A DNA stretch of 53,961 bases from Acidobacteriaceae bacterium (GTDB lineage: Bacteria > Acidobacteriota > Terriglobia > Terriglobales > Acidobacteriaceae): contig JANXZS010000061.1 in NCBI GenBank assembly GCA_025355385.1, forward strand, positions 1-53,961, in the 5' to 3' direction. Shown in pieces: positions 1-53,961 of the stretch (its first letter is position 1; the number at the start of each line of letters is the position of its first letter). The notes beneath the pieces are model-generated. The model ran no database searches. It was not told the DNA's origin and saw only the letters and a program-made list of their open reading frames with translations. A program made the position numbers and the translations under genes.

Positions 1-375
1 ATCGGCATCGAGCGCATTCTTACCGCGGCGGTGGAGCAGTTCCACGACGACCACGGCTTCTGGCTGCCGCCCTCCATCGCGCCCTTTGACGTAGTGGTAA
101 CGGTGACGAATACTACCGATACCAAGCTGCTCGAGGCAGGCGAGAGCATCGCCGCGGAACTGGAAGCAGCAGGGCTGGATGTGCTTCTGGACGATCGCGA
201 CGAGCGCGCAGGAGTGAAATTCAAGGACGCGGATCTGGTGGGGATTCCTTATCGCGTCAATGTCGGCAAAAAGGTGATCGACGGCAAGGTTGAGATCGTA
301 ACTCGTGCCACCTCCACAAGTCAGGATGTAAACTTTGGCTCTGTTGTCAACACCATGCGGGCGCTGGTCGGATAG
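1..375 (+). CDS. proS: Prolyl-tRNA synthetase, C-terminal part (5' end outside window)
   Basis: Charges tRNA-Pro with proline in the cytoplasm. The reading frame is open from the first base, so only the last 124 residues are present. It begins in the end of the class II catalytic core (I-G-I-E-R-I-L, then a V-E-Q-F-H-D-D stretch) and continues into the anticodon-binding domain. The signature [19 protein letters not shown], followed by G-I-P-Y-R and V-G-K-K, is diagnostic of bacterial ProRS. It ends in TAG. The next gene starts 114 bases later on the same strand. Only the start and catalytic domain are missing, because of the window edge. Confidence 0.95.
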
Positions 376-489
376 GCGCCGTAGCATGGCATAAGCAGTA
401 CCAGGGTCGCTACCCGTCTATTGGCAGATAGTCTCTAATGGTTCGTCGGAAGCGTCTGATCAGCGGCGGAAACATGTGGAATCGGGAAC

Positions 490-3132
490 GTGGAAGGTAT
501 ACGGTTGCCAGTCAAAATCAAACTCGGTCGTCCGGGGACCTCGGTACGTAGCTTCTTCTCGAGCAAGCCTGCCAAGCAGGCTGTAAAAATCTTGCTTGGG
601 GGCGTGACTACTGTCTTGCTTGTGCTGATCGGTATCGCGTCCTTTTACTATTACCGCTATGAGCAGATCGTGGACAAACGCCTCACCCAGCCCTTGTTTG
701 CGAGCACGGCAAAGATCTATGCGGCGCCGCGCGAGGTCCGTGTAGGACAGAAGCTAACCGTGAACGCATTGGCGCAGGAACTTCGCCAGGCCGGCTATGG
801 CAGATCCGGCGATAGCCGGGCTTCGCAGATGGGCAACTACGAGGATCGGCCGGGCAGCGTCTACATCCACCCGGGACCTCAGTCGTACCACACGCAGGAC
901 GGCGCGACCATCGGTATAGCCAGCGGACTTGTCACTCAGATTAGCGGAGATCAGGGGCAGGCACTGGCGGCGTATGAGTTGGAGCCGCTACTGATCACCG
1001 GACTGTCAGAGGACGCCAACCGCACAAAGCGGCGCTTGATCAACTACGACGAAATTCCGCCCAACCTGGTGCAGGCCGTACTCTCCATCGAAGACCGCCG
1101 CTTCTTTGAGCACGGCGGCGTGAATTACTACCGCCTGATGATGGCGATGTTCAAAGACGTCCGCTCCGGACAGAAGGCGCAGGGTGGATCGACGCTCACG
1201 ATGCAGCTCGCGCGCGGCATCTTCCTCTCCCCCGAGAAGCGCCTGAAGCGAAAGCTCATTGAGATAGCTATCACCTTTCAGTTGGAGCATCGCTACAACA
1301 AGCGGAAGATTTTCGAAATGTACGCCAACCAGATCAACCTGGGTCAGCGGGGCAGCTTCTCTATCAACGGCTTTGGTGAAGCAGCTAAATCGTATTTCGG
1401 CAAGGATGTACAGCAGCTTGATCTTCCCCAATCCGCGCTGCTCGCCGGCATGATCCAGCGACCGAATTACTTTTCTCCTTATAAGCACCCTGAGCGCGCG
1501 CTCGATCGGCGCAACCTGGTGCTTGACTCGATGGTGGAGACGGGTGCCATTACCCGACCGCAGGCAGATATTGCCAAAGCGTCTCCACTGAAGCTGGCCG
1601 CCATGAGCGTCGATGCCAGTGAGGCCCCCTACTTTGTGGATCTCGTCCGCGATCAGTTAAACCAGAAGATTGGCGAACGCGACTTCAATCGCGAAGGCCT
1701 ACGAATCTACACCTCTCTCGATCCCGATCTGCAGCGTGCAGCGTCGGACGCAATGGAGATTGGTATGAGGAATGTTGACCAGCTGGTGCTAAAGGCGCAC
1801 TCACACAAAGCTAAGGACGGGACGATCACGACCGCCTCGAACATCACCTATCCCCAGGTGGCGCTGATCGCGCTCAATCCCCATACCGGGCAGGTGCTGG
1901 CACTGGTGGGCGGCAGGAACTACGGTATCAGCCAGTTCGATCACGCCGTGGCAAAGCGCCCTACTGGTTCTATCTTCAAGCCTTTTGTCTACGCCGCTGC
2001 CTTCAACTCCAGCCTTTCCGGGGCTCAGCTGGCGGGACAGGAAGCTGTTTTCTCGCCAGTCACCATGTTGAGCGACGCGCAGACCACCTACAACGTTGGC
2101 AATCAGGAATACACGCCACGCAACTTCCACAATGAGTACCATGATCAGGTAACAGCGCGGTATGCGCTGCAATATTCGTTGAACAACGCGACCATTTCAC
2201 TGGCGCAGATGGTGGGCTTCAACAACGTGGCTTCGCTGGCACGGGACGCAGGCATCAAGTCAGCCCGCGCCACTCCGGCGGTTGCGCTTGGCGCCTATGA
2301 TGCGACCCCTCTTGACATGGCGGGCGCTTATACCGTTTTTGCCAACAATGGAGTCAAGATCGATCCGTGGATGCTGGCTTCAGTTCGTTCGGTCTCTGGC
2401 GATGTGATCGAGGATTATTCGCCAGACTCCAAGCCGATACTCGACCCCCGCGTCGCTTACCTCACCACTAGCCTGATGCAGAACGTAATTAACGCCGGGA
2501 CCGGATATGAAGTACGGCGGCGGGGCTTTAATGCCCCCGCGGCCGGTAAGACCGGAACCTCGCATGACGCATGGTTTGCGGGCTTTACCAGCAACCTGAT
2601 CTGCATTGTGTGGGTGGGCAACGACGACTACACCGACGTGAAACTAACCGGCACTGTTGCCGCGGCTCCTATCTGGGCGGAATTCATGAAGCGCGCGGTA
2701 CAGTTGCCACAGTACTCCGACACGCATGACTTCGCGGTTCCCGCCGGTATTATCCAGGTGCGGATCGACAAGGGAACCAACCTTCTTGCGAACGATACTT
2801 GCCCGGATAGCTTTAACGCCTCGTTCCTGGAAGGTACGGCTCCGACAGACACTTGCGATCATTCCAACGGCGATCAGCGCAACCTTTTTCAAAAGCTATT
2901 CGGCTTGGGCGATAAGCCCGCTTCCCCGACTACCATCAACGGTCAGCCTTTGGTAGTCCCGCCGGCACAGGCAAACGCGCCCGGCACAGCGGAGCCGGAG
3001 AAGAATGGTGCGGACATGAACGCCGACGGCACAAAGAAAAAGAAAGGCTTCTTCGGAAGAGTCTTTGGTGGCTTCAAGAGCAGCGACGACAAGAAGGCCC
3101 CTCAACCACAGGCAACTCCCCCTTCCCAGTAG
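490..3132 (+). CDS. Class A penicillin-binding protein (PBP1B-like glycosyltransferase/transpeptidase)
   Basis: Bifunctional peptidoglycan synthase of 880 residues, anchored in the inner membrane and acting in the periplasm. A single membrane segment lies at about 31-55. It is followed by a UB2H-like region (R-V-G-Q-K-L-T-V, about 84-150), which points to the PBP1B branch. The GT51 glycosyltransferase motif E-D-R-R-F-F-E-H begins at the catalytic Glu201 and is followed by Q-G-G-S-T-L-T-M-Q. The transpeptidase has all three motifs: S494-I-F-K497, S563-L-N565 and K687-T-G-T690. The C-terminal tail (about 800-880) is rich in Pro, Ala and Lys and is probably disordered. The GTG at 490 is the chosen start. 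The gene is convergent with nei. Confidence 0.95.
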   Translation: MEGIRLPVKIKLGRPGTSVRSFFSSKPAKQAVKILLGGVTTVLLVLIGIASFYYYRYEQIVDKRLTQPLFASTAKIYAAPREVRVGQKLTVNALAQELRQAGYGRSGDSRASQMGNYEDRPGSVYIHPGPQSYHTQDGATIGIASGLVTQISGDQGQALAAYELEPLLITGLSEDANRTKRRLINYDEIPPNLVQAVLSIEDRRFFEHGGVNYYRLMMAMFKDVRSGQKAQGGSTLTMQLARGIFLSPEKRLKRKLIEIAITFQLEHRYNKRKIFEMYANQINLGQRGSFSINGFGEAAKSYFGKDVQQLDLPQSALLAGMIQRPNYFSPYKHPERALDRRNLVLDSMVETGAITRPQADIAKASPLKLAAMSVDASEAPYFVDLVRDQLNQKIGERDFNREGLRIYTSLDPDLQRAASDAMEIGMRNVDQLVLKAHSHKAKDGTITTASNITYPQVALIALNPHTGQVLALVGGRNYGISQFDHAVAKRPTGSIFKPFVYAAAFNSSLSGAQLAGQEAVFSPVTMLSDAQTTYNVGNQEYTPRNFHNEYHDQVTARYALQYSLNNATISLAQMVGFNNVASLARDAGIKSARATPAVALGAYDATPLDMAGAYTVFANNGVKIDPWMLASVRSVSGDVIEDYSPDSKPILDPRVAYLTTSLMQNVINAGTGYEVRRRGFNAPAAGKTGTSHDAWFAGFTSNLICIVWVGNDDYTDVKLTGTVAAAPIWAEFMKRAVQLPQYSDTHDFAVPAGIIQVRIDKGTNLLANDTCPDSFNASFLEGTAPTDTCDHSNGDQRNLFQKLFGLGDKPASPTTINGQPLVVPPAQANAPGTAEPEKNGADMNADGTKKKKGFFGRVFGGFKSSDDKKAPQPQATPPSQ

Positions 3133-3237
3133 GGCGGCTGGAAGGCTTTCTGCAAGAGGGATTCAATAGAGTCGATTGAGGGGAGCTTCCCAATGAGGGG
3201 AGCCCTCTTCGCTTCACGAAACCAAAACGCAGTGATT

Positions 3238-4131
3238 TTAGCAGCCGATCTTGCGGCGACGTATCGAATTGGACCAGCCTTCCAATACTCGATCGGCGTC
3301 AGCCATTGGCTGGCAGATGGGACACCAGTAAGTCGAGCGCGCACCGCTTCCCTGCTTTCGCATCAAAATCGCTGAGCCGCACCGACGGCAAGGCCGCCCC
3401 TGTCTGCCATATACAAAAAGCCGCGCACCCGGGTTGGAGGCTCCCGTAGTGCGGCGCCCTCCGGAATATGTAACGATGCCGTCCCCGGCACCATCGGATA
3501 CGTTTGCGCGCATTAACCTGCGCGAGCTTTCGAGCAGGCAGTCCACTTCGTCGTTGCTCAAGCTGGTGACGTGACGAAATGGATGAATCTGGCAGGCAAA
3601 ACATATCTCCGACTTGAATACATTGCCAATACCGGCGATGACCTGCTGATTGAGTAGGACGTTGGCAATCTCTTCTTCAGCCTGCGCTCGTATGCGAAGA
3701 ATCGCCTCGTCGGTGGCGAATGCTGTGCCGAGCAGATCCGGACCAAGCTTTGGAATGGTCGTCTGTCTCTCGAGCGAGCGTTCGCTGTGAAAGCGCGCGA
3801 CCGGTACGTCGAATGCAACAGCCTCGTACTCAGCAGTGGATAGGACGATGCGCATGTGGCTCCGCGTTCGTCTCCACCGTTCGCCGCGACGATAAAGATG
3901 CCAGCTTCCGCTCATGAGCATGTGTGTGATCAGTATCAAATCCCCCGAGAAATAAATGAGCAGCCATTTGCCACGGGATTCAACCCGCTCCACCATTCGC
4001 CCCACTAGCGGCGTATTGTCGTTCACGCTGGCCAGTGGTGCGTATGCGGTGTCGAACGCAACCAATGTGTGGCCCTTCAACGCGCGGTCGAGGGTGCGGG
4101 CGGAACGAAAGATTGTATCTCCCTCAGGCAT
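3238..4131 (-). CDS. nei: Endonuclease VIII-type DNA glycosylase/AP lyase
   Basis: Base-excision repair enzyme (297 residues) that removes oxidised pyrimidines and cuts the resulting abasic site. The N terminus M-P-E-G-D-T is the Nei form: after Met removal, Pro2 is the Schiff-base nucleophile and Glu3 the acid. Lys55 in G-K-W lies at the conserved beta-hairpin lysine. The family helix-two-turns-helix is seen around L-L-N-Q-Q-V-I-A-G-I-G-N. The C-terminal zinc finger is complete, with C248-x2-C251 and C270-x2-C273. It starts two bases after the lhr stop, so the two genes are almost certainly cotranscribed. The same lhr-nei linkage is known in mycobacteria. Confidence 0.93.
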   Translation of the reverse strand: MPEGDTIFRSARTLDRALKGHTLVAFDTAYAPLASVNDNTPLVGRMVERVESRGKWLLIYFSGDLILITHMLMSGSWHLYRRGERWRRTRSHMRIVLSTAEYEAVAFDVPVARFHSERSLERQTTIPKLGPDLLGTAFATDEAILRIRAQAEEEIANVLLNQQVIAGIGNVFKSEICFACQIHPFRHVTSLSNDEVDCLLESSRRLMRANVSDGAGDGIVTYSGGRRTTGASNPGARLFVYGRQGRPCRRCGSAILMRKQGSGARSTYWCPICQPMADADRVLEGWSNSIRRRKIGC

Positions 4132-4133
4132 GG

Positions 4134-7100
4134 TTATTGCACCTCCGGGGCGACCGCAAGTTCCGCGTGCGATGGAATCAGCAGGCGTCGCAGGTTGAAG
4201 CCCAGTGGTGCAGCTTGAAATCCGGCATCGAGCAGGAGTTTCGACATCCAGTGCAGATGGGCAGGTTGGCCGTTAATCGTCGTCACAAGCATGCCGCCAC
4301 GCCGGTCGGCATCGTGACGCCGCATCTCTTCCTGGGCCGTTTTTGCCAGAGCGTGCGTCAGGTCGCGCGCCGCATTGGTGCGCTCCGGTTCCTCCGCGGG
4401 AACAAATATTTGCAGATTGGGGTTGTTGCGACGCATATAAGCAACGAGGTCCCCGTTGCGTAGCAGGACGCTCGCGCCCACACTCCGGGTCAGTGATCGC
4501 GAGGACTGCTCATCGCTCTCGTTGAGTGGTCCCGCCGCGGGCCAGCGCAGCACTGAGCCATACGGATTTGCCGGGTCGGTCGCCGCCATCACGATCATCT
4601 CCGGCCTTTCTGGTTGTACGGAGTTCCTCAGCGAGCGCAGTAAATCGACGGCCGCGGGCAGCGCAAACTGTGTCGCGCCCAGGCCAGCAACGAAGTAGCC
4701 GCGACGAATCCGGCCACTCTCCTCGAGCGCTTTCAGTACGTCGTACACTGCGGAAAAACCGCCGGGCAGATTCTCCGCGGCTACTGACTCGCGCGTCAGC
4801 ACGCCATAGCGATTGAGTAATTGCAATGCAATCGCGTGACTCCATTCCGTTTGCAATGCACTGGATGTTGCTGCGTTTATTTCCGGCAGCGGGAGTATCG
4901 CCCAGCGTCCTTGCGCGCTCGGCGGAGTAGTGCGGCGGGAGCGATAGGAAGGCAAATTATGCTGGCGCTTCGCCGGGCGCGATGCTACTGGTTTCGCCAC
5001 ATAGGCACGCAGCGCGTGGAATGTATCGTTGGTCACCATGCTGCGCCACACCAGGCTCCAGAGAGCGTCCAGAGTTTCGCCGGGATAGCCTCCACCTACC
5101 GCATCGTGCAGTTGCGAGAAGAATGCGGCGCCGCCCCGACGGAGTTCTTCTAGAATTGCCAACTCCCGCGCGGAGAGCGGGCTACTGTTGCTGACATCGC
5201 TCGAACTGCGAGGGGGGATCAACGACCTGAGCTTATCCGCCAGGTAGAGAGACACGCGACCATCATGCTCGCCAAGAGCGTCGAAGCCGCACCACACCAC
5301 TTCGCCCGCGGCAATTAGCGTGTCCAGATCGGCCGCAGAATAGTTGACCAGTCGCGAAGGAAGAATCGTGGTCTCGATCAGCGAGGCGGGTAGCGGTGCA
5401 CCTTGCAGGTTTTCAATCGTATCGAGCAAAGCATCCATTCCTCGTCGCGGCTGCAGCACGCCCTGCCAATGGGTGAATAAACGTGCGAGCATCTGCTGCT
5501 CCACCGGCTCGACTTCCTTGCGCAGGCGCGCCAGTGATTTCCGCCGGATGGAGCGCAATACTTCCGCGTCGCACCACTCGCGATGGACACCACCCGGACG
5601 AAAACCTCCCTCGACAATCCGCCCATCCACGATAAGGACGCGTAGTGCGTGCTCCACTTGCGGTGCGTCGAGGCCAAACCTTGCACTGACCTCTGCCAGG
5701 GTGAATGGGCCGTGGGTGCGCGCATACCGCCGAACCAATTCAACCACCGGTGCGCCCACCGGGGCGAGTAGCGCGGTGGGCACTCCGGGCGGCAGCGGGA
5801 CCCCGAGGGCATCGCGATAACGAGCACCATCTTCAACTGCGATCCATCGCTTCTCGCCCGCTATCTTGACTTCAAGCAAACGTCGAGCGCGCTGCAGGCG
5901 ATCTAGATGCTTCAGCAGTTCGTCGCTCACACAACGACGTGCCAGTTCGTTTCTGGTCAGGTCGCCGAGGCGTAACAACAAGTCATGCATTCCATCGGCG
6001 GAACGGGCACGCATCGTCTCCGTCAAAGATTGCAACTGCTCCTCGACTTCTGCGATAGCATCGGCATCCAGCAGTTCGCGCAAGTCCGCATCGCCCAGCA
6101 ACTCGCGAAGCTGATCCTGATCAATTGAGAGTGCCTGTGCACGACGCTCGGCAAGGGGTGCATCGCCATCGTAGATATAGTTCGCCACGTAACTGAAGAG
6201 CAGCGACGATGCAAATGGCGACGGTGTACGCGAATCCGCAACGTGAACTCGGATGTTGCGGGCCGAGATGGAACGCAGTGTTTCGAGGAAGGCCGGCATG
6301 TCAAAGACGTCGCGCATGCATTCGCGGTACGTCTCCAGAAGCATGGGGAACGATGGATAGCGGGACGCTACCGCTAATAGATCATAAGCACGCTTGCGTT
6401 GCTGCCATAGTGGAGCACGGCCCTGGGCGCGACGGCGCGGGAGTAGTAGAGCACGTGCGGCGCTCTCACGAAATTTAGCAGCGAATAACGCAGTCGATCC
6501 GAGCTGACGCAGCACCAGGTCGGTTGCTTCCGCAGGGTCTAGCAAAAACTGTTCGGTATCGGGCGCGATGTCGCTGTCGGGGAATCGCAGAACCAGTCCG
6601 TCATCGCCCCATAGCGCTTCTACATCGGGCCCTCCCGCCGCGCGAATCTTCCCCGTGACCGCCATCGCCCAGGGCGCGTGGATACGGCTTCCGAAGGGAG
6701 TCAGGATGCAGATACGCCAGTCTCCCAGTTCATCGCGGCAACGCTCAATCACGATCGTGCGGTCATCTGGAACAGCCGTGGTTGCAATTTCCTGGTCCGC
6801 CAGAAAGCGCATCAGATTTTCCGCTGCTGCCGGGTCAAGATCGTGCTCCCGCGTCAGCCTGCTGAGCGCAGCATTGCGCGGCATGGCGCGGAGTTCGCGA
6901 ACTAGCTCTCCGATGCGACGGCCGAACTCTAGCGGTCGACCTGCAGAATCGCCGTGCCAGAAGGGCATCTTTCCGGGCTCTCCCGGAGCAGGGGAAACCA
7001 GAACACGGTCGTGCGTGATTTCATTGATGCGCCAGGTAGAAGCGCCAAGGATGAAGGTGTCCCCTGTACGGCTCTCAAAGACCATCTCCTCATCCAATTC

Positions 7101-8864
7101 GCCTACCCGGATTGGTTTGGTTTCAGATCCGGAGAGAAAGACGCCGTACAAACCCCGATCAGGTATCGTTCCGCCATTCAGAATAGCCAGGCTCTTAGAC
7201 CCTTCGCGCGGCGTAATGACATTGCGATTGCGATCCCACGTAATGCGGGGCCGCAACTCGGCAAATTCATCGGAAGGGTATCGGCCCGCCAGCAGATCCA
7301 GTACGCCTTCAAATGCCGAACGGCTTATAGACGCATAGGGGGCTGCGCTGCGAACGATTTGGTATAACTCGTCAAAGCTGATCTCCGCGTCAACCGGAGG
7401 CTCGCCTTTCCGCTTCGTCGCGAGAGTACGTACCGGCGGTTGCGCCGCAATCGCAACAACCTGCTGCGCCAGCACATCCAGTGGATTACGCAGAAAGCGC
7501 GTGGACTCTACCAGCCCCTCATGCATCGCGCGCGTAACTGCCGCACAAGCTACGAGGTCAGCACGGTATTTGGGGAAGATGATGCCTTCGCTGGCTACGC
7601 CGACATGGTGCCCAGCCCGGCCGATGCGTTGCATGCCGCTCGCGACCGAGGGCGGCGCTTCAATCTGCACCACGAGATCGACCGCGCCCATATCGATGCC
7701 CAGTTCCAGCGACGATGTAGCCACCAGCGCACGAATCTGGCCGGCCTTCAACAACTCCTCGATCTCCGAACGCTGCGACGCAGCCAGCGAGCCGTGATGA
7801 GCCCGCGCCAGCGTCTCGCCGGCAAGCTCATTCAACGCTCCCGCAAGGCGCTCAGCGATACGGCGGCTATTGACGAAGATGATCGTGGAAGTGCGCGCGC
7901 GAACAATTTCCAGCAGGCGAGGATGAATCGCACTCCAGATAGAGGTGCGCTTGGGACCTTGAGAGGCGGCCCCGCTCGGCAGTTCTTCCACCTGGCCCAG
8001 ACGCGCCATGTCCTCCACCGGAACTTCGATTCGCAGGTCCAGCTTCTTGGGCTCATCGGCATGCAGGATGGTTACGGGTCGATATGAGGGAAGAGACGGC
8101 GATTCAGCCTCGACGCTCATCTCCGAAGCGGTGTCTGTGAGGTCACTCACCTCCGCAATCTCTCGGTTGCCGGGCTCCGCACCCGCCAGAAAGTGGGCCA
8201 CTTCTTCGAGCGGTCGTTGGGTTGCCGAGAGGCCGATGCGTTGCAGCCTCTTGCCGCAGATCGCCTGCAGGCGTTCGAGCGAAAGTGCCAGATGAGCCCC
8301 TCGCTTGGTCGGAACCAGTGCGTGAATTTCGTCTAGGATCACGGTATCCACGCTGCGCAGGCTTGCCGAGGCGTCAGAGGTCAGGAGCAGATACAGCGAC
8401 TCCGGAGTGGTAATGAGTATCTCTGCCGGATGCCTGCGAAAGCGGTTGCGCTCCTTCTGTGGAGTGTCGCCCGTGCGCACACTGATCTCGGGCGTATGAA
8501 AGGTCACTCCGGCACGGCGAGCGATGTTGGCGATGCCCGCTAGCGGCGACCGCAGGTTGCGCTCTACATCCACGGCCAGGGCTTTGAGCGGACTGATATA
8601 AATCACGCGACAGCCTTCCGTGGGGGGCTCGATCGCGTGAAGCATCAATCGGTCAAGGCACCAGAGAAATGCAGTGAGAGTCTTACCCGTTCCGGTGGGC
8701 GCCAGAATTAGAGTACTTTCGCCCCGCGCAATCGCTGGCCAGCCCAGTCGCTGAGGCGCGGTCGGGCGCTCGAACACGGCGCGGAACCACTCTGCCGTAA
8801 CCGGATGAAAGAGATCGAGAGGGTCTGGTTCCGCAGCCTGCTTTGGGGGTACTCGCCTGATCAT
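4134..8864 (-). CDS. lhr: Large Lhr-type ATP-dependent DNA helicase
   Basis: Superfamily 2 3'-to-5' helicase of the Lhr family, linked to DNA repair, 1576 residues (E. coli Lhr is 1538). Motifs from this start: Walker A A55-P-T-G-T-G-K61-T, S-P-L-K-A-L-A, DEIH at 178-181, S213-A-T, and motif VI Q-R-I-G-R-A-G-H-H. The helicase core is followed by winged-helix and Lhr-specific domains and a long C-terminal extension ending near position 4134. The frame stays open upstream to 9215, but that part lies over cdd on the other strand and has no helicase homology. I therefore chose the ATG at 8864, which gives M-I-R-R-V-P-P. The gene is divergent from cdd and coupled to nei. Confidence 0.93.
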   Translation of the reverse strand: MIRRVPPKQAAEPDPLDLFHPVTAEWFRAVFERPTAPQRLGWPAIARGESTLILAPTGTGKTLTAFLWCLDRLMLHAIEPPTEGCRVIYISPLKALAVDVERNLRSPLAGIANIARRAGVTFHTPEISVRTGDTPQKERNRFRRHPAEILITTPESLYLLLTSDASASLRSVDTVILDEIHALVPTKRGAHLALSLERLQAICGKRLQRIGLSATQRPLEEVAHFLAGAEPGNREIAEVSDLTDTASEMSVEAESPSLPSYRPVTILHADEPKKLDLRIEVPVEDMARLGQVEELPSGAASQGPKRTSIWSAIHPRLLEIVRARTSTIIFVNSRRIAERLAGALNELAGETLARAHHGSLAASQRSEIEELLKAGQIRALVATSSLELGIDMGAVDLVVQIEAPPSVASGMQRIGRAGHHVGVASEGIIFPKYRADLVACAAVTRAMHEGLVESTRFLRNPLDVLAQQVVAIAAQPPVRTLATKRKGEPPVDAEISFDELYQIVRSAAPYASISRSAFEGVLDLLAGRYPSDEFAELRPRITWDRNRNVITPREGSKSLAILNGGTIPDRGLYGVFLSGSETKPIRVGELDEEMVFESRTGDTFILGASTWRINEITHDRVLVSPAPGEPGKMPFWHGDSAGRPLEFGRRIGELVRELRAMPRNAALSRLTREHDLDPAAAENLMRFLADQEIATTAVPDDRTIVIERCRDELGDWRICILTPFGSRIHAPWAMAVTGKIRAAGGPDVEALWGDDGLVLRFPDSDIAPDTEQFLLDPAEATDLVLRQLGSTALFAAKFRESAARALLLPRRRAQGRAPLWQQRKRAYDLLAVASRYPSFPMLLETYRECMRDVFDMPAFLETLRSISARNIRVHVADSRTPSPFASSLLFSYVANYIYDGDAPLAERRAQALSIDQDQLRELLGDADLRELLDADAIAEVEEQLQSLTETMRARSADGMHDLLLRLGDLTRNELARRCVSDELLKHLDRLQRARRLLEVKIAGEKRWIAVEDGARYRDALGVPLPPGVPTALLAPVGAPVVELVRRYARTHGPFTLAEVSARFGLDAPQVEHALRVLIVDGRIVEGGFRPGGVHREWCDAEVLRSIRRKSLARLRKEVEPVEQQMLARLFTHWQGVLQPRRGMDALLDTIENLQGAPLPASLIETTILPSRLVNYSAADLDTLIAAGEVVWCGFDALGEHDGRVSLYLADKLRSLIPPRSSSDVSNSSPLSARELAILEELRRGGAAFFSQLHDAVGGGYPGETLDALWSLVWRSMVTNDTFHALRAYVAKPVASRPAKRQHNLPSYRSRRTTPPSAQGRWAILPLPEINAATSSALQTEWSHAIALQLLNRYGVLTRESVAAENLPGGFSAVYDVLKALEESGRIRRGYFVAGLGATQFALPAAVDLLRSLRNSVQPERPEMIVMAATDPANPYGSVLRWPAAGPLNESDEQSSRSLTRSVGASVLLRNGDLVAYMRRNNPNLQIFVPAEEPERTNAARDLTHALAKTAQEEMRRHDADRRGGMLVTTINGQPAHLHWMSKLLLDAGFQAAPLGFNLRRLLIPSHAELAVAPEVQ

Positions 8865-8987
8865 GAACTGTCCATGAGCATATCTTGCTCTCGCTCGTAA
8901 GATGCAATCCACTTTTGATGCGCCGCAAACAGCGGGCGCAACCGCGTGCTTGCGCCACCGGAGGGCAAACGTTAGCCTCAGTGCACT

Positions 8988-9422
8988 ATGAAAACTGAGG
9001 ATCTCCCGCTGCAATCGGAACAGGTTGCGAAGCTGATTGACGCGGCGACATCTGCTGCCGCCAACGCCTATGCGCCCTATTCGGGCTTTCGCGTCGGAGC
9101 CGCCCTCCTGTTGATGGATGGCACGATCGTTACCGGCTCCAATGTGGAGAATGCGTCTTATGGACTGACGCTTTGCGCTGAACGGTCCGCGCTGGTTAGG
9201 GCAGTCAGCGAACATGGCCTACAAATGCGCATCCGCGCAATCGCCCTGGCAAACCTGAATACTGCTTCTTCCTCCCCGTGCGGCGCCTGCCTCCAGGTGC
9301 TGGCGGAGTTTATTGCACCCGGTGCCTGGATAGTTTTCCCCTATGCCGGAAGGCTCGAATCTAGACGATTTACCGAGCTATTTCCCTTCCCGTTCGATCT
9401 GAGGGAGAGCATGACCTCTTGA
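8988..9422 (+). CDS. cdd: Cytidine deaminase
   Basis: Cytoplasmic zinc enzyme (144 residues) that converts cytidine and deoxycytidine to uridine and deoxyuridine. The motif C63-A-E65-R carries a zinc ligand and the catalytic glutamate. P-C98-G-A-C101-x-Q carries the other two zinc cysteines. The substrate motif Y-A-P-Y-S-G-F-x-V-G-A-A (about 28-39) and the N-V-E-N-A-S-Y motif are intact. Length fits the homotetrameric class. It opens a same-strand run cdd-pdp-nupC-punA-udk, a pyrimidine and purine salvage set. No strong Shine-Dalgarno sequence is seen before the ATG. The divergent lhr start lies 123 bases upstream. Confidence 0.95.
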   Translation: MKTEDLPLQSEQVAKLIDAATSAAANAYAPYSGFRVGAALLLMDGTIVTGSNVENASYGLTLCAERSALVRAVSEHGLQMRIRAIALANLNTASSSPCGACLQVLAEFIAPGAWIVFPYAGRLESRRFTELFPFPFDLRESMTS

Positions 9423-9488
9423 GTCGAATTCAGAACCTGACGCGATCGTTTCGCCTGAGATAGTTCTTGGCACACGAATGGAATATGT

Positions 9489-10835
9489 ATGCACGTAGTT
9501 GATCTAATTCGAAAGAAGCGCGACGGGCTAGAACTTACCGCCGATGAAATAGAGTTCCTGGTACTCGGAGCGGCCGATGAAAGCCTGCCGCTGGAGCAGT
9601 TATCGGCATGGCTGATGGCTGTATGGCTACGCGGTCTGTCTCTCGAGGAGCTCAAGGCGATGACGCAGGCAATGCGCTTCTCCGGCGATGTCTTCAGTAC
9701 TTCGACCCTCGGCAAGCGCGTCGTCGATAAGCACTCCACAGGCGGAGTAGGCGACAAAACCTCTTTCCTGGTCGCTCCCATCGCGGCGGCGGCGGGCCTG
9801 GCCGTCCCAATGATCAGCGGACGTGCGCTCGGCCATACTGGTGGCACCCTGGATAAGATCGAATCGATTCCGAGCTATCAGACTCAACTGTCGCTGGCGG
9901 AATTCCGTAGCATCATTGATCGTACAGGAGTAAGCATCATTGGCCAGACCCGGAACCTGGTGCCGGCGGACCGTGTTCTTTACGCGTTGCGCGATCGCAC
10001 CGCGACGGTCGAGAGTCCCGACCTGATCTGCGCTTCCATCATGAGCAAGAAGCTCGCGGCAGGACTGAACGCCTTGGTGCTCGATGTTAAGACTGGTTCG
10101 GGAGCGTTCATCCAGCGGGAGGAAGCTGGGCTTCACCTGGCCTGCCTGATGGTTCAGACCGGCGAGGCGGCCGGCACGCGCACGGTTGCATTGCTCAGCG
10201 GAATGGAAGAGCCCCTTGGCCGCGCGGCGGGTAACTGGATCGAGGTGGCCGAAGCAATCGAGTTGCTTCATGGAAAGCGCAACCCGCTGACCGAAGATCT
10301 GCGCGAGCTGTCTCTAACGCTTGCCGGATGGATGATCTACCTCGGTAACAAGGCGAAGTCCGCCGAGGGTGGACGCATCCTCGCCGAACAGTTAGTGAAA
10401 AGCGGAGCTGCATTCGATGTGTTTCGCGCCATGGTAAAAGCCCACGGCGGAGATCTTGAGTGCATCGATAATCCGTCGACGTTCCACAGACCCGGCGCAT
10501 CGCGGAAATTCGTCGCGTCACGCGCAGGTGTAATTTCGGGTATGGACTGCGCCCAGGTGGGATGGGCAGTGCAGCGCCTTGGCGCCGGGCGCGAGCGCGA
10601 GAGCGACTCTGTCGATCCCCATGCCGGCCTGTTCTTTCATGCGAAGTGTGGAAGTCCGATGCACGCGGGGCAGGCGATATGCACGATGTTTGCCGCCAGC
10701 GAGGATAAGCTGGACGAGCCCGAACGACTTTTACGCGCCGCAATTCGCATCGACGAAGCAGAACACAAAGCCCAGCCCCTGGTTCGTAGGATAATTACGA
10801 TCGAGAATGCCGCACAGTTTCTGAAACATGGGTAG
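9489..10835 (+). CDS. pdp: Pyrimidine-nucleoside (thymidine) phosphorylase
   Basis: Splits uridine, thymidine and deoxyuridine with phosphate to give the free base and (deoxy)ribose 1-phosphate. The 448-residue protein shows the family signature K81-H-S-T-G-G-V-G-D-K-T-S92 in the phosphate site, then S-G-R-A-L-G-H-T-G-G-T-L-D-K and the S-I-M-S-K-K-L-A-A-G block. The N-terminal V-D-L-I-R-K-K-R-D-G is typical of this class. Wording around the signature is closer to the Bacillus Pdp group than to E. coli DeoA, so substrate preference is left open. It lies 66 bases after cdd and would act on the deaminase product. Confidence 0.94.
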   Translation: MHVVDLIRKKRDGLELTADEIEFLVLGAADESLPLEQLSAWLMAVWLRGLSLEELKAMTQAMRFSGDVFSTSTLGKRVVDKHSTGGVGDKTSFLVAPIAAAAGLAVPMISGRALGHTGGTLDKIESIPSYQTQLSLAEFRSIIDRTGVSIIGQTRNLVPADRVLYALRDRTATVESPDLICASIMSKKLAAGLNALVLDVKTGSGAFIQREEAGLHLACLMVQTGEAAGTRTVALLSGMEEPLGRAAGNWIEVAEAIELLHGKRNPLTEDLRELSLTLAGWMIYLGNKAKSAEGGRILAEQLVKSGAAFDVFRAMVKAHGGDLECIDNPSTFHRPGASRKFVASRAGVISGMDCAQVGWAVQRLGAGRERESDSVDPHAGLFFHAKCGSPMHAGQAICTMFAASEDKLDEPERLLRAAIRIDEAEHKAQPLVRRIITIENAAQFLKHG

Positions 10836-10911
10836 AGCAATTTCAAGCCAAGATTCGGTGGAATGAGAGCCCCTCGACTCGTTCGGAGACGTGGGTGGAG
10901 AGGAGAACGAG

Positions 10912-12150
10912 TTGGGACGATTTACGGGCATCCTGGGATTGCTGACCATGTTGCTGCTGGCTTGGGTATTCTCCACAAATCGGCGTGCCATCCGCTGGCG
11001 CACCGTGGCCTGGGGTCTCGGTCTTCAGATCCTGTTCGCCATCCTGGTATTGCGTTTTGCGGCGGGCCAAAGGTTGCTGGCAAAGGCTGGTACTGCGGTC
11101 AACCATCTACTGGCATACGCATTTGCCGGCTCGGAGATGGTCTTTGGTGAGCTGGGGCGACAGCACTCGAACTTCGGATTGATCTTTGCGTTTCAAGTGC
11201 TGCCAACGATTATCTTCATCTCGGCATTGTTCGCTGTCCTTTACCACATCGGCGTAATGCAGATCGTGATTCGATTCTTCGCGTGGCTGATGCAGGCGAC
11301 GATGAAGGTGAGTGGGGCCGAGAGTTTGAATGTGGCTGCCAGTGTCTTCATGGGACAGACAGAAGCTCCATTGACTATTCGGCCTTTTCTTCCGGGTGCG
11401 ACAAGCTCAGAGTTGATGACCATCATGACCAGCGGAATGGCGCACGTCTCCGGTGGCATCATGGCTGCCTACATTTTGTATGGAATCGAAGCACAACACC
11501 TGCTGGCGGCCGTTATCATGACCGCCCCCGGCACCATCGTCATCGCAAAAATGCTGGTACCAGAAACGGAAGTTTCGGCAACCGCAGGCAGGGTGGTTAT
11601 GCCACAAAGCGCCGAGCATAAGGATGAAAATTTGCTTGGATCCATTGCCCGCGCGACCATCGACGGTGGACAACTTGCATTCAATGTCGCCATTATGTTG
11701 ATCGCCTTTCTCGCGCTGGTGGCGCTGGTGAATGGCCTGCTCGGCGGCATACACAACTGGCTCGGCTGGCACCGCATCCCCTTTCCTTCCTCGCTGAATG
11801 AAATTCTCGGATTTCTGTTCGCGCCGATTGCCTGGCTCATCGGCGTTCCCTGGCACAGCGCAAGACTGGTCGGAAATCTGCTAGGCACGCGTATGGTGAT
11901 GAACGAACTCGTGGCTTATTCCATGCTCGGGGCTCAAAAAGCAACTCTCGACTTCCGCTCTTTTACCATTGCCACCTTCGCGCTGTGCGGCTTTGCGAAT
12001 TTCAGCTCGATCGGCATGCAGATTGGCGGCATCGGCGCACTCGCACCCACCCGGTGCAACGAACTCGCCAAGCTGGGCCTGCGGGCTATGCTGGCTGGCA
12101 CCATGGCTAACCTGATGTCCGCCTCGATCGTCGGCGTGCTAATGCGGTAA
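10912..12150 (+). CDS. nupC: NupC-type concentrative nucleoside transporter
   Basis: Inner-membrane nucleoside importer driven by an ion gradient (CNT family), 412 residues. The N terminus G-I-L-G-L-L-T-M followed by S-T-N-R-R-A-I-R-W matches the first helix of NupC proteins. Later blocks include M-G-Q-T-E-A-P-L, G-M-A-H-V-S-G-G-I-M and C-G-F-A-N-F-S-S-I-G, which carry the family's nucleoside-binding residues. A GTG at 10891 is in frame, but the strong ribosome site GGAGAGGAG ends six bases before the TTG at 10912. The TTG also gives the family's usual N terminus, so I chose it. It supplies substrate to pdp, punA and udk. Confidence 0.93.
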   Translation: MGRFTGILGLLTMLLLAWVFSTNRRAIRWRTVAWGLGLQILFAILVLRFAAGQRLLAKAGTAVNHLLAYAFAGSEMVFGELGRQHSNFGLIFAFQVLPTIIFISALFAVLYHIGVMQIVIRFFAWLMQATMKVSGAESLNVAASVFMGQTEAPLTIRPFLPGATSSELMTIMTSGMAHVSGGIMAAYILYGIEAQHLLAAVIMTAPGTIVIAKMLVPETEVSATAGRVVMPQSAEHKDENLLGSIARATIDGGQLAFNVAIMLIAFLALVALVNGLLGGIHNWLGWHRIPFPSSLNEILGFLFAPIAWLIGVPWHSARLVGNLLGTRMVMNELVAYSMLGAQKATLDFRSFTIATFALCGFANFSSIGMQIGGIGALAPTRCNELAKLGLRAMLAGTMANLMSASIVGVLMR

Positions 12151-12177
12151 GGGACAAGGACCTAGGAAAGGGGAGTT

Positions 12178-13050
12178 GTGAAAAAGGGATTATTTGAACG
12201 CGCCACCGAGGCCTCAGAGTTCGTCCGCGAGCGAAGCAGTACCCATCCGAAAATCGCGATAGTACTTGGCTCCGGCCTAGGCGCGGTTGCGGAACAGGTC
12301 GAAGACTCGCTGGCAATTCCCTACGCTGAGATTCCGCACTTTCCGCATTCCACCGTAGAAGGCCACAGCGGGAGGCTGGTCATGGGCACGTTGCGCGGAG
12401 TAGCCGTCGTGGTGATGCAGGGCAGAGTTCATGGGTATGAGGGCTACAGTCCCGAACATGTCGCGTTTCCCCTGCGCGTATTGGGACGTCTTGGTATCGA
12501 CATAGTAATAGTTACAAATGCAGCCGGTGCTATCCGCCTCGATCTCGAGCAGGGGCAACTCGTGCTCATATCCGATCACATCAACTTCACTGGAAGCAAT
12601 CCGCTCACCGGTCCCAATGATGACCGCTTTGGTCAACGCTTCTTCGACATGACCGATGCATATTCGGGGCGGTTGCGAACGCTGACCAAGAGCGCAGCGA
12701 AGATTGCTGGTTCCGACATGACGGAGGGCGTGTACATCTGCGTCCCGGGGCCAAGCTTTGAGACTCCCGCCGAGATCCGAGCGTTCCGTGCAATGGGAGC
12801 AGACCTCGTGGGAATGTCTACGGTACACGAGGTGATGGCGGCGCGACACATGGGTATTGAGGTGCTGGGCATTTCCTGCGTAACCAACATGGCCGCCGGC
12901 ATCCTCAAGCAGGAGATCAATCACAGAGAAGTAATGGAGACGGGGCTGCGCATACAACAGGGTCTCGGCAACCTGATCGCATCGCTTGTGCCCCAGATTC
13001 GGGTGCAGGATCGGGTGGAGGGTCGAGTCCATGACGAGGCATCTCACTGA
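12178..13050 (+). CDS. punA: Purine nucleoside phosphorylase (trimeric type)
   Basis: Cytoplasmic enzyme (290 residues) that splits inosine or guanosine with phosphate into base and ribose 1-phosphate. The phosphate-loop motif V-L-G-S32-G-L-G, then G-H63-S-G, Q-G-R-V-H-G-Y-E-G-Y (81-90), P-S-F-E195-T-P-A-E-I-R, G-M213-S-T and N237-M-A-A-G are all in place. These fit the trimeric PNP class. The GTG start follows GGAAAGGGGAG closely. The stop lies 27 bases after nupC's end plus the gene length, with udk directly downstream, which supports one salvage operon. Confidence 0.94.
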   Translation: MKKGLFERATEASEFVRERSSTHPKIAIVLGSGLGAVAEQVEDSLAIPYAEIPHFPHSTVEGHSGRLVMGTLRGVAVVVMQGRVHGYEGYSPEHVAFPLRVLGRLGIDIVIVTNAAGAIRLDLEQGQLVLISDHINFTGSNPLTGPNDDRFGQRFFDMTDAYSGRLRTLTKSAAKIAGSDMTEGVYICVPGPSFETPAEIRAFRAMGADLVGMSTVHEVMAARHMGIEVLGISCVTNMAAGILKQEINHREVMETGLRIQQGLGNLIASLVPQIRVQDRVEGRVHDEASH

Positions 13051-13094
13051 GACCATACCTGCCAGATTCCAGCCAGCAGACCACGCGGCCCGTA

Positions 13095-13718
13095 GTGATC
13101 GGCATTGCGGGTTGTTCCGGCTCAGGCAAAACTACGCTTGCCCTTGAACTTGTGCGGGAATTTCGCGGAACCCACTTCCCGCTCGACCATTACTACCGCG
13201 ATCTCAGACACCTGGCTTTTGATCAGCGCTGTAAAAAGGACTTCGATCATCCCAACACACTCGAATCCCAGCTGATAGCCGCTCACGTTGCCGAGTTAGC
13301 CGCTGGGCGCGGCATCGACCGCCCCGTTTATGACTTCGCTACGCACACGCGAATCCATCACCAGACTGAACACATCTTGCCCGGCCCCATGGTCCTGGTA
13401 GATGGCATCTTCGCTCTGCACTACGACGCACTTCGGCCTCTCTAAAATTTGCGTGTCTATGTGGACGCACCCGACGACCTTTGCTACCAGCGCAGACTGG
13501 CGCGCGACGTGCGCGAACGTGGTCGCACACCCCAATCCGTGGCGGCACAATATGCCAGCACGGTTCGTCCCATGGCGGAAATGTTTGTGCGGCCTTCCGC
13601 AAAGTATGCCGACATCATCGTGGATGGCAGCAAGTCTTTGGACTGGTCGGTCGAGCAGGTCATCTCACAGCTTGTGCAACAAAACTTGATGTCTCGCATC
13701 AACCCGACTCTCGGATAG
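13095..13718 (+). pseudogene. udk: Uridine kinase gene interrupted by an in-frame TAA
   Basis: Uridine/cytidine kinase would phosphorylate salvaged nucleosides to UMP and CMP. The frame from GTG 13095 has the P-loop G-C-S-G-S-G-K12-T, the D-H-Y-Y-R-D-L substrate motif, and V-L-V-D-G-I-F-A-L-H. It then meets TAA at 13443-13445, after L-R-P-L. Reading continues in the same frame with N-L-R-V-Y-V-D-A-P-D-D and the lid Q-R-R-L-A-R-D, ending normally at 13718. No base is gained or lost, so one substitution (for example TTA to TAA) explains it. Both halves are otherwise well conserved. It may be a recent pseudogene, a readthrough site or a sequence error. An in-frame CTG overlapping the punA stop could start translation earlier. 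Confidence 0.88.
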
Positions 13719-13814
13719 CCCTCTTTCCATCCCAGCAAACGCAACCTTTGCTTTTCCCGCTATGCACCGGCCGGCTTCAGTAGAGTCAAGGAGTGGATTG
13801 CGAAGGAGATGGCG

Positions 13815-14555
13815 ATGGACGAGCAGATATACGTGGTGCTGGGTGCTTACGGTGGCGTGGGTATGGAACTGGCGCGTCGGCTGGCCGCCAAAGGCGCAAA
13901 GCTCATGCTGGTGGGCCGCGACGATTCCCGGCTTCACGCCCTGGCTTTGGAACTGGGGGCAGCCTTCGCGCACGCCGACGCTACCGTCAGCCAACAGGTC
14001 GAAGCAGCCATTGCAGCGGCAGCCGAAAAGTTCGGCGGCATCTCGGGGATCGCGAATTGTTTTGGATCGCTGCTGCTAAAGCCCGCTCATTTGACCACAG
14101 ACGAAGAGCTGGAGCAGACCTTGGCCATCAATCTCAAGAGCGCGTTCGCGACGGTGCGCGCCGCTGCCCGGAATATCAAAAAGGATGGCAGCATCGTGCT
14201 CGTATCCAGCGCAGCAGCGCGATTGGGGATGGCGAATCACGAAGCAATTGCTGCAGCCAAGGCTGGAATCCAGGGGCTTGCGCTTGCGGCAGCGGCTACC
14301 TATGCGAATCGCAATCTCCGTTTCAACTGTGTCGCGCCCGGCTTGACGCGCACGCCGCTAACCGAAAAAATCACGGGCAACGAAGTCGTCGCCAAAGGTT
14401 CGCTTGCCATGCATGCGCTGGGCCGCTTCGGCGAACCGGCCGATGTGGCCTCAGCGATTGAATGGCTGCTCGACCCACGACAGCACTGGATCACAGGGCA
14501 GATAATAGGAGTTGATGGCGGCCTGTCCACGGTGCGAGCCCGTAACGCCGGCTAG
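13815..14555 (+). CDS. Short-chain dehydrogenase/reductase family protein, atypical active site
   Basis: Rossmann-fold SDR of about 246 residues. It has the nucleotide motif G-A-Y-G-G-V-G, the N-L-K motif, V-S-S-A-A-A, and the family's C-terminal P-G-L-T-R-T-P and D-G-G blocks. Counting from the upstream ATG at 13809, the catalytic Ser (134) and Lys (151) are kept. The position four before Lys151, normally Tyr, is Ile147, in the stretch N-H-E-A-I-A-A-A-K. The usual Y-x-x-x-K motif is therefore missing, although His144 and Glu145 are near. The ribosome site AAGGAG abuts the ATG at 13809, so the ATG at 13815 is the likelier start. Substrate is unknown. Confidence 0.85.
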   Translation: MDEQIYVVLGAYGGVGMELARRLAAKGAKLMLVGRDDSRLHALALELGAAFAHADATVSQQVEAAIAAAAEKFGGISGIANCFGSLLLKPAHLTTDEELEQTLAINLKSAFATVRAAARNIKKDGSIVLVSSAAARLGMANHEAIAAAKAGIQGLALAAAATYANRNLRFNCVAPGLTRTPLTEKITGNEVVAKGSLAMHALGRFGEPADVASAIEWLLDPRQHWITGQIIGVDGGLSTVRARNAG

Positions 14556-14583
14556 CCCCTCGAAGACACAAGGAGCGGCACCC

Positions 14584-14904
14584 ATGAAAAACTTCCTCAT
14601 CGCATCTGTACTCGTTCTGAGCATAGCTAATGTGGCTTCTGCATCAGCGAAACCGAAGCCGAAGGTTTCACAAGGTGATGCGCAGGCGATTGCGCTCAAG
14701 CAGGCTCCCGGCAAGGTAAAGAGTTCAGAATTAGAGAGGGAGCATAAACGCTGGATCTATTCCTTCGACATCCAGACAAGCACGGGCGTTCACGAAGTGA
14801 ATGTGGATGCGAATACAGGCGCGGTGGTTGAGAATAGGGTCGAGTCGGCGGCAGATGAGGCGAAGGAAAAGAAGTCCGACGCAGGCGCTGGCACAAAGCG
14901 GTGA
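14584..14904 (+). CDS. Secreted PepSY-domain protein
   Basis: Small exported protein of 106 residues. Residues 1-22 form a signal peptide with a hydrophobic core and an A-S-A type cleavage region. The rest matches the PepSY pattern: G-D-A-Q-A-I-A-L, then W-I-Y-S-F-D-I, V-H-E-V-N-V-D-A-N-T-G-A-V-V. In this family such domains are found alone or on M4 peptidases and are thought to modulate proteases or bind small partners. The tail is charged and rich in Lys, Asp and Ala. AAGGAG lies eight bases before the ATG. It is convergent with the S1/P1-type nuclease, and no operon partner is evident. Confidence 0.85.
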   Translation: MKNFLIASVLVLSIANVASASAKPKPKVSQGDAQAIALKQAPGKVKSSELEREHKRWIYSFDIQTSTGVHEVNVDANTGAVVENRVESAADEAKEKKSDAGAGTKR

Positions 14905-15020
14905 AGGAAAGTGGGACACCGATCGCCGCGCCTGTAAGGCTGAAGAGTGGCCGCTCCTAGCGGAGTGCCCGCGTCGTAGCAGCAGGCGCAATGTTCTAGT
15001 TGGAGCCTTGCCGCATTGGC

Positions 15021-15962
15021 TCATTTTCTTGACGGATGCCAATCCGGCACTGGTTTCGCGCTCTCTACCCACGCGGTGTAGATCATGTCGCGAAGCATGC
15101 TCGCTCCAGCGGCGAGACGTCCGGCGGTAAACTCCCGGGACTCGGCCGAACCGGCACCCTGAAAGCCATGCAGCTTCTCGAGTTGATAGACACGCTCAAT
15201 CTGCGTTCCAGACTGGCGCAGGTAGGCGACGTAATCCACAAAAGGATCCATCATCAAGCGTGGCGCTGTGATCAGCGGAGCAACGGCAGAATCTTTGATG
15301 TTCTTCATCACAAACGTCGACTCAAACTGCGAGTGGATGCCGTGCTGGGTGGTGTAGCCGTTGGGATTTTCTTTTGCCACCCAACCGTCGTAGTTGACGG
15401 TCACGTGCAGCGGCATCGCGCCATCCGCCACATAGTGACCTAACCATCCGGCATAGAAAAGAATCGCCGATTCGACCGATTTCACTTCCTTGTGGTCTGC
15501 TAACGTCATCCGGTACTCGCGCATCGCGGCCTTCATGCGCTCGTAGACCTCGGCGGTGACGTAGGGCTGTAGTCCCACCTTTTCCGGTCTCAGGTTCAGC
15601 TCCGGGTGTGCCGCCTGGGCCATCGCGAGCGCGGCGATATATTCAAATCGCTTGCGCGGCAGAGTACCGACCACGTCGGCCAGTTCCAGGTCGATGAAGT
15701 GTTCCGGAGCCTGCGCGGCATTCAACTCCGGCTCAGCCGGCGAACGCCAGCGATCGGGCTCCGGACCCAGATACTCGATCTCCAGCAGAGCTGCCGGGGT
15801 GCGAAAGAACGCAGGCATTTCTGCCGGCAATTTTTCCACAGCAAGCCGATTCACCATGCGGTGGCCATCGTTTCCCCAGGCAAACGAAGGCGGAACAGCA
15901 AGCAAGGGCAGCAGGATGGCGGCAGCAATCGTGCGCAACAGGGCGGGAGTATTTGAAATCAT
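15021..15962 (-). CDS. S1/P1-type nuclease (zinc phosphodiesterase family), exported
   Basis: Predicted exported zinc-dependent nuclease of about 313 residues. The signal peptide (1-28) ends in S-F-A, directly before Trp29. In the family the mature N-terminal Trp itself binds zinc. Metal-ligand motifs are W29-G-N-D-G-H34-R, H88-F-I-D91, H176-x3-D180-x5-H186 and H210-S-Q-F-E214. All fit S1/P1 nucleases, which act on single-stranded DNA or RNA and 3'-nucleotides. The frame is open up to 16013, but the ATG at 15962 gives a proper signal peptide directly. A role in scavenging nucleic acids would suit the nearby nucleoside-salvage genes. That link is inference. Confidence 0.88.
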   Translation of the reverse strand: MISNTPALLRTIAAAILLPLLAVPPSFAWGNDGHRMVNRLAVEKLPAEMPAFFRTPAALLEIEYLGPEPDRWRSPAEPELNAAQAPEHFIDLELADVVGTLPRKRFEYIAALAMAQAAHPELNLRPEKVGLQPYVTAEVYERMKAAMREYRMTLADHKEVKSVESAILFYAGWLGHYVADGAMPLHVTVNYDGWVAKENPNGYTTQHGIHSQFESTFVMKNIKDSAVAPLITAPRLMMDPFVDYVAYLRQSGTQIERVYQLEKLHGFQGAGSAESREFTAGRLAAGASMLRDMIYTAWVESAKPVPDWHPSRK

Positions 15963-16091
15963 GGCAAAGCGAGTATAGCCACTGCACCCGGCCCCCACCT
16001 TGAGCACCCCCACCGCTCTTGGCCTCAGGGCGCATAATTTACAGCGTTTTGGCCGGATGCCTGATCCAGCTTTGGTACTCTTACAATTGCC

Positions 16092-17153
16092 ATGCTAACG
16101 AAAAAAGAACTCCTCACCAATCCTGTCCAGCACATCGACATCAAACAGTACAACGTGGTTGCCTTGGTCGATGCCATGCAATCCATGGCCTACAGCTCCC
16201 GCGACCTCGCCCGTGCGGCCTCCATTTACGAACGCATGCTGCGCGATCACGATTGCGGCGTCATCCTGTGCCTGGCAGGATCGCTGGTAAGCGCTGGCCT
16301 GAAGCAGATCTTTGTCGATCTGGTGCGCAACAACATGGTGGACGCTATCGTCTCCACCGGCGCAAACATTGTCGATCAGGATTTTTTCGAGGCGCTTGGT
16401 TTCCGGCATTACATTGCCGATGAGCTCTACAAGCAAGGCACCGAGGATGGGACACTGCGCAAATTGATGATCGATCGCATCTACGACACGTTGATCGACG
16501 AGGAAGAGCTCCGTCTTTGTGACGAGACGACGGAGAAGATCGCCAACTCCCTCGATCCGCGACCGTACAGCTCCCGCGAATTCATCCGAGCCATGGGTGC
16601 CTACCTTGTGGCGGAGGGCAAGACACCGGAAAGAGGTGGCGTCGACTCTATCGTCCTCGCTGCCTACCAGAAGGATGTGCCAATCTTCTGCCCGGCCTTC
16701 AGTGACTGTTCCGCGGGGTTCGGGCTAGTGGCACACCAGCATGCGCGTCAGAACAAGCCGAGGGTTTCGATCGACTCAGCCAAGGATTTTTACGAGATCA
16801 CGCAGCTGAAAATCGCCAACCCCACCACCGGTCTGCTGATGATCGGCGGCGGCGTACCCAAGAACTTTGCCCAGGACATCGTGGTGGCGGCTGAAATTCT
16901 GGGCAAGGACGCACCCATGCACAAATACGCGATCCAGATCACGGTTGCCGATGTCCGGGACGGAGCGCTCAGTTCCAGCACGTTGAAAGAAGCCAGTTCC
17001 TGGGGCAAGGTCGACACCACCTTCGAGCAGATGGTCTATAGCGAGGCGACTCTCGCCCTGCCCCTGATTGCGGGATACGTCTATCACAAGAATGCGCAAG
17101 CGGGCCGTCAGGAGCGCCACTGGGCCAACCTCTTGGAGCCTGTTACCGCGTAG
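16092..17153 (+). CDS. Deoxyhypusine synthase family protein
   Basis: NAD-dependent aminobutyl-transferase family protein of 353 residues. The motif S-S-W-G-K306-V matches the active-site lysine region of eukaryotic deoxyhypusine synthase. Other blocks include I-V-S-T-G-A-N, C-P-A-F-S-D, G-G-G-V-P-K-N-F and I-Q-I-T. In archaea and eukaryotes the enzyme modifies eIF5A with spermidine. Bacteria lack eIF5A, so the bacterial members are thought to act in polyamine chemistry such as homospermidine formation. The true reaction here is unknown. ATG 16092 follows A/T-rich TTACAATTG with no clear ribosome site, so leaderless translation is possible. It stands alone, with no other polyamine gene in the window. 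Confidence 0.85.
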   Translation: MLTKKELLTNPVQHIDIKQYNVVALVDAMQSMAYSSRDLARAASIYERMLRDHDCGVILCLAGSLVSAGLKQIFVDLVRNNMVDAIVSTGANIVDQDFFEALGFRHYIADELYKQGTEDGTLRKLMIDRIYDTLIDEEELRLCDETTEKIANSLDPRPYSSREFIRAMGAYLVAEGKTPERGGVDSIVLAAYQKDVPIFCPAFSDCSAGFGLVAHQHARQNKPRVSIDSAKDFYEITQLKIANPTTGLLMIGGGVPKNFAQDIVVAAEILGKDAPMHKYAIQITVADVRDGALSSSTLKEASSWGKVDTTFEQMVYSEATLALPLIAGYVYHKNAQAGRQERHWANLLEPVTA

Positions 17154-17355
17154 CGCACATTCCATAATTCTCCTCGGCCCGAAGCCGTAGAGGCGCAAAG
17201 TCTCTTCGGGGTTCGTCATGCCCCGACCATCGATTGCCGTCCTGTCAATCAGCCAGCGTCCACATGTGGCCTCTAGACCGCACTCTGAACCGTAGTCAGC
17301 AACGATTTGGCTATCCCACCCAAGAAATGCGTCGGGCATTTGGCGCAATGCACGC

Positions 17356-17361
17356 TATAAT
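17356..17361 (+). promoter_or_regulatory. Putative promoter -10 box for the hybrid kinase operon
   Basis: A perfect TATAAT lies 105 bases before the kinase ATG. No convincing -35 hexamer stands 16-18 bases upstream, so it may need an activator. The repeated GTTACC elements lie just downstream of the expected start point, where a repressor would block transcription. Confidence 0.4.
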
Positions 17362-17374
17362 CTGCGTTATTAGA

Positions 17375-17453
17375 CGGTAATGTTACCGACGTGCGTTACC
17401 TTGGGCCAAAAGTTGCTTAAGGGAGGGCCGGTCCCCGTCCGATTGGTAACGCA
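17375..17453. promoter_or_regulatory. Palindromic half-site cluster before the hybrid kinase (candidate operator)
   Basis: Two inverted repeats share one core. CGGTAA-TG-TTACCG spans 17375-17388. TGCGTTACC (17392-17400) pairs perfectly with GGTAACGCA (17445-17453) across 44 bases. GTTACC thus occurs at 17382 and 17395, 13 bases apart, and again inverted at 17445. The last arm ends 12 bases before the kinase ATG. The arrangement fits a DNA-binding dimer contacting several sites, or an RNA hairpin over the ribosome-binding region. No binding protein is identified. Confidence 0.45.
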
Positions 17454-17465
17454 GGAACGTAGACC

Positions 17466-20400
17466 ATGACTTGGCTTCGCAGTAGGCCGATATCCCGCAT
17501 GGTGCTCGCGTCGGCGCTCGTCGTCTCCGCGGCGGGCGCTTACATCGCTATGTCTGCGCACCACCCTCCTCCGACCAATCGATCGCAGTGGATTCGTCAG
17601 GAATCCTTTCTTTTCGGCACTCTGGCCCTCCTCAACCTGATGCTCATCGCGGCCATGCGCAGGATCTTCCGCTCGGACCAGGCAGACCTGGCCCAGGTCG
17701 CTCTCATGCAACGGACGATTCTCGAGTCCGCCGGGCCGATGATCATGGCCACCGACCTCGATGGCAGATTCACTGCCTTCAACCCCTCCGCGGAAAGAAT
17801 GCTGGGTTACTCCAAGGAGGAGATGCTGGGGCGGGCTAGATTTGAGGATATTTTCCCCGACGGCGATCTCCAACGGGTGGGGCGGCAGCTGGTGATGCAC
17901 CTCAACCTGTCTCTTGGGGCTTCCGTTGAGCCGGACGACCCCGAAAAGCCCTTGCGGGACTACTTGGAATACGTCAGCAGCTTTCCTCCCAATCGCGTCC
18001 GGGGCTTTGAGCTGGACTACAAGCGAAGGGACGGCAGCACCTTCCCGGGAATGGTTTACCTCTCGGCGATTCGCGAAGCCGAGGGCTCCGTTACCGGTCT
18101 GCTCGCAATTTGTACCGACCTCAGCGCCACCAAGCGTGCCGAGCATGCACTGCGCGAAAGCCAGGAGCGGTATCGCGATCTTTTCGATAACTCGAATGAA
18201 ATGATTGCCACCCTCAGCCCGCGGGGACGATATCTCTACGTCAATCCCGCATGGCAAGCCCACTTTGGCCTCGGCGCGGACGACTTCGAAGGCCTGATCA
18301 GCTTTGAGTCCGCCTTTCCTCCGGAGACCCAGGCCACCGCAGCAGCGCATTTCCGCAACGCGTTGACCGGGGAGCGGGTGGAGCGGGTATCCTTGCGATC
18401 CCATACAGCGGACGGCAGGCTGACCGAAATCGAAGGTAACCTGAGTTGTCGTCAGGAGGAAGGCCTCCCCGTCTCGGTGCGTTGCCTCTTCCGCGATGTA
18501 ACCCAGGAAAGACAACGCGAGCGGCAGATTTCGATGCAACTTTTGGTGGCCCAACTGGTAGGGGAGAGTACCCGCCCCGAGCAGGCGCTGCCTCGTGTGC
18601 TGGAATCATTAGGAAGCAGCCTGGGCTGGGATGTCGCCACCATCTGGCAGGTGGATGAAGAGCAACAGGTTCTGCATTACCACGCTGGTTGGTATGCCCC
18701 GGGCCATGCCTACCAGGAGTTCGGACGGAGAAACGCCGACCGCGTGCTGGCTCGAGGCGAGGACATTCCAGGGCGCGTCTGGAGTGCCCGCACCGCCTTC
18801 TGGGTCGATGACCTGCGACGCGATCCGGCCTTTGGGCGTCTGCAAGCGGCCGTGGCAAGCGGCTTGGTTACCGGCTGGTCCATCCCGGTGCGCGTCGGCA
18901 ATAAGGTAACGGCGGTGCTTGAATTTTTCAGTCATGAGCAGCAGAAGGAAGACTCCGACATGATGGCCGCCGTGGAAACGGTGTGCGCCTCGCTTGGTCA
19001 GTTCATGGCGCGCTCGGCGCAGGAAGGTCAATTGCGCGAGTTGAACCGCCATAAGGAATTCATTCTGAACTCGGTCGCTGATGGCATTTTCGGTACCGAC
19101 CGGGACGGGACGGTCATCTTTGTCAATCCCGCGGCAGAATTGCTGTTGGGCGCTGTCGAGGGCTCGCTCATCGGCTGCCAGGTTCAGGAAGTGCTGCATA
19201 TGGGTCGCAAGGGCCCGGCAGCCGCAGGCAGCGAATCCGTTATCGATTCCCATCCCTCCATGCGCGCCTTTTCCACTCCCCAGGGAACCAGCGGACAAGA
19301 CCAGTTCTTCCGCAGTGATGGCACTTCATTTCCCGTGGAGTTCTCGGTCACTCCCATGCAGGAGGGCGGCAGTGTTGTGGGAAGTGTGCTCAGTTTCAGG
19401 GATATCAGCCAGCGCTACGCCCTCGATCGCATGAAGGATGAGTTCATTTCCACCGTGAGCCACGAGCTGCGGACACCGTTAACCTCGATCCGCGGAGCGT
19501 TGGGACTGCTATCTGCCGGGCTGGTGGGAGAAGTGAGCGAGAAGGCTGCCAACCTGCTTCGCATTGCTGTCAGCAACTCGGACCGGCTGGTGCGCCTGAT
19601 TAACGACATTCTGGACCTGGAGCGCATGCAGTCCGGCCGCTCTCCACTCTCCTTCCGCCGCACGGTACTGAGCGAAATGGCGCAGCAGGCGGTCGATGCC
19701 ATGGCTCCGGTAGCCGAGGCGGCCAAGATTCGCATGCTGCTGGAATCAGGAACCGCCTCCGTAGAAGCGGACCCGGACCGCTTGTTGCAGGTGCTTACCA
19801 ACCTGCTGAGCAACGCCATCAAGTTTTCTCCTGAAGATGCAACAGTCCGCGTTCTGGTCAAGGCGGGATCAGAGGGGGCGACCCTGAGTGTGATCGATCA
19901 AGGCCGCGGCATTCCTGCGGACAAGTTGGAATCAATCTTTGATCGATTTCAGCAGGTGGATGCCTCCGATGCCCGGCAGAAAGGCGGCACGGGACTAGGA
20001 CTTGCGATTTGCAGGACGATCGTCCACCAGCACAATGGGCGCATCTGGGCGGAGCGAAATGCGGATCAGGGCACTACCTTCTCAGTCTTTATCCCGTTCC
20101 GCCAAGGCGGCGAGGTTGAATCCACACCCTTTCCGGACAGGGATGTTCGCGAGGGCACTATTTTAATCTCGGATCGCGAGGCCCGGACCCGCCGCACAGT
20201 GGCGGAACATTTGATGCGGCACGGGTTCAAAGTGGTCGAAGCCGAAAGCCCGGAACAGACGATGACCATGGCGCGGCGCCTGCCTCTCGAAGCCATCCTG
20301 CTCGATGTCTCGCTGAGTGGGGGTAACGGCTGGGAGACGCTACAAATGCTCAAGGCCGATTCCCGCACCGCCAATACCCCTGTCGTAGTGTTGAGCGTGT

Positions 20401-20945
20401 GGCCGTCGTCGGAGCATGATGAGATTCCCGAACACGTCGATGGCTGGGTGCAGAAGCCTCTGGACGAAGTAGCTTTGCTGACCGAGCTTGCCCGCGTGCT
20501 GCGCGACGGCCGTGGGGCTGCCCGCCTTCTGATTGTGGAAGACGATGAAGACCTTGCCCGCATCATGCTTGCCACATTTGAACGTGCCGGCATTGAAGTC
20601 CACCACGCCCCCACCCGGCGTCGCGCCATTGAGCTGTGCGAAACCTTATCGCCTGACCTCATCGTCCTCGATCTATCTTTGCCCGACGGCGATGGCTTCA
20701 ATGTTGTAGATTGGCTTCGTCAGCAAAAGGACCTCAGCCGCACGCCGCTGGTCGTATACTCGGCACGCGATGTAATGGACTTTGAACGGAAACAATTGCA
20801 ACTTGGGCCAACGGAGTTTTTGACCAAAGCGAGCGTTCAGCCGCAGGAGGTCGAAGCTCTAGTCCTTACCATGCTCCGCCGCCTCCGCAATATGGAAGAC
20901 GAGATCGATTCGCCTGGCGATGGAGCCATCTCGCGACCCGCATGA
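17466..20945 (+). CDS. Hybrid sensor histidine kinase (PAS-PAS-GAF-PAS-HisKA-HATPase-REC-REC)
   Basis: Membrane-anchored hybrid kinase of 1159 residues that should autophosphorylate and pass phosphate to its own receivers. Two membrane segments lie at about 12-30 and 49-65. Then come PAS (about 78-220), PAS (about 232-350), GAF (about 365-520), PAS (about 524-650), HisKA with H666 in S-H-E-L-R-T-P, and HATPase with N-L-L-S-N-A-I-K-F, D-Q-G-R-G-I-P and G-T-G-L-G-L. Two receivers follow, with phospho-acceptor Asp947 (first) and Asp1069 (second). The short loop between the membrane segments suggests that sensing is cytoplasmic, through PAS and GAF. A lone receiver and an Hpt protein follow directly, which completes a phosphorelay. 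The signal is unknown. Confidence 0.95.
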   Translation: MTWLRSRPISRMVLASALVVSAAGAYIAMSAHHPPPTNRSQWIRQESFLFGTLALLNLMLIAAMRRIFRSDQADLAQVALMQRTILESAGPMIMATDLDGRFTAFNPSAERMLGYSKEEMLGRARFEDIFPDGDLQRVGRQLVMHLNLSLGASVEPDDPEKPLRDYLEYVSSFPPNRVRGFELDYKRRDGSTFPGMVYLSAIREAEGSVTGLLAICTDLSATKRAEHALRESQERYRDLFDNSNEMIATLSPRGRYLYVNPAWQAHFGLGADDFEGLISFESAFPPETQATAAAHFRNALTGERVERVSLRSHTADGRLTEIEGNLSCRQEEGLPVSVRCLFRDVTQERQRERQISMQLLVAQLVGESTRPEQALPRVLESLGSSLGWDVATIWQVDEEQQVLHYHAGWYAPGHAYQEFGRRNADRVLARGEDIPGRVWSARTAFWVDDLRRDPAFGRLQAAVASGLVTGWSIPVRVGNKVTAVLEFFSHEQQKEDSDMMAAVETVCASLGQFMARSAQEGQLRELNRHKEFILNSVADGIFGTDRDGTVIFVNPAAELLLGAVEGSLIGCQVQEVLHMGRKGPAAAGSESVIDSHPSMRAFSTPQGTSGQDQFFRSDGTSFPVEFSVTPMQEGGSVVGSVLSFRDISQRYALDRMKDEFISTVSHELRTPLTSIRGALGLLSAGLVGEVSEKAANLLRIAVSNSDRLVRLINDILDLERMQSGRSPLSFRRTVLSEMAQQAVDAMAPVAEAAKIRMLLESGTASVEADPDRLLQVLTNLLSNAIKFSPEDATVRVLVKAGSEGATLSVIDQGRGIPADKLESIFDRFQQVDASDARQKGGTGLGLAICRTIVHQHNGRIWAERNADQGTTFSVFIPFRQGGEVESTPFPDRDVREGTILISDREARTRRTVAEHLMRHGFKVVEAESPEQTMTMARRLPLEAILLDVSLSGGNGWETLQMLKADSRTANTPVVVLSVWPSSEHDEIPEHVDGWVQKPLDEVALLTELARVLRDGRGAARLLIVEDDEDLARIMLATFERAGIEVHHAPTRRRAIELCETLSPDLIVLDLSLPDGDGFNVVDWLRQQKDLSRTPLVVYSARDVMDFERKQLQLGPTEFLTKASVQPQEVEALVLTMLRRLRNMEDEIDSPGDGAISRPA

Positions 20946-20958
20946 GAAAAGAGGATGC

Positions 20959-21339
20959 ATGGTTCGCCGCCGCGTATTGATCATCGACGACGAGGAGGAT
21001 ATTCGTCAGGTTGCCGCCCTCAGTCTGGAAACAGTCGCGGGATGGGATGTGCTGATGGCCAGTTCTGGCGTCGAGGGTATTGACCGCGCGGCCAGCGAAA
21101 AGCCCGACGCCATCCTTCTCGATGTGATGATGCCCGCCATGGACGGCCCCACTACGTTTCTGGAATTGCAGAAACGGAGAGAAACTGTCGGCATACCGGT
21201 GGTGCTGCTTACCGCCAAGGTCCAGGGGCCAGATCAGAAACGCTTCGCCGGGCTGGGAGTGGCAGCTGTTCTGTTCAAACCCTTCGATCCTTTAACACTT
21301 TCGAGGCAGATTTCCGATGTGCTGGGATGGCAGGATTAG
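20959..21339 (+). CDS. Single-domain response regulator (CheY-like receiver)
   Basis: Stand-alone receiver of 126 residues with no output domain. It has the acidic pair D10-D11, the phospho-acceptor Asp55 in L-L-D-V-M-M-P, the conserved Thr85 and Lys107 in F-K-P. The frame is open from 20920, inside the kinase gene. The ATG at 20959 follows AAAGAGGAT and gives the usual start V-L-I-I-D-D-E. It begins 13 bases after the kinase stop and 15 bases before the Hpt gene. It likely acts as a phosphate carrier or as a signalling output by protein contact. All catalytic residues are present. Confidence 0.93.
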   Translation: MVRRRVLIIDDEEDIRQVAALSLETVAGWDVLMASSGVEGIDRAASEKPDAILLDVMMPAMDGPTTFLELQKRRETVGIPVVLLTAKVQGPDQKRFAGLGVAAVLFKPFDPLTLSRQISDVLGWQD

Positions 21340-21354
21340 TCCATAATCAGAGCC

Positions 21355-21756
21355 ATGGAACCCTCCGGCCTGGAATCAACCGTGTCTAGGTCAAGCGATG
21401 CCTCCGACGCCGCACCCCTTGCCGACCGCCTGCAACAACTGCTGCTGCAACTCTGGATGACCAGTAAGTCCACTATTGCGGAGCGGTTGGACACAATATC
21501 CCGTGCTCAGATTCTGCTCGAGAAGAACGCCCTCGACGAGCCGGCGCGACTGGCCGCCCAGAACGCCGCCCATAAGCTGGCCGGCATCCTGGGAACATTC
21601 GGTTTGCCCGTCGGAAGTGAACTGGCGCGCCAGGTCGAGGTGCTGATGGAGCAGGCCAGCAAGCCTGGACTCGTCCACGCCGGATTGCTGCCCCCCATAC
21701 TTGAGCAGTTGAACGAAATGATCAATCAGAAATCTGCCGAGATTCCGTCCGCTTAG
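21355..21756 (+). CDS. Histidine phosphotransfer (Hpt) domain protein
   Basis: Predicted all-helical phosphotransfer protein of 133 residues. The motif A-A-H73-K-L-A-G-I-L-G-T-F-G-L fits the Hpt consensus, with His73 as phosphate carrier and the following Lys and Gly conserved. Flanking sequence is rich in Leu, Gln and Ala, as expected for a four-helix bundle. The first 20 residues look unstructured. It closes the cassette kinase-receiver-Hpt and may return phosphate between the kinase receivers and the lone receiver or a distant regulator. The gene is convergent with the channel gene. Confidence 0.85.
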   Translation: MEPSGLESTVSRSSDASDAAPLADRLQQLLLQLWMTSKSTIAERLDTISRAQILLEKNALDEPARLAAQNAAHKLAGILGTFGLPVGSELARQVEVLMEQASKPGLVHAGLLPPILEQLNEMINQKSAEIPSA

Positions 21757-21807
21757 TCTTCTGCGGGTAGAGTCCGCCTGCTCCTAAAGACTCGCCTTCC
21801 TGCCCAC

Positions 21808-22974
21808 TCAAAAATCGTGGTCGTCGTGCAGGCTAGCCACCGGAGGAGTCGCCCGGGCTGGTTGGTCCGCAACTTCTGCCTGCCCCCGTAAACGTGCCAC
21901 CGCGAGCCAGTTATCCTTGCGCGGATTTTCCGGCATCCACGGAGGAAGCGGCATGCACAGGTAGCGGCTGAGCGATTCAGCATACCCCTCGTAGAGAGCG
22001 CGCATCTCCGCCAGTCGTTGCATGGACTGGTCGTCGCGACACACCCTGATGCCCGACTCGCACAAGAGTGCGTATAGCTGGTCGTATCGTTGGGGTGGAA
22101 GACGATCGGCATAGCCCGCGACCGGCGGCTGGGAGAAGATCTGGGAGAGATCCACCAGCGCGTGCCGGGCCATAGCGAAGGTGAGTTGAGCCTGGCGAAC
22201 CTCGTGCCCCTTCACCCCCGCGATCAAAAGCGCACAAGTATCCAGGATCGCAGTCAAAGCGCTGATCCAGCTCTGGTTATTGTGCTGCGAGCGAAAGTAG
22301 CACAGCAGCGGGTAGGAGATATGACTCTCCAGCAGTTCCGCGGACCATCGTTCCCACTCCTCCAGCAATGTCATCAAGGCGTCATTCGCCCCCTGGTATG
22401 AGTGCCGGCGCATTAGTTCAGCCGCCGTGGGCGGCGACCCGGCACGCGCGTCCAGCATGGAGATGCTCACCTCCCGCCGCGAGAAAGCACCATAAAGTAC
22501 CGGGAAATAGCCCATCACCACCGCGAGAAAGCCCAATCCCGTTCCGGCTTCGAGGATGATGAGTTCCCGGGCCCATGGACTGCCCGGCGTTACGTCCCCC
22601 AGGCCCAGGGTGAAGAGCGTCGTTCCGCTGACGTAGAGATCCGAGCGGAAGCCGTGAATGTTCAGAGCGTCGTGGAAAGGACTGCCAAGGCCGTAGAAGA
22701 TGAGGGCAAAACCGATGACCATCGTCGACGCCCACACCACCAGCAAAAAGATCAGCGAGAGCGGCCCGTAGAAGCTGAACGACGTTTCGCGCTTGCGAGG
22801 GTCGCGAATGAGGTTGGTGCAATAGGCCCACGGCGTCCAGGTGAAGATATAGAAAACGCGAGTCAGGCGGAAACGCCCGGTTGCGCGGCGCGGCAGGATG
22901 ATCGTCTCGAAGGCATCCAGAAAGGTCGTGAAGAGGAGTGCGATCCCCAAGATCAGGCTCAGAATTTGCGTCAT
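21808..22974 (-). CDS. Two-helix ion-channel family membrane protein (potassium-channel-like)
   Basis: Membrane protein of 388 residues. An N-terminal hydrophobic segment (4-24) is followed by a helix at about 70-95, a pore loop with T122-L-G-L-G-D127, and a last helix at about 133-163. This matches Ion_trans_2 channels. The usual filter T-V-G-Y-G-D has Leu in place of Tyr, so ion selectivity cannot be assumed. Residues 165-388 form a soluble, mostly helical C-terminal region of unknown role, with a Pro-rich stretch near the end. AGGAGGT stands four bases before the ATG. It is divergent from the DUF2905 gene. Confidence 0.8.
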   Translation of the reverse strand: MTQILSLILGIALLFTTFLDAFETIILPRRATGRFRLTRVFYIFTWTPWAYCTNLIRDPRKRETSFSFYGPLSLIFLLVVWASTMVIGFALIFYGLGSPFHDALNIHGFRSDLYVSGTTLFTLGLGDVTPGSPWARELIILEAGTGLGFLAVVMGYFPVLYGAFSRREVSISMLDARAGSPPTAAELMRRHSYQGANDALMTLLEEWERWSAELLESHISYPLLCYFRSQHNNQSWISALTAILDTCALLIAGVKGHEVRQAQLTFAMARHALVDLSQIFSQPPVAGYADRLPPQRYDQLYALLCESGIRVCRDDQSMQRLAEMRALYEGYAESLSRYLCMPLPPWMPENPRKDNWLAVARLRGQAEVADQPARATPPVASLHDDHDF

Positions 22975-23083
22975 AGGTACCTCCTCCCAGGCCCCGGCCC
23001 GCGGTGGCTTGCGCCCGGCCCAACTCTTATCCGTAAACTAGCACAGGATGGCGACCCAGACCTCCATTCGCTACAGTGTGGCA

Positions 23084-23404
23084 ATGGACGGGAATCTCGG
23101 TGGTCTGGGGCGAATCCTCCTGGGTGTGGGACTGCTGGTAGTGGTGATTGGCGCCGCCCTCATGCTCGCCGGCCGCATCGGTATCCCCTTGGGCCGACTT
23201 CCCGGAGACGTAGCCTACCGCGGCAAGCATGTCTCTGTGTTTCTGCCGATCGGCACATCCCTGTTGCTCAGCGTTTTGCTTTCACTCGTCTTTTACCTGC
23301 TTGCGCTCCCGCCGCTGACATGGATTCTTTCCTTGAAAGTTGCCACACACAGGTTTCGCTATCGTGTTTCAGCCGCCAGCGGGTGCCCCATGTCTCGCCT
23401 TTGA
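23084..23404 (+). CDS. DUF2905 family small membrane protein
   Basis: Two-helix inner-membrane protein of about 106 residues with no known function. The family block G-R-I-G-I-P-L-G-R-L-P-G-D-V sits between the helices (about 10-30 and 55-80 from this start). Homologues usually begin just before the first helix, so I chose the ATG at 23084 over the ATG at 23048. Neither has a strong ribosome site. The last residues (C-P-M-S-R-L) and the TGA are encoded inside a dispersed hairpin repeat. The real C terminus may therefore have been changed by insertion of that repeat. Confidence 0.75.
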   Translation: MDGNLGGLGRILLGVGLLVVVIGAALMLAGRIGIPLGRLPGDVAYRGKHVSVFLPIGTSLLLSVLLSLVFYLLALPPLTWILSLKVATHRFRYRVSAASGCPMSRL

Positions 23405-23415
23405 GACATGGGTTC
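23381..23415. repeat. Dispersed hairpin repeat, copy 1
   Basis: A 35-base element beginning GGGTGCCCC. Arms CCCATGTCTC (23387-23396) and GAGACATGGG (23403-23412) pair perfectly over 10 bp around the loop GCCTTT. It lies between the DUF2905 gene and xseA and supplies the DUF2905 stop codon. The same element recurs at 29156 and 31239 in the same orientation. Confidence 0.9.
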
Positions 23416-23480
23416 TTTGCCTGGCGGTTAAGACTGCACTGGTTTTCGCTTCCCCACCGGGGCGTGTAGACTTTTTCCTT

Positions 23481-24878
23481 GTGGGCCTGCCAGATCCAGA
23501 GAAAGAACAAAGCCAGCTCGGTTTTCTGTTTCAGGAGCCGAAGCCTGCCGCGCGCCGGATTTGGTCCGTCAGCCAACTGGTGGGTGAGATTCGCTCGCAT
23601 ATCGAGCGCGAATATGCCGACGTCTGGGTGGAGGGAGAAATTTCTAATCTTCGCTCCGCGCCCTCCGGCCACCTTTACTTCACGCTGAAGGATGGCGAGT
23701 CGCAACTGCCAGTGGTCCTCTTCCGCCGGCAGTCGCAGCTTTTGCGCTTCCGGCCCGGCGACGGCCTGCAGGTACTGCTGCGGGGCAAGGTATCCGTCTA
23801 CGAGCAGCGCGGCCAGATGCAAGTAATAGCCGAGTTCATGGAGCCCCTCGGAGCAGGATCGCTGCAGCTTGCCTTCGAGCAACTCAAGGAGCGGCTCCGC
23901 CTGGAAGGCCTCTTTGCTCCGGAGCGGAAACAGCCCATGCCTGCCTTTCCCCGCTGCGTGGGAATCGTGACGTCGCCGTCGGGTGCGGTCATTCGCGATT
24001 TTCTGAACATTGTTGGGCGTCGACACGCCGCCCTGCATATTCTGCTTTATCCGGCGGTTGTACAGGGTGACTCGGCCGCAGCCGAAGTCGCGGCAGGAAT
24101 CGCCTACTTCAATACGACCCGCTCGGCAGACATAGTCGTGATTGCTCGAGGTGGCGGTTCGCTCGAAGACCTGGCTCCCTTCAACAGCGAACTCCTGGCT
24201 CGCGCCATTGCCGCGTCAGATTTGCCTGTCGTCTCCGCCATCGGCCACGAGACTGATTTCAGCATCGCGGATTTGGTCGCCGACCTGCGGGCACCAACGC
24301 CATCCGCCGCGGCGGAGTTGATTACCGAGGCACAACACAAGGTCGCGGAGCGCATCGAGCGGTTGCAGCGAGGCCTGGAGCGCGCCAGCCGATATAAACT
24401 GATGCAGGCCAGTGAGAGACTCGCCCGCCTGTCGATCGATACCAGCCTCGCGCGCTTGCGTAATGTTTTTGGCCGCCGTCAGCAAAAAATCGATGAACTG
24501 TGTTTCCGGTTAGAGGCTTCGTGGCGCGGGCTTTCGCTGCTTCGCTACGATCGCTTGAACCATGCGAGGAACCGCCTGCTGCAACACGATGCGACCCGGC
24601 AAATGCTCGTGTTGCGCGAGCGGCTGCTCAGCCTGCAGGCGAGATTGGCGCGCGGCCAGCACCTTCACACGGCCAATTGCGCAGCGCGATGTCGCGCTCT
24701 CGACGGACGCCTGCAGTCTTTATCACCACTGGCGGTGCTCAATCGCGGCTATGCGCTGGTCTTTGCCGAGAACGGAGCGTTGTTGAAGAATGCAGACCAG
24801 GCCGTTGAGGGGGATCTACTTAAGACAAGGCTTGCATCGGGAACGCTGCAAAGCCGCGTGACCGAACAAAAAAGTTGA
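23481..24878 (+). CDS. xseA: Exodeoxyribonuclease VII large subunit
   Basis: Large catalytic subunit (about 465 residues) of the exonuclease that degrades single-stranded DNA from both ends. The N-terminal OB-fold shows S-V-S-Q-L, then V-W-V-E-G-E-I-S-N and G-H-L-Y-F-T-L-K-D. The nuclease core has G-I-V-T-S-P-S-G-A, V-I-A-R-G-G-G-S-L-E-D-L, S-A-I-G-H-E-T-D and A-D-L-R-A-P-T-P-S-A-A-A-E. A long coiled-coil-like C-terminal part follows. The frame is open back to 23340 across the hairpin repeat. GTG 23481 gives the usual short N terminus but has no clear ribosome site. The small subunit gene xseB is not adjacent. Confidence 0.93.
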   Translation: MGLPDPEKEQSQLGFLFQEPKPAARRIWSVSQLVGEIRSHIEREYADVWVEGEISNLRSAPSGHLYFTLKDGESQLPVVLFRRQSQLLRFRPGDGLQVLLRGKVSVYEQRGQMQVIAEFMEPLGAGSLQLAFEQLKERLRLEGLFAPERKQPMPAFPRCVGIVTSPSGAVIRDFLNIVGRRHAALHILLYPAVVQGDSAAAEVAAGIAYFNTTRSADIVVIARGGGSLEDLAPFNSELLARAIAASDLPVVSAIGHETDFSIADLVADLRAPTPSAAAELITEAQHKVAERIERLQRGLERASRYKLMQASERLARLSIDTSLARLRNVFGRRQQKIDELCFRLEASWRGLSLLRYDRLNHARNRLLQHDATRQMLVLRERLLSLQARLARGQHLHTANCAARCRALDGRLQSLSPLAVLNRGYALVFAENGALLKNADQAVEGDLLKTRLASGTLQSRVTEQKS

Positions 24879-24916
24879 AGCAATACACGCAATCAACCGA
24901 CACGAGAAACGGGACC

Positions 24917-26266
24917 ATGAGAAAGCTTTTTGGTACGGATGGAATTCGCGCAGTCGCCGGAGTGGCACCACTGGATCCGACGACGATTTATGCAATCGGT
25001 ATTGCCCTTGGACACTCGTTGAAGAGAACATTTTCCGACCCCAAAGTTTTGCTAGGTGCCGACACACGAGAGTCCGGCAGTTGGATCGCCGCACTGGTTA
25101 GCGCCGGGTTGGAGCACTCTGGCGCCAGCGTAACCAGCGCGGGCGTCATCACTACGCCGGCGATTGCACACCTCACGCGCAAGCACGGGTTTGCCGCCGG
25201 CATCGTCATCTCTGCCTCGCACAATCCGTGGCAGGATAACGGCATCAAGATTTTTGGCAGTGACGGTTACAAACTGGCGGACGCGACGGAGTTGCGCATG
25301 GAAGAAGAGATCTTCCGCCATCTTAGGGGTCTAGCTTCGCCCGATCCGGCAACTCTCCCCGCACCCGGGGTCGATCCGGAACTGCGTCGTGAATATGAAG
25401 AGTCTCTTCTCGCCGCCGTTCCGGATCTAAATCTGAAGGGCCTGAAACTGGTGATTGATTGCGCGAATGGAGCGGCCTCCGCCATCGCGCCGGAGCTTTT
25501 TTCGCGCCTTGGTGGCGACGTCAAGCTGACTCATGCCAAGCCTGATGGCCGCAACATCAATGATCACTGCGGAGCGCTTTACCCCCAGGTTGTTGCTGCA
25601 GAAACGAAGTCTTCTGGCGCGTCGATGGGCATCACCTTCGATGGGGATGCGGATCGCGTTCTCTTCGCAGATGCCAATGGGAATGTGGTCAACGGCGATG
25701 CCGTCCTGCTGCTCGCCGCGCGCGACCTGCAGAAGCACAAGATGCTCACGGGAAACATCGTTGTAGCCACCACAATGTCCAATATGGGTCTCGAAGCGGC
25801 GCTGAAGCGCAGCGGCATTCGCATGCTGCGTGCACCCGTCGGCGATAAGTACGTTCTGGAACTGATGCAGCAGCAGAATGCAGCACTGGGCGGAGAACAA
25901 TCCGGCCATATACTCTTTCCCCATCTGGCCACCACCGGCGATGGGCTCCTGACTGCACTGGTGGTCCTGGATCTGGTGAAGCGCTCTGGGAAAACGCTCG
26001 ATGAACTCTGCGCCGACATGAAAGTCTTCCCCCAGGTCATCGTGAATATTCGCGTAACGGAAAAGCGTCCGCTGGAAGAGATCGTGCCAGTGGCGAAAGC
26101 CATCCGCGCCGCCGAGGAAGAACTGAAGGACAGTGGACGAGTGGTCATCCGCTACTCCGGCACCGAGGCGCTGGCGCGGGTGATGATCGAGGCGGAATCT
26201 GAAGATGCCATGCGACGGCATGCCGATGCAATTGCCAGCGCTATTCGGGCGGAGTTAGGCGTCTGA
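24917..26266 (+). CDS. glmM: Phosphoglucosamine mutase
   Basis: Converts glucosamine 6-phosphate to glucosamine 1-phosphate for UDP-GlcNAc, hence peptidoglycan and lipopolysaccharide. The 449-residue length is normal. The N terminus L-F-G-T-D-G-I-R is typical. The phosphoserine loop is S-A-S101-H-N-P, the metal site D-G-D-A-D-R, the sugar loop G-E-Q-S-G-H, and the phosphate loop R-Y-S-G-T-E. The ATG at 24917 follows ACGGGACC and is preferred over an in-frame start at 24875 that would overlap xseA. It is convergent with polA, with only 71 bases between the stops. Confidence 0.96.
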   Translation: MRKLFGTDGIRAVAGVAPLDPTTIYAIGIALGHSLKRTFSDPKVLLGADTRESGSWIAALVSAGLEHSGASVTSAGVITTPAIAHLTRKHGFAAGIVISASHNPWQDNGIKIFGSDGYKLADATELRMEEEIFRHLRGLASPDPATLPAPGVDPELRREYEESLLAAVPDLNLKGLKLVIDCANGAASAIAPELFSRLGGDVKLTHAKPDGRNINDHCGALYPQVVAAETKSSGASMGITFDGDADRVLFADANGNVVNGDAVLLLAARDLQKHKMLTGNIVVATTMSNMGLEAALKRSGIRMLRAPVGDKYVLELMQQQNAALGGEQSGHILFPHLATTGDGLLTALVVLDLVKRSGKTLDELCADMKVFPQVIVNIRVTEKRPLEEIVPVAKAIRAAEEELKDSGRVVIRYSGTEALARVMIEAESEDAMRRHADAIASAIRAELGV

Positions 26267-26337
26267 GGTCAAGTTCCGCCCGGTGGGCCATCGGGTCGGG
26301 GCAATCCGCCGCAGGCGCGGCCGCCGTGCGCGCAGCA

Positions 26338-29103
26338 CTACTTTAGATCCCTCCAATTTGCACCTACACCGCAGTCGGCCACCAGCGGAACCTTCAACTG
26401 GATCACGCCTTCCATCTCTTCCTTCACCAGCGCCTGCACGATCGCTACTTCGTCTTCCAGCACGTCGAAGAGCAACTCGTCGTGCACCTGAAGCGTCATC
26501 ACGGTTTTGAGCCTCTCCTTCGTCAGCCGCTTGTCGATCCGGATCATCGCAATCTTGATCAGATCGGCAGCAGTGCCCTGCAGGGGTGTGTTCACTGCTG
26601 TACGCTCGGCGAATCCGCGCAGGTTGGCATTGCGGCTTTGAATATCCGGGATTGGTCGAACGCGGCCAATTAGGGTCCGCACGCGCTGTTCGCGCCTCGT
26701 CTCCTCCAGCACGCGATCGATGTAGGCACGCACGCCTTTGTAGCGAGCGAAGTAGGTGTCAATGTATAGTCGTGCTTCGTTCTGCGAGATTCCCAGCTGC
26801 GCCGCCAAGCCGAATGGCGAGATACCATACACGATGCCAAAGTTCACGGCCTTGGCACGGTTTCGCGTCTCCTTATCCATTTGCATGGGGGGGATGCCAA
26901 AAACCTCGGAGGCGGTCAGCGTATGTATATCTTGGTTGTTCGCGTACGCATGCACCAGCAGCGGATCCTCAGAGAAATGAGCCATCAACCTCAATTCGAT
27001 CTGCGAATAATCCGCCGACAGCAGCACGCGGCCGGGTGCGGCAATGAACGCCGTGCGTATCTCCCGTCCTAACTCAGTACGAATGGGAATGTTCTGCAAA
27101 TTGGGGTTGGTCGACGACAACCTGCCCGTGGACGTGCCCACTTGGTTAAACGTCGTGTGGACGCGCCCGTCGCGATCCGCGAGCAGCGGCAACGAGTCTA
27201 CATAGTTCGACTTCAGCTTGGCGAGCTGGCGGTATTCCAGCACCAGGCGTGGAACAGCATTGTGCGTGGAAAGCTCTTCGAGAACATCCTGCGCCGTCGA
27301 AACAACCTTGCCCTTGCCGTACTTCATCGGCTTGGGTAAACCCATCTTGTTAAAGAGAACATCGCCAAGCTGGCGCGGCGAGTTGATGTTGAAGCGCTGC
27401 CCCGCCAGCGCAAAGATCTCTTCGCCCACGCGCTGCATTTCAGACGACAGCTTTGCTCCCATGCGATTCAAAACGGAGCTGTCGATGCGCACTCCTGCAT
27501 CTTCCATCTTGCGCAGCACTGGCACCAGCGGCAGGTCAATTTCTTCGTATACCCGGCGAGCCTCAAGCTCATCCACATCCCGGCGCAGGGTGGCCGCAAG
27601 CTGGTGGATCACATGGGCGGCCTCGGGGAGTACCGCCTCCCCGGTCTCCTGCAGGGGACGCGCGGTAAAGCGCGCTACCACGTCGCTAAGCCGATGCGTA
27701 GCGTGCGTGGGATTGACCAGATACGAATACAACATTACGTCGTCGCGCACTCCTCGCAGCACCACACCCTGTTGCGCAAGAGATCGTTCGGTCGCCTTCA
27801 AATCATGCACCGACTTGGTCGTTGCTTCGTCTTCGAGCAGCGCACGCAGACCCTCGCAACCCTCGCCGTCGAGCGAAACCAGCAAGCCGCTATCTGGCGC
27901 GCTCGAAACGCCTAGGCGGAAAACGGGCGCTACCTCGTTATTCTCCGCGGTCTCCAAAAGATCAAGCAGAGACATCGTCTTGAGCATCGGCAGCTCTTCT
28001 TCTACGGCTTCTGTCTCCTGCTCACCTACCTGCTCCGTGGCAACCTGAAATAACGACGGCTCCGCGGCCAACGAAAAACCTTGCTTGCGGGCCTCGGCAA
28101 CAAAAGCGGCGATGTCTTCTGGAGATGGTTTCAGGTTGAATGCAATCTTTGTCGAGCGTTCCTCCGGGACTAGCTCCTTCAACATTGAAGTGAATTCAAG
28201 CTCGGTAAAAAGAGCGCGGCATGCGCCCGTGTCCGGAGTCAGCGTGCGCATTTCTTCCAGCTCTAATGTCACGGGAACGTCGGTCGAAATCGTCACCAGC
28301 TCTTTGCTCAACAGCACAGTGTCACGGTTGCTCTGCAGAGACTCGCGATAAGTCTTGCGTTTGATCTCGTCGGCGTGATCGAGGGCCGCCTCAACGCTGC
28401 CGAACTGCTGGATCAACTCCACCGAGCCCTTGTCTCCAATACCCGGAGCACCGGGAATATTGTCGATGGTATCGCCGCGCAGAGCCATCACGTCGATCAC
28501 CTGTTCCGGAGGGACGCCGAGAGTCTCAATCACCTTGTCGCGGTCGAGGACAAGATTGTCCTTCATCGGATTGAGCACCTTCACGCGCTCATTCACCAGC
28601 TGCATCATGTCTTTATCGCTGGAGACGATCAGCACGGGATGGCCCGCCTCAGCTGCCTGTTTTGCAAGCGTGCCGATGACGTCGTCCGCCTCGAATCCTG
28701 GAGCCTGCAGGATGGGAATGCGAAACGCCTCCAAGGCGCGCCGGATATACGGTAATTGTTGCGCAAGGTCGGGGGGCATCTGCACGCGATTGGCTTTATA
28801 GCCGTGGTAATCCACCTCGTCGTATGACTGCGTGGCAGCATTGAACTTCCTCAAGGTCATGGTCTTCGCCTTCTCGTCGCGAAAGACCGGGGCCCTGACA
28901 TCGAAAACCGCCGCCAGATATTCAGGCTGAAAGTCGCGACGCAACTTGTTGATCATGTTCACAAAGACAAACGTCGCTGCCGTCGGCACTCCAGTGCGGG
29001 TGGACATAGGCCGCTGTCGCTGCATAGCGTGATAGGCACGGAAGATGAACGACATGGAGTCGAGCAGGAAGACGGGCGACTTGGTATCGGCGTGTTCAGA
29101 CAT
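26338..29103 (-). CDS. polA: DNA polymerase I, proofreading domain apparently inactive
   Basis: Repair and Okazaki-fragment polymerase of 921 residues. The N-terminal 5' nuclease is intact (F-E-A-D-D-V-I-G-T-L-A, S-S-D-K-D-M, G-D-T-I-D-N-I-P-G). The polymerase has motif A with D698-Y-S-Q-I-E, motif B R-x4-K-A-V-N-F-G-I-V-Y-G, and motif C H-D875-E. The middle 3'-5' exonuclease-like domain (about 385-500) lacks the expected acidic residues. Where D-x-E belongs, the sequence reads V-F-R-L-G-V. Near residue 430, K-S-V-H-D-L-K-A-T-E lacks the second aspartate. The Y-x3-D motif is also absent. It is therefore likely a non-proofreading enzyme, as in Taq and Bst. Confidence 0.95.
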   Translation of the reverse strand: MSEHADTKSPVFLLDSMSFIFRAYHAMQRQRPMSTRTGVPTAATFVFVNMINKLRRDFQPEYLAAVFDVRAPVFRDEKAKTMTLRKFNAATQSYDEVDYHGYKANRVQMPPDLAQQLPYIRRALEAFRIPILQAPGFEADDVIGTLAKQAAEAGHPVLIVSSDKDMMQLVNERVKVLNPMKDNLVLDRDKVIETLGVPPEQVIDVMALRGDTIDNIPGAPGIGDKGSVELIQQFGSVEAALDHADEIKRKTYRESLQSNRDTVLLSKELVTISTDVPVTLELEEMRTLTPDTGACRALFTELEFTSMLKELVPEERSTKIAFNLKPSPEDIAAFVAEARKQGFSLAAEPSLFQVATEQVGEQETEAVEEELPMLKTMSLLDLLETAENNEVAPVFRLGVSSAPDSGLLVSLDGEGCEGLRALLEDEATTKSVHDLKATERSLAQQGVVLRGVRDDVMLYSYLVNPTHATHRLSDVVARFTARPLQETGEAVLPEAAHVIHQLAATLRRDVDELEARRVYEEIDLPLVPVLRKMEDAGVRIDSSVLNRMGAKLSSEMQRVGEEIFALAGQRFNINSPRQLGDVLFNKMGLPKPMKYGKGKVVSTAQDVLEELSTHNAVPRLVLEYRQLAKLKSNYVDSLPLLADRDGRVHTTFNQVGTSTGRLSSTNPNLQNIPIRTELGREIRTAFIAAPGRVLLSADYSQIELRLMAHFSEDPLLVHAYANNQDIHTLTASEVFGIPPMQMDKETRNRAKAVNFGIVYGISPFGLAAQLGISQNEARLYIDTYFARYKGVRAYIDRVLEETRREQRVRTLIGRVRPIPDIQSRNANLRGFAERTAVNTPLQGTAADLIKIAMIRIDKRLTKERLKTVMTLQVHDELLFDVLEDEVAIVQALVKEEMEGVIQLKVPLVADCGVGANWRDLK

Positions 29104-29155
29104 CGAGACGAGTCTACCAGCGCCAATGGGAAGGCGGTGAGCAAGGCCAGCTTAT

Positions 29156-29190
29156 GGGTGCCCCATGTCTCGCTTTTGAGACATGGGTTT
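29156..29190. repeat. Dispersed hairpin repeat, copy 2
   Basis: Same 35-base element, with arms CCCATGTCTC (29162-29171) and GAGACATGGG (29178-29187) around GCTTTT. It lies between queA and polA, both transcribed leftward, so it may sit in their shared spacer transcript. On the minus strand it can read M-S-Q-K-R-D-M-G-H-P. Confidence 0.9.
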
Positions 29191-29220
29191 ACTCATCCAT
29201 CCCACTCGCCGCTGACCTGC

Positions 29221-30297
29221 TCAGCTGACAAACATGCAGTCTCCGTAGGAGAAAAAGCGATAGCGGCCGGCAACTGCGTGACGGTAAGCTGCCAGTACCT
29301 TCTCGCGCCCGGCAAATGCGCTCACCAGCATCAGCAGGCTGGATTGCGGCAGATGGAAGTTGGTAAGCAGGCCCTCGACCAATCGAAACTCCGATCCCGG
29401 CGAAAGAAAGATCCTCGTCGCTCCGCTGTGCGCTTCGAGTGGTTCTCCCTCAGCCCGTCGCGCGCAGTGTTCGAGCGTCCGTACCGTGGTTGTTCCGGCA
29501 GCAATAATCCGTCGCCCTTCGCTTTGCGCCGCGTTCAACTCTTTTGCCGTATCTGCGGGGAGCGTATATCGCTCCGCGTGCAGGCGGATGTCCTCCACCT
29601 TGTCGACGCGCAATGGCGCGAAGGTTCCCAATCCTACATGCAGCGTCACAAATGAAATACGGACGCCCCGCGCGCGCAACATAGCAAGCACCTCGGGCGT
29701 AAAGTGCAATCCGGCTGTGGGCGCTGCTACCGATCCGCGCTCTTCGGCATACACCGTCTGGTAGCGTTCGCGATCTTCCCCGGCGTCGTCACGGTGAATG
29801 TACGGGGGCAGCGGCACATGTCCCAACAGATCGAGAGCCGCATAAAAATCGCCGCATGGCGTGAAGCGCAATGCTCGCTCGCCGAACTCACCTCTGGCGG
29901 TTATTTCGGCTTGCAACGTTGACGAAGGCGCTGCACCCAGTGGCCCCGTGAAGCGCAGTATGTCCCCGACGCCTACCTTGCGCCCGGGACGGACCAGCGC
30001 CCTCCACTCCCACTGCGATGTCTGTTCGGTCAGCAAAACTTCGATGGTGCCTGTAGGGCGCTGCCGCGCCCTGCTGGACGAACGTTGCGCGAAGAGACGG
30101 GCCGGGATCACTCTGCTGTTATTCAACACCAGCAGGTCACCCTCGTTCAGCAGCGAAGGCAGATCGAGAAACACGCCATCGCGGACTTCACCGGTGCGGC
30201 GATCCAGTTGCAGCATGCGCGCGCCGCTTCGCTCGGTTGGCGGGCGTTGCGCGATCAGTTCTTCGGGGAGGTCGAAATCAAAATCCTGGACCAGCAC
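29221..30297 (-). CDS. queA: S-adenosylmethionine:tRNA ribosyltransferase-isomerase
   Basis: Makes epoxyqueuosine in tRNA anticodons by moving the ribosyl group of SAM to preQ1 (queuosine pathway). The 358-residue protein has [48 protein letters not shown] and [10 protein letters not shown]. All are strong QueA signatures. The frame is open to 30339, but GTG 30297 gives the common start before Q-D-F-D-F-D-L-P. Its ribosome site is weak. No other queuosine gene is in the window. It lies 118 bases before the polA start on the same strand. Confidence 0.95.
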
Positions 30298-30425
30298 GAA
30301 CCTGATTCTATTATCCCGCGCACAAACCCGACACTTCATCCACCGCGATGGCTCGACATACCGCAGCGACGAAGAAAGACTCCCGTCTCAAAAGTAAGCC
30401 AAGGGCCAACCGTGTCACCTGCTAC

Positions 30426-31175
30426 CTATTTCCCGCTTTGCGGCTCCCCTGCCAGATGTGCCTCAGCATTCAAACGTGCGCGCTCCAGCGCTGCTTCAAG
30501 TTCAAGTCGCCGATCCTCAAGTTCAGTGGCATCGGCGCTTGCATCCACTGGCACCGATCGGGCAAAACTTACAATCACCCGTGAGAAGGGCTTGGGGACC
30601 AGCAAACGATCCCAGGAGTTCGCCTGCCACGCGCGCTCCGGAAGCAGGTAGAACGAGGCAGCCGGATAGCCAGTCATCTGCGCGAGTTTTATCGGTCCCA
30701 TCTTGGTGCGGTAAATCGGACCGCGCGGTCCGTCGGCGGTAAAAATGGCAGGATGTCCCTCCTCCAGAGCCTGCTTCATCCCACGTAATCCTTCATGACC
30801 GCCTCGGCTGCTGGACCCGCGAGCCGCGCCATAGCCAAGCTTCTCCGCCGCGCGCGTAATCAGCTCCCCATCGAAGCTCTGGCTGATCATCACGACGGCG
30901 CGATACTCACGGAAGTAACAAGTGGCGAGCAGCACTGTGCGATGCCACATGCAGTAGATCCCCGTGCCCGGCGGTGGGAGAACGTCAGCACCCGGCTCGC
31001 AGATCACCTCATAGCGCAGCGTGGAGCCGATGGCCCTCAGAATCAGCGCGACCAGGTTGGGAACAACCGCGAGCGCAATACGTTGGCCCCAACTCCAGCG
31101 GCGTTCCTTCGAGCGGCCTTGTGAGCGGCGTTTTGAGGAATTTATCGATCGACTTGGCGAGCTTGCTTTCCCCAC
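30426..31175 (-). CDS. Lysophospholipid acyltransferase family protein (DUF374)
   Basis: Predicted membrane-associated acyltransferase of 249 residues, probably acting on lipid A precursors or lysophospholipids. A hydrophobic segment lies at about 30-52. The family blocks are M-W-H-R-T-V-L-L, S-Q-S-F-D-G-E-L-I, R-G-S-S-S-R-G-G, T-A-D-G-P-R-G-P and R-A-W-Q-A-N-S-W-D. These are characteristic of DUF374 proteins, with His in W-H-R as the likely catalytic residue. The N terminus is very basic. The start (GTG 31175) lacks a good ribosome site, so translation may begin further in. It is divergent from recG, with a hairpin repeat between. Confidence 0.85.
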   Translation of the reverse strand: MGKASSPSRSINSSKRRSQGRSKERRWSWGQRIALAVVPNLVALILRAIGSTLRYEVICEPGADVLPPPGTGIYCMWHRTVLLATCYFREYRAVVMISQSFDGELITRAAEKLGYGAARGSSSRGGHEGLRGMKQALEEGHPAIFTADGPRGPIYRTKMGPIKLAQMTGYPAASFYLLPERAWQANSWDRLLVPKPFSRVIVSFARSVPVDASADATELEDRRLELEAALERARLNAEAHLAGEPQSGK

Positions 31176-31238
31176 TGCATGATTTTAGAGCCATTCCACT
31201 TTTTGCCGATGGCCCAGCCGTTGGGCCTAAGGCGAATT

Positions 31239-31273
31239 GGGTGCCCCATGTCTCGCTGTTGAGACATGGATTT
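31239..31273. repeat. Dispersed hairpin repeat, copy 3
   Basis: Same element, with arms CCATGTCTC (31246-31254) and GAGACATGG (31261-31269), 9 bp, around GCTGTT. It lies in the divergent spacer between the DUF374 acyltransferase gene and recG. Its right arm contains an ATG in frame with recG, a likely false start. Confidence 0.88.
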
Positions 31274-31343
31274 CCGCCAGATCAGGCTTCCTGCGACGTC
31301 CGGAAATCCAGCGCCAAGTGTGATTGCTGGTAGCATCGCAACT

Positions 31344-33599
31344 GTGCTTGCCCTCGAAACTCAGGTTCAGTTTGTCCGCGGCATCGGTCCGCGCATCGCC
31401 GAGACGATCAAGGCCAGGGGCATCCTTACCGTCGAAGACCTGCTGTACCATCTGCCCTTTCGCTACGAGGATCGGCTGAATCCTCGCGGCCTGAACGAGC
31501 TGGTCGCCGGGGAAATGGCTAGCGTCATCGGCGAGATCCGCGGCACCGTCCTGCTGCGCACGCGCTCCATGCCCATCTTCGAAATGACCGTGGGCCAGGG
31601 CCTCAACACCCTCAAGTGCATGTGGTTCCACGGAACCTATCTCAGGGACAAATTCCACGCCGGGCAGATGGTCGCGCTCTTCGGCAAGGCGGAGCCCTCC
31701 CGATCTAAACGCGGCTTCAAAATGATTCAGCCGCAGTTTGAGATCCTGCCCACCGACCTGGACGATGATCTGAGCCGCCTGCTCGAGGTGGGCCGCATCA
31801 CGCCCGTCTACGAGTCACTCAGCGGCACCAGCAAGCTGAGTTCGCGCTGGATACGCCGCGTGGTTCATGGCGTGCTCGAAGACCTCAAGGGCCGGGTGCC
31901 GGAGTCGCTGCCCGTGGCGCTCTGCCAACGCCTGCAATTGCCAAGTCGGGAGCAGGCTCTGCGCGGCGTTCACTTCCCTGAAGCGGGCACACCCTTTCCG
32001 CAGCTGCAGTCGTCAGCCACCGCGGCCCACCGTCGCCTCATTTTTGAAGAGCTGTTCTACCTGGAGCTGGGGCTTGAGCTGAAGAGGCGCAAGTTCAAAG
32101 ACCGTGCCGGCATCGCGTTTGAGACCGGCGATACAGTACGGGAGGCCCTGCGCGAGGTGCTGCCATTCCACCCCACAAACGCGCAGAAGCGGGCCTTGGG
32201 CGAGATCGTGACCGATATGCGGCGCCCCGGACCCATGCGCCGCCTGCTGCAGGGAGATGTGGGCTCAGGAAAAACCATAGTCGCTCTGCAGGCCATGCTC
32301 GTGGCCATGGAAAATGGCTATCAGGCCGCCCTGATGGCCCCAACGGAGATTCTGGCTACCCAGCATTATCTGGCGGCACGCAAGCTGCTGGAGCGGTCCT
32401 CGCGCCGATACAAAGCGGTTCTGCTGACCGGCTCGCTCGACGAAGAGCGCAAACGCAATGTGCGCCGTGAAATCTTTCAGGGGGACGCCAACCTCGTCAT
32501 CGGGACCCATGCGTTGATCGAAGAAAAAGTCGACTTTGCCAACCTCGGGCTCATCGTCGTCGACGAGCAACACCGTTTTGGAGTCTTGCAGCGCTTTCGG
32601 CTGATGAAAAAGCCTAACGCGGCAGAACCCGATGTCCTGGTGATGACGGCCACTCCCATCCCACGCACCCTCGCCTTGTCGCTCTACGGCGATCTCGATC
32701 TGAGCGTTCTGGACGAATTGCCGCCAGGAAGAACGCCCATAGTAACCCGGCAAGTGAGCGACGAGCGTGCAGGGGAGGTCTGGGAGTTTGTCCGAAAACA
32801 GGTCGCCGCAAGACACCAGGCGTATGTCATATATCCCGTCATTGAAGGGCCAAAGGACGACCAGCCGGAACTCGATTTCGCGCCTGCCGAGCCAGACGTC
32901 GATACCGCAACCGCAAAATCGAAGAAGCCGGCCACTAAAAAAGTCCCAAAGAAGGCCGAATCGCTCTTTGGCGCTGAAAAGCCCTCGCTGAAGTCGGCGA
33001 TAACCATGTATGACAACCTGCGCGAGAACAGCCTTGCCGGACTACGTCTGGGCCTGCTGCATGGCCGTATGGACTCTGATGAGAAGGAGAGCATCATGCG
33101 GCGTTTCCAGCGCGGCGAGATTGACGTACTGGTCGCGACCACGGTGATTGAAGTGGGCGTGGACGTGCCCAATGCCACGGTGATGGTGGTCGAGCATGCC
33201 GAGCGGTTTGGATTGGCGCAACTGCACCAGCTACGCGGCCGCGTCGGGCGTGGCGCCGCCAAGTCGTGGTGCATCCTGATGACCTCGGGCCGGATCTCCC
33301 CGAATGCCGAGCAGCGGCTGAGTGCGATGGTGCGCACCCAGGATGGATTCGAATTGGCGGAACTCGACCTGCAATTGCGCGGCCCGGGAGAGTTCTTCGG
33401 CACCCGCCAGGCAGGTCTGCCGGACTTTCGCGTCGCCAGCCTGGTGCGCGACCGCGCCTTGCTCGAGTTGGCCAAGAAAGAGGCGGCCCACTTCGTGCAG
33501 CGGCCCCTCGGCGAGGCCACGGAAGAGGAAAAGGCCCGCGTATGGAAGCAGCTCAAAGAGGCGTGGCAGCGGCGCTACGGGCTGGTGGAAGCAGGATAG
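31344..33599 (+). CDS. recG: ATP-dependent DNA helicase RecG
   Basis: Branch-migrating helicase (about 751 residues) that remodels stalled forks and Holliday junctions. The N-terminal wedge domain has F-V-R-G-I-G-P-R and L-L-Y-H-L-P-F-R-Y-E-D-R. The helicase core has Walker A G304-D-V-G-S-G-K310-T, D407-E-Q-H, T-A-T-P-I-P-R-T and the motif VI Q-L-R-G-R-V-G-R-G. A Lys/Ala/Pro-rich insert of about 50 residues (about 502-552) lies between V-I-Y-P-V-I-E and the next conserved block. Most RecG proteins lack it. The frame is open from 31266, but that ATG is in the hairpin repeat. GTG 31344 gives the normal N terminus. Confidence 0.94.
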   Translation: MLALETQVQFVRGIGPRIAETIKARGILTVEDLLYHLPFRYEDRLNPRGLNELVAGEMASVIGEIRGTVLLRTRSMPIFEMTVGQGLNTLKCMWFHGTYLRDKFHAGQMVALFGKAEPSRSKRGFKMIQPQFEILPTDLDDDLSRLLEVGRITPVYESLSGTSKLSSRWIRRVVHGVLEDLKGRVPESLPVALCQRLQLPSREQALRGVHFPEAGTPFPQLQSSATAAHRRLIFEELFYLELGLELKRRKFKDRAGIAFETGDTVREALREVLPFHPTNAQKRALGEIVTDMRRPGPMRRLLQGDVGSGKTIVALQAMLVAMENGYQAALMAPTEILATQHYLAARKLLERSSRRYKAVLLTGSLDEERKRNVRREIFQGDANLVIGTHALIEEKVDFANLGLIVVDEQHRFGVLQRFRLMKKPNAAEPDVLVMTATPIPRTLALSLYGDLDLSVLDELPPGRTPIVTRQVSDERAGEVWEFVRKQVAARHQAYVIYPVIEGPKDDQPELDFAPAEPDVDTATAKSKKPATKKVPKKAESLFGAEKPSLKSAITMYDNLRENSLAGLRLGLLHGRMDSDEKESIMRRFQRGEIDVLVATTVIEVGVDVPNATVMVVEHAERFGLAQLHQLRGRVGRGAAKSWCILMTSGRISPNAEQRLSAMVRTQDGFELAELDLQLRGPGEFFGTRQAGLPDFRVASLVRDRALLELAKKEAAHFVQRPLGEATEEEKARVWKQLKEAWQRRYGLVEAG

Positions 33600-33672
33600 G
33601 AGGATAGGATAGGGTCGGCCATCCGCCTGACCGACGGATCTGCTCAATCCATTCTTGCGCTGGCAGGCTCTT

Positions 33673-34032
33673 TCAAGTGGTCTCCAATTGTTCCAGGAGT
33701 CGCGCAGATTTGGTTTGGGTACGGGCAAGCACATCCAGCTCAATCCCCACTGTCTCGCCGGGGACTGGCTGCCTCTGGTTGCGCGTACACTGGCAAAGCT
33801 CAGTGAGGCGCTGGTGAGAATCATGGCTCAGTTCCAGCCCGGCGGAGATCAGTGCGGTGTAAATTTCAATACATCCGCTGCGTTCGAACTCGAAACTCAT
33901 CCGCACCTCACGTTCTGAAAAGGTGCGGCTCAGCACCCAGCCGCCGCCGGCAAGGATGGTGCCCGAGAGAAACCACGAAAGACGGGATGGGTCTTGGGTA
34001 GATAATGCAGACAGTTTTAAGCTCCAGGACAT
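33673..34032 (-). CDS. Hypothetical small membrane-anchored protein
   Basis: I do not recognise this 119-residue protein. One hydrophobic segment (about 20-35, L-S-W-F-L-S-G-T-I-L-A-G-G-G) is followed by R-T-F-S-E-R-E and a soluble part of about 80 residues. That part includes F-E-R-S-G-C-I-E-I-Y and ends in a possible helix rich in Leu and Glu. The ATG at 34032 has AGAGG seven bases before it, which supports translation. The frame is open to 34263, but that extension looks non-coding. It converges on recG and diverges from mlaD. It could be a lineage-specific gene. Confidence 0.5.
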   Translation of the reverse strand: MSWSLKLSALSTQDPSRLSWFLSGTILAGGGWVLSRTFSEREVRMSFEFERSGCIEIYTALISAGLELSHDSHQRLTELCQCTRNQRQPVPGETVGIELDVLARTQTKSARLLEQLETT

Positions 34033-34383
34033 TGTTACGCCTCTTTTGGGTTGGCGGCTGCTGCTCACGCCGCTCTGCTCACACTCCACACATCGGATGA
34101 ACCTGGCGTTCCCTTTACCCTGTCCTAAGGTGCATCGGTGATCATCGAGGCCACACCATAGTTCGATTACCGGTGTACCGGCAGGCGAGCGAGGCGTTAT
34201 TCTTACTTTAGTTTTGGACTCTCTTCGAGTTCCTGCAACGACGTGGCAGGAACCATCATCCAAAGAAGGGTCTCTACATGTACTCGTGCATTTCCGGACA
34301 GTGGTCGGAGATGTAGAAACGGTTTTTGATATCCTGAACCGTCAGCAGGAGATTCCTGCTGTCCAGTTGTTCCAAGGGGGTCC
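34033..34383 (+). promoter_or_regulatory. Leader region of mlaD with two stem-loops and a 12-codon reading frame
   Basis: These 351 bases hold no ordinary gene. GTTCCTGC (34229-34236) pairs with GCAGGAAC (34246-34253). CAGCAGGA (34343-34350) pairs with TCCTGCTG (34354-34361) across three bases, 22 bases before the mlaD start. Both stems share the sequence GCAGGA, so the arms could pair in other ways. Between them, ATG 34278 opens M-Y-S-C-I-S-G-Q-W-S-E-M and stops at 34316, preceded by AAGAAGGG. This might be a leader peptide, or chance. Confidence 0.35.
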
Positions 34384-35460
34384 GTGCCAAGTCAGCAGGA
34401 AGTCCGGTGGTCACAACTGAAGGTGGGCGTGCTGGTGATTGCTGCATTGGTGGCACTCACCGCGCTGATTTTCCTGATGACAGGCAGTAGCGGTGGCTTC
34501 TTCACCAAGAGGTTGATTGTCCGTTCCTACTTTGAGAATGCTGCGGGCGTCAAGGTCGGCGCTCCAGTCAACCTTGAAGGCGTCACCATCGGAAACGTCA
34601 AATCGGTGCGCATCGTGCCCGAACGCAGGCTCACCCCGGTGGAAGTCACCATGTCGCTGAGCAAGAACTTTCAGAACGCCCTGCACACCGACTCGCGGAC
34701 GAGCCTGGAGACGGTAGGTGTCCTTGGAGACACCGTCGTGGACATCAACAGCAAGCACGCCACAGGCGCCATGCTGCAGAACAATACTGAGATGAAGACG
34801 ACAGAAACGCCCAACCTGAGCGATGTCATCAAATCCAGCCAAGGCACCATCGAGCAACTCAACACCATCCTGGCCAAAGTCAATAACCTGATCGACGCAA
34901 TGAGCAGCGGCCAGGGGTCGATTGGTCAACTCATCAATAATCCCGACCTCTACAACAAGGGAGTCAAGGCCCTCGGCGGATTGCAGGAACTGGTGGACAA
35001 GATAGGCAGCGGCAAGGGATCCATCGGCAAACTGGTGACCGACGACACGCTGTACGAACGCGCGAATGCGACCGTCACCCGTCTGCAAAACATAGCGGAT
35101 TCGCTGGATAACGGAAAAGGCACAGCAGGCAAGCTGCTCAAGGATGAGGCGCTATACAACAACCTGAACACCAGCGTCGCTAGTGCGAATCAGCTACTCG
35201 CGGACATCAACGCGGGAAAAGGGGGACTGGGTTTGCTCGCTAAGGATCCGGCCTTCGCTCAAAAGCTGAATGACACCGTGACTAAGCTCGATTCCATCCT
35301 CAATCGCGCCGATAGCGGTGAAGGTACGCTGGGTCAACTGGTCCGAAATCCTGCGCTCTATAACAACGCCGACCAGATGCTCACCGAAACACGCGGACTG
35401 ATTGTGGGGATTCGGGAAAATCCCAAGAAGTATCTGACCTTTCACGTTAAAGTTTTTTAA
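34384..35460 (+). CDS. mlaD: MlaD/MCE-domain protein with five C-terminal 34-residue repeats
   Basis: Inner-membrane anchored MCE protein of 358 residues, a predicted periplasmic lipid-transport subunit. A single membrane helix (13-33) is followed by the MCE domain (about 42-125: A-G-V-K-V-G-A-P-V-N-L-E-G-V-T-I-G, and V-G-V-L-G-D-T-V-V-D-I). Residues 175-344 are five exact-length 34-residue repeats of the form G-x-G-(S/T)-x-G-x-L-x3-x-x-L-Y, starting at 175, 209, 243, 277 and 311. The tail K-Y-L-T-F-H-V-K-V-F follows. GTG 34384 lies close behind AAGGGGG. The permease and ATPase partners (mlaE, mlaF) are not adjacent. Confidence 0.88.
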   Translation: MPSQQEVRWSQLKVGVLVIAALVALTALIFLMTGSSGGFFTKRLIVRSYFENAAGVKVGAPVNLEGVTIGNVKSVRIVPERRLTPVEVTMSLSKNFQNALHTDSRTSLETVGVLGDTVVDINSKHATGAMLQNNTEMKTTETPNLSDVIKSSQGTIEQLNTILAKVNNLIDAMSSGQGSIGQLINNPDLYNKGVKALGGLQELVDKIGSGKGSIGKLVTDDTLYERANATVTRLQNIADSLDNGKGTAGKLLKDEALYNNLNTSVASANQLLADINAGKGGLGLLAKDPAFAQKLNDTVTKLDSILNRADSGEGTLGQLVRNPALYNNADQMLTETRGLIVGIRENPKKYLTFHVKVF

Positions 35461-35582
35461 CGGGTCAGCTACTCAACGAGTTCGCAGCGCGACGCGAGCC
35501 TGCTGCTGCACTCTAACCGGGGGCGCACCCGTTGCTCACACTGACCATTCCGGGGCACCTCCTGCACTTTTTTAGGAGAATA

Positions 35583-37685
35583 ATGCAACCTACCCGTATC
35601 GTCCGCGTGCTGCTCGCCCTCACCAGTCTCTCTCTTTCCGGCTTTAGTTTTGCGCAATCCAATTCTTCCCGATCGGTTGTTGTTGCGGATACCCAAACGG
35701 GCGCGACGCCAGCCGAGCCCAAAAAGCCGATCCTCTTTGACACCACCGCCATCGACAAGACAGCCGATCCCTGCACCGACTTTTACCAATACTCCTGTGG
35801 CAACTGGGTCAAGTCGAACCCGGTCCCCGCCGACCAGGTTCGCTGGGGCCGCTTCAACGAACTTGCCGAGCGCAACAGCTGGTTGCTTTACCAACAGCTC
35901 CAGGTAGCTGCCGATCCTCAGGGCAAGCGTGGACCGCTGGAGGTCAAGTACGGGGACTTCTATGCTGCTTGCATGGCCAGCAGCGTGGTCGATGAAAAAG
36001 GTATCAAGCCCATTCAGCCGGCGCTGGACAAAATCGCTGCGCTTCAGGATAAGAAGAGTCTCGCCAGCTTGCTTGGCTCCCTCAATACCCAGTTCGCGGT
36101 CAACGCGTTGCTGCGATTCAATGTCGAACAGGATGACAAAGACTCGTCGCAGCAGATCGCATCGACGATGCAGGGTGGTCTGGGCCTTCCGGATCGCGAC
36201 TATTACCTCGACGCCAGCGAGCGCCAGCAGAAGATTCGCGAGCAGTACACACAACATGTGACGGATATCTTCAAGCTGGCCGGGGATACACCCCAGCAGG
36301 CCGCCGCCGAGGCCGCCAGTGTGCTGACAATCGAAACCGCCCTGGCCAAGGTCTCCTCGACCCGCACCGACCTGCGGGAGCCGGAGAAGAACTACCACAT
36401 CCTCACCCTCGCGGAGCTGGCTAAGCTCGCATCCAACTTCGACTGGAACGCCTACTTCGACAGCATCGGCGTGCGCAAGTTCAATAGCCTGGACGTCGGT
36501 CAACCGGAGTTCGTCAAGGGCATGAACGAGTTGATTGGCGCGCAAAGCCTGGAGACCTGGAAGAGCTACCTGCGCTGGCATACCCTGCACACCGCTGCCC
36601 CCTGGTTGTCGCAGCCCTTCGACCAGGAGAACTACAACTTCTATCAGGCGACTCTCGCAGGGCAGCGCGCGCCCACGCCCCGGTGGAAGCGCTGCACCCG
36701 ATTGACAGATACATCTCTCGGAGAAGCCGTCGGGCAGGATTGGGTCCGCAAAAACTTCCCTCCGGATGCCAAAGCCAATATGAGCAAGTTGGTGGCAGCG
36801 CTCGACACCGCGCTCGCTCAGGACATACAACAACTTGCGTGGATGTCGGATGCAACCAAGAAACAGGCTGCTGAGAAGCTCGCGGCTATTCGCAACAAGA
36901 TTGGATACCCGGAGACCTGGCGCGACTACTCCACCGTGGTGGTCAAGCGCGACGATCTGCTCGGTAACATTCAACGTGCCTCGAACTTTGAGCGCCAGCG
37001 CAATCTCGACAAGCTGGGCAAGCCGGTAGACGAAAGAGAATGGGGCATGACGCCTCCCACTGTCAACGCCTACTACAACGACAGCCTGAACGATATCAAC
37101 TTTCCTGCCGGTATCCTGCAGCCACCTTTCTTTGACAATTCGATGGACCCCGCAGTCAATTTCGGTGGCATTGGGGTAGTCATCGGCCACGAGATGACCC
37201 ACGGCTTTGATGACCAGGGCAGCAAGTACGACGGCAAGGGCAACCGGAGGGAGTGGCAGACGCCGGAAGACCGCAAGGCCTTCACCGAGCGCACAGACTG
37301 CGAAGTGGCGGAATATGGTGATTTCGAGGCGGTCCCGGGACAGAAGCTCAATGGCAAGCTCACCCTGGGCGAGAACACCGCGGACAACGGTGGCATCCGC
37401 ATCGCCTACATGGCCCTGATGAACACCCTCGCCGCTGAAGGATCCAAGCTAAACCGGCAACTGGATGGCTACACCGCGCAGCAGCAATTCTTTATCGCCT
37501 TCGGTCAGGTATGGTGCTCCAACTCGACCGATCAGTCCGCCCGCCTGCTGGCGCGCACCGATCCGCATTCTCCCGGCAAGTGGAGAGTCAATGGCACGGT
37601 GCAGAATTTCGAGGACTTCGGCAGGGCTTTTGGCTGCAAAAAGGGCCAACCGATGTATCCGGAGAAGGCCTGCCGGGTCTGGTAG
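35583..37685 (+). CDS. M13 family zinc metalloendopeptidase (neprilysin/PepO type), exported
   Basis: Secreted endopeptidase of 700 residues that should cleave oligopeptides. The signal peptide (1-24) ends in F-S-F-A. The N-terminal M13 domain has D-P-C-T-D-F-Y-Q-Y-S-C-G-N-W. The zinc site is H536-E-M-T-H540 with Glu597 in E597-N-T-A-D, and N-A-Y-Y plus F-P-A-G-I-L-Q-P-P-F-F line the substrate cleft. The protein ends in the typical C-R-V-W. Length and all catalytic residues are normal. AGGAG stands about five bases before ATG 35583, so the longer frame from 35532 is rejected. It likely works alone in the periplasm. Confidence 0.96.
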   Translation: MQPTRIVRVLLALTSLSLSGFSFAQSNSSRSVVVADTQTGATPAEPKKPILFDTTAIDKTADPCTDFYQYSCGNWVKSNPVPADQVRWGRFNELAERNSWLLYQQLQVAADPQGKRGPLEVKYGDFYAACMASSVVDEKGIKPIQPALDKIAALQDKKSLASLLGSLNTQFAVNALLRFNVEQDDKDSSQQIASTMQGGLGLPDRDYYLDASERQQKIREQYTQHVTDIFKLAGDTPQQAAAEAASVLTIETALAKVSSTRTDLREPEKNYHILTLAELAKLASNFDWNAYFDSIGVRKFNSLDVGQPEFVKGMNELIGAQSLETWKSYLRWHTLHTAAPWLSQPFDQENYNFYQATLAGQRAPTPRWKRCTRLTDTSLGEAVGQDWVRKNFPPDAKANMSKLVAALDTALAQDIQQLAWMSDATKKQAAEKLAAIRNKIGYPETWRDYSTVVVKRDDLLGNIQRASNFERQRNLDKLGKPVDEREWGMTPPTVNAYYNDSLNDINFPAGILQPPFFDNSMDPAVNFGGIGVVIGHEMTHGFDDQGSKYDGKGNRREWQTPEDRKAFTERTDCEVAEYGDFEAVPGQKLNGKLTLGENTADNGGIRIAYMALMNTLAAEGSKLNRQLDGYTAQQQFFIAFGQVWCSNSTDQSARLLARTDPHSPGKWRVNGTVQNFEDFGRAFGCKKGQPMYPEKACRVW

Positions 37686-37800
37686 ATTCAATTTAGGCGA
37701 TTGAGTGCGGCTGGGCTGCCGACAACTGGCACCCGGCTTCGCTCCATGCTTGCGCTCCTACGACTGGAGCAGATCCACTTCTACCGCGTCCTGGACGGAT

Positions 37801-37838
37801 GCGAGTGCGGGTTTTCTTCAGGGAAAAGCCGCACTCGC
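37801..37838. terminator. Long stem-loop after the M13 peptidase gene
   Basis: GCGAGTGCGG (37801-37810) pairs perfectly with CCGCACTCGC (37829-37838). After one mismatch, TTTTC pairs with GAAAA, leaving a six-base loop. There is no T-run on either side, so it is only a possible terminator or an RNA-stabilising hairpin. The rest of the 302-base gap (37686-37987) holds the leader of the next gene. Confidence 0.4.
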
Positions 37839-37874
37839 AAGTGATACGCCGGAGATGCGAGAAGTGGAACTGCC

Positions 37875-37949
37875 CTAGCCGAAAGTGATCTAAGCTTTTA
37901 CAATTCAATTTGGGAGTGATCCCGATCCAGCTCTGCTGCCAAGCGCAGC
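37875..37949 (+). promoter_or_regulatory. Conserved 5' leader of propeller gene 1
   Basis: CTAGCCGAAAG (37875-37885), six variable bases, then AAGCTTTTACAATTCAA (37892-37908) are identical to the block before the second propeller gene. Two small hairpins follow: GGGA/TCCC (37912-37923) and GCTGC/GCAGC (37935-37949). The block ends 79 bases before the ATG. TACAAT could be a -10 box, but no matching -35 box is seen. Confidence 0.6.
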
Positions 37950-37987
37950 CCTCCACCAGCTTCCGCTGGCGAGGATGAAGGAAGCTC

Positions 37988-39247
37988 ATGAAGTTCAGTA
38001 ATCTCGGCCAGATACTCTTGGCCTCTGTCGTCTCCGTAGGGCTTTGCCTGGGAGTGACCTCGTGCAGCACCAGCTTTACAGTCGGCTTCCTTTATGTCGT
38101 CGGCGCGTCTACGACCAATGGAGCCTCGGGCCAGATTTCGGGTTTCAAGATCAATAATGACACCGGCCGCCTGACCCCGATTAAGAAGTCGCCGTTCAGC
38201 AGCGCAGGCGCTAATCCCATCCGCGCCGTAGTCTTTCCCGGCGGACGATTTATTTATGTGCTGAACTCCAGGCCAAGCGGTACCACCGGCGGCAATATAG
38301 CGTTGTTCACCGTCGGTGGCGATGGAGTCCTGGCCTTTCAGGCGAGCTACAGCAGCCAGGGCAACATACCGGTTTCTATTGCCGCCGGCAGTAATGGCGG
38401 TAGCTTTCTCTACGTGCTGGATCAACAGGTGCTCGACAGCACCGGCAACGTGGTCAACTCCGGCAACGGGGCCATCACGGCATTCTCTGTAGACCCCAAC
38501 ACCGGACGCCTGTCACTGATTACTAATCAGCAGGTGCTGGCTCCCGGCGGCGGCCAGTTGACGTATTTCCCAGTTGGCAACAAGCCGACGGCATTCGGTC
38601 CGATTAGTGGCAGCGCGATCACTGGCTCCAGCGTTTACACGGTCGATTCCGACCAGTCCATTTTCCCGTATTCGGTCAATCCTCAAAACGGCCAGCTGGC
38701 GGTGACGCAAAATGGACCGCAGCCCACAGGGGCAACCCGTATCAGCGTGATTGGCGGCAGCGGCGCGAATGTCTTTCTGTTGGATGCGGGCACCACGCCG
38801 AGCACGATTCTTGCCTACACACGTGGGCCAAACGGCTCTCTGCAGACCGTCGTTGGTGGCGCCATTAAGAATGAGCCGACCGTGACCAATCCCAGCGACC
38901 TGGTAGTCGACTCCAAAGGCAAATTTCTATACATCGCCAACAGCGGACCGAACAACAATCCCAGCAATCCGTCGAGCGCGATCAGCGCCTATTCCATTTT
39001 GCCCAATGCCAACGGCGGACTGCTGACCGTCGTTGCTGGAGAGCCGTTCCCTTCCGGGGCACAACCCGTCTGCATACTGGAAGACCCCTCCAACCAGTAC
39101 ATCTATACGGCCAACTTCAGCGACAGCACGGTGACCGGCAGAAAGATCGATACCAACACCGGCGTTTTGAGCGATCTGATCAAAGGCACTAGCTTCTCAA
39201 CAGCCGGAAATCCAACATGGTGCGTCGTTAGCGGTAGAACGCAGTAG
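37988..39247 (+). CDS. YVTN/lactonase-like beta-propeller lipoprotein 1
   Basis: Exported lipoprotein of 419 residues. The signal sequence ends in the lipobox V-T-S-C, so Cys near position 26 should be lipid-modified. The mature part is a seven-blade-type propeller with repeated F-L-Y-V, F-I-Y-V-L-N-S, F-L-Y-I-A-N-S and Y-I-Y-T-A-N-F strands and N-T-G-R-L / N-G-Q-L turns. Family members resemble 6-phosphogluconolactonase, but most have no proven activity. AAGGAAG stands five bases before the ATG. A paralogue with a similar leader follows 306 bases later, which indicates tandem duplication. Confidence 0.85.
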   Translation: MKFSNLGQILLASVVSVGLCLGVTSCSTSFTVGFLYVVGASTTNGASGQISGFKINNDTGRLTPIKKSPFSSAGANPIRAVVFPGGRFIYVLNSRPSGTTGGNIALFTVGGDGVLAFQASYSSQGNIPVSIAAGSNGGSFLYVLDQQVLDSTGNVVNSGNGAITAFSVDPNTGRLSLITNQQVLAPGGGQLTYFPVGNKPTAFGPISGSAITGSSVYTVDSDQSIFPYSVNPQNGQLAVTQNGPQPTGATRISVIGGSGANVFLLDAGTTPSTILAYTRGPNGSLQTVVGGAIKNEPTVTNPSDLVVDSKGKFLYIANSGPNNNPSNPSSAISAYSILPNANGGLLTVVAGEPFPSGAQPVCILEDPSNQYIYTANFSDSTVTGRKIDTNTGVLSDLIKGTSFSTAGNPTWCVVSGRTQ

Positions 39248-39441
39248 ATCTACCACACCACCTTTGCCAGAAGGCTCGCGGCAAGCGGGCCTTCTGCATT
39301 CCAACCCTGCTTGAAGATGGCAGTACTACTGCCCTGAGATAGGCATCACGCCATGTCCCCAGTTAAAGACTGCACCGGGGGATTCTCCACCCCGGCTTAG
39401 TCACGGCAACACACTGAAACGCATAAATGAAGGCGCCTGAG
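39248..39441. terminator. Stem-loop cluster between the two propeller genes
   Basis: Three dyads fill this part of the 306-base gap. CAGAAGGC (39267-39274) pairs with GCCTTCTG (39288-39295), with CGC/GCG inside, as in a terminator. GGCAGTA-C-TACTGCC (39319-39333) is an odd palindrome. CCGGGG (39375-39380) pairs with CCCCGG (39390-39395). No T-run follows any of them. The first is the best candidate for ending propeller gene 1. Confidence 0.4.
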
Positions 39442-39514
39442 CTAGCCGAAAGCCGCTCAAGCTTTTACAATTCAAGGGGAGTCATCCCCATCCAGGTTTT
39501 GCTGCGATTGCAGC
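39442..39514 (+). promoter_or_regulatory. Conserved 5' leader of propeller gene 2
   Basis: CTAGCCGAAAG (39442-39452), six bases, and AAGCTTTTACAATTCAA (39459-39475) repeat the leader of gene 1 with the same spacing. The hairpins are kept while their sequence varies: GGGGA/TCCCC (39476-39489) is one pair longer than in copy 1, and GCTGC/GCAGC (39501-39514) has a four-base loop. Distance to the ATG is 79 bases, one base different from copy 1. Confidence 0.6.
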
Positions 39515-39553
39515 CCCAGGTCGCTGTATCTGCGTCCAGGACGAAGGAAGCGC

Positions 39554-40753
39554 ATGAAGTTGAGGAAATTCGGTCAGGTTTTGCTGGCCATTGCTGTATC
39601 CCTAGGTTCGAGTTTTCTAATCACCGCGTGTGGCAACACACATACTATCGACTTCCTTTACATCACTTCCTCGAAGAATAATCCGGGGCAGGTTGCTGTC
39701 TACAAAGTCGACAGCGGATCGGGCGCACTCATCCAAATCCCCCAGTCACCCTACCCTTCGGGTGGCCGTAATCCCGTAGCGGAAGTGACCTCGCCGAATG
39801 CCAAAAATCTCTACGTGATCAATCGCGACGACAACACCGTCGTGCAGTTCGCGATTGGCACCGATGGCAAACTCTACCCCCTGCACACCGTAAATACACC
39901 GGGTGGCTTCCCCGTTGCAGTGGCCATCAATGCGGCTGGTACTTTCCTGTACGTGGTGGATACTTATCAATCCGGCTTTACCGATGCGACGCCGGGTTCT
40001 GGCGCTGTCGTGGTCTATCCGGTGGCTAAGGATGGGTCTCTTGGCACCGCTGTCGCCAACGGAAACCTGGCCTACTTTCCGGTCGGCGTCGCACCAGCCG
40101 GAGTGACCGTGCTTCCCGATGGCAGCTCGGTATACGTGGCCACCAAAGGTGGCACCACAAAGGCTGATGGTGTCCAACTGGGACGCGTTTACACATTCAA
40201 CTCCAGCAGCGGCGGTTCGCTCACAGCCATTGGAACCGGCTTTGTTGCGGCTGGCGTGGCGCCGACCGCAATTGCCAGCGATCCCACCGGTCGCTTCGTC
40301 TACGCGACTGACGGATCCGCGAATCAGCTGATTGGGTATAGCGTGACTTCCGGCGGAATGCTTACTCCAATGATCAACGGGCCCTTTAAGACCGACCTGT
40401 TCCCGGTCAGCGTTACCATCGATCCCCGCGGATTCTACATATACGTTGCAAACTTCAATGCCAATACACTGAGTGCCTACGCCATCGATCAATCCAATGG
40501 CACTCCCAGCCAGGTCGCGGGTTCGGGCACCTTTGGCACCCGCACTGGCCCTACATGTGTCATTGTCGAGCCCTCCCTTGGACGCTACGTTTATACCTCC
40601 AACTTCCTCGACAACACGATCACGGCTCTACAGCTCAATCCTCACACTGGAGGCTTGATCGGCGTGCAGAACTCGCCCTTCGCCGCTCCCGGTCAGCCTA
40701 CCTGTGCAGCAGCGATCGCGCACGGGAATCACTCCCTTCAGGCGGTCCCATAA
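39554..40753 (+). CDS. YVTN/lactonase-like beta-propeller lipoprotein 2
   Basis: Lipoprotein of 399 residues, paralogous to the upstream gene. Its start M-K-L-R-K-F-G-Q-V-L-L-A parallels M-K-F-S-N-L-G-Q-I-L-L-A of the first. The lipobox is I-T-A-C. Propeller strands include N-L-Y-V-I-N-R-D-D-N-T-V, F-L-Y-V-V-D, F-V-Y-A-T-D, Y-I-Y-V-A-N-F and Y-V-Y-T-S-N-F-L-D-N-T-I. The two proteins have diverged in their blades, so the duplication is not recent. AAGGAAG precedes the ATG by five bases. A strong terminator follows 23 bases after the stop. The ligand is unknown. Confidence 0.85.
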   Translation: MKLRKFGQVLLAIAVSLGSSFLITACGNTHTIDFLYITSSKNNPGQVAVYKVDSGSGALIQIPQSPYPSGGRNPVAEVTSPNAKNLYVINRDDNTVVQFAIGTDGKLYPLHTVNTPGGFPVAVAINAAGTFLYVVDTYQSGFTDATPGSGAVVVYPVAKDGSLGTAVANGNLAYFPVGVAPAGVTVLPDGSSVYVATKGGTTKADGVQLGRVYTFNSSSGGSLTAIGTGFVAAGVAPTAIASDPTGRFVYATDGSANQLIGYSVTSGGMLTPMINGPFKTDLFPVSVTIDPRGFYIYVANFNANTLSAYAIDQSNGTPSQVAGSGTFGTRTGPTCVIVEPSLGRYVYTSNFLDNTITALQLNPHTGGLIGVQNSPFAAPGQPTCAAAIAHGNHSLQAVP

Positions 40754-40776
40754 CCCGGCTATATTTGAATGCAAAG

Positions 40777-40807
40777 AAAAGGTCCGCTTCTATGGCGGAC
40801 CTTTTTT
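40777..40807 (+). terminator. Rho-independent terminator after propeller gene 2
   Basis: AAAAGGTCCGC pairs with GCGGACCTTTT around a seven-base loop (TTCTATG), and the stem runs into six T bases. This is a textbook intrinsic terminator. The A-rich left side could also serve the minus-strand acyltransferase gene ending at 40884. Confidence 0.85.
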
Positions 40808-40883
40808 CATGCTCGGTTAGCTCTTTTTGGAGGAGACGAAATGCTGCGGAGAAACAGTTCGAGGAACCTGAGCATGGCTTGTG

Positions 40884-42098
40884 TCAGAGGCGCAGCCAGC
40901 GCTTCATCCACCGCGCTCCCGGGCGCTCCACCAGATGCAGCGCGGCCAGCGCTCCCATCACCAACAGCAGGTACGAGATCCACGGATCAAACTGGTTCAG
41001 TCCCGTCCAATCCAATATGCGAGATTCATGCAGCAGGGTCCACATGTTGAAGTGCAGTAGATAAAGGCAGTAGCTGGCTTCGCCGATGAGGACAAAGGCG
41101 CGGAAGCTGAAGAAGTGCGCCAGGGGATTGGTACCCGCAAGCCCCAGGATGAGCGCCCCGAAGAGCGGCATGAGGAGGCCGTCGTGCATCAAGGCGTAGG
41201 GCAGCCTGCTCCCATAAAAAAGCATGACGTACAGCCCCACAAATCCCACGATCCCCAGCCACAAGCGCAGGCGCGCTGCGGGTGGAATGCGCTGGTTCAC
41301 GGCTGCCAGTGTCACTCCAAACAGGAACGAAGGCAGGTGGGGCAGCGGTGTATATTTCAGCGTCCTCATCCAGAGGCCGTTGGTGTAGCGGCCGGGGTGA
41401 AGGTCGCCGTCGGGATGCAACCAGGTGTAGAGCGCGGGCGCGACCATGCCAGCTACCCAGAAGATGAGCAGCAGCCCAAAGAGCCGCCTCCACTCTCGCG
41501 GCATGCGCCAGCGGATCAGCCAGGGAAAGAGAATGATGAAGAAGATTTCGGCGGACATGGTCCACGCCGGGGTGTTCCAGAAAGTGGAGAGCGCCGGGCT
41601 CCACCCCTGCAGCAGCAATGGCGTCAAGATAGCCCCGGCCACAAACATCGCCCGCGAATGGGCATGGAGTTCCATGCCAAGCATCTGCACGGAGACCAGC
41701 AGGCTGAGAATATAGACCGGGTACAGCCGCGTCAGGCGCGCCCTCCAGAAGCGTGAGGCAGAGACCTCTCCGCGAGCGCCACGATCGGCGTAGTTATAAG
41801 CAAGGATGAAGCCGGAGAGCAGCAGAAAAAAACTTACCGAGATAAATCCGGCATCGACAATCGGCGCGAACCAGCCAAACCATTGCGGATTGGAAAAGTG
41901 GAAAAAGACAAGATTGAGCGCTGCAAAAGAGCGAAGACCGGTCAGAGCAGGCAGCCGGGAAGGCTTTTCTTGCGTGGCGGGGCTATCCCCGGTCAGGCCG
42001 TCACCAACGAGCCGATCTTCTCTCCGCTCACCACTCGACGGATGTTGCCCGGGTGGTTCATGTTGAAGATGATCATCGGCAGATTGTTGTCTTTGCAA
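40884..42098 (-). CDS. Acyltransferase 3 family membrane protein
   Basis: Integral membrane acyltransferase with about ten helices, of the type that O-acylates sugars in lipopolysaccharide, exopolysaccharide or glycans. The domain begins at [12 protein letters not shown], with F-F-H-F as the conserved His region. [16 protein letters not shown] and W-T-M-S-A-E-I-F-F follow. The protein ends in the usual V-E-R-P-G-A. The start is uncertain. TTG 42098 gives 404 residues but overlaps pyrH by 106 bases. The only nearer option is CTG 41996, which overlaps the pyrH stop as CTGA. It is probably translated with pyrH. Confidence 0.82.
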
Positions 42099-42697
42099 AG
42101 GCTCACCGCGGTTGCGTCCATCACCTTCAACCCTAGCCGCAGGATTTCCATGTAGGTGATGTGCTCGAACTTGACAGCATCCTTACTCAGGACGGGATCG
42201 GCGTCATACACGCCTTCGACCTTGGTCGCCTTCAGCAGGACGTCCGCCTTGATCTCCATGGCGCGAAGTGACGCTGCGGTATCGGTGGAGAAGTAGGGGT
42301 TGCCCAGCCCGGCAGCAAAGATCACTACGCGGCCTTTCTCGAGGTGACGGACGGCGCGCCTGCGGATGTAAGGTTCCGCCACGCGATTCATCTCGATGGC
42401 CGACATCACCCGGCAGACCGTGCCCTTCTTCTCAATCGCATCCTGGAGTGCCAGGGCATTGATCACCGTCGCCAGCATGCCCATGTTGTCTGCGGAAACG
42501 CGGTCCATATCCTTGGCCTGCTCCGCCACCCCGCGAAAGAAGTTGCCGCCGCCTACAACAATCGCGACTTCGACGCCCATAGCATGGACCTCAGTGATTT
42601 CCTGCGCGATTTCGTGAACGCGAGTGACATCAACGCCAAAGCCTCGACCCGCAGCCAGGGCTTCCCCGGAGAGCTTCAGAACTATTCTTTTATACAT
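41993..42697 (-). CDS. pyrH: UMP kinase
   Basis: Phosphorylates UMP to UDP, essential for pyrimidine nucleotide supply. The 234-residue hexameric type begins [14 protein letters not shown]. It has [33 protein letters not shown] and G-N-P-Y-F-S-T-D-T. The frame runs back to 42763, but ATG 42697 gives the family start and follows GAGGGA. It lies in the rpsB-tsf-pyrH neighbourhood typical of bacteria. Here a DUF4188 gene sits between tsf and pyrH, and an acyltransferase replaces the usual next gene, frr. Confidence 0.95.
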
Positions 42698-42762
42698 TCC
42701 CTCAGGAGTATCGCACACCGCTCCGGCCCCGCTGTAGCAGGAAATCTCGGTCGTATTTGCCA

Positions 42763-43278
42763 CTACTCGCCGCGCTGGTCGTAGAGTTCCTTCTCTGACA
42801 TAACGGGATGGTTCGCAAACTCTGTGCCGCTCCGGCCTGCAGCGCCAAACATGGGACCGCGAGCTGGTAAAACCGGCGCGAAGGCCGCAAGTCCCACAAG
42901 TTGAGGCACATCGTCGTAGATCGCCTCCATGCCCCCTCGCAGGGAATAGCTCTCATGCCAAAAACCGGTTCCACCAGAATCCTTGAGAAACGCCTTCCAC
43001 CACTGGCGGTGCGGGTCCGAGCGTGTCCAATCGAGCAGCGTATCCTGATCCCGCCAGTACTGGCGCATACCGACGTGAGCGGGGAACAGAGAATAGATGA
43101 TCGTCTCGTGGCGAAGGAGGCCGTCTGGACGACTCGCGGCGGAGGCTGAGATCTTGGGACCAAAGCCCAGCAGGGTCTTGATCCCGGTGACGCGATTCAC
43201 CCTCATTCCCAAATAGACCACTACCAGGTCGGGGTATCCCGATAGATCGACGGTCCGTCGTTCAACATGTGTCGTCAT
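42763..43278 (-). CDS. DUF4188 domain protein (monooxygenase-like)
   Basis: Cytoplasmic protein of about 171 residues matching DUF4188, a family sometimes annotated as monooxygenase- or aldoxime-dehydratase-related. Recognisable parts are V-V-V-Y-L-G-M-R-V, the [13 protein letters not shown] block and the G-T-G-F-W-H-E-S-Y motif. The latter two contain the conserved aromatic and His residues of this dimeric alpha/beta-barrel group. Function is not established. ATG 43278 is preferred to the start at 43299. It lies between tsf and pyrH on the same strand, an unusual place, so coexpression with translation genes is possible. Confidence 0.75.
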
Positions 43279-43402
43279 ATCATCCAGAGATGCGCGCACA
43301 ACTGCAATCGTCGCGTAGTATCTTTAGTCACAATCTTTCGATAAAAGGAGAGGCCCGGAGCATGTGCCCCGGGCCTGGCGACTCTGGCTGTTCCTTGCTT
43401 CG

Positions 43403-44059
43403 TTACTCGTGCTCAACTGCAGACGGCTTGATCTGGGCTACCGTGTATCCGGCATCGCCAACTTTGAAGCGTGCGAAGCGGCGCACCGTCATGTTCTCGC
43501 CCAGCTTGCCGACCTTCTGGCCGATGAGTTCCTTGATGGTGACCGATTGCTCCTTGATGAATGGCTGCTCCAATAGGCACACCTCCTCGTAGAATTTGCT
43601 CATCTTGCCTTCGACGATCTTCTCGATCACCGCGGCAGGCTTGCCCGTAGCAGCGGCCTGGGCGCGATAGATATCCTGCTCGCGCGCGAGATCTTCCTTG
43701 GTCACGTCTTCAGTGCGGATATATCGCGGATCGGTGGCCGCGATGTGCATCGCAATATCCTTCAGCAGCTCCTGGAAATCTTCGGTGCGGGCCACAAAAT
43801 CGCTCTCACAATTAACTTCCAGCAGCACGCCAATCTTGCCGCCGGCGTGAATGTACGTGCCAACCGCGCCCTCGCTGGTGTTGCGGGTGGCCTTCTTTGC
43901 TGCCGAAGCCATCCCCTTCTTGCGCAGGACCACGATCGCCTCTTCCACATTGCCATTCGCCTCCATCAGGGCGGAGCGGCAATCCATCATCGGAGCTCCA
44001 GTCTTTTCACGCAGATCTTTTACCTGTGCAGCAGAAATGTTCTCAGTCACGGTCGACAT
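43403..44059 (-). CDS. tsf: Elongation factor Ts
   Basis: Nucleotide-exchange factor that recycles EF-Tu from GDP to GTP. The 218-residue protein has the N-terminal UBA-like helix bundle (A-A-Q-V-K-D-L-R-E-K-T-G-A-P-M-M-D-C) and the dimerisation core with V-N-C-E-S-D-F-V-A-R, the key D-F-V contact with EF-Tu. C-L-L-E-Q-P-F follows near the end. It is shorter than the E. coli protein (283 residues), in line with the compact form seen in many phyla. The ATG at 44059 follows AGGGAAAAAGG. The 282-base spacer to rpsB is longer than usual and holds a hairpin. Confidence 0.94.
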   Translation of the reverse strand: MSTVTENISAAQVKDLREKTGAPMMDCRSALMEANGNVEEAIVVLRKKGMASAAKKATRNTSEGAVGTYIHAGGKIGVLLEVNCESDFVARTEDFQELLKDIAMHIAATDPRYIRTEDVTKEDLAREQDIYRAQAAATGKPAAVIEKIVEGKMSKFYEEVCLLEQPFIKEQSVTIKELIGQKVGKLGENMTVRRFARFKVGDAGYTVAQIKPSAVEHE

Positions 44060-44260
44060 CCTTTTTCCCTGATCGCTTTCAGTTGAAAATCTACCAGCAA
44101 TAAGAGCCATCAAAACGGCTCCAGTCCTATAACGCAATTCCACAACTACGCTCCCGGATGTTCAGAGGCGAAGTACTGATTTTCTTTTCGGAAAGCCACG
44201 CCGGGATCTGCTGCTTCAAATCCACCAGAAGTGAGACTACTACAGCCAGACACAAGGAAA

Positions 44261-44287
44261 GCGTGGCACGAAACTCCGCGGCCACGC
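44261..44287 (-). terminator. Stem-loop in the rpsB-tsf spacer
   Basis: GCGTGGC (44261-44267) pairs with GCCACGC (44281-44287). Read on the minus strand the stem is followed by TTTCCTTGTG, a weak T-rich stretch. It may partly end rpsB transcription and lower tsf expression. Nothing else is seen in 44060-44341. Confidence 0.35.
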
Positions 44288-44341
44288 TCCCTGAACAGCC
44301 CGACGCGAATCTCAGCTCAAAAAGGCAGATCCGGAATCGCC

Positions 44342-45253
44342 TTACAGTCCGCTTTCCACCGCTTCCGGTTCGTCCCCGGCAGTAGTGGCCGCCGGAGCCT
44401 TGCGAATGCCCCCACCCAGTGCTGCTTCGAGATCAACCACTTCTGGTTCGGCTGCGGTGGCGTCGGGAGCTGCGGAAACAGCCTCGACATGCCCGAGGAC
44501 TGCTGCCTGCGGCTCTTCAACCTTGGTCGCACTGCTGACGCCGGCCACTTCAATAAACTGCTTGTCGTTCGCTATCTGTACACCCTCGATCACCGAGTCG
44601 GAGACCTTTGAAGTGAAGAGGCGAATCGCTCGCAGGGCATCATCGTTGCCCGGAATCACATAATCGACCACGGTGGGATCGCAATTCGTGTCGACAACGG
44701 CAACCACCGGGATGCCCAGCTTGCGGGCTTCGCTCACGGCAATGGCTTCATTGTTTGAGTCGACGATGAAGAGCGCATCCGGCAGCCGCTTCATGTTCTT
44801 GATGCCGGCAAGGTTCGCCTGCAAATGCTTGCGCTCGCGTTCCAGCTTGATGACTTCCTTCTTGGTCAACAGCTCATAGCGGCCGTCGGTGGCCATTTCA
44901 TCCAGTTCCTGAAGACGCTTGACGGATTTCTGCACCGTGACCCAGTTTGTCAGCAAGCCACCCAGCCAGCGCTGGTTAATGTAGAACATGCCGCAGCGGT
45001 TCGCTTCTTCCGCAATGGCGTCCTGTGCCTGACGCTTGGTGCCGACAAACAGAATGACCTTGCCACTAGCCGTCAACTCGGTGACGAACTTGCTGGCTTC
45101 CTTGAACATCTTCAGAGTCTTCTGCAGATCGATGATGTAGATTCCGTTGCGCTCGCCGAAGATAAATTCCTTCATCCGCGGATTCCAGCGCTTTGTCTGA
45201 TGCCCGAAGTGGACTCCCGCTTCGAGCAGCTCCTTCATGGTGATAGTGGCCAA
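44342..45253 (-). CDS. rpsB: Ribosomal protein S2
   Basis: Small-subunit ribosomal protein (303 residues) needed for S1 binding and initiation. The core is typical: [58 protein letters not shown] and [11 protein letters not shown]. The last 75 residues or so are an extension rich in Ala, Glu and Val that E. coli S2 lacks. The start codon is TTG, behind a strong AGGAGGT site, which may limit translation. Upstream, rpsI ends 177 bases away, beyond a hairpin. Confidence 0.95.
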
Positions 45254-45370
45254 TCGACCTCCTCTTGAATTGCATCTCGGCTTGCTTCTTCGCGTCGAGA
45301 GCGATCTGCTCGTAGCGCGATCACTTGCCGAAATTTATCCCCTTTGGGGAAATTGAACTCCAACACTTTG

Positions 45371-45400
45371 TGCAGGCTCCCGAAGGAACAGGAGCCTGCA
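45371..45400 (-). terminator. Stem-loop between rpsI and rpsB
   Basis: TGCAGGCTCC (45371-45380) pairs perfectly with GGAGCCTGCA (45391-45400) over 10 bp with a 10-base loop. It lies 30 bases after the rpsI stop on the minus strand. No long T-run follows, only TTTGCA before and ACAAAG after. It probably ends the rplM-rpsI transcript. Confidence 0.5.
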
Positions 45401-45429
45401 AATCGTGATTCCAAATGAGCCGGAAGAGA

Positions 45430-45825
45430 CTAACGCTTAGAGAACTGGAAGCGTGCGCGAGCGCCCTTCTGACCGTACTTCTTGCGCTCCTTGATGCGGG
45501 CGTCGCGAGTCACCAGGCCATCGGCCTTGAGCATCTTGCGCAGTTCCACATTGAAAATCATCAAGGCCCGAGTGATACCGAGCTTGACTGCGTCGGCCTG
45601 CGCGCTGACGCCGCCGCCGCGAACCGTGGTCACAACGTCGAAGTTTGCCAAGGTCTCAGTCAGTACCAGGGGACGCTTGGCGGAAACCCGCTGCTGCTCC
45701 GTCACGAAGTACACTTCAAATGGCTTTTTATTTACGGTGAAGCCGCCATTGCCGGGACGCAAAAATACGCGTGCGACGCTCGACTTCCGCCGTCCTGTGC
45801 CGTAGTACTGAACCAGATCTGCCAT
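45430..45825 (-). CDS. rpsI: Ribosomal protein S9
   Basis: Small-subunit protein of 131 residues whose C-terminal tail reaches the P-site tRNA. It has [32 protein letters not shown] and the C-terminal end R-F-Q-F-S-K-R. The latter is the expected -S-K-R terminus. The frame extends to 45882, but ATG 45825 lies seven bases after AGGA and gives normal S9 length. rplM ends 92 bases upstream, the usual rplM-rpsI pair. Confidence 0.95.
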
Positions 45826-45917
45826 GTCCATCCTATGTAACTCTCTAGCGTTCACTTCGCAGTAAACGAATCTTTTTCCCAACTCACAAAAAATTAGTTC
45901 GCCTTAAGCCGCGGCGA

Positions 45918-46364
45918 CTACTTTTTGCGGAGCGACGCGAACTCCAGCACTTGCGGTTGCTGGGCTTGGTGGGGATGAGTCCCGCCCTTGTAGACCTGTA
46001 GCTTGGTGGCCATCTGGCGCCCCATCTTGGTCTTGGGCAGCATACCCTTCACGGCCTCTTCCACAATTTTTTCCGGGCGACGAGCAAGCAGGCGCGTGAA
46101 CGACTCTTCGCGCAAACCGCCCGGGAAGCCGGTGTAGCGGCGATAGACCTTCTGCTGGCTCTTTAAGCCGGTCAAGCGGATCTTCTCGGCGTTGATCACG
46201 ATGACGTGGTCGCCCATGTCGATGTATGGCGTGTACTTCGGGCTCTTTTTGCCGCTGAGCACACTGGCGGTTTCAGTCGCCAGACGTCCCAGCGTCTTGC
46301 CCGTGGCGTCCACCACGAACCACTTGCGGGTAATCTCGAGCGAGCTTGGAATATACGTTGACAT
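45918..46364 (-). CDS. rplM: Ribosomal protein L13
   Basis: Large-subunit assembly protein of 148 residues. It has [34 protein letters not shown], the G-F-P-G-G-L block, [12 protein letters not shown] and K-V-Y-K-G-type C-terminal motifs near P-H. All match bacterial L13. It starts the rplM-rpsI unit. A good promoter lies about 200 bases upstream, so the messenger has a long leader with a hairpin close to the start. In E. coli, L13 represses its own operon through the leader. Confidence 0.95.
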
Positions 46365-46386
46365 CTATACTGTTCTCCCCAGCAAA

Positions 46387-46401
46387 CGTGTCACAGACAC
46401 G
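46387..46401 (-). promoter_or_regulatory. Hairpin in the rplM 5' leader
   Basis: CGTGTC-ACA-GACACG is a perfect 6-bp stem with a three-base loop, 22 bases before the rplM start. A second dyad, GTGAC-A-GTCAC, lies near 46448-46458. These could be an L13 target or simply leader structure. Confidence 0.35.
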
Positions 46402-46568
46402 CAATTGCTCACGCAAAGCGCCTCTGCGGCCAAAAATAGTTCCCACGGTGACAGTCACTGTTCGCGTGAGTACTGCAGAATCAAACCGATTGGGCTTCCG
46501 GGTTCGCTTGCCTACTAATAACTGCGGATGTAACGCAGAAGGGCAGACACGAACTACGCAAGAGCTTC

Positions 46569-46597
46569 AGAATAGTCGAAGACCAGCGCAGAGTCAA
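46569..46597 (-). promoter_or_regulatory. Sigma-70-type promoter for rplM-rpsI
   Basis: On the minus strand TTGACT (46597-46592) and TATTCT (46574-46569) are separated by exactly 17 bases. Transcription would start near 46562, giving a leader of about 200 bases before rplM. Both hexamers are close to consensus. Confidence 0.65.
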
Positions 46598-46672
46598 CGA
46601 ACAAGGCGCTTAACCGCCAGCCACCGAGTCCGGGCTCTGTCGTTTCTGGAGGGCACCGGAACCAAAGCGCTC

Positions 46673-46882
46673 TCAAATCTCCGGATAAAAATCAAAGAAC
46701 GCATCGATGCTCTGCCGCAGCTGGGCCTCGATCTCTTCTCGCGAACCCTCCAGAATGTGCATCGTCACCCGGGCCTCGCGCCCGTTCTTCAACTTCACCG
46801 CAGCCTCGCCCACCTCGGTGATTTCCTCCGCCGGAAGCAGCCGCATGCCGTATACCAATGTCAGATTCGCCATGCCGCTCAT
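46673..46882 (-). CDS. Hypothetical small protein
   Basis: I do not recognise this protein of about 69 residues. The text M-A-N-L-T-L-V-Y-G-M-R-L-L-P followed by V-K-L-K-N-G-R-E-A-R-V-T-M-H-I-L-E-G-S suggests a small beta-sheet with a helix at the end (I-E-A-Q-L-R-Q-S-I-D-A-F-F-D). The frame is open to 46939. The ATGs at 46882 and 46873 are the likelier starts. It sits upstream of rplM on the same strand, but the rplM promoter lies between them. It is divergent from trxB. Confidence 0.5.
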   Translation of the reverse strand: MSGMANLTLVYGMRLLPAEEITEVGEAAVKLKNGREARVTMHILEGSREEIEAQLRQSIDAFFDFYPEI

Positions 46883-47081
46883 CTTAATTCGGAGCAGCCG
46901 CGTAAGGAAGTTGTCACCACCAGGCAATCGTAGAAGCAATCGCCGCAGCCATACCGATCGCAGAGGATCCGCATCGTTTCCCGCTAGCCGGCATCTCTTA
47001 AGTATTTGACTGTCTGTAGATTACCTAGAAATGGCGCGATATCGCCGAGCGTCACACGCCAAGTACAATCAAAGTCACTCT

Positions 47082-48017
47082 ATGTCTCAGACCATTCGCG
47101 ATACTGTCATCCTCGGTTCAGGTTGCGCCGGACTTACGGCCGCCATCTATGCCGCCCGCGCTAACCTGAAACCGCTCGTTCTGGAGGGCCATGAGCCCGG
47201 CGGCCAGCTATCCCTTACCACCCTGGTAGAGAATTTTCCCGGGTGGGCCGAGGGAATTCAGGGTCCCCAACTAATAGAAAATATGAAGCAGCAGGCGGCT
47301 CGCTTTGGCGCCGAATTTCAAATGGCCCATCTCGTATCTGTAGACCTATCCCGCCGTCCCTTTGTGCTCAACCTGGGGCAGGAGGAGGTGAGAACTCACA
47401 CCCTCACCATCGCCAGCGGAGCCTCAGCCCGATGGCTGGGTCTTCCGTCGGAACAGGCACTGATCGGCCACGGGGTAAGCTCCTGCGCCACCTGCGATGG
47501 TTTCTTTTTCAAAGGTAAGGAGATCGCAGTTATCGGCGGCGGAGACTCGGCCATGGAAGAGGCGCTCTTCCTGACGCGCTTTGCCTCGAAGGTCACCGTC
47601 ATCCATCGCCGCGAGCACTTCCGCGCCTCCAAGATCATGCTGGAGCGCACCATGGCCCACCCCACGGTGCAGTTCCTCACCAACACGGGGGTGGAAGAAG
47701 TCCTCGGCGTGGAAGAGAAAGAAGTCCGCGGATTGCGTCTCCTTAACACGCTCACCGGGCAGGAAACCATGCTTCCAGTGAGCGGAGTATTTCTCGCCAT
47801 CGGCCATACACCCAATGCCTCCATGTTCGCCGGGCAGATCGATCTCGACCAGGACGGCTACGTCCTCACCCACGACAACGTCTTCACCCGTGCCCCTGGA
47901 GTCTTCGCCTGCGGGGATGTCCAGGACAGGCGCTATCGTCAAGCAATCACCGCGGCAGGATCCGGCTGCATGGCCGCACTCGAAGTCGAGAAATACCTCG
48001 ATGAGCACAACCGCTAA
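47082..48017 (+). CDS. trxB: Thioredoxin reductase family flavoprotein
   Basis: NADPH-dependent FAD disulfide reductase (311 residues) that would reduce thioredoxin. The FAD motif is L-G-S-G-C-A-G-L-T-A-A. E-P-G-G-Q-L, the redox pair C135-A-T-C138-D-G, the NADPH motif G-G-G-D-S-A-M-E-E-A, H-R-R-E-H-F-R-A-S-K, and the C-terminal F-A-C-G-D-V-Q-D motif follow. All catalytic residues are present. The frame is open from 47031, but the ATG at 47082 gives the proper N terminus. TTGACT at about 47005 might be a -35 box, without a clear -10 box. No thioredoxin gene is adjacent. Confidence 0.93.
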   Translation: MSQTIRDTVILGSGCAGLTAAIYAARANLKPLVLEGHEPGGQLSLTTLVENFPGWAEGIQGPQLIENMKQQAARFGAEFQMAHLVSVDLSRRPFVLNLGQEEVRTHTLTIASGASARWLGLPSEQALIGHGVSSCATCDGFFFKGKEIAVIGGGDSAMEEALFLTRFASKVTVIHRREHFRASKIMLERTMAHPTVQFLTNTGVEEVLGVEEKEVRGLRLLNTLTGQETMLPVSGVFLAIGHTPNASMFAGQIDLDQDGYVLTHDNVFTRAPGVFACGDVQDRRYRQAITAAGSGCMAALEVEKYLDEHNR

Positions 48018-48174
48018 GCAGATACCAACAAGTGTGCAGGGTGGGGACTATGGCTCGCGGGCCAAGGCCATCCCCGAGACACCTGTAAAACTGAAATGAG
48101 AAGAAAGTTTTTGCAATTGGCGAACTAAGGGCGCAGATACGGCTTCTCTGAGTTAGGAGCCGTAGGTTAGATCG

Positions 48175-48447
48175 TTACAGAAGGTGGTGCCGCTTGTGCA
48201 CGGTGCTAGCCAATTGCACATCAGTTGCAAAAAGATGCGCAACTTCCCCATCGCGCCATGCCCTGCGCTCGACCGTGTGGAGTACCGCCGTTACCGCTGC
48301 AGCGCGGGGGGTATGCGTGGCATCCCACACACCGTAAGCGTAGGCCTGGCGCTGGTTTCGGACCATAAGCGCGATCACCAACCCGACCACGATGGCGACC
48401 CACACCCACTCCGGAGCACTCTCTATCACGAAGACCAATTTATCCAT
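48175..48447 (-). CDS. Hypothetical small membrane protein
   Basis: Unrecognised protein of 90 residues with one membrane helix (about 10-31: W-V-W-V-A-I-V-V-G-L-V-I-A-L-M-V). A soluble tail follows, with R-N-Q-R-Q-A-Y-A-Y-G-V-W-D-A-T. The ATG at 48447 stands about eight bases after AAGGA, which supports translation. It is convergent with trxB, across 157 bases in which I see no gene. Confidence 0.5.
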   Translation of the reverse strand: MDKLVFVIESAPEWVWVAIVVGLVIALMVRNQRQAYAYGVWDATHTPRAAAVTAVLHTVERRAWRDGEVAHLFATDVQLASTVHKRHHLL

Positions 48448-48937
48448 GGTGCAATTCCTTTCACACTCAGCCGACTGCCAGACTTGTTGCAGGCGCGGCA
48501 CGGAACGTCAGCCCATTTCGGCACTAGTCGACGCCCTATCCCGCCGCCCCGCACACAAATAAGACGACGTGGCGAACGAGAAGTTACCGTTTAGTGGCAA
48601 TTTTTGGGCCACATCCGGTCGGCCATCCGTTTATGCTGAAGACTGGATTCAGATTACGTGAAATGCAAGGGAATCACGCCAAATGCATGGGACGGGAATC
48701 GATTGTGCCAGTGCCCCTGTCTGAGGAAAGTCTTAATTTTGCGAGGCCCGGAATACTAATCATGGCAACCGCCCTGAAAGTCGCCACCCGACCGCCTGAA
48801 CCCTATTCTTATCCCCGGGTTGGCTCGTACATGTCCGGCCATTGCATGGTTGGTGGTTGGCGGAGCCATCTGCGTCATTGGATTGAATATAGCGGGTGCA
48901 ACCTATGTCCCCAACAGCCCCCCGGAATTGGCCCGCC
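48448..48937 (+). other. Gap before yggS with a possible broken small membrane gene
   Basis: No intact gene is convincing in these 490 bases. From ATG 48762 the frame reads M-A-T-A-L-K-V-A-T-R-P-P-E-P-Y and on to about 48836. The next frame, from about 48838, then reads a clear membrane helix (A-I-A-W-L-V-V-G-G-A-I-C-V-I-G-L) and ends at about 48988, inside yggS. Joining the two needs a one-base change. It may be a frameshifted gene or chance. Confidence 0.25.
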
Positions 48938-49693
48938 GTGAGCCCCGACAAGTCCTTGACCTTCTCGCAACGGCTGACGCAGATTGAGCAGCAGATCATG
49001 GCCGCTTGCCGTCGCGCCGGTAGATCACGCGATCAGGTCCTGCTCATGGCCGTCTCCAAAACCCATTCCGCCGAAGCGGTGCAGGAAGCTATCGCTGCGG
49101 GAGTCGCGCATTTCGGCGAAAACCGCGTGCAGGAGTTCGCTCAGAAGTCGCTGGCCCTGGCCCAATTAGAAGTGGCGAGAGGCGAAGCAAATCTCGCGTC
49201 GAGCCCCCCCCTCTTCCACCTCATCGGCCACCTGCAGTCGAACAAGGCCGCCAAGGCGGTCGAAATCTTCGATGCGATCGATACGCTCGACTCCCTCCGC
49301 CTGGCCCAGCGCTTGAGCGAAGTCGCCCAAACGCACAGCCGCAAGCTGCCGGTATTACTTGAAATCAAACTAAGTTCCGAGGAAAGCAAGACCGGCCTCC
49401 ATCCCCAATCGCCCGAACTGATCGAACTGCTCGAGCGAATCCCCTCTCTCAACGGGCTCGAGCTGCGCGGCTTGATGACCGTGCCTCCGTACAACCAGGA
49501 TCCCGAGGCGGCGCGTCCGTATTTTCGCCAGCTTCGCGAACTCCGCGAACAGTTGACACTGGCGCATCCCTCCCTCTGCTTCGAAGAGCTGTCCATGGGC
49601 ATGTCCGGCGATTTCACGGTAGCCATCGAGGAAGGCGCGACCGTGGTGCGCATCGGCACGGCCCTGTTCGGGGAGCGCGGATTGCCCCGGTGA
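48938..49693 (+). CDS. yggS: YggS/PLPBP family pyridoxal-phosphate-binding protein
   Basis: Pyridoxal 5'-phosphate homeostasis protein of about 251 residues with an alanine-racemase-like barrel. It binds PLP but has no known catalysis. Lys41 in M-A-V-S-K41-T should hold PLP. H-F-G-E-N-R-V-Q-E, H-L-I-G-H-L-Q-S-N-K, R-G-L-M-T-V-P-P and L-S-M-G-M-S-G-D-F-T-V-A-I-E follow, then R-I-G-T-A-L-F-G. GTG 48938 gives the family's short N terminus. In-frame starts at 48896 and 48905 are also possible. Its stop overlaps the start of yggU as GTGA, so the two are translationally coupled. Confidence 0.93.
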   Translation: MSPDKSLTFSQRLTQIEQQIMAACRRAGRSRDQVLLMAVSKTHSAEAVQEAIAAGVAHFGENRVQEFAQKSLALAQLEVARGEANLASSPPLFHLIGHLQSNKAAKAVEIFDAIDTLDSLRLAQRLSEVAQTHSRKLPVLLEIKLSSEESKTGLHPQSPELIELLERIPSLNGLELRGLMTVPPYNQDPEAARPYFRQLRELREQLTLAHPSLCFEELSMGMSGDFTVAIEEGATVVRIGTALFGERGLPR

Positions 49694-50004
49694 TTCCCGT
49701 CCGGGACTCGCCTCAGGGGGCAACTTTCGCTGTCAAGGTTCACCCCCGTGCCAGGAAAACTGCCATCACCGGCGTCTTCGGCGAGGGCGCGAACGCCGCG
49801 CTCAAGATCGCTCTCTCAGCCCCTCCCGTTGAAGGACGCGCTAACGAGGCCTTGATCGAATTTTGCGCGGATTTGTGCCAGGTTCCACGCTCCGCCGTCT
49901 CTGTCATCTCCGGCTCGCAGTCCCGAAACAAAGTGATTCGCGTCGCAGGCCGCACCGCAGAACAGATCAACCGGACCCTTGCCGGGCATCTAGAGCAGAA
50001 GTAG
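49690..50004 (+). CDS. yggU: DUF167 (YggU) family protein
   Basis: Small conserved protein of 104 residues with no known activity. Family blocks are V-K-V-H-P-R-A-R-K-T-A-I, L-K-I-A-L-S-A-P-P-V-E-G-R-A-N-E-A-L and I-S-G-S-Q-S-R-N-K. The start GTG shares bases with the yggS stop. The yggS-yggU order is common in bacteria, often near cell-division or pilus genes, which are not present here. A long stem-loop follows 30 bases after its stop. Confidence 0.9.
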   Translation: MIPVRDSPQGATFAVKVHPRARKTAITGVFGEGANAALKIALSAPPVEGRANEALIEFCADLCQVPRSAVSVISGSQSRNKVIRVAGRTAEQINRTLAGHLEQK

Positions 50005-50033
50005 AGATAATGTGATGTATCCAGCGTCAGCGA

Positions 50034-50064
50034 TGCAGGCATTTTCTTGATGAAAATGCCTGCA
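50034..50064. terminator. Long perfect stem-loop after yggU
   Basis: TGCAGGCATTTTC pairs with GAAAATGCCTGCA, 13 perfect base pairs, around the loop TTGAT. It is the strongest hairpin in the window. It lacks a T-run after the stem, so ending of the yggS-yggU transcript is likely but not certain. It could also protect the 3' end. Confidence 0.55.
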
Positions 50065-50172
50065 GAGATCTGTGGCTCCGTTTACAGTAACCCTGCTTCT
50101 GCCCTAGTCTTTTCAGGGCACACTAGAAATCGAATTGCGTAGTCCTACACGCAGGTAAGCGGAGGTGTTGGG

Positions 50173-50835
50173 ATGGCCAGTCGGACGACGCTGTTGCTAG
50201 GGGCGAGCGGACTCATTGGAAGCCTATGCCTGCAGGAACTGCTCCGGGCCGAAGCCTACCGGAATGTGGTGGCACTGGTGCGCAGTCCCCTGGGTATGCA
50301 ACACGCGAAGCTGGCCTCTCATGTCGTCGACTTTGAACGCCGCGAAACCTTCGCCGAATTCACGAGAGTTGACGACGTCTTCTCCTGCATCGGCACCACG
50401 CGGAGTCAGGCCGCCTCCGATCAGGCCTATCGCCGGATCGACTTCGATATCCCTAACGATGTAGCACAGCTTTCGTTTGAATGCGGAGCGGCGCAGTTTC
50501 TTATCGTCTCTTCAGTCGGAGCCAATCCACGCTCCAGGGTTTTCTATACAAGATTGAAGGGCGAGATCGAACAGGCACTCGGGCGCATGCCATTTCAATC
50601 CGTGCATATCTTCCGCCCTTCTTTTCTGATGGGAGCCCGGCCCCAATCCCGCCCCACAGAGATTGCACTGGCAAAGGCCGCGCCGTTTTTCTCGTGGATG
50701 CTTGCCGGTCCCCTGCGGAAGAATAAGCCTATCCAGGCTGCGGTCGTTGCCCGCGCCATGGTGCGTGCCGCGCTAGCTGGCGCCAGCGGCGTACAGATTT
50801 ACGAGTTCGACCGGATTCAGGCGCTAGGCACTTGA
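50173..50835 (+). CDS. TIP30/HTATIP2-like NAD(P)-binding oxidoreductase
   Basis: Atypical short-chain dehydrogenase of 220 residues. The Rossmann motif is L-L-G-A-S-G-L-I-G-S (8-17). The active-site set is Ser113-Ser114 and Y125-T-R-L-K129. S-C-I-G-T-T and I-F-R-P-S-F-L-M-G-A-R match the TIP30 group. Substrate and role are unknown. GGAGGTG stands six to seven bases before the ATG, a strong ribosome site. Genes on both sides are on the same strand but 85-170 bases away, so it is probably transcribed alone. Confidence 0.85.
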   Translation: MASRTTLLLGASGLIGSLCLQELLRAEAYRNVVALVRSPLGMQHAKLASHVVDFERRETFAEFTRVDDVFSCIGTTRSQAASDQAYRRIDFDIPNDVAQLSFECGAAQFLIVSSVGANPRSRVFYTRLKGEIEQALGRMPFQSVHIFRPSFLMGARPQSRPTEIALAKAAPFFSWMLAGPLRKNKPIQAAVVARAMVRAALAGASGVQIYEFDRIQALGT

Positions 50836-50920
50836 TTTCGACGAGGGGCTCGCTCGGTATCCTTTCCGGTACACTTTTCCCTAAGTCAATCGAGAAGCTC
50901 AAGACCACGAAGGAACGCGC

Positions 50921-52354
50921 ATGAACCTGTACGCCGCCGTCCTCGGCGCGATCGTTCTCACCTTGCTCACCGTATCGCTGGTGCAGTTGCGCGGAGTCAA
51001 GACCAAGGCCGATTACCTCGTCGCCGGGCGCTCCCTGCCAGCCTTCGTGCTGGTCTTCACGCTGCTCTCTTCCTGGATCGGTTCCGGCTCCCTGCTGGGT
51101 GGCGCAGAGAACGCCTACCATCATGGCTTTGCAGCCCTATGGCAGGCGGGCGGAGGATGGGCAGGCCTGCTCTTGATTTACTTCATCGCACCCCGCGCCA
51201 GGAAATTTGCCCAGTTCACCATCCCCGATCTACTTGAAGCCCGCTACAACCAGGCCGCCCGTGTATTGGGAGTCATCGCCGTCCTCTTCGCCTACACCGC
51301 CATCACCAGTTATCAGCTCACCGGCGGTGGAGATATCCTCCATCTCGTCTTCCCCACCCTCATCTCCGCCGACCTGGGCAAGTACATCATCGCTGCCTTC
51401 GTGATCCTCTTTACCGCAATTGCCGGAATGGCCTCGGTCGCCTACATGGACGTCGTCATCGGGATGCTCGCAACCATCGCCATGTGTCTGGCGCTGCCGG
51501 TACTGCTCCATTCGGCTGGTGGTTGGAGCCATGTCACCGAGACGCTGCCCGCTACCCACTTCCAGTTGCTGGGAGACTTCACCCTCCTGCAGGCGCTCGA
51601 ACTCTTTTTACCAACCTGCCTGCTGATGCTCGGCAACCAGTCCATGTATCAGAAGTTCTTTTCTGCGAAGTCGGAAAAGGACGCGCGCAACGCAGTCGTG
51701 GGCTGGATCGTCGGCACCATCGTGCTCGAGACGGTCATCGTGGCGCTCGCAGTCGTTGGCTCGGTGCGCTTCCCGACGGGAGAAGTTGCGCAGCACCCCC
51801 GCGAGATCATCGCCTATACCGCACTCCACGGACTGCCCGCATTCCTGGGTGCCTTGCTGATGGGATCGGTCTTTGCCAAGATCATCTCCACCGCGAACAA
51901 CTACCTGTTCTCCCCGGCAACGAATCTGGTCAACGATGTCTTCGTCCGCTACCTGTCACCGGATGCTTCCAACAAACGCATTCTGATCGTCTCCCGCCTG
52001 ATGGTGGCGCTCCTTGGCGTTTGGGCGCTCTATCAGGCTCTGCATACAGACTCGGTCCTGAAGAAGACTCTCTATGCCTACACCATCTATTCCGCCGCAC
52101 TCACGCCGGTGATTCTGGCCGCCTTCTACTCGCGCCGTGCCAATGCCGCAGGAGCAGTCAGTGCGATTGGCGCCGGCACATTTGTAACCTTCTTCTGGGA
52201 TGTGCCCTTCGTCCAGCACCACCTGCCCGCAGTCCTCGCCCAGCGCGACGCCATCTTTCCCGCACTGCTTGCATCACTGCTATGCCTGGTAATCGTCAGT
52301 CTTGCCACCAAGCCCCCCAATCCGGAGCAGGTAGCCCTCTTCTTCCCGGAGTAG
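50921..52354 (+). CDS. Sodium:solute symporter family (SSS) transporter
   Basis: Inner-membrane symporter of 477 residues with about 13 helices, LeuT fold. Family features include the early K-A-D-Y-L-V-A-G-R-S-L-P motif after helix 1, the S-S-W-I-G-S-G-S-L-L-G-G unwound helix, and the G-N-Q-S-M-Y-Q-K-F-F-S-A-K-S block. S-T-A-N-N-Y-L-F-S-P-A-T-N follows, in the sodium-site helix. The substrate cannot be told from the sequence. Sugars, amino acids, carboxylates and pantothenate are all transported by relatives. AAGGA precedes the ATG by seven bases. No catabolic gene is linked. Confidence 0.9.
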   Translation: MNLYAAVLGAIVLTLLTVSLVQLRGVKTKADYLVAGRSLPAFVLVFTLLSSWIGSGSLLGGAENAYHHGFAALWQAGGGWAGLLLIYFIAPRARKFAQFTIPDLLEARYNQAARVLGVIAVLFAYTAITSYQLTGGGDILHLVFPTLISADLGKYIIAAFVILFTAIAGMASVAYMDVVIGMLATIAMCLALPVLLHSAGGWSHVTETLPATHFQLLGDFTLLQALELFLPTCLLMLGNQSMYQKFFSAKSEKDARNAVVGWIVGTIVLETVIVALAVVGSVRFPTGEVAQHPREIIAYTALHGLPAFLGALLMGSVFAKIISTANNYLFSPATNLVNDVFVRYLSPDASNKRILIVSRLMVALLGVWALYQALHTDSVLKKTLYAYTIYSAALTPVILAAFYSRRANAAGAVSAIGAGTFVTFFWDVPFVQHHLPAVLAQRDAIFPALLASLLCLVIVSLATKPPNPEQVALFFPE

Positions 52355-52491
52355 AGTCATCGAGCATCAACCGATTGTCCATCCGGTGGGATCATAAAGA
52401 GTGCTCGGGATCAATCGGCCCCAGTACAAATGGAGCACCTATTGAAAATTCACCCCTGGCTTAGTACTTTTAGCTCGAGCATTCCGCGCGA

Positions 52492-52534
52492 GCAGGGGCG
52501 GGCTTCGGAATCTTGAACGTAACCGCGCCCCTGC
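52492..52534. other. Stem-loop downstream of the symporter gene
   Basis: GCAGGGGCG (52492-52500) pairs with CGCCCCTGC (52526-52534) over 9 bp with a 25-base loop. It lies in a 237-base gap (52355-52591) in which no gene is seen. It might help end the symporter transcript. Confidence 0.3.
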
Positions 52535-52591
52535 GAATCCCCAAGGGATGAAGTTCGTTGATTCCCCAGCCTCGCAAGAAAAGTGAATTCC

Positions 52592-52822
52592 ATGATGCAG
52601 GCGACCGAATTCGAACTTCGGAACCGGTGGTGGTTCTTTGGTGCTATCTTCGGCGCGTCCTTTTTTTTCCTGGCCTTCGATCACACGCCTGTGAGCTTCG
52701 CGGCCTCGCTGAACATCCTTTGGGTCTACGCCGGATTAGCAGTTTCGCCGCTGCTGAGTTGGTTGGCCGGGGTTACGATGCGGAAGCGCGGTCAGGCGCT
52801 GTCGTCGGCATCCAAGCCATAA
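52592..52822 (+). CDS. Small membrane protein, possible remnant of an isoprenylcysteine methyltransferase-like gene
   Basis: Protein of about 76 residues with two predicted membrane helices. The start, F-E-L-R-N-R-W-W-F-F-G-A-I-F-G, resembles the first helix of bacterial isoprenylcysteine carboxylmethyltransferase-like proteins. Those are usually near 200 residues and carry an R-H-P-x-Y-x-G motif, which is absent here. It could be a truncated copy or an unrelated small protein. The frame begins at GTG 52583. ATG 52592 is chosen, but the ribosome site is weak. It precedes ylxP on the same strand. Confidence 0.45.
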   Translation: MMQATEFELRNRWWFFGAIFGASFFFLAFDHTPVSFAASLNILWVYAGLAVSPLLSWLAGVTMRKRGQALSSASKP

Positions 52823-52911
52823 CCAACCAGCCATATGTGGGTGACTAAGCAGAAGAGTAATCTGAATCAGCCACCAGCACAGGCGCCAAAGGCCGCCGCG
52901 CGGCCAGCACA

Positions 52912-53214
52912 ATGACAATGCCCATCGCTACGCTCACTCTCGAACTTCGCATCGAGCACGCGCAGTCACTCAAAGACCGGCGGCAGGTTGTGCGTTCGCT
53001 CAAAGAAAAGTTGAAGGTTGGCTTCAATATCTCCGTCGCCGAGTTGGACGAGGCCGTCACATGGCAGTCTGCTACCCTTGGAATTTGCGCCATCTCGCGT
53101 TCTCACGACTACCTGGCCGGATTGATGCAGCAGGTGGAGAACGCCGCCGTCCGCATCAGCAATGACCTCGGTGCTGAAATCAGCGACTGCTACTGGCAGA
53201 TCGTGGACGAATAG
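52912..53214 (+). CDS. ylxP: DUF503 (YlxP) family protein
   Basis: Small conserved protein of 100 residues with a ferredoxin-like fold and unknown function. It has L-E-L-R-I-E-H-A-Q-S-L-K-D-R-R-Q-V-V-R-S-L-K-E-K-L, the core DUF503 pattern. N-I-S-V-A-E-L-D follows. In many bacteria it lies between infB and rbfA, and rbfA does follow here, which supports a link to ribosome maturation. infB is not directly upstream in this window. Starts at 52912 or 52918 are both possible. Confidence 0.9.
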   Translation: MTMPIATLTLELRIEHAQSLKDRRQVVRSLKEKLKVGFNISVAELDEAVTWQSATLGICAISRSHDYLAGLMQQVENAAVRISNDLGAEISDCYWQIVDE

Positions 53215-53328
53215 GGGTTTGGCCTTCCCGGTTTTGCGGACGCAATCTTCGTGCTGCGGTTAGAAAAGTTCTCCCGAGAATCGTTTCTATCTCTGATATT
53301 CTCAACAGTTTACCTAAGGAAGTTCGGC

Positions 53329-53727
53329 ATGCCAGAACCACGCGCGCGCCAATATCATCGGAACCGCGTTGCTGAATCGCTTCGCGAAGAAGTCAGCGCC
53401 ATCATCGAAGGCGAACTCTCCGACCCCCGGATCAGCTTCTGCTACATCAGTGAAGTGCTGCTCAACCCCGGCGGCAAATCCGCCCGCGTCTATGTCGCTG
53501 TCGATGGCGGCATGAAAGAAGAGACTGAAACCATCGAGGCGCTGATGAACGCACGCGGACACATCCGCCACAGCCTGCTTGAACTCATGGGGGTCCGCCA
53601 TGTGCCTGAGCTTAGCTTCCATATTGACCGCTCTGAAAAAATGAAGAATCGCATCGACCAGCTTCTTGGACGTGAGAAAAAGAAGAAGGCAAAGTCCGGG
53701 CTGGCGAAGGATCCCGCTGCCACTTAA
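53329..53727 (+). CDS. rbfA: Ribosome-binding factor A
   Basis: Cold-adaptation and 30S maturation factor that binds the 16S rRNA 5' region. The 132-residue protein begins Y-H-R-N-R-V-A-E-S-L-R-E-E-V-S-A-I-I, then S-D-P-R-I, A-R-V-Y-V-A-V-D-G, I-R-H-S-L-L-E-L-M-G-V-R-H-V-P-E-L-S-F-H and D-R-S-E-K-M. These are characteristic RbfA blocks. AAGGAAG stands seven bases before ATG 53329, so the longer frame from 53251 is rejected. The tail is Lys-rich. ylxP lies 114 bases upstream. The usual next gene, truB, is not seen before the window ends. Confidence 0.95.
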   Translation: MPEPRARQYHRNRVAESLREEVSAIIEGELSDPRISFCYISEVLLNPGGKSARVYVAVDGGMKEETETIEALMNARGHIRHSLLELMGVRHVPELSFHIDRSEKMKNRIDQLLGREKKKKAKSGLAKDPAAT

Positions 53728-53961
53728 GAACGAAGCAGCCCGGGCGCCACCCCGGCCCCAACCCATGCAACACCACGAGCGAATCCGCAGCCCGCAGGAG
53801 ACGGACCAGCCGGGTATATGCGCTGGCGTTCTCAATTGCCTTCCTGCGGACCGAGGTCGGCCATAGAATCCACTACTTGGCTTGATGTTCCTTCGACTCC
53901 AGTGCGCCCGCAATCTGATAGCCTTAATTATGTGGTTTCTAAAGTGTTGCGAGTCCGGCAA
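53728..53961. other. Terminal 234 bases without a recognised gene
   Basis: No conserved gene is seen after rbfA. A short frame begins at ATG 53930 (M-W-F-L-K-C-C-E-S-G) and runs off the edge, so a gene may start there. A minus-strand open frame covers this end and rbfA but looks like a shadow of rbfA. Confidence 0.4.

Follow-up and report, generated by a model that had tools for sequence, protein, structure and literature searches.

The uridine kinase gene (udk) that closes a run of nucleoside genes in the stretch of DNA analyzed here (53,961 nucleotides from an Acidobacteriaceae bacterium, hereafter the window) is interrupted by a single in-frame TAA, and we contend that this stop is probably a recent loss-of-function nonsense mutation in a dispensable gene. 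The only udk frame in the window, at positions 13095-13718 (+), reads as a full uridine kinase across the stop; its translation reveals no indel, and the only in-frame stop inside it is the TAA at 13443-13445 (+), within the codons CTC TAA AAT TTG. The 5' part (13095..13442, +, 116 codons) contains the P-loop and nucleoside-site motifs, the TAA occupies codon 117, and the 3' part (13446..13718, +, 90 codons and a TAG) contains the strand formed by model residues 119-124, the invariant arginines and the C-terminal helices. The names P-loop, substrate or nucleoside site, and lid are those which we take to apply to these motifs, as it is the conservation of the residues and not their roles that was observed.

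Both parts match adjoining stretches of the same models, far above what is expected by chance, and therefore represent one gene. The 116-amino acid part covers positions 1-125 and the 90-amino acid part positions 130-188 of the 196 in the Pfam PRK model, and the corresponding ranges in the NCBIfam uridine kinase model PRK05480 are 8-123 and 127-203 of 210. Read across the TAA, the gene matches the whole domain of the PF00485 profile (118.6 bits, positions 1-188 of 196) and aligns with the solved structure 3w8r over residues 1-179 (E 1.1e-43). It differs from known uridine kinases (PF00485; PRK05480/TIGR00235; solved structures 3asy and 3w8r) by the internal stop and by having no usual start upstream of the P-loop strand. 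Moreover, all 20 residues that are invariant in 38 other aligned sequences are retained in the two halves, as are 31 of the 32 nearly invariant ones, in agreement with a preliminary description of this locus as a gene cut by one in-frame TAA with both halves conserved.

The alignment consists of the window sequence and 38 other rows, 29 from genome searches and nine from named contigs, with one locus (G044/JAJZBZ010000001.1) counted twice among the 38. A sense codon is found at the stop column in every one of these rows, encoding Tyr in 17, Phe in six, Leu in four, Met in four, Gln in three, and Ala, Glu, Cys and Ser in one each. Judged from this alignment, the TAA is private to the window genome among the genomes seen, and the lesion is thus specific to its lineage (0/38 other rows). 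The same-genus relative G001 (76% identical) carries TAT at this position, and a single third-base substitution turns this Tyr codon into TAA, which bears out the earlier proposal that one substitution accounts for the stop. Given that 54 of the 1863 possible single substitutions of the G001 gene yield a stop, a nonsense change in udk is unremarkable as a mutation. The other udk matches in the searches of 100 genomes showed no internal stops, as the two further in-frame stops encountered, a TGA in G034 (residue 201 of 202) and a TAA in G038 (residue 201 of 201), proved to be natural gene ends. It had also been suggested beforehand that a sense codon in related genomes would make the stop a sequence error; this is too strong, as a recent true mutation fits the comparison equally well.

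Pairwise dN/dS values against G001 are 0.12 for the part preceding the stop and 0.23 for the part following it, both well below 1, and those of seven neighboring genes (cdd, deoA, nupC, punA and three more) range from 0.04 to 0.15. The post-stop value thus exceeds those of all seven neighbors, but this is a weak sign since it takes in the variable C-terminal tail. When L003 and L004 served as outgroups, five amino acid changes were assigned to the window branch and three to that of G001 in each half of the gene. The counts for window and G001 were 7 vs. 5 before and 5 vs. 5 after the stop with L003 alone, and 3 vs. 0 and 1 vs. 2, respectively, with four outgroups, so that no clear acceleration on the window branch emerges from these sequence comparisons. 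With purifying selection visible in the divergence and no clear acceleration, the stop is either recent or an error.

The picture of a gene with one clean lesion, as drawn in the preliminary description, holds for the single stop and the lack of indels but not for the 5' end, where a usual start is missing upstream. Between the preceding stop and the GTG at 13095, which is the sole usual start and the codon with which the P-loop strand region begins, there is no in-frame ATG, GTG or TTG. Of the 23 rows examined, 21 carry a usual start farther upstream, and the two that do not are the window and L014, the latter with an open udk frame. No Shine-Dalgarno-like stretch is seen by eye ahead of GTG 13095, which means little because the start of the intact cdd gene at 8988 is likewise without one. 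The sequence GGTGGAGGG, followed 8 nt on by an ATG at 13031 (together 13014..13033, +), may be the remnant of the original start or may have arisen by chance; this ATG lies 64 nt from GTG 13095 and hence in a different frame from udk, one that is closed at 13145-13147. Visual inspection allows the in-frame stretch ahead of the P-loop to be matched with the N-terminus of the G001 protein, while a five-sequence alignment is poor there. A frameshift at the 5' end can be proposed no more than tentatively as a second lesion, a CTG at 13047 or 13059 may serve as the start, and the apparent weakening of the start may reflect a further step of decay that took place independently. The P-loop strand is 101 nt away in the window (12994-13095), and 62 nt away in G001, from a CAGATT close to the end of the conserved part of punA; the punA tail differs between the two, and the 12994-13095 stretch aligns poorly.

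The genes preceding udk are intact, as had been stated for this nucleoside run, and all four are untruncated with respect to G001. They encode a cytidine deaminase (cdd, 8988..9422, +; TIGR01354, 124 bits against a cut-off of 113.65), a thymidine or pyrimidine-nucleoside phosphorylase (deoA/pdp, 9489..10835, +; PRK05820, 497 bits, cut-off 269, and TIGR02644, 485 bits, cut-off 409), a NupC-like Na+-dependent nucleoside transporter (10891..12150, +, with a start that may be the TTG at 10912; Pfam Nucleos_tra2_C, 243.6 bits, and TIGR00804, 425 bits, slightly below the cut-off of 442) and a purine-nucleoside phosphorylase (punA, 12178..13050, +; PRK08202, 375 bits, cut-off 218). A scan of positions 8800-14100 for promoters and terminators found no more of them than in shuffled sequences. 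Downstream, a short-chain dehydrogenase gene (13809-14555) sits between udk and a PepSY gene in the window, whereas G001 has the PepSY frame (L002, about 2207-2548) immediately after udk, so that the dehydrogenase was gained in the window or lost in G001. Also, a strong deoxyhypusine synthase family match (16092-17153; PF01916, 307.9 bits), here in a bacterium, is 94% identical in G001. Synteny with the 120 kb of G001 compared ends near 46.6 kb, and positions 46600-53961, containing a pyridine-nucleotide oxidoreductase, an Ala_racemase_N-domain protein, a sodium:solute symporter and RbfA, have no nucleotide match there.

A sequencing or assembly error, in which the genome carries an intact udk and a single wrong base call produced the TAA, would account for several of these observations, and we regard it as unlikely but deserving of serious weight. 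The TAA differs by one base from the Tyr codon that G001 and 16 other rows carry, all invariant residues are kept in both halves at a low dN/dS, and a miscalled base would likewise leave a gene in which, apart from the stop and the doubtful start, no decay is clear. In addition, the source assembly is a draft of 4.63 Mb in 321 contigs with an estimated contamination of 2.89%. On the other hand, in a comparison of 31 hand-picked window genes with the syntenic G001 region, udk alone was shortened: its G001 counterpart runs 91 residues past the window stop, and those of the other 30 genes extend no more than 8 residues past the aligned part. That 30 of 31 genes are untruncated points to sound sequence and a lesion confined to udk and argues against frequent base errors here, though a single one could still have occurred, and one miscalled base leaves the missing start unexplained, even if L014 is likewise without one.

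The conservation of both halves with dN/dS below 1 could also be read as the mark of a locus that still yields active enzyme, either through low-level leakage at the TAA or through termination and restart at the TTG at 13449..13451 (+), with the fragments assembling. This TTG, 3 nt past the stop, is the nearest in-frame restart codon, and in the fold model the break falls in a turn that separates structural elements. A survey of bacterial in-frame stops argues that these can persist with dN/dS below 1, as in its readthrough candidates, which the window gene resembles in having such values on both sides, and describes the vast majority as short-lived (Belinky et al., 2021; PMC7918605). The main set of that survey was restricted to stops common to two or more species (Belinky et al., 2021; PMC7918605), a filter the udk stop does not pass, as it occurs in one of the 39 aligned rows and in none of the other 38. 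The RNA following the stop is not unusually structured (z 0.51 over 101 nt starting at the TAA), TAA terminates six of the 31 listed window genes, and no ribosome-binding-like (Shine-Dalgarno-like) stretch is seen by eye ahead of TTG 13449. No tRNA with the anticodon TTA was found by ARAGORN at 47 tRNA places in the draft genome, in a list that is itself incomplete, lacking for example the expected Ile and Asn tRNAs, and Rfam and tRNA scans of the window gave no readthrough signal. The readthrough put forward in the preliminary description is thus disfavored by a singleton stop, the lack of structure after it and the lack of a TAA-reading tRNA at the 47 places, and we consider an active product of this locus improbable. 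It can be speculated, with even less conviction, that the TAA is kept as a throttle, by means of a leaky UAA giving a trickle of product or a tandem two-fragment enzyme, with both halves under purifying selection. Active enzyme from this locus, if made at all, would offer a testable bacterial instance of expression being throttled by a stop codon.

A recent nonsense mutation in udk remains the explanation that we favor. Most simply, the Tyr codon would have become TAA in the lineage or strain of the window, and translation would end after 116 residues. In a fold model of the protein with Tyr at the stop position (mean pLDDT 94.9), residue 117 falls within the turn that leads into strand 119-124, and the invariant arginines R133, R134, R137, R142 and R144, which we take to form the lid, all follow it. 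The 116-residue fragment would thus keep the P-loop and nucleoside-binding motifs and be without both this strand and the arginine-rich lid, for which reason it should be inactive, judging from the fold model and the motif positions. The main fate of imported pyrimidine nucleosides would then be deamination by Cdd and phosphorolysis by DeoA, and UMP would be supplied de novo. The inactivity of the fragment and this metabolic outcome are both what we infer for the stop.

A search for a second udk, as proposed beforehand, was carried out with profiles, and no second udk or other PF00485 gene was found in the draft genome. There is also no uracil phosphoribosyltransferase above the Pfam cut-off in this draft; three matches below the cut-off turned out to be PyrE, PyrR and a phosphoribosyltransferase-domain protein below every NCBIfam cut-off shown. 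With no second udk and no uracil phosphoribosyltransferase above cut-off, loss of the gene would sever uridine from direct phosphorylation. The draft genome carries PyrE, PyrR and an OMP-decarboxylase-family gene, and the frame adjoining pyrR is presumably an aspartate carbamoyltransferase. PyrR is a member of the bifunctional regulator/uracil phosphoribosyltransferase family and would be the only candidate found for the re-use of uracil, weakly so. The notion that loss of udk disconnects the import and release of uridine from its phosphorylation is therefore sustained by the lack of a second udk and of a uracil phosphoribosyltransferase above cut-off, but it is tempered by the presence of PyrR and by NupC-family transporters without udk in 42 of 100 genomes, which makes this state not unusual.

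Full-length udk was found in 34 of the 100 genomes searched, the present one included, and in 31 of the 80 with a completeness of 90% or more and a contamination of 5% or less. A NupC-family transporter is encoded in 74 of the 100, accompanied by udk in 32 and without a full-length udk in 42; within the same family, again with the present genome included, 21 of 60 genomes carry udk and 28 of 60 the transporter only. Absence of udk is ordinary in this group, and as the gene is missing from most of the genomes searched it is probably dispensable. A NupC-family match in a relative (G048:C18:100446-101033) contains two in-frame TGA codons and is perhaps another broken nucleoside-salvage gene. The presence of udk varies among Chlamydiaceae too, according to one report (PMC3091639).

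The window gene resembles bacterial pseudogenes produced by a single substitution in that its stop is lineage-specific, the gene is otherwise conserved and its occurrence among relatives is patchy, and at the level of sequence no difference from such pseudogenes is apparent. As an ordinary case, it would be one further gene loss in a patchy salvage step and would matter little. It would also be a clean example of a genome in which the genes for nucleoside import and phosphorolysis are retained and the direct phosphorylation of uridine is lost, a state of which the 42 of 100 genomes with NupC and no full-length udk represent a coarser form.
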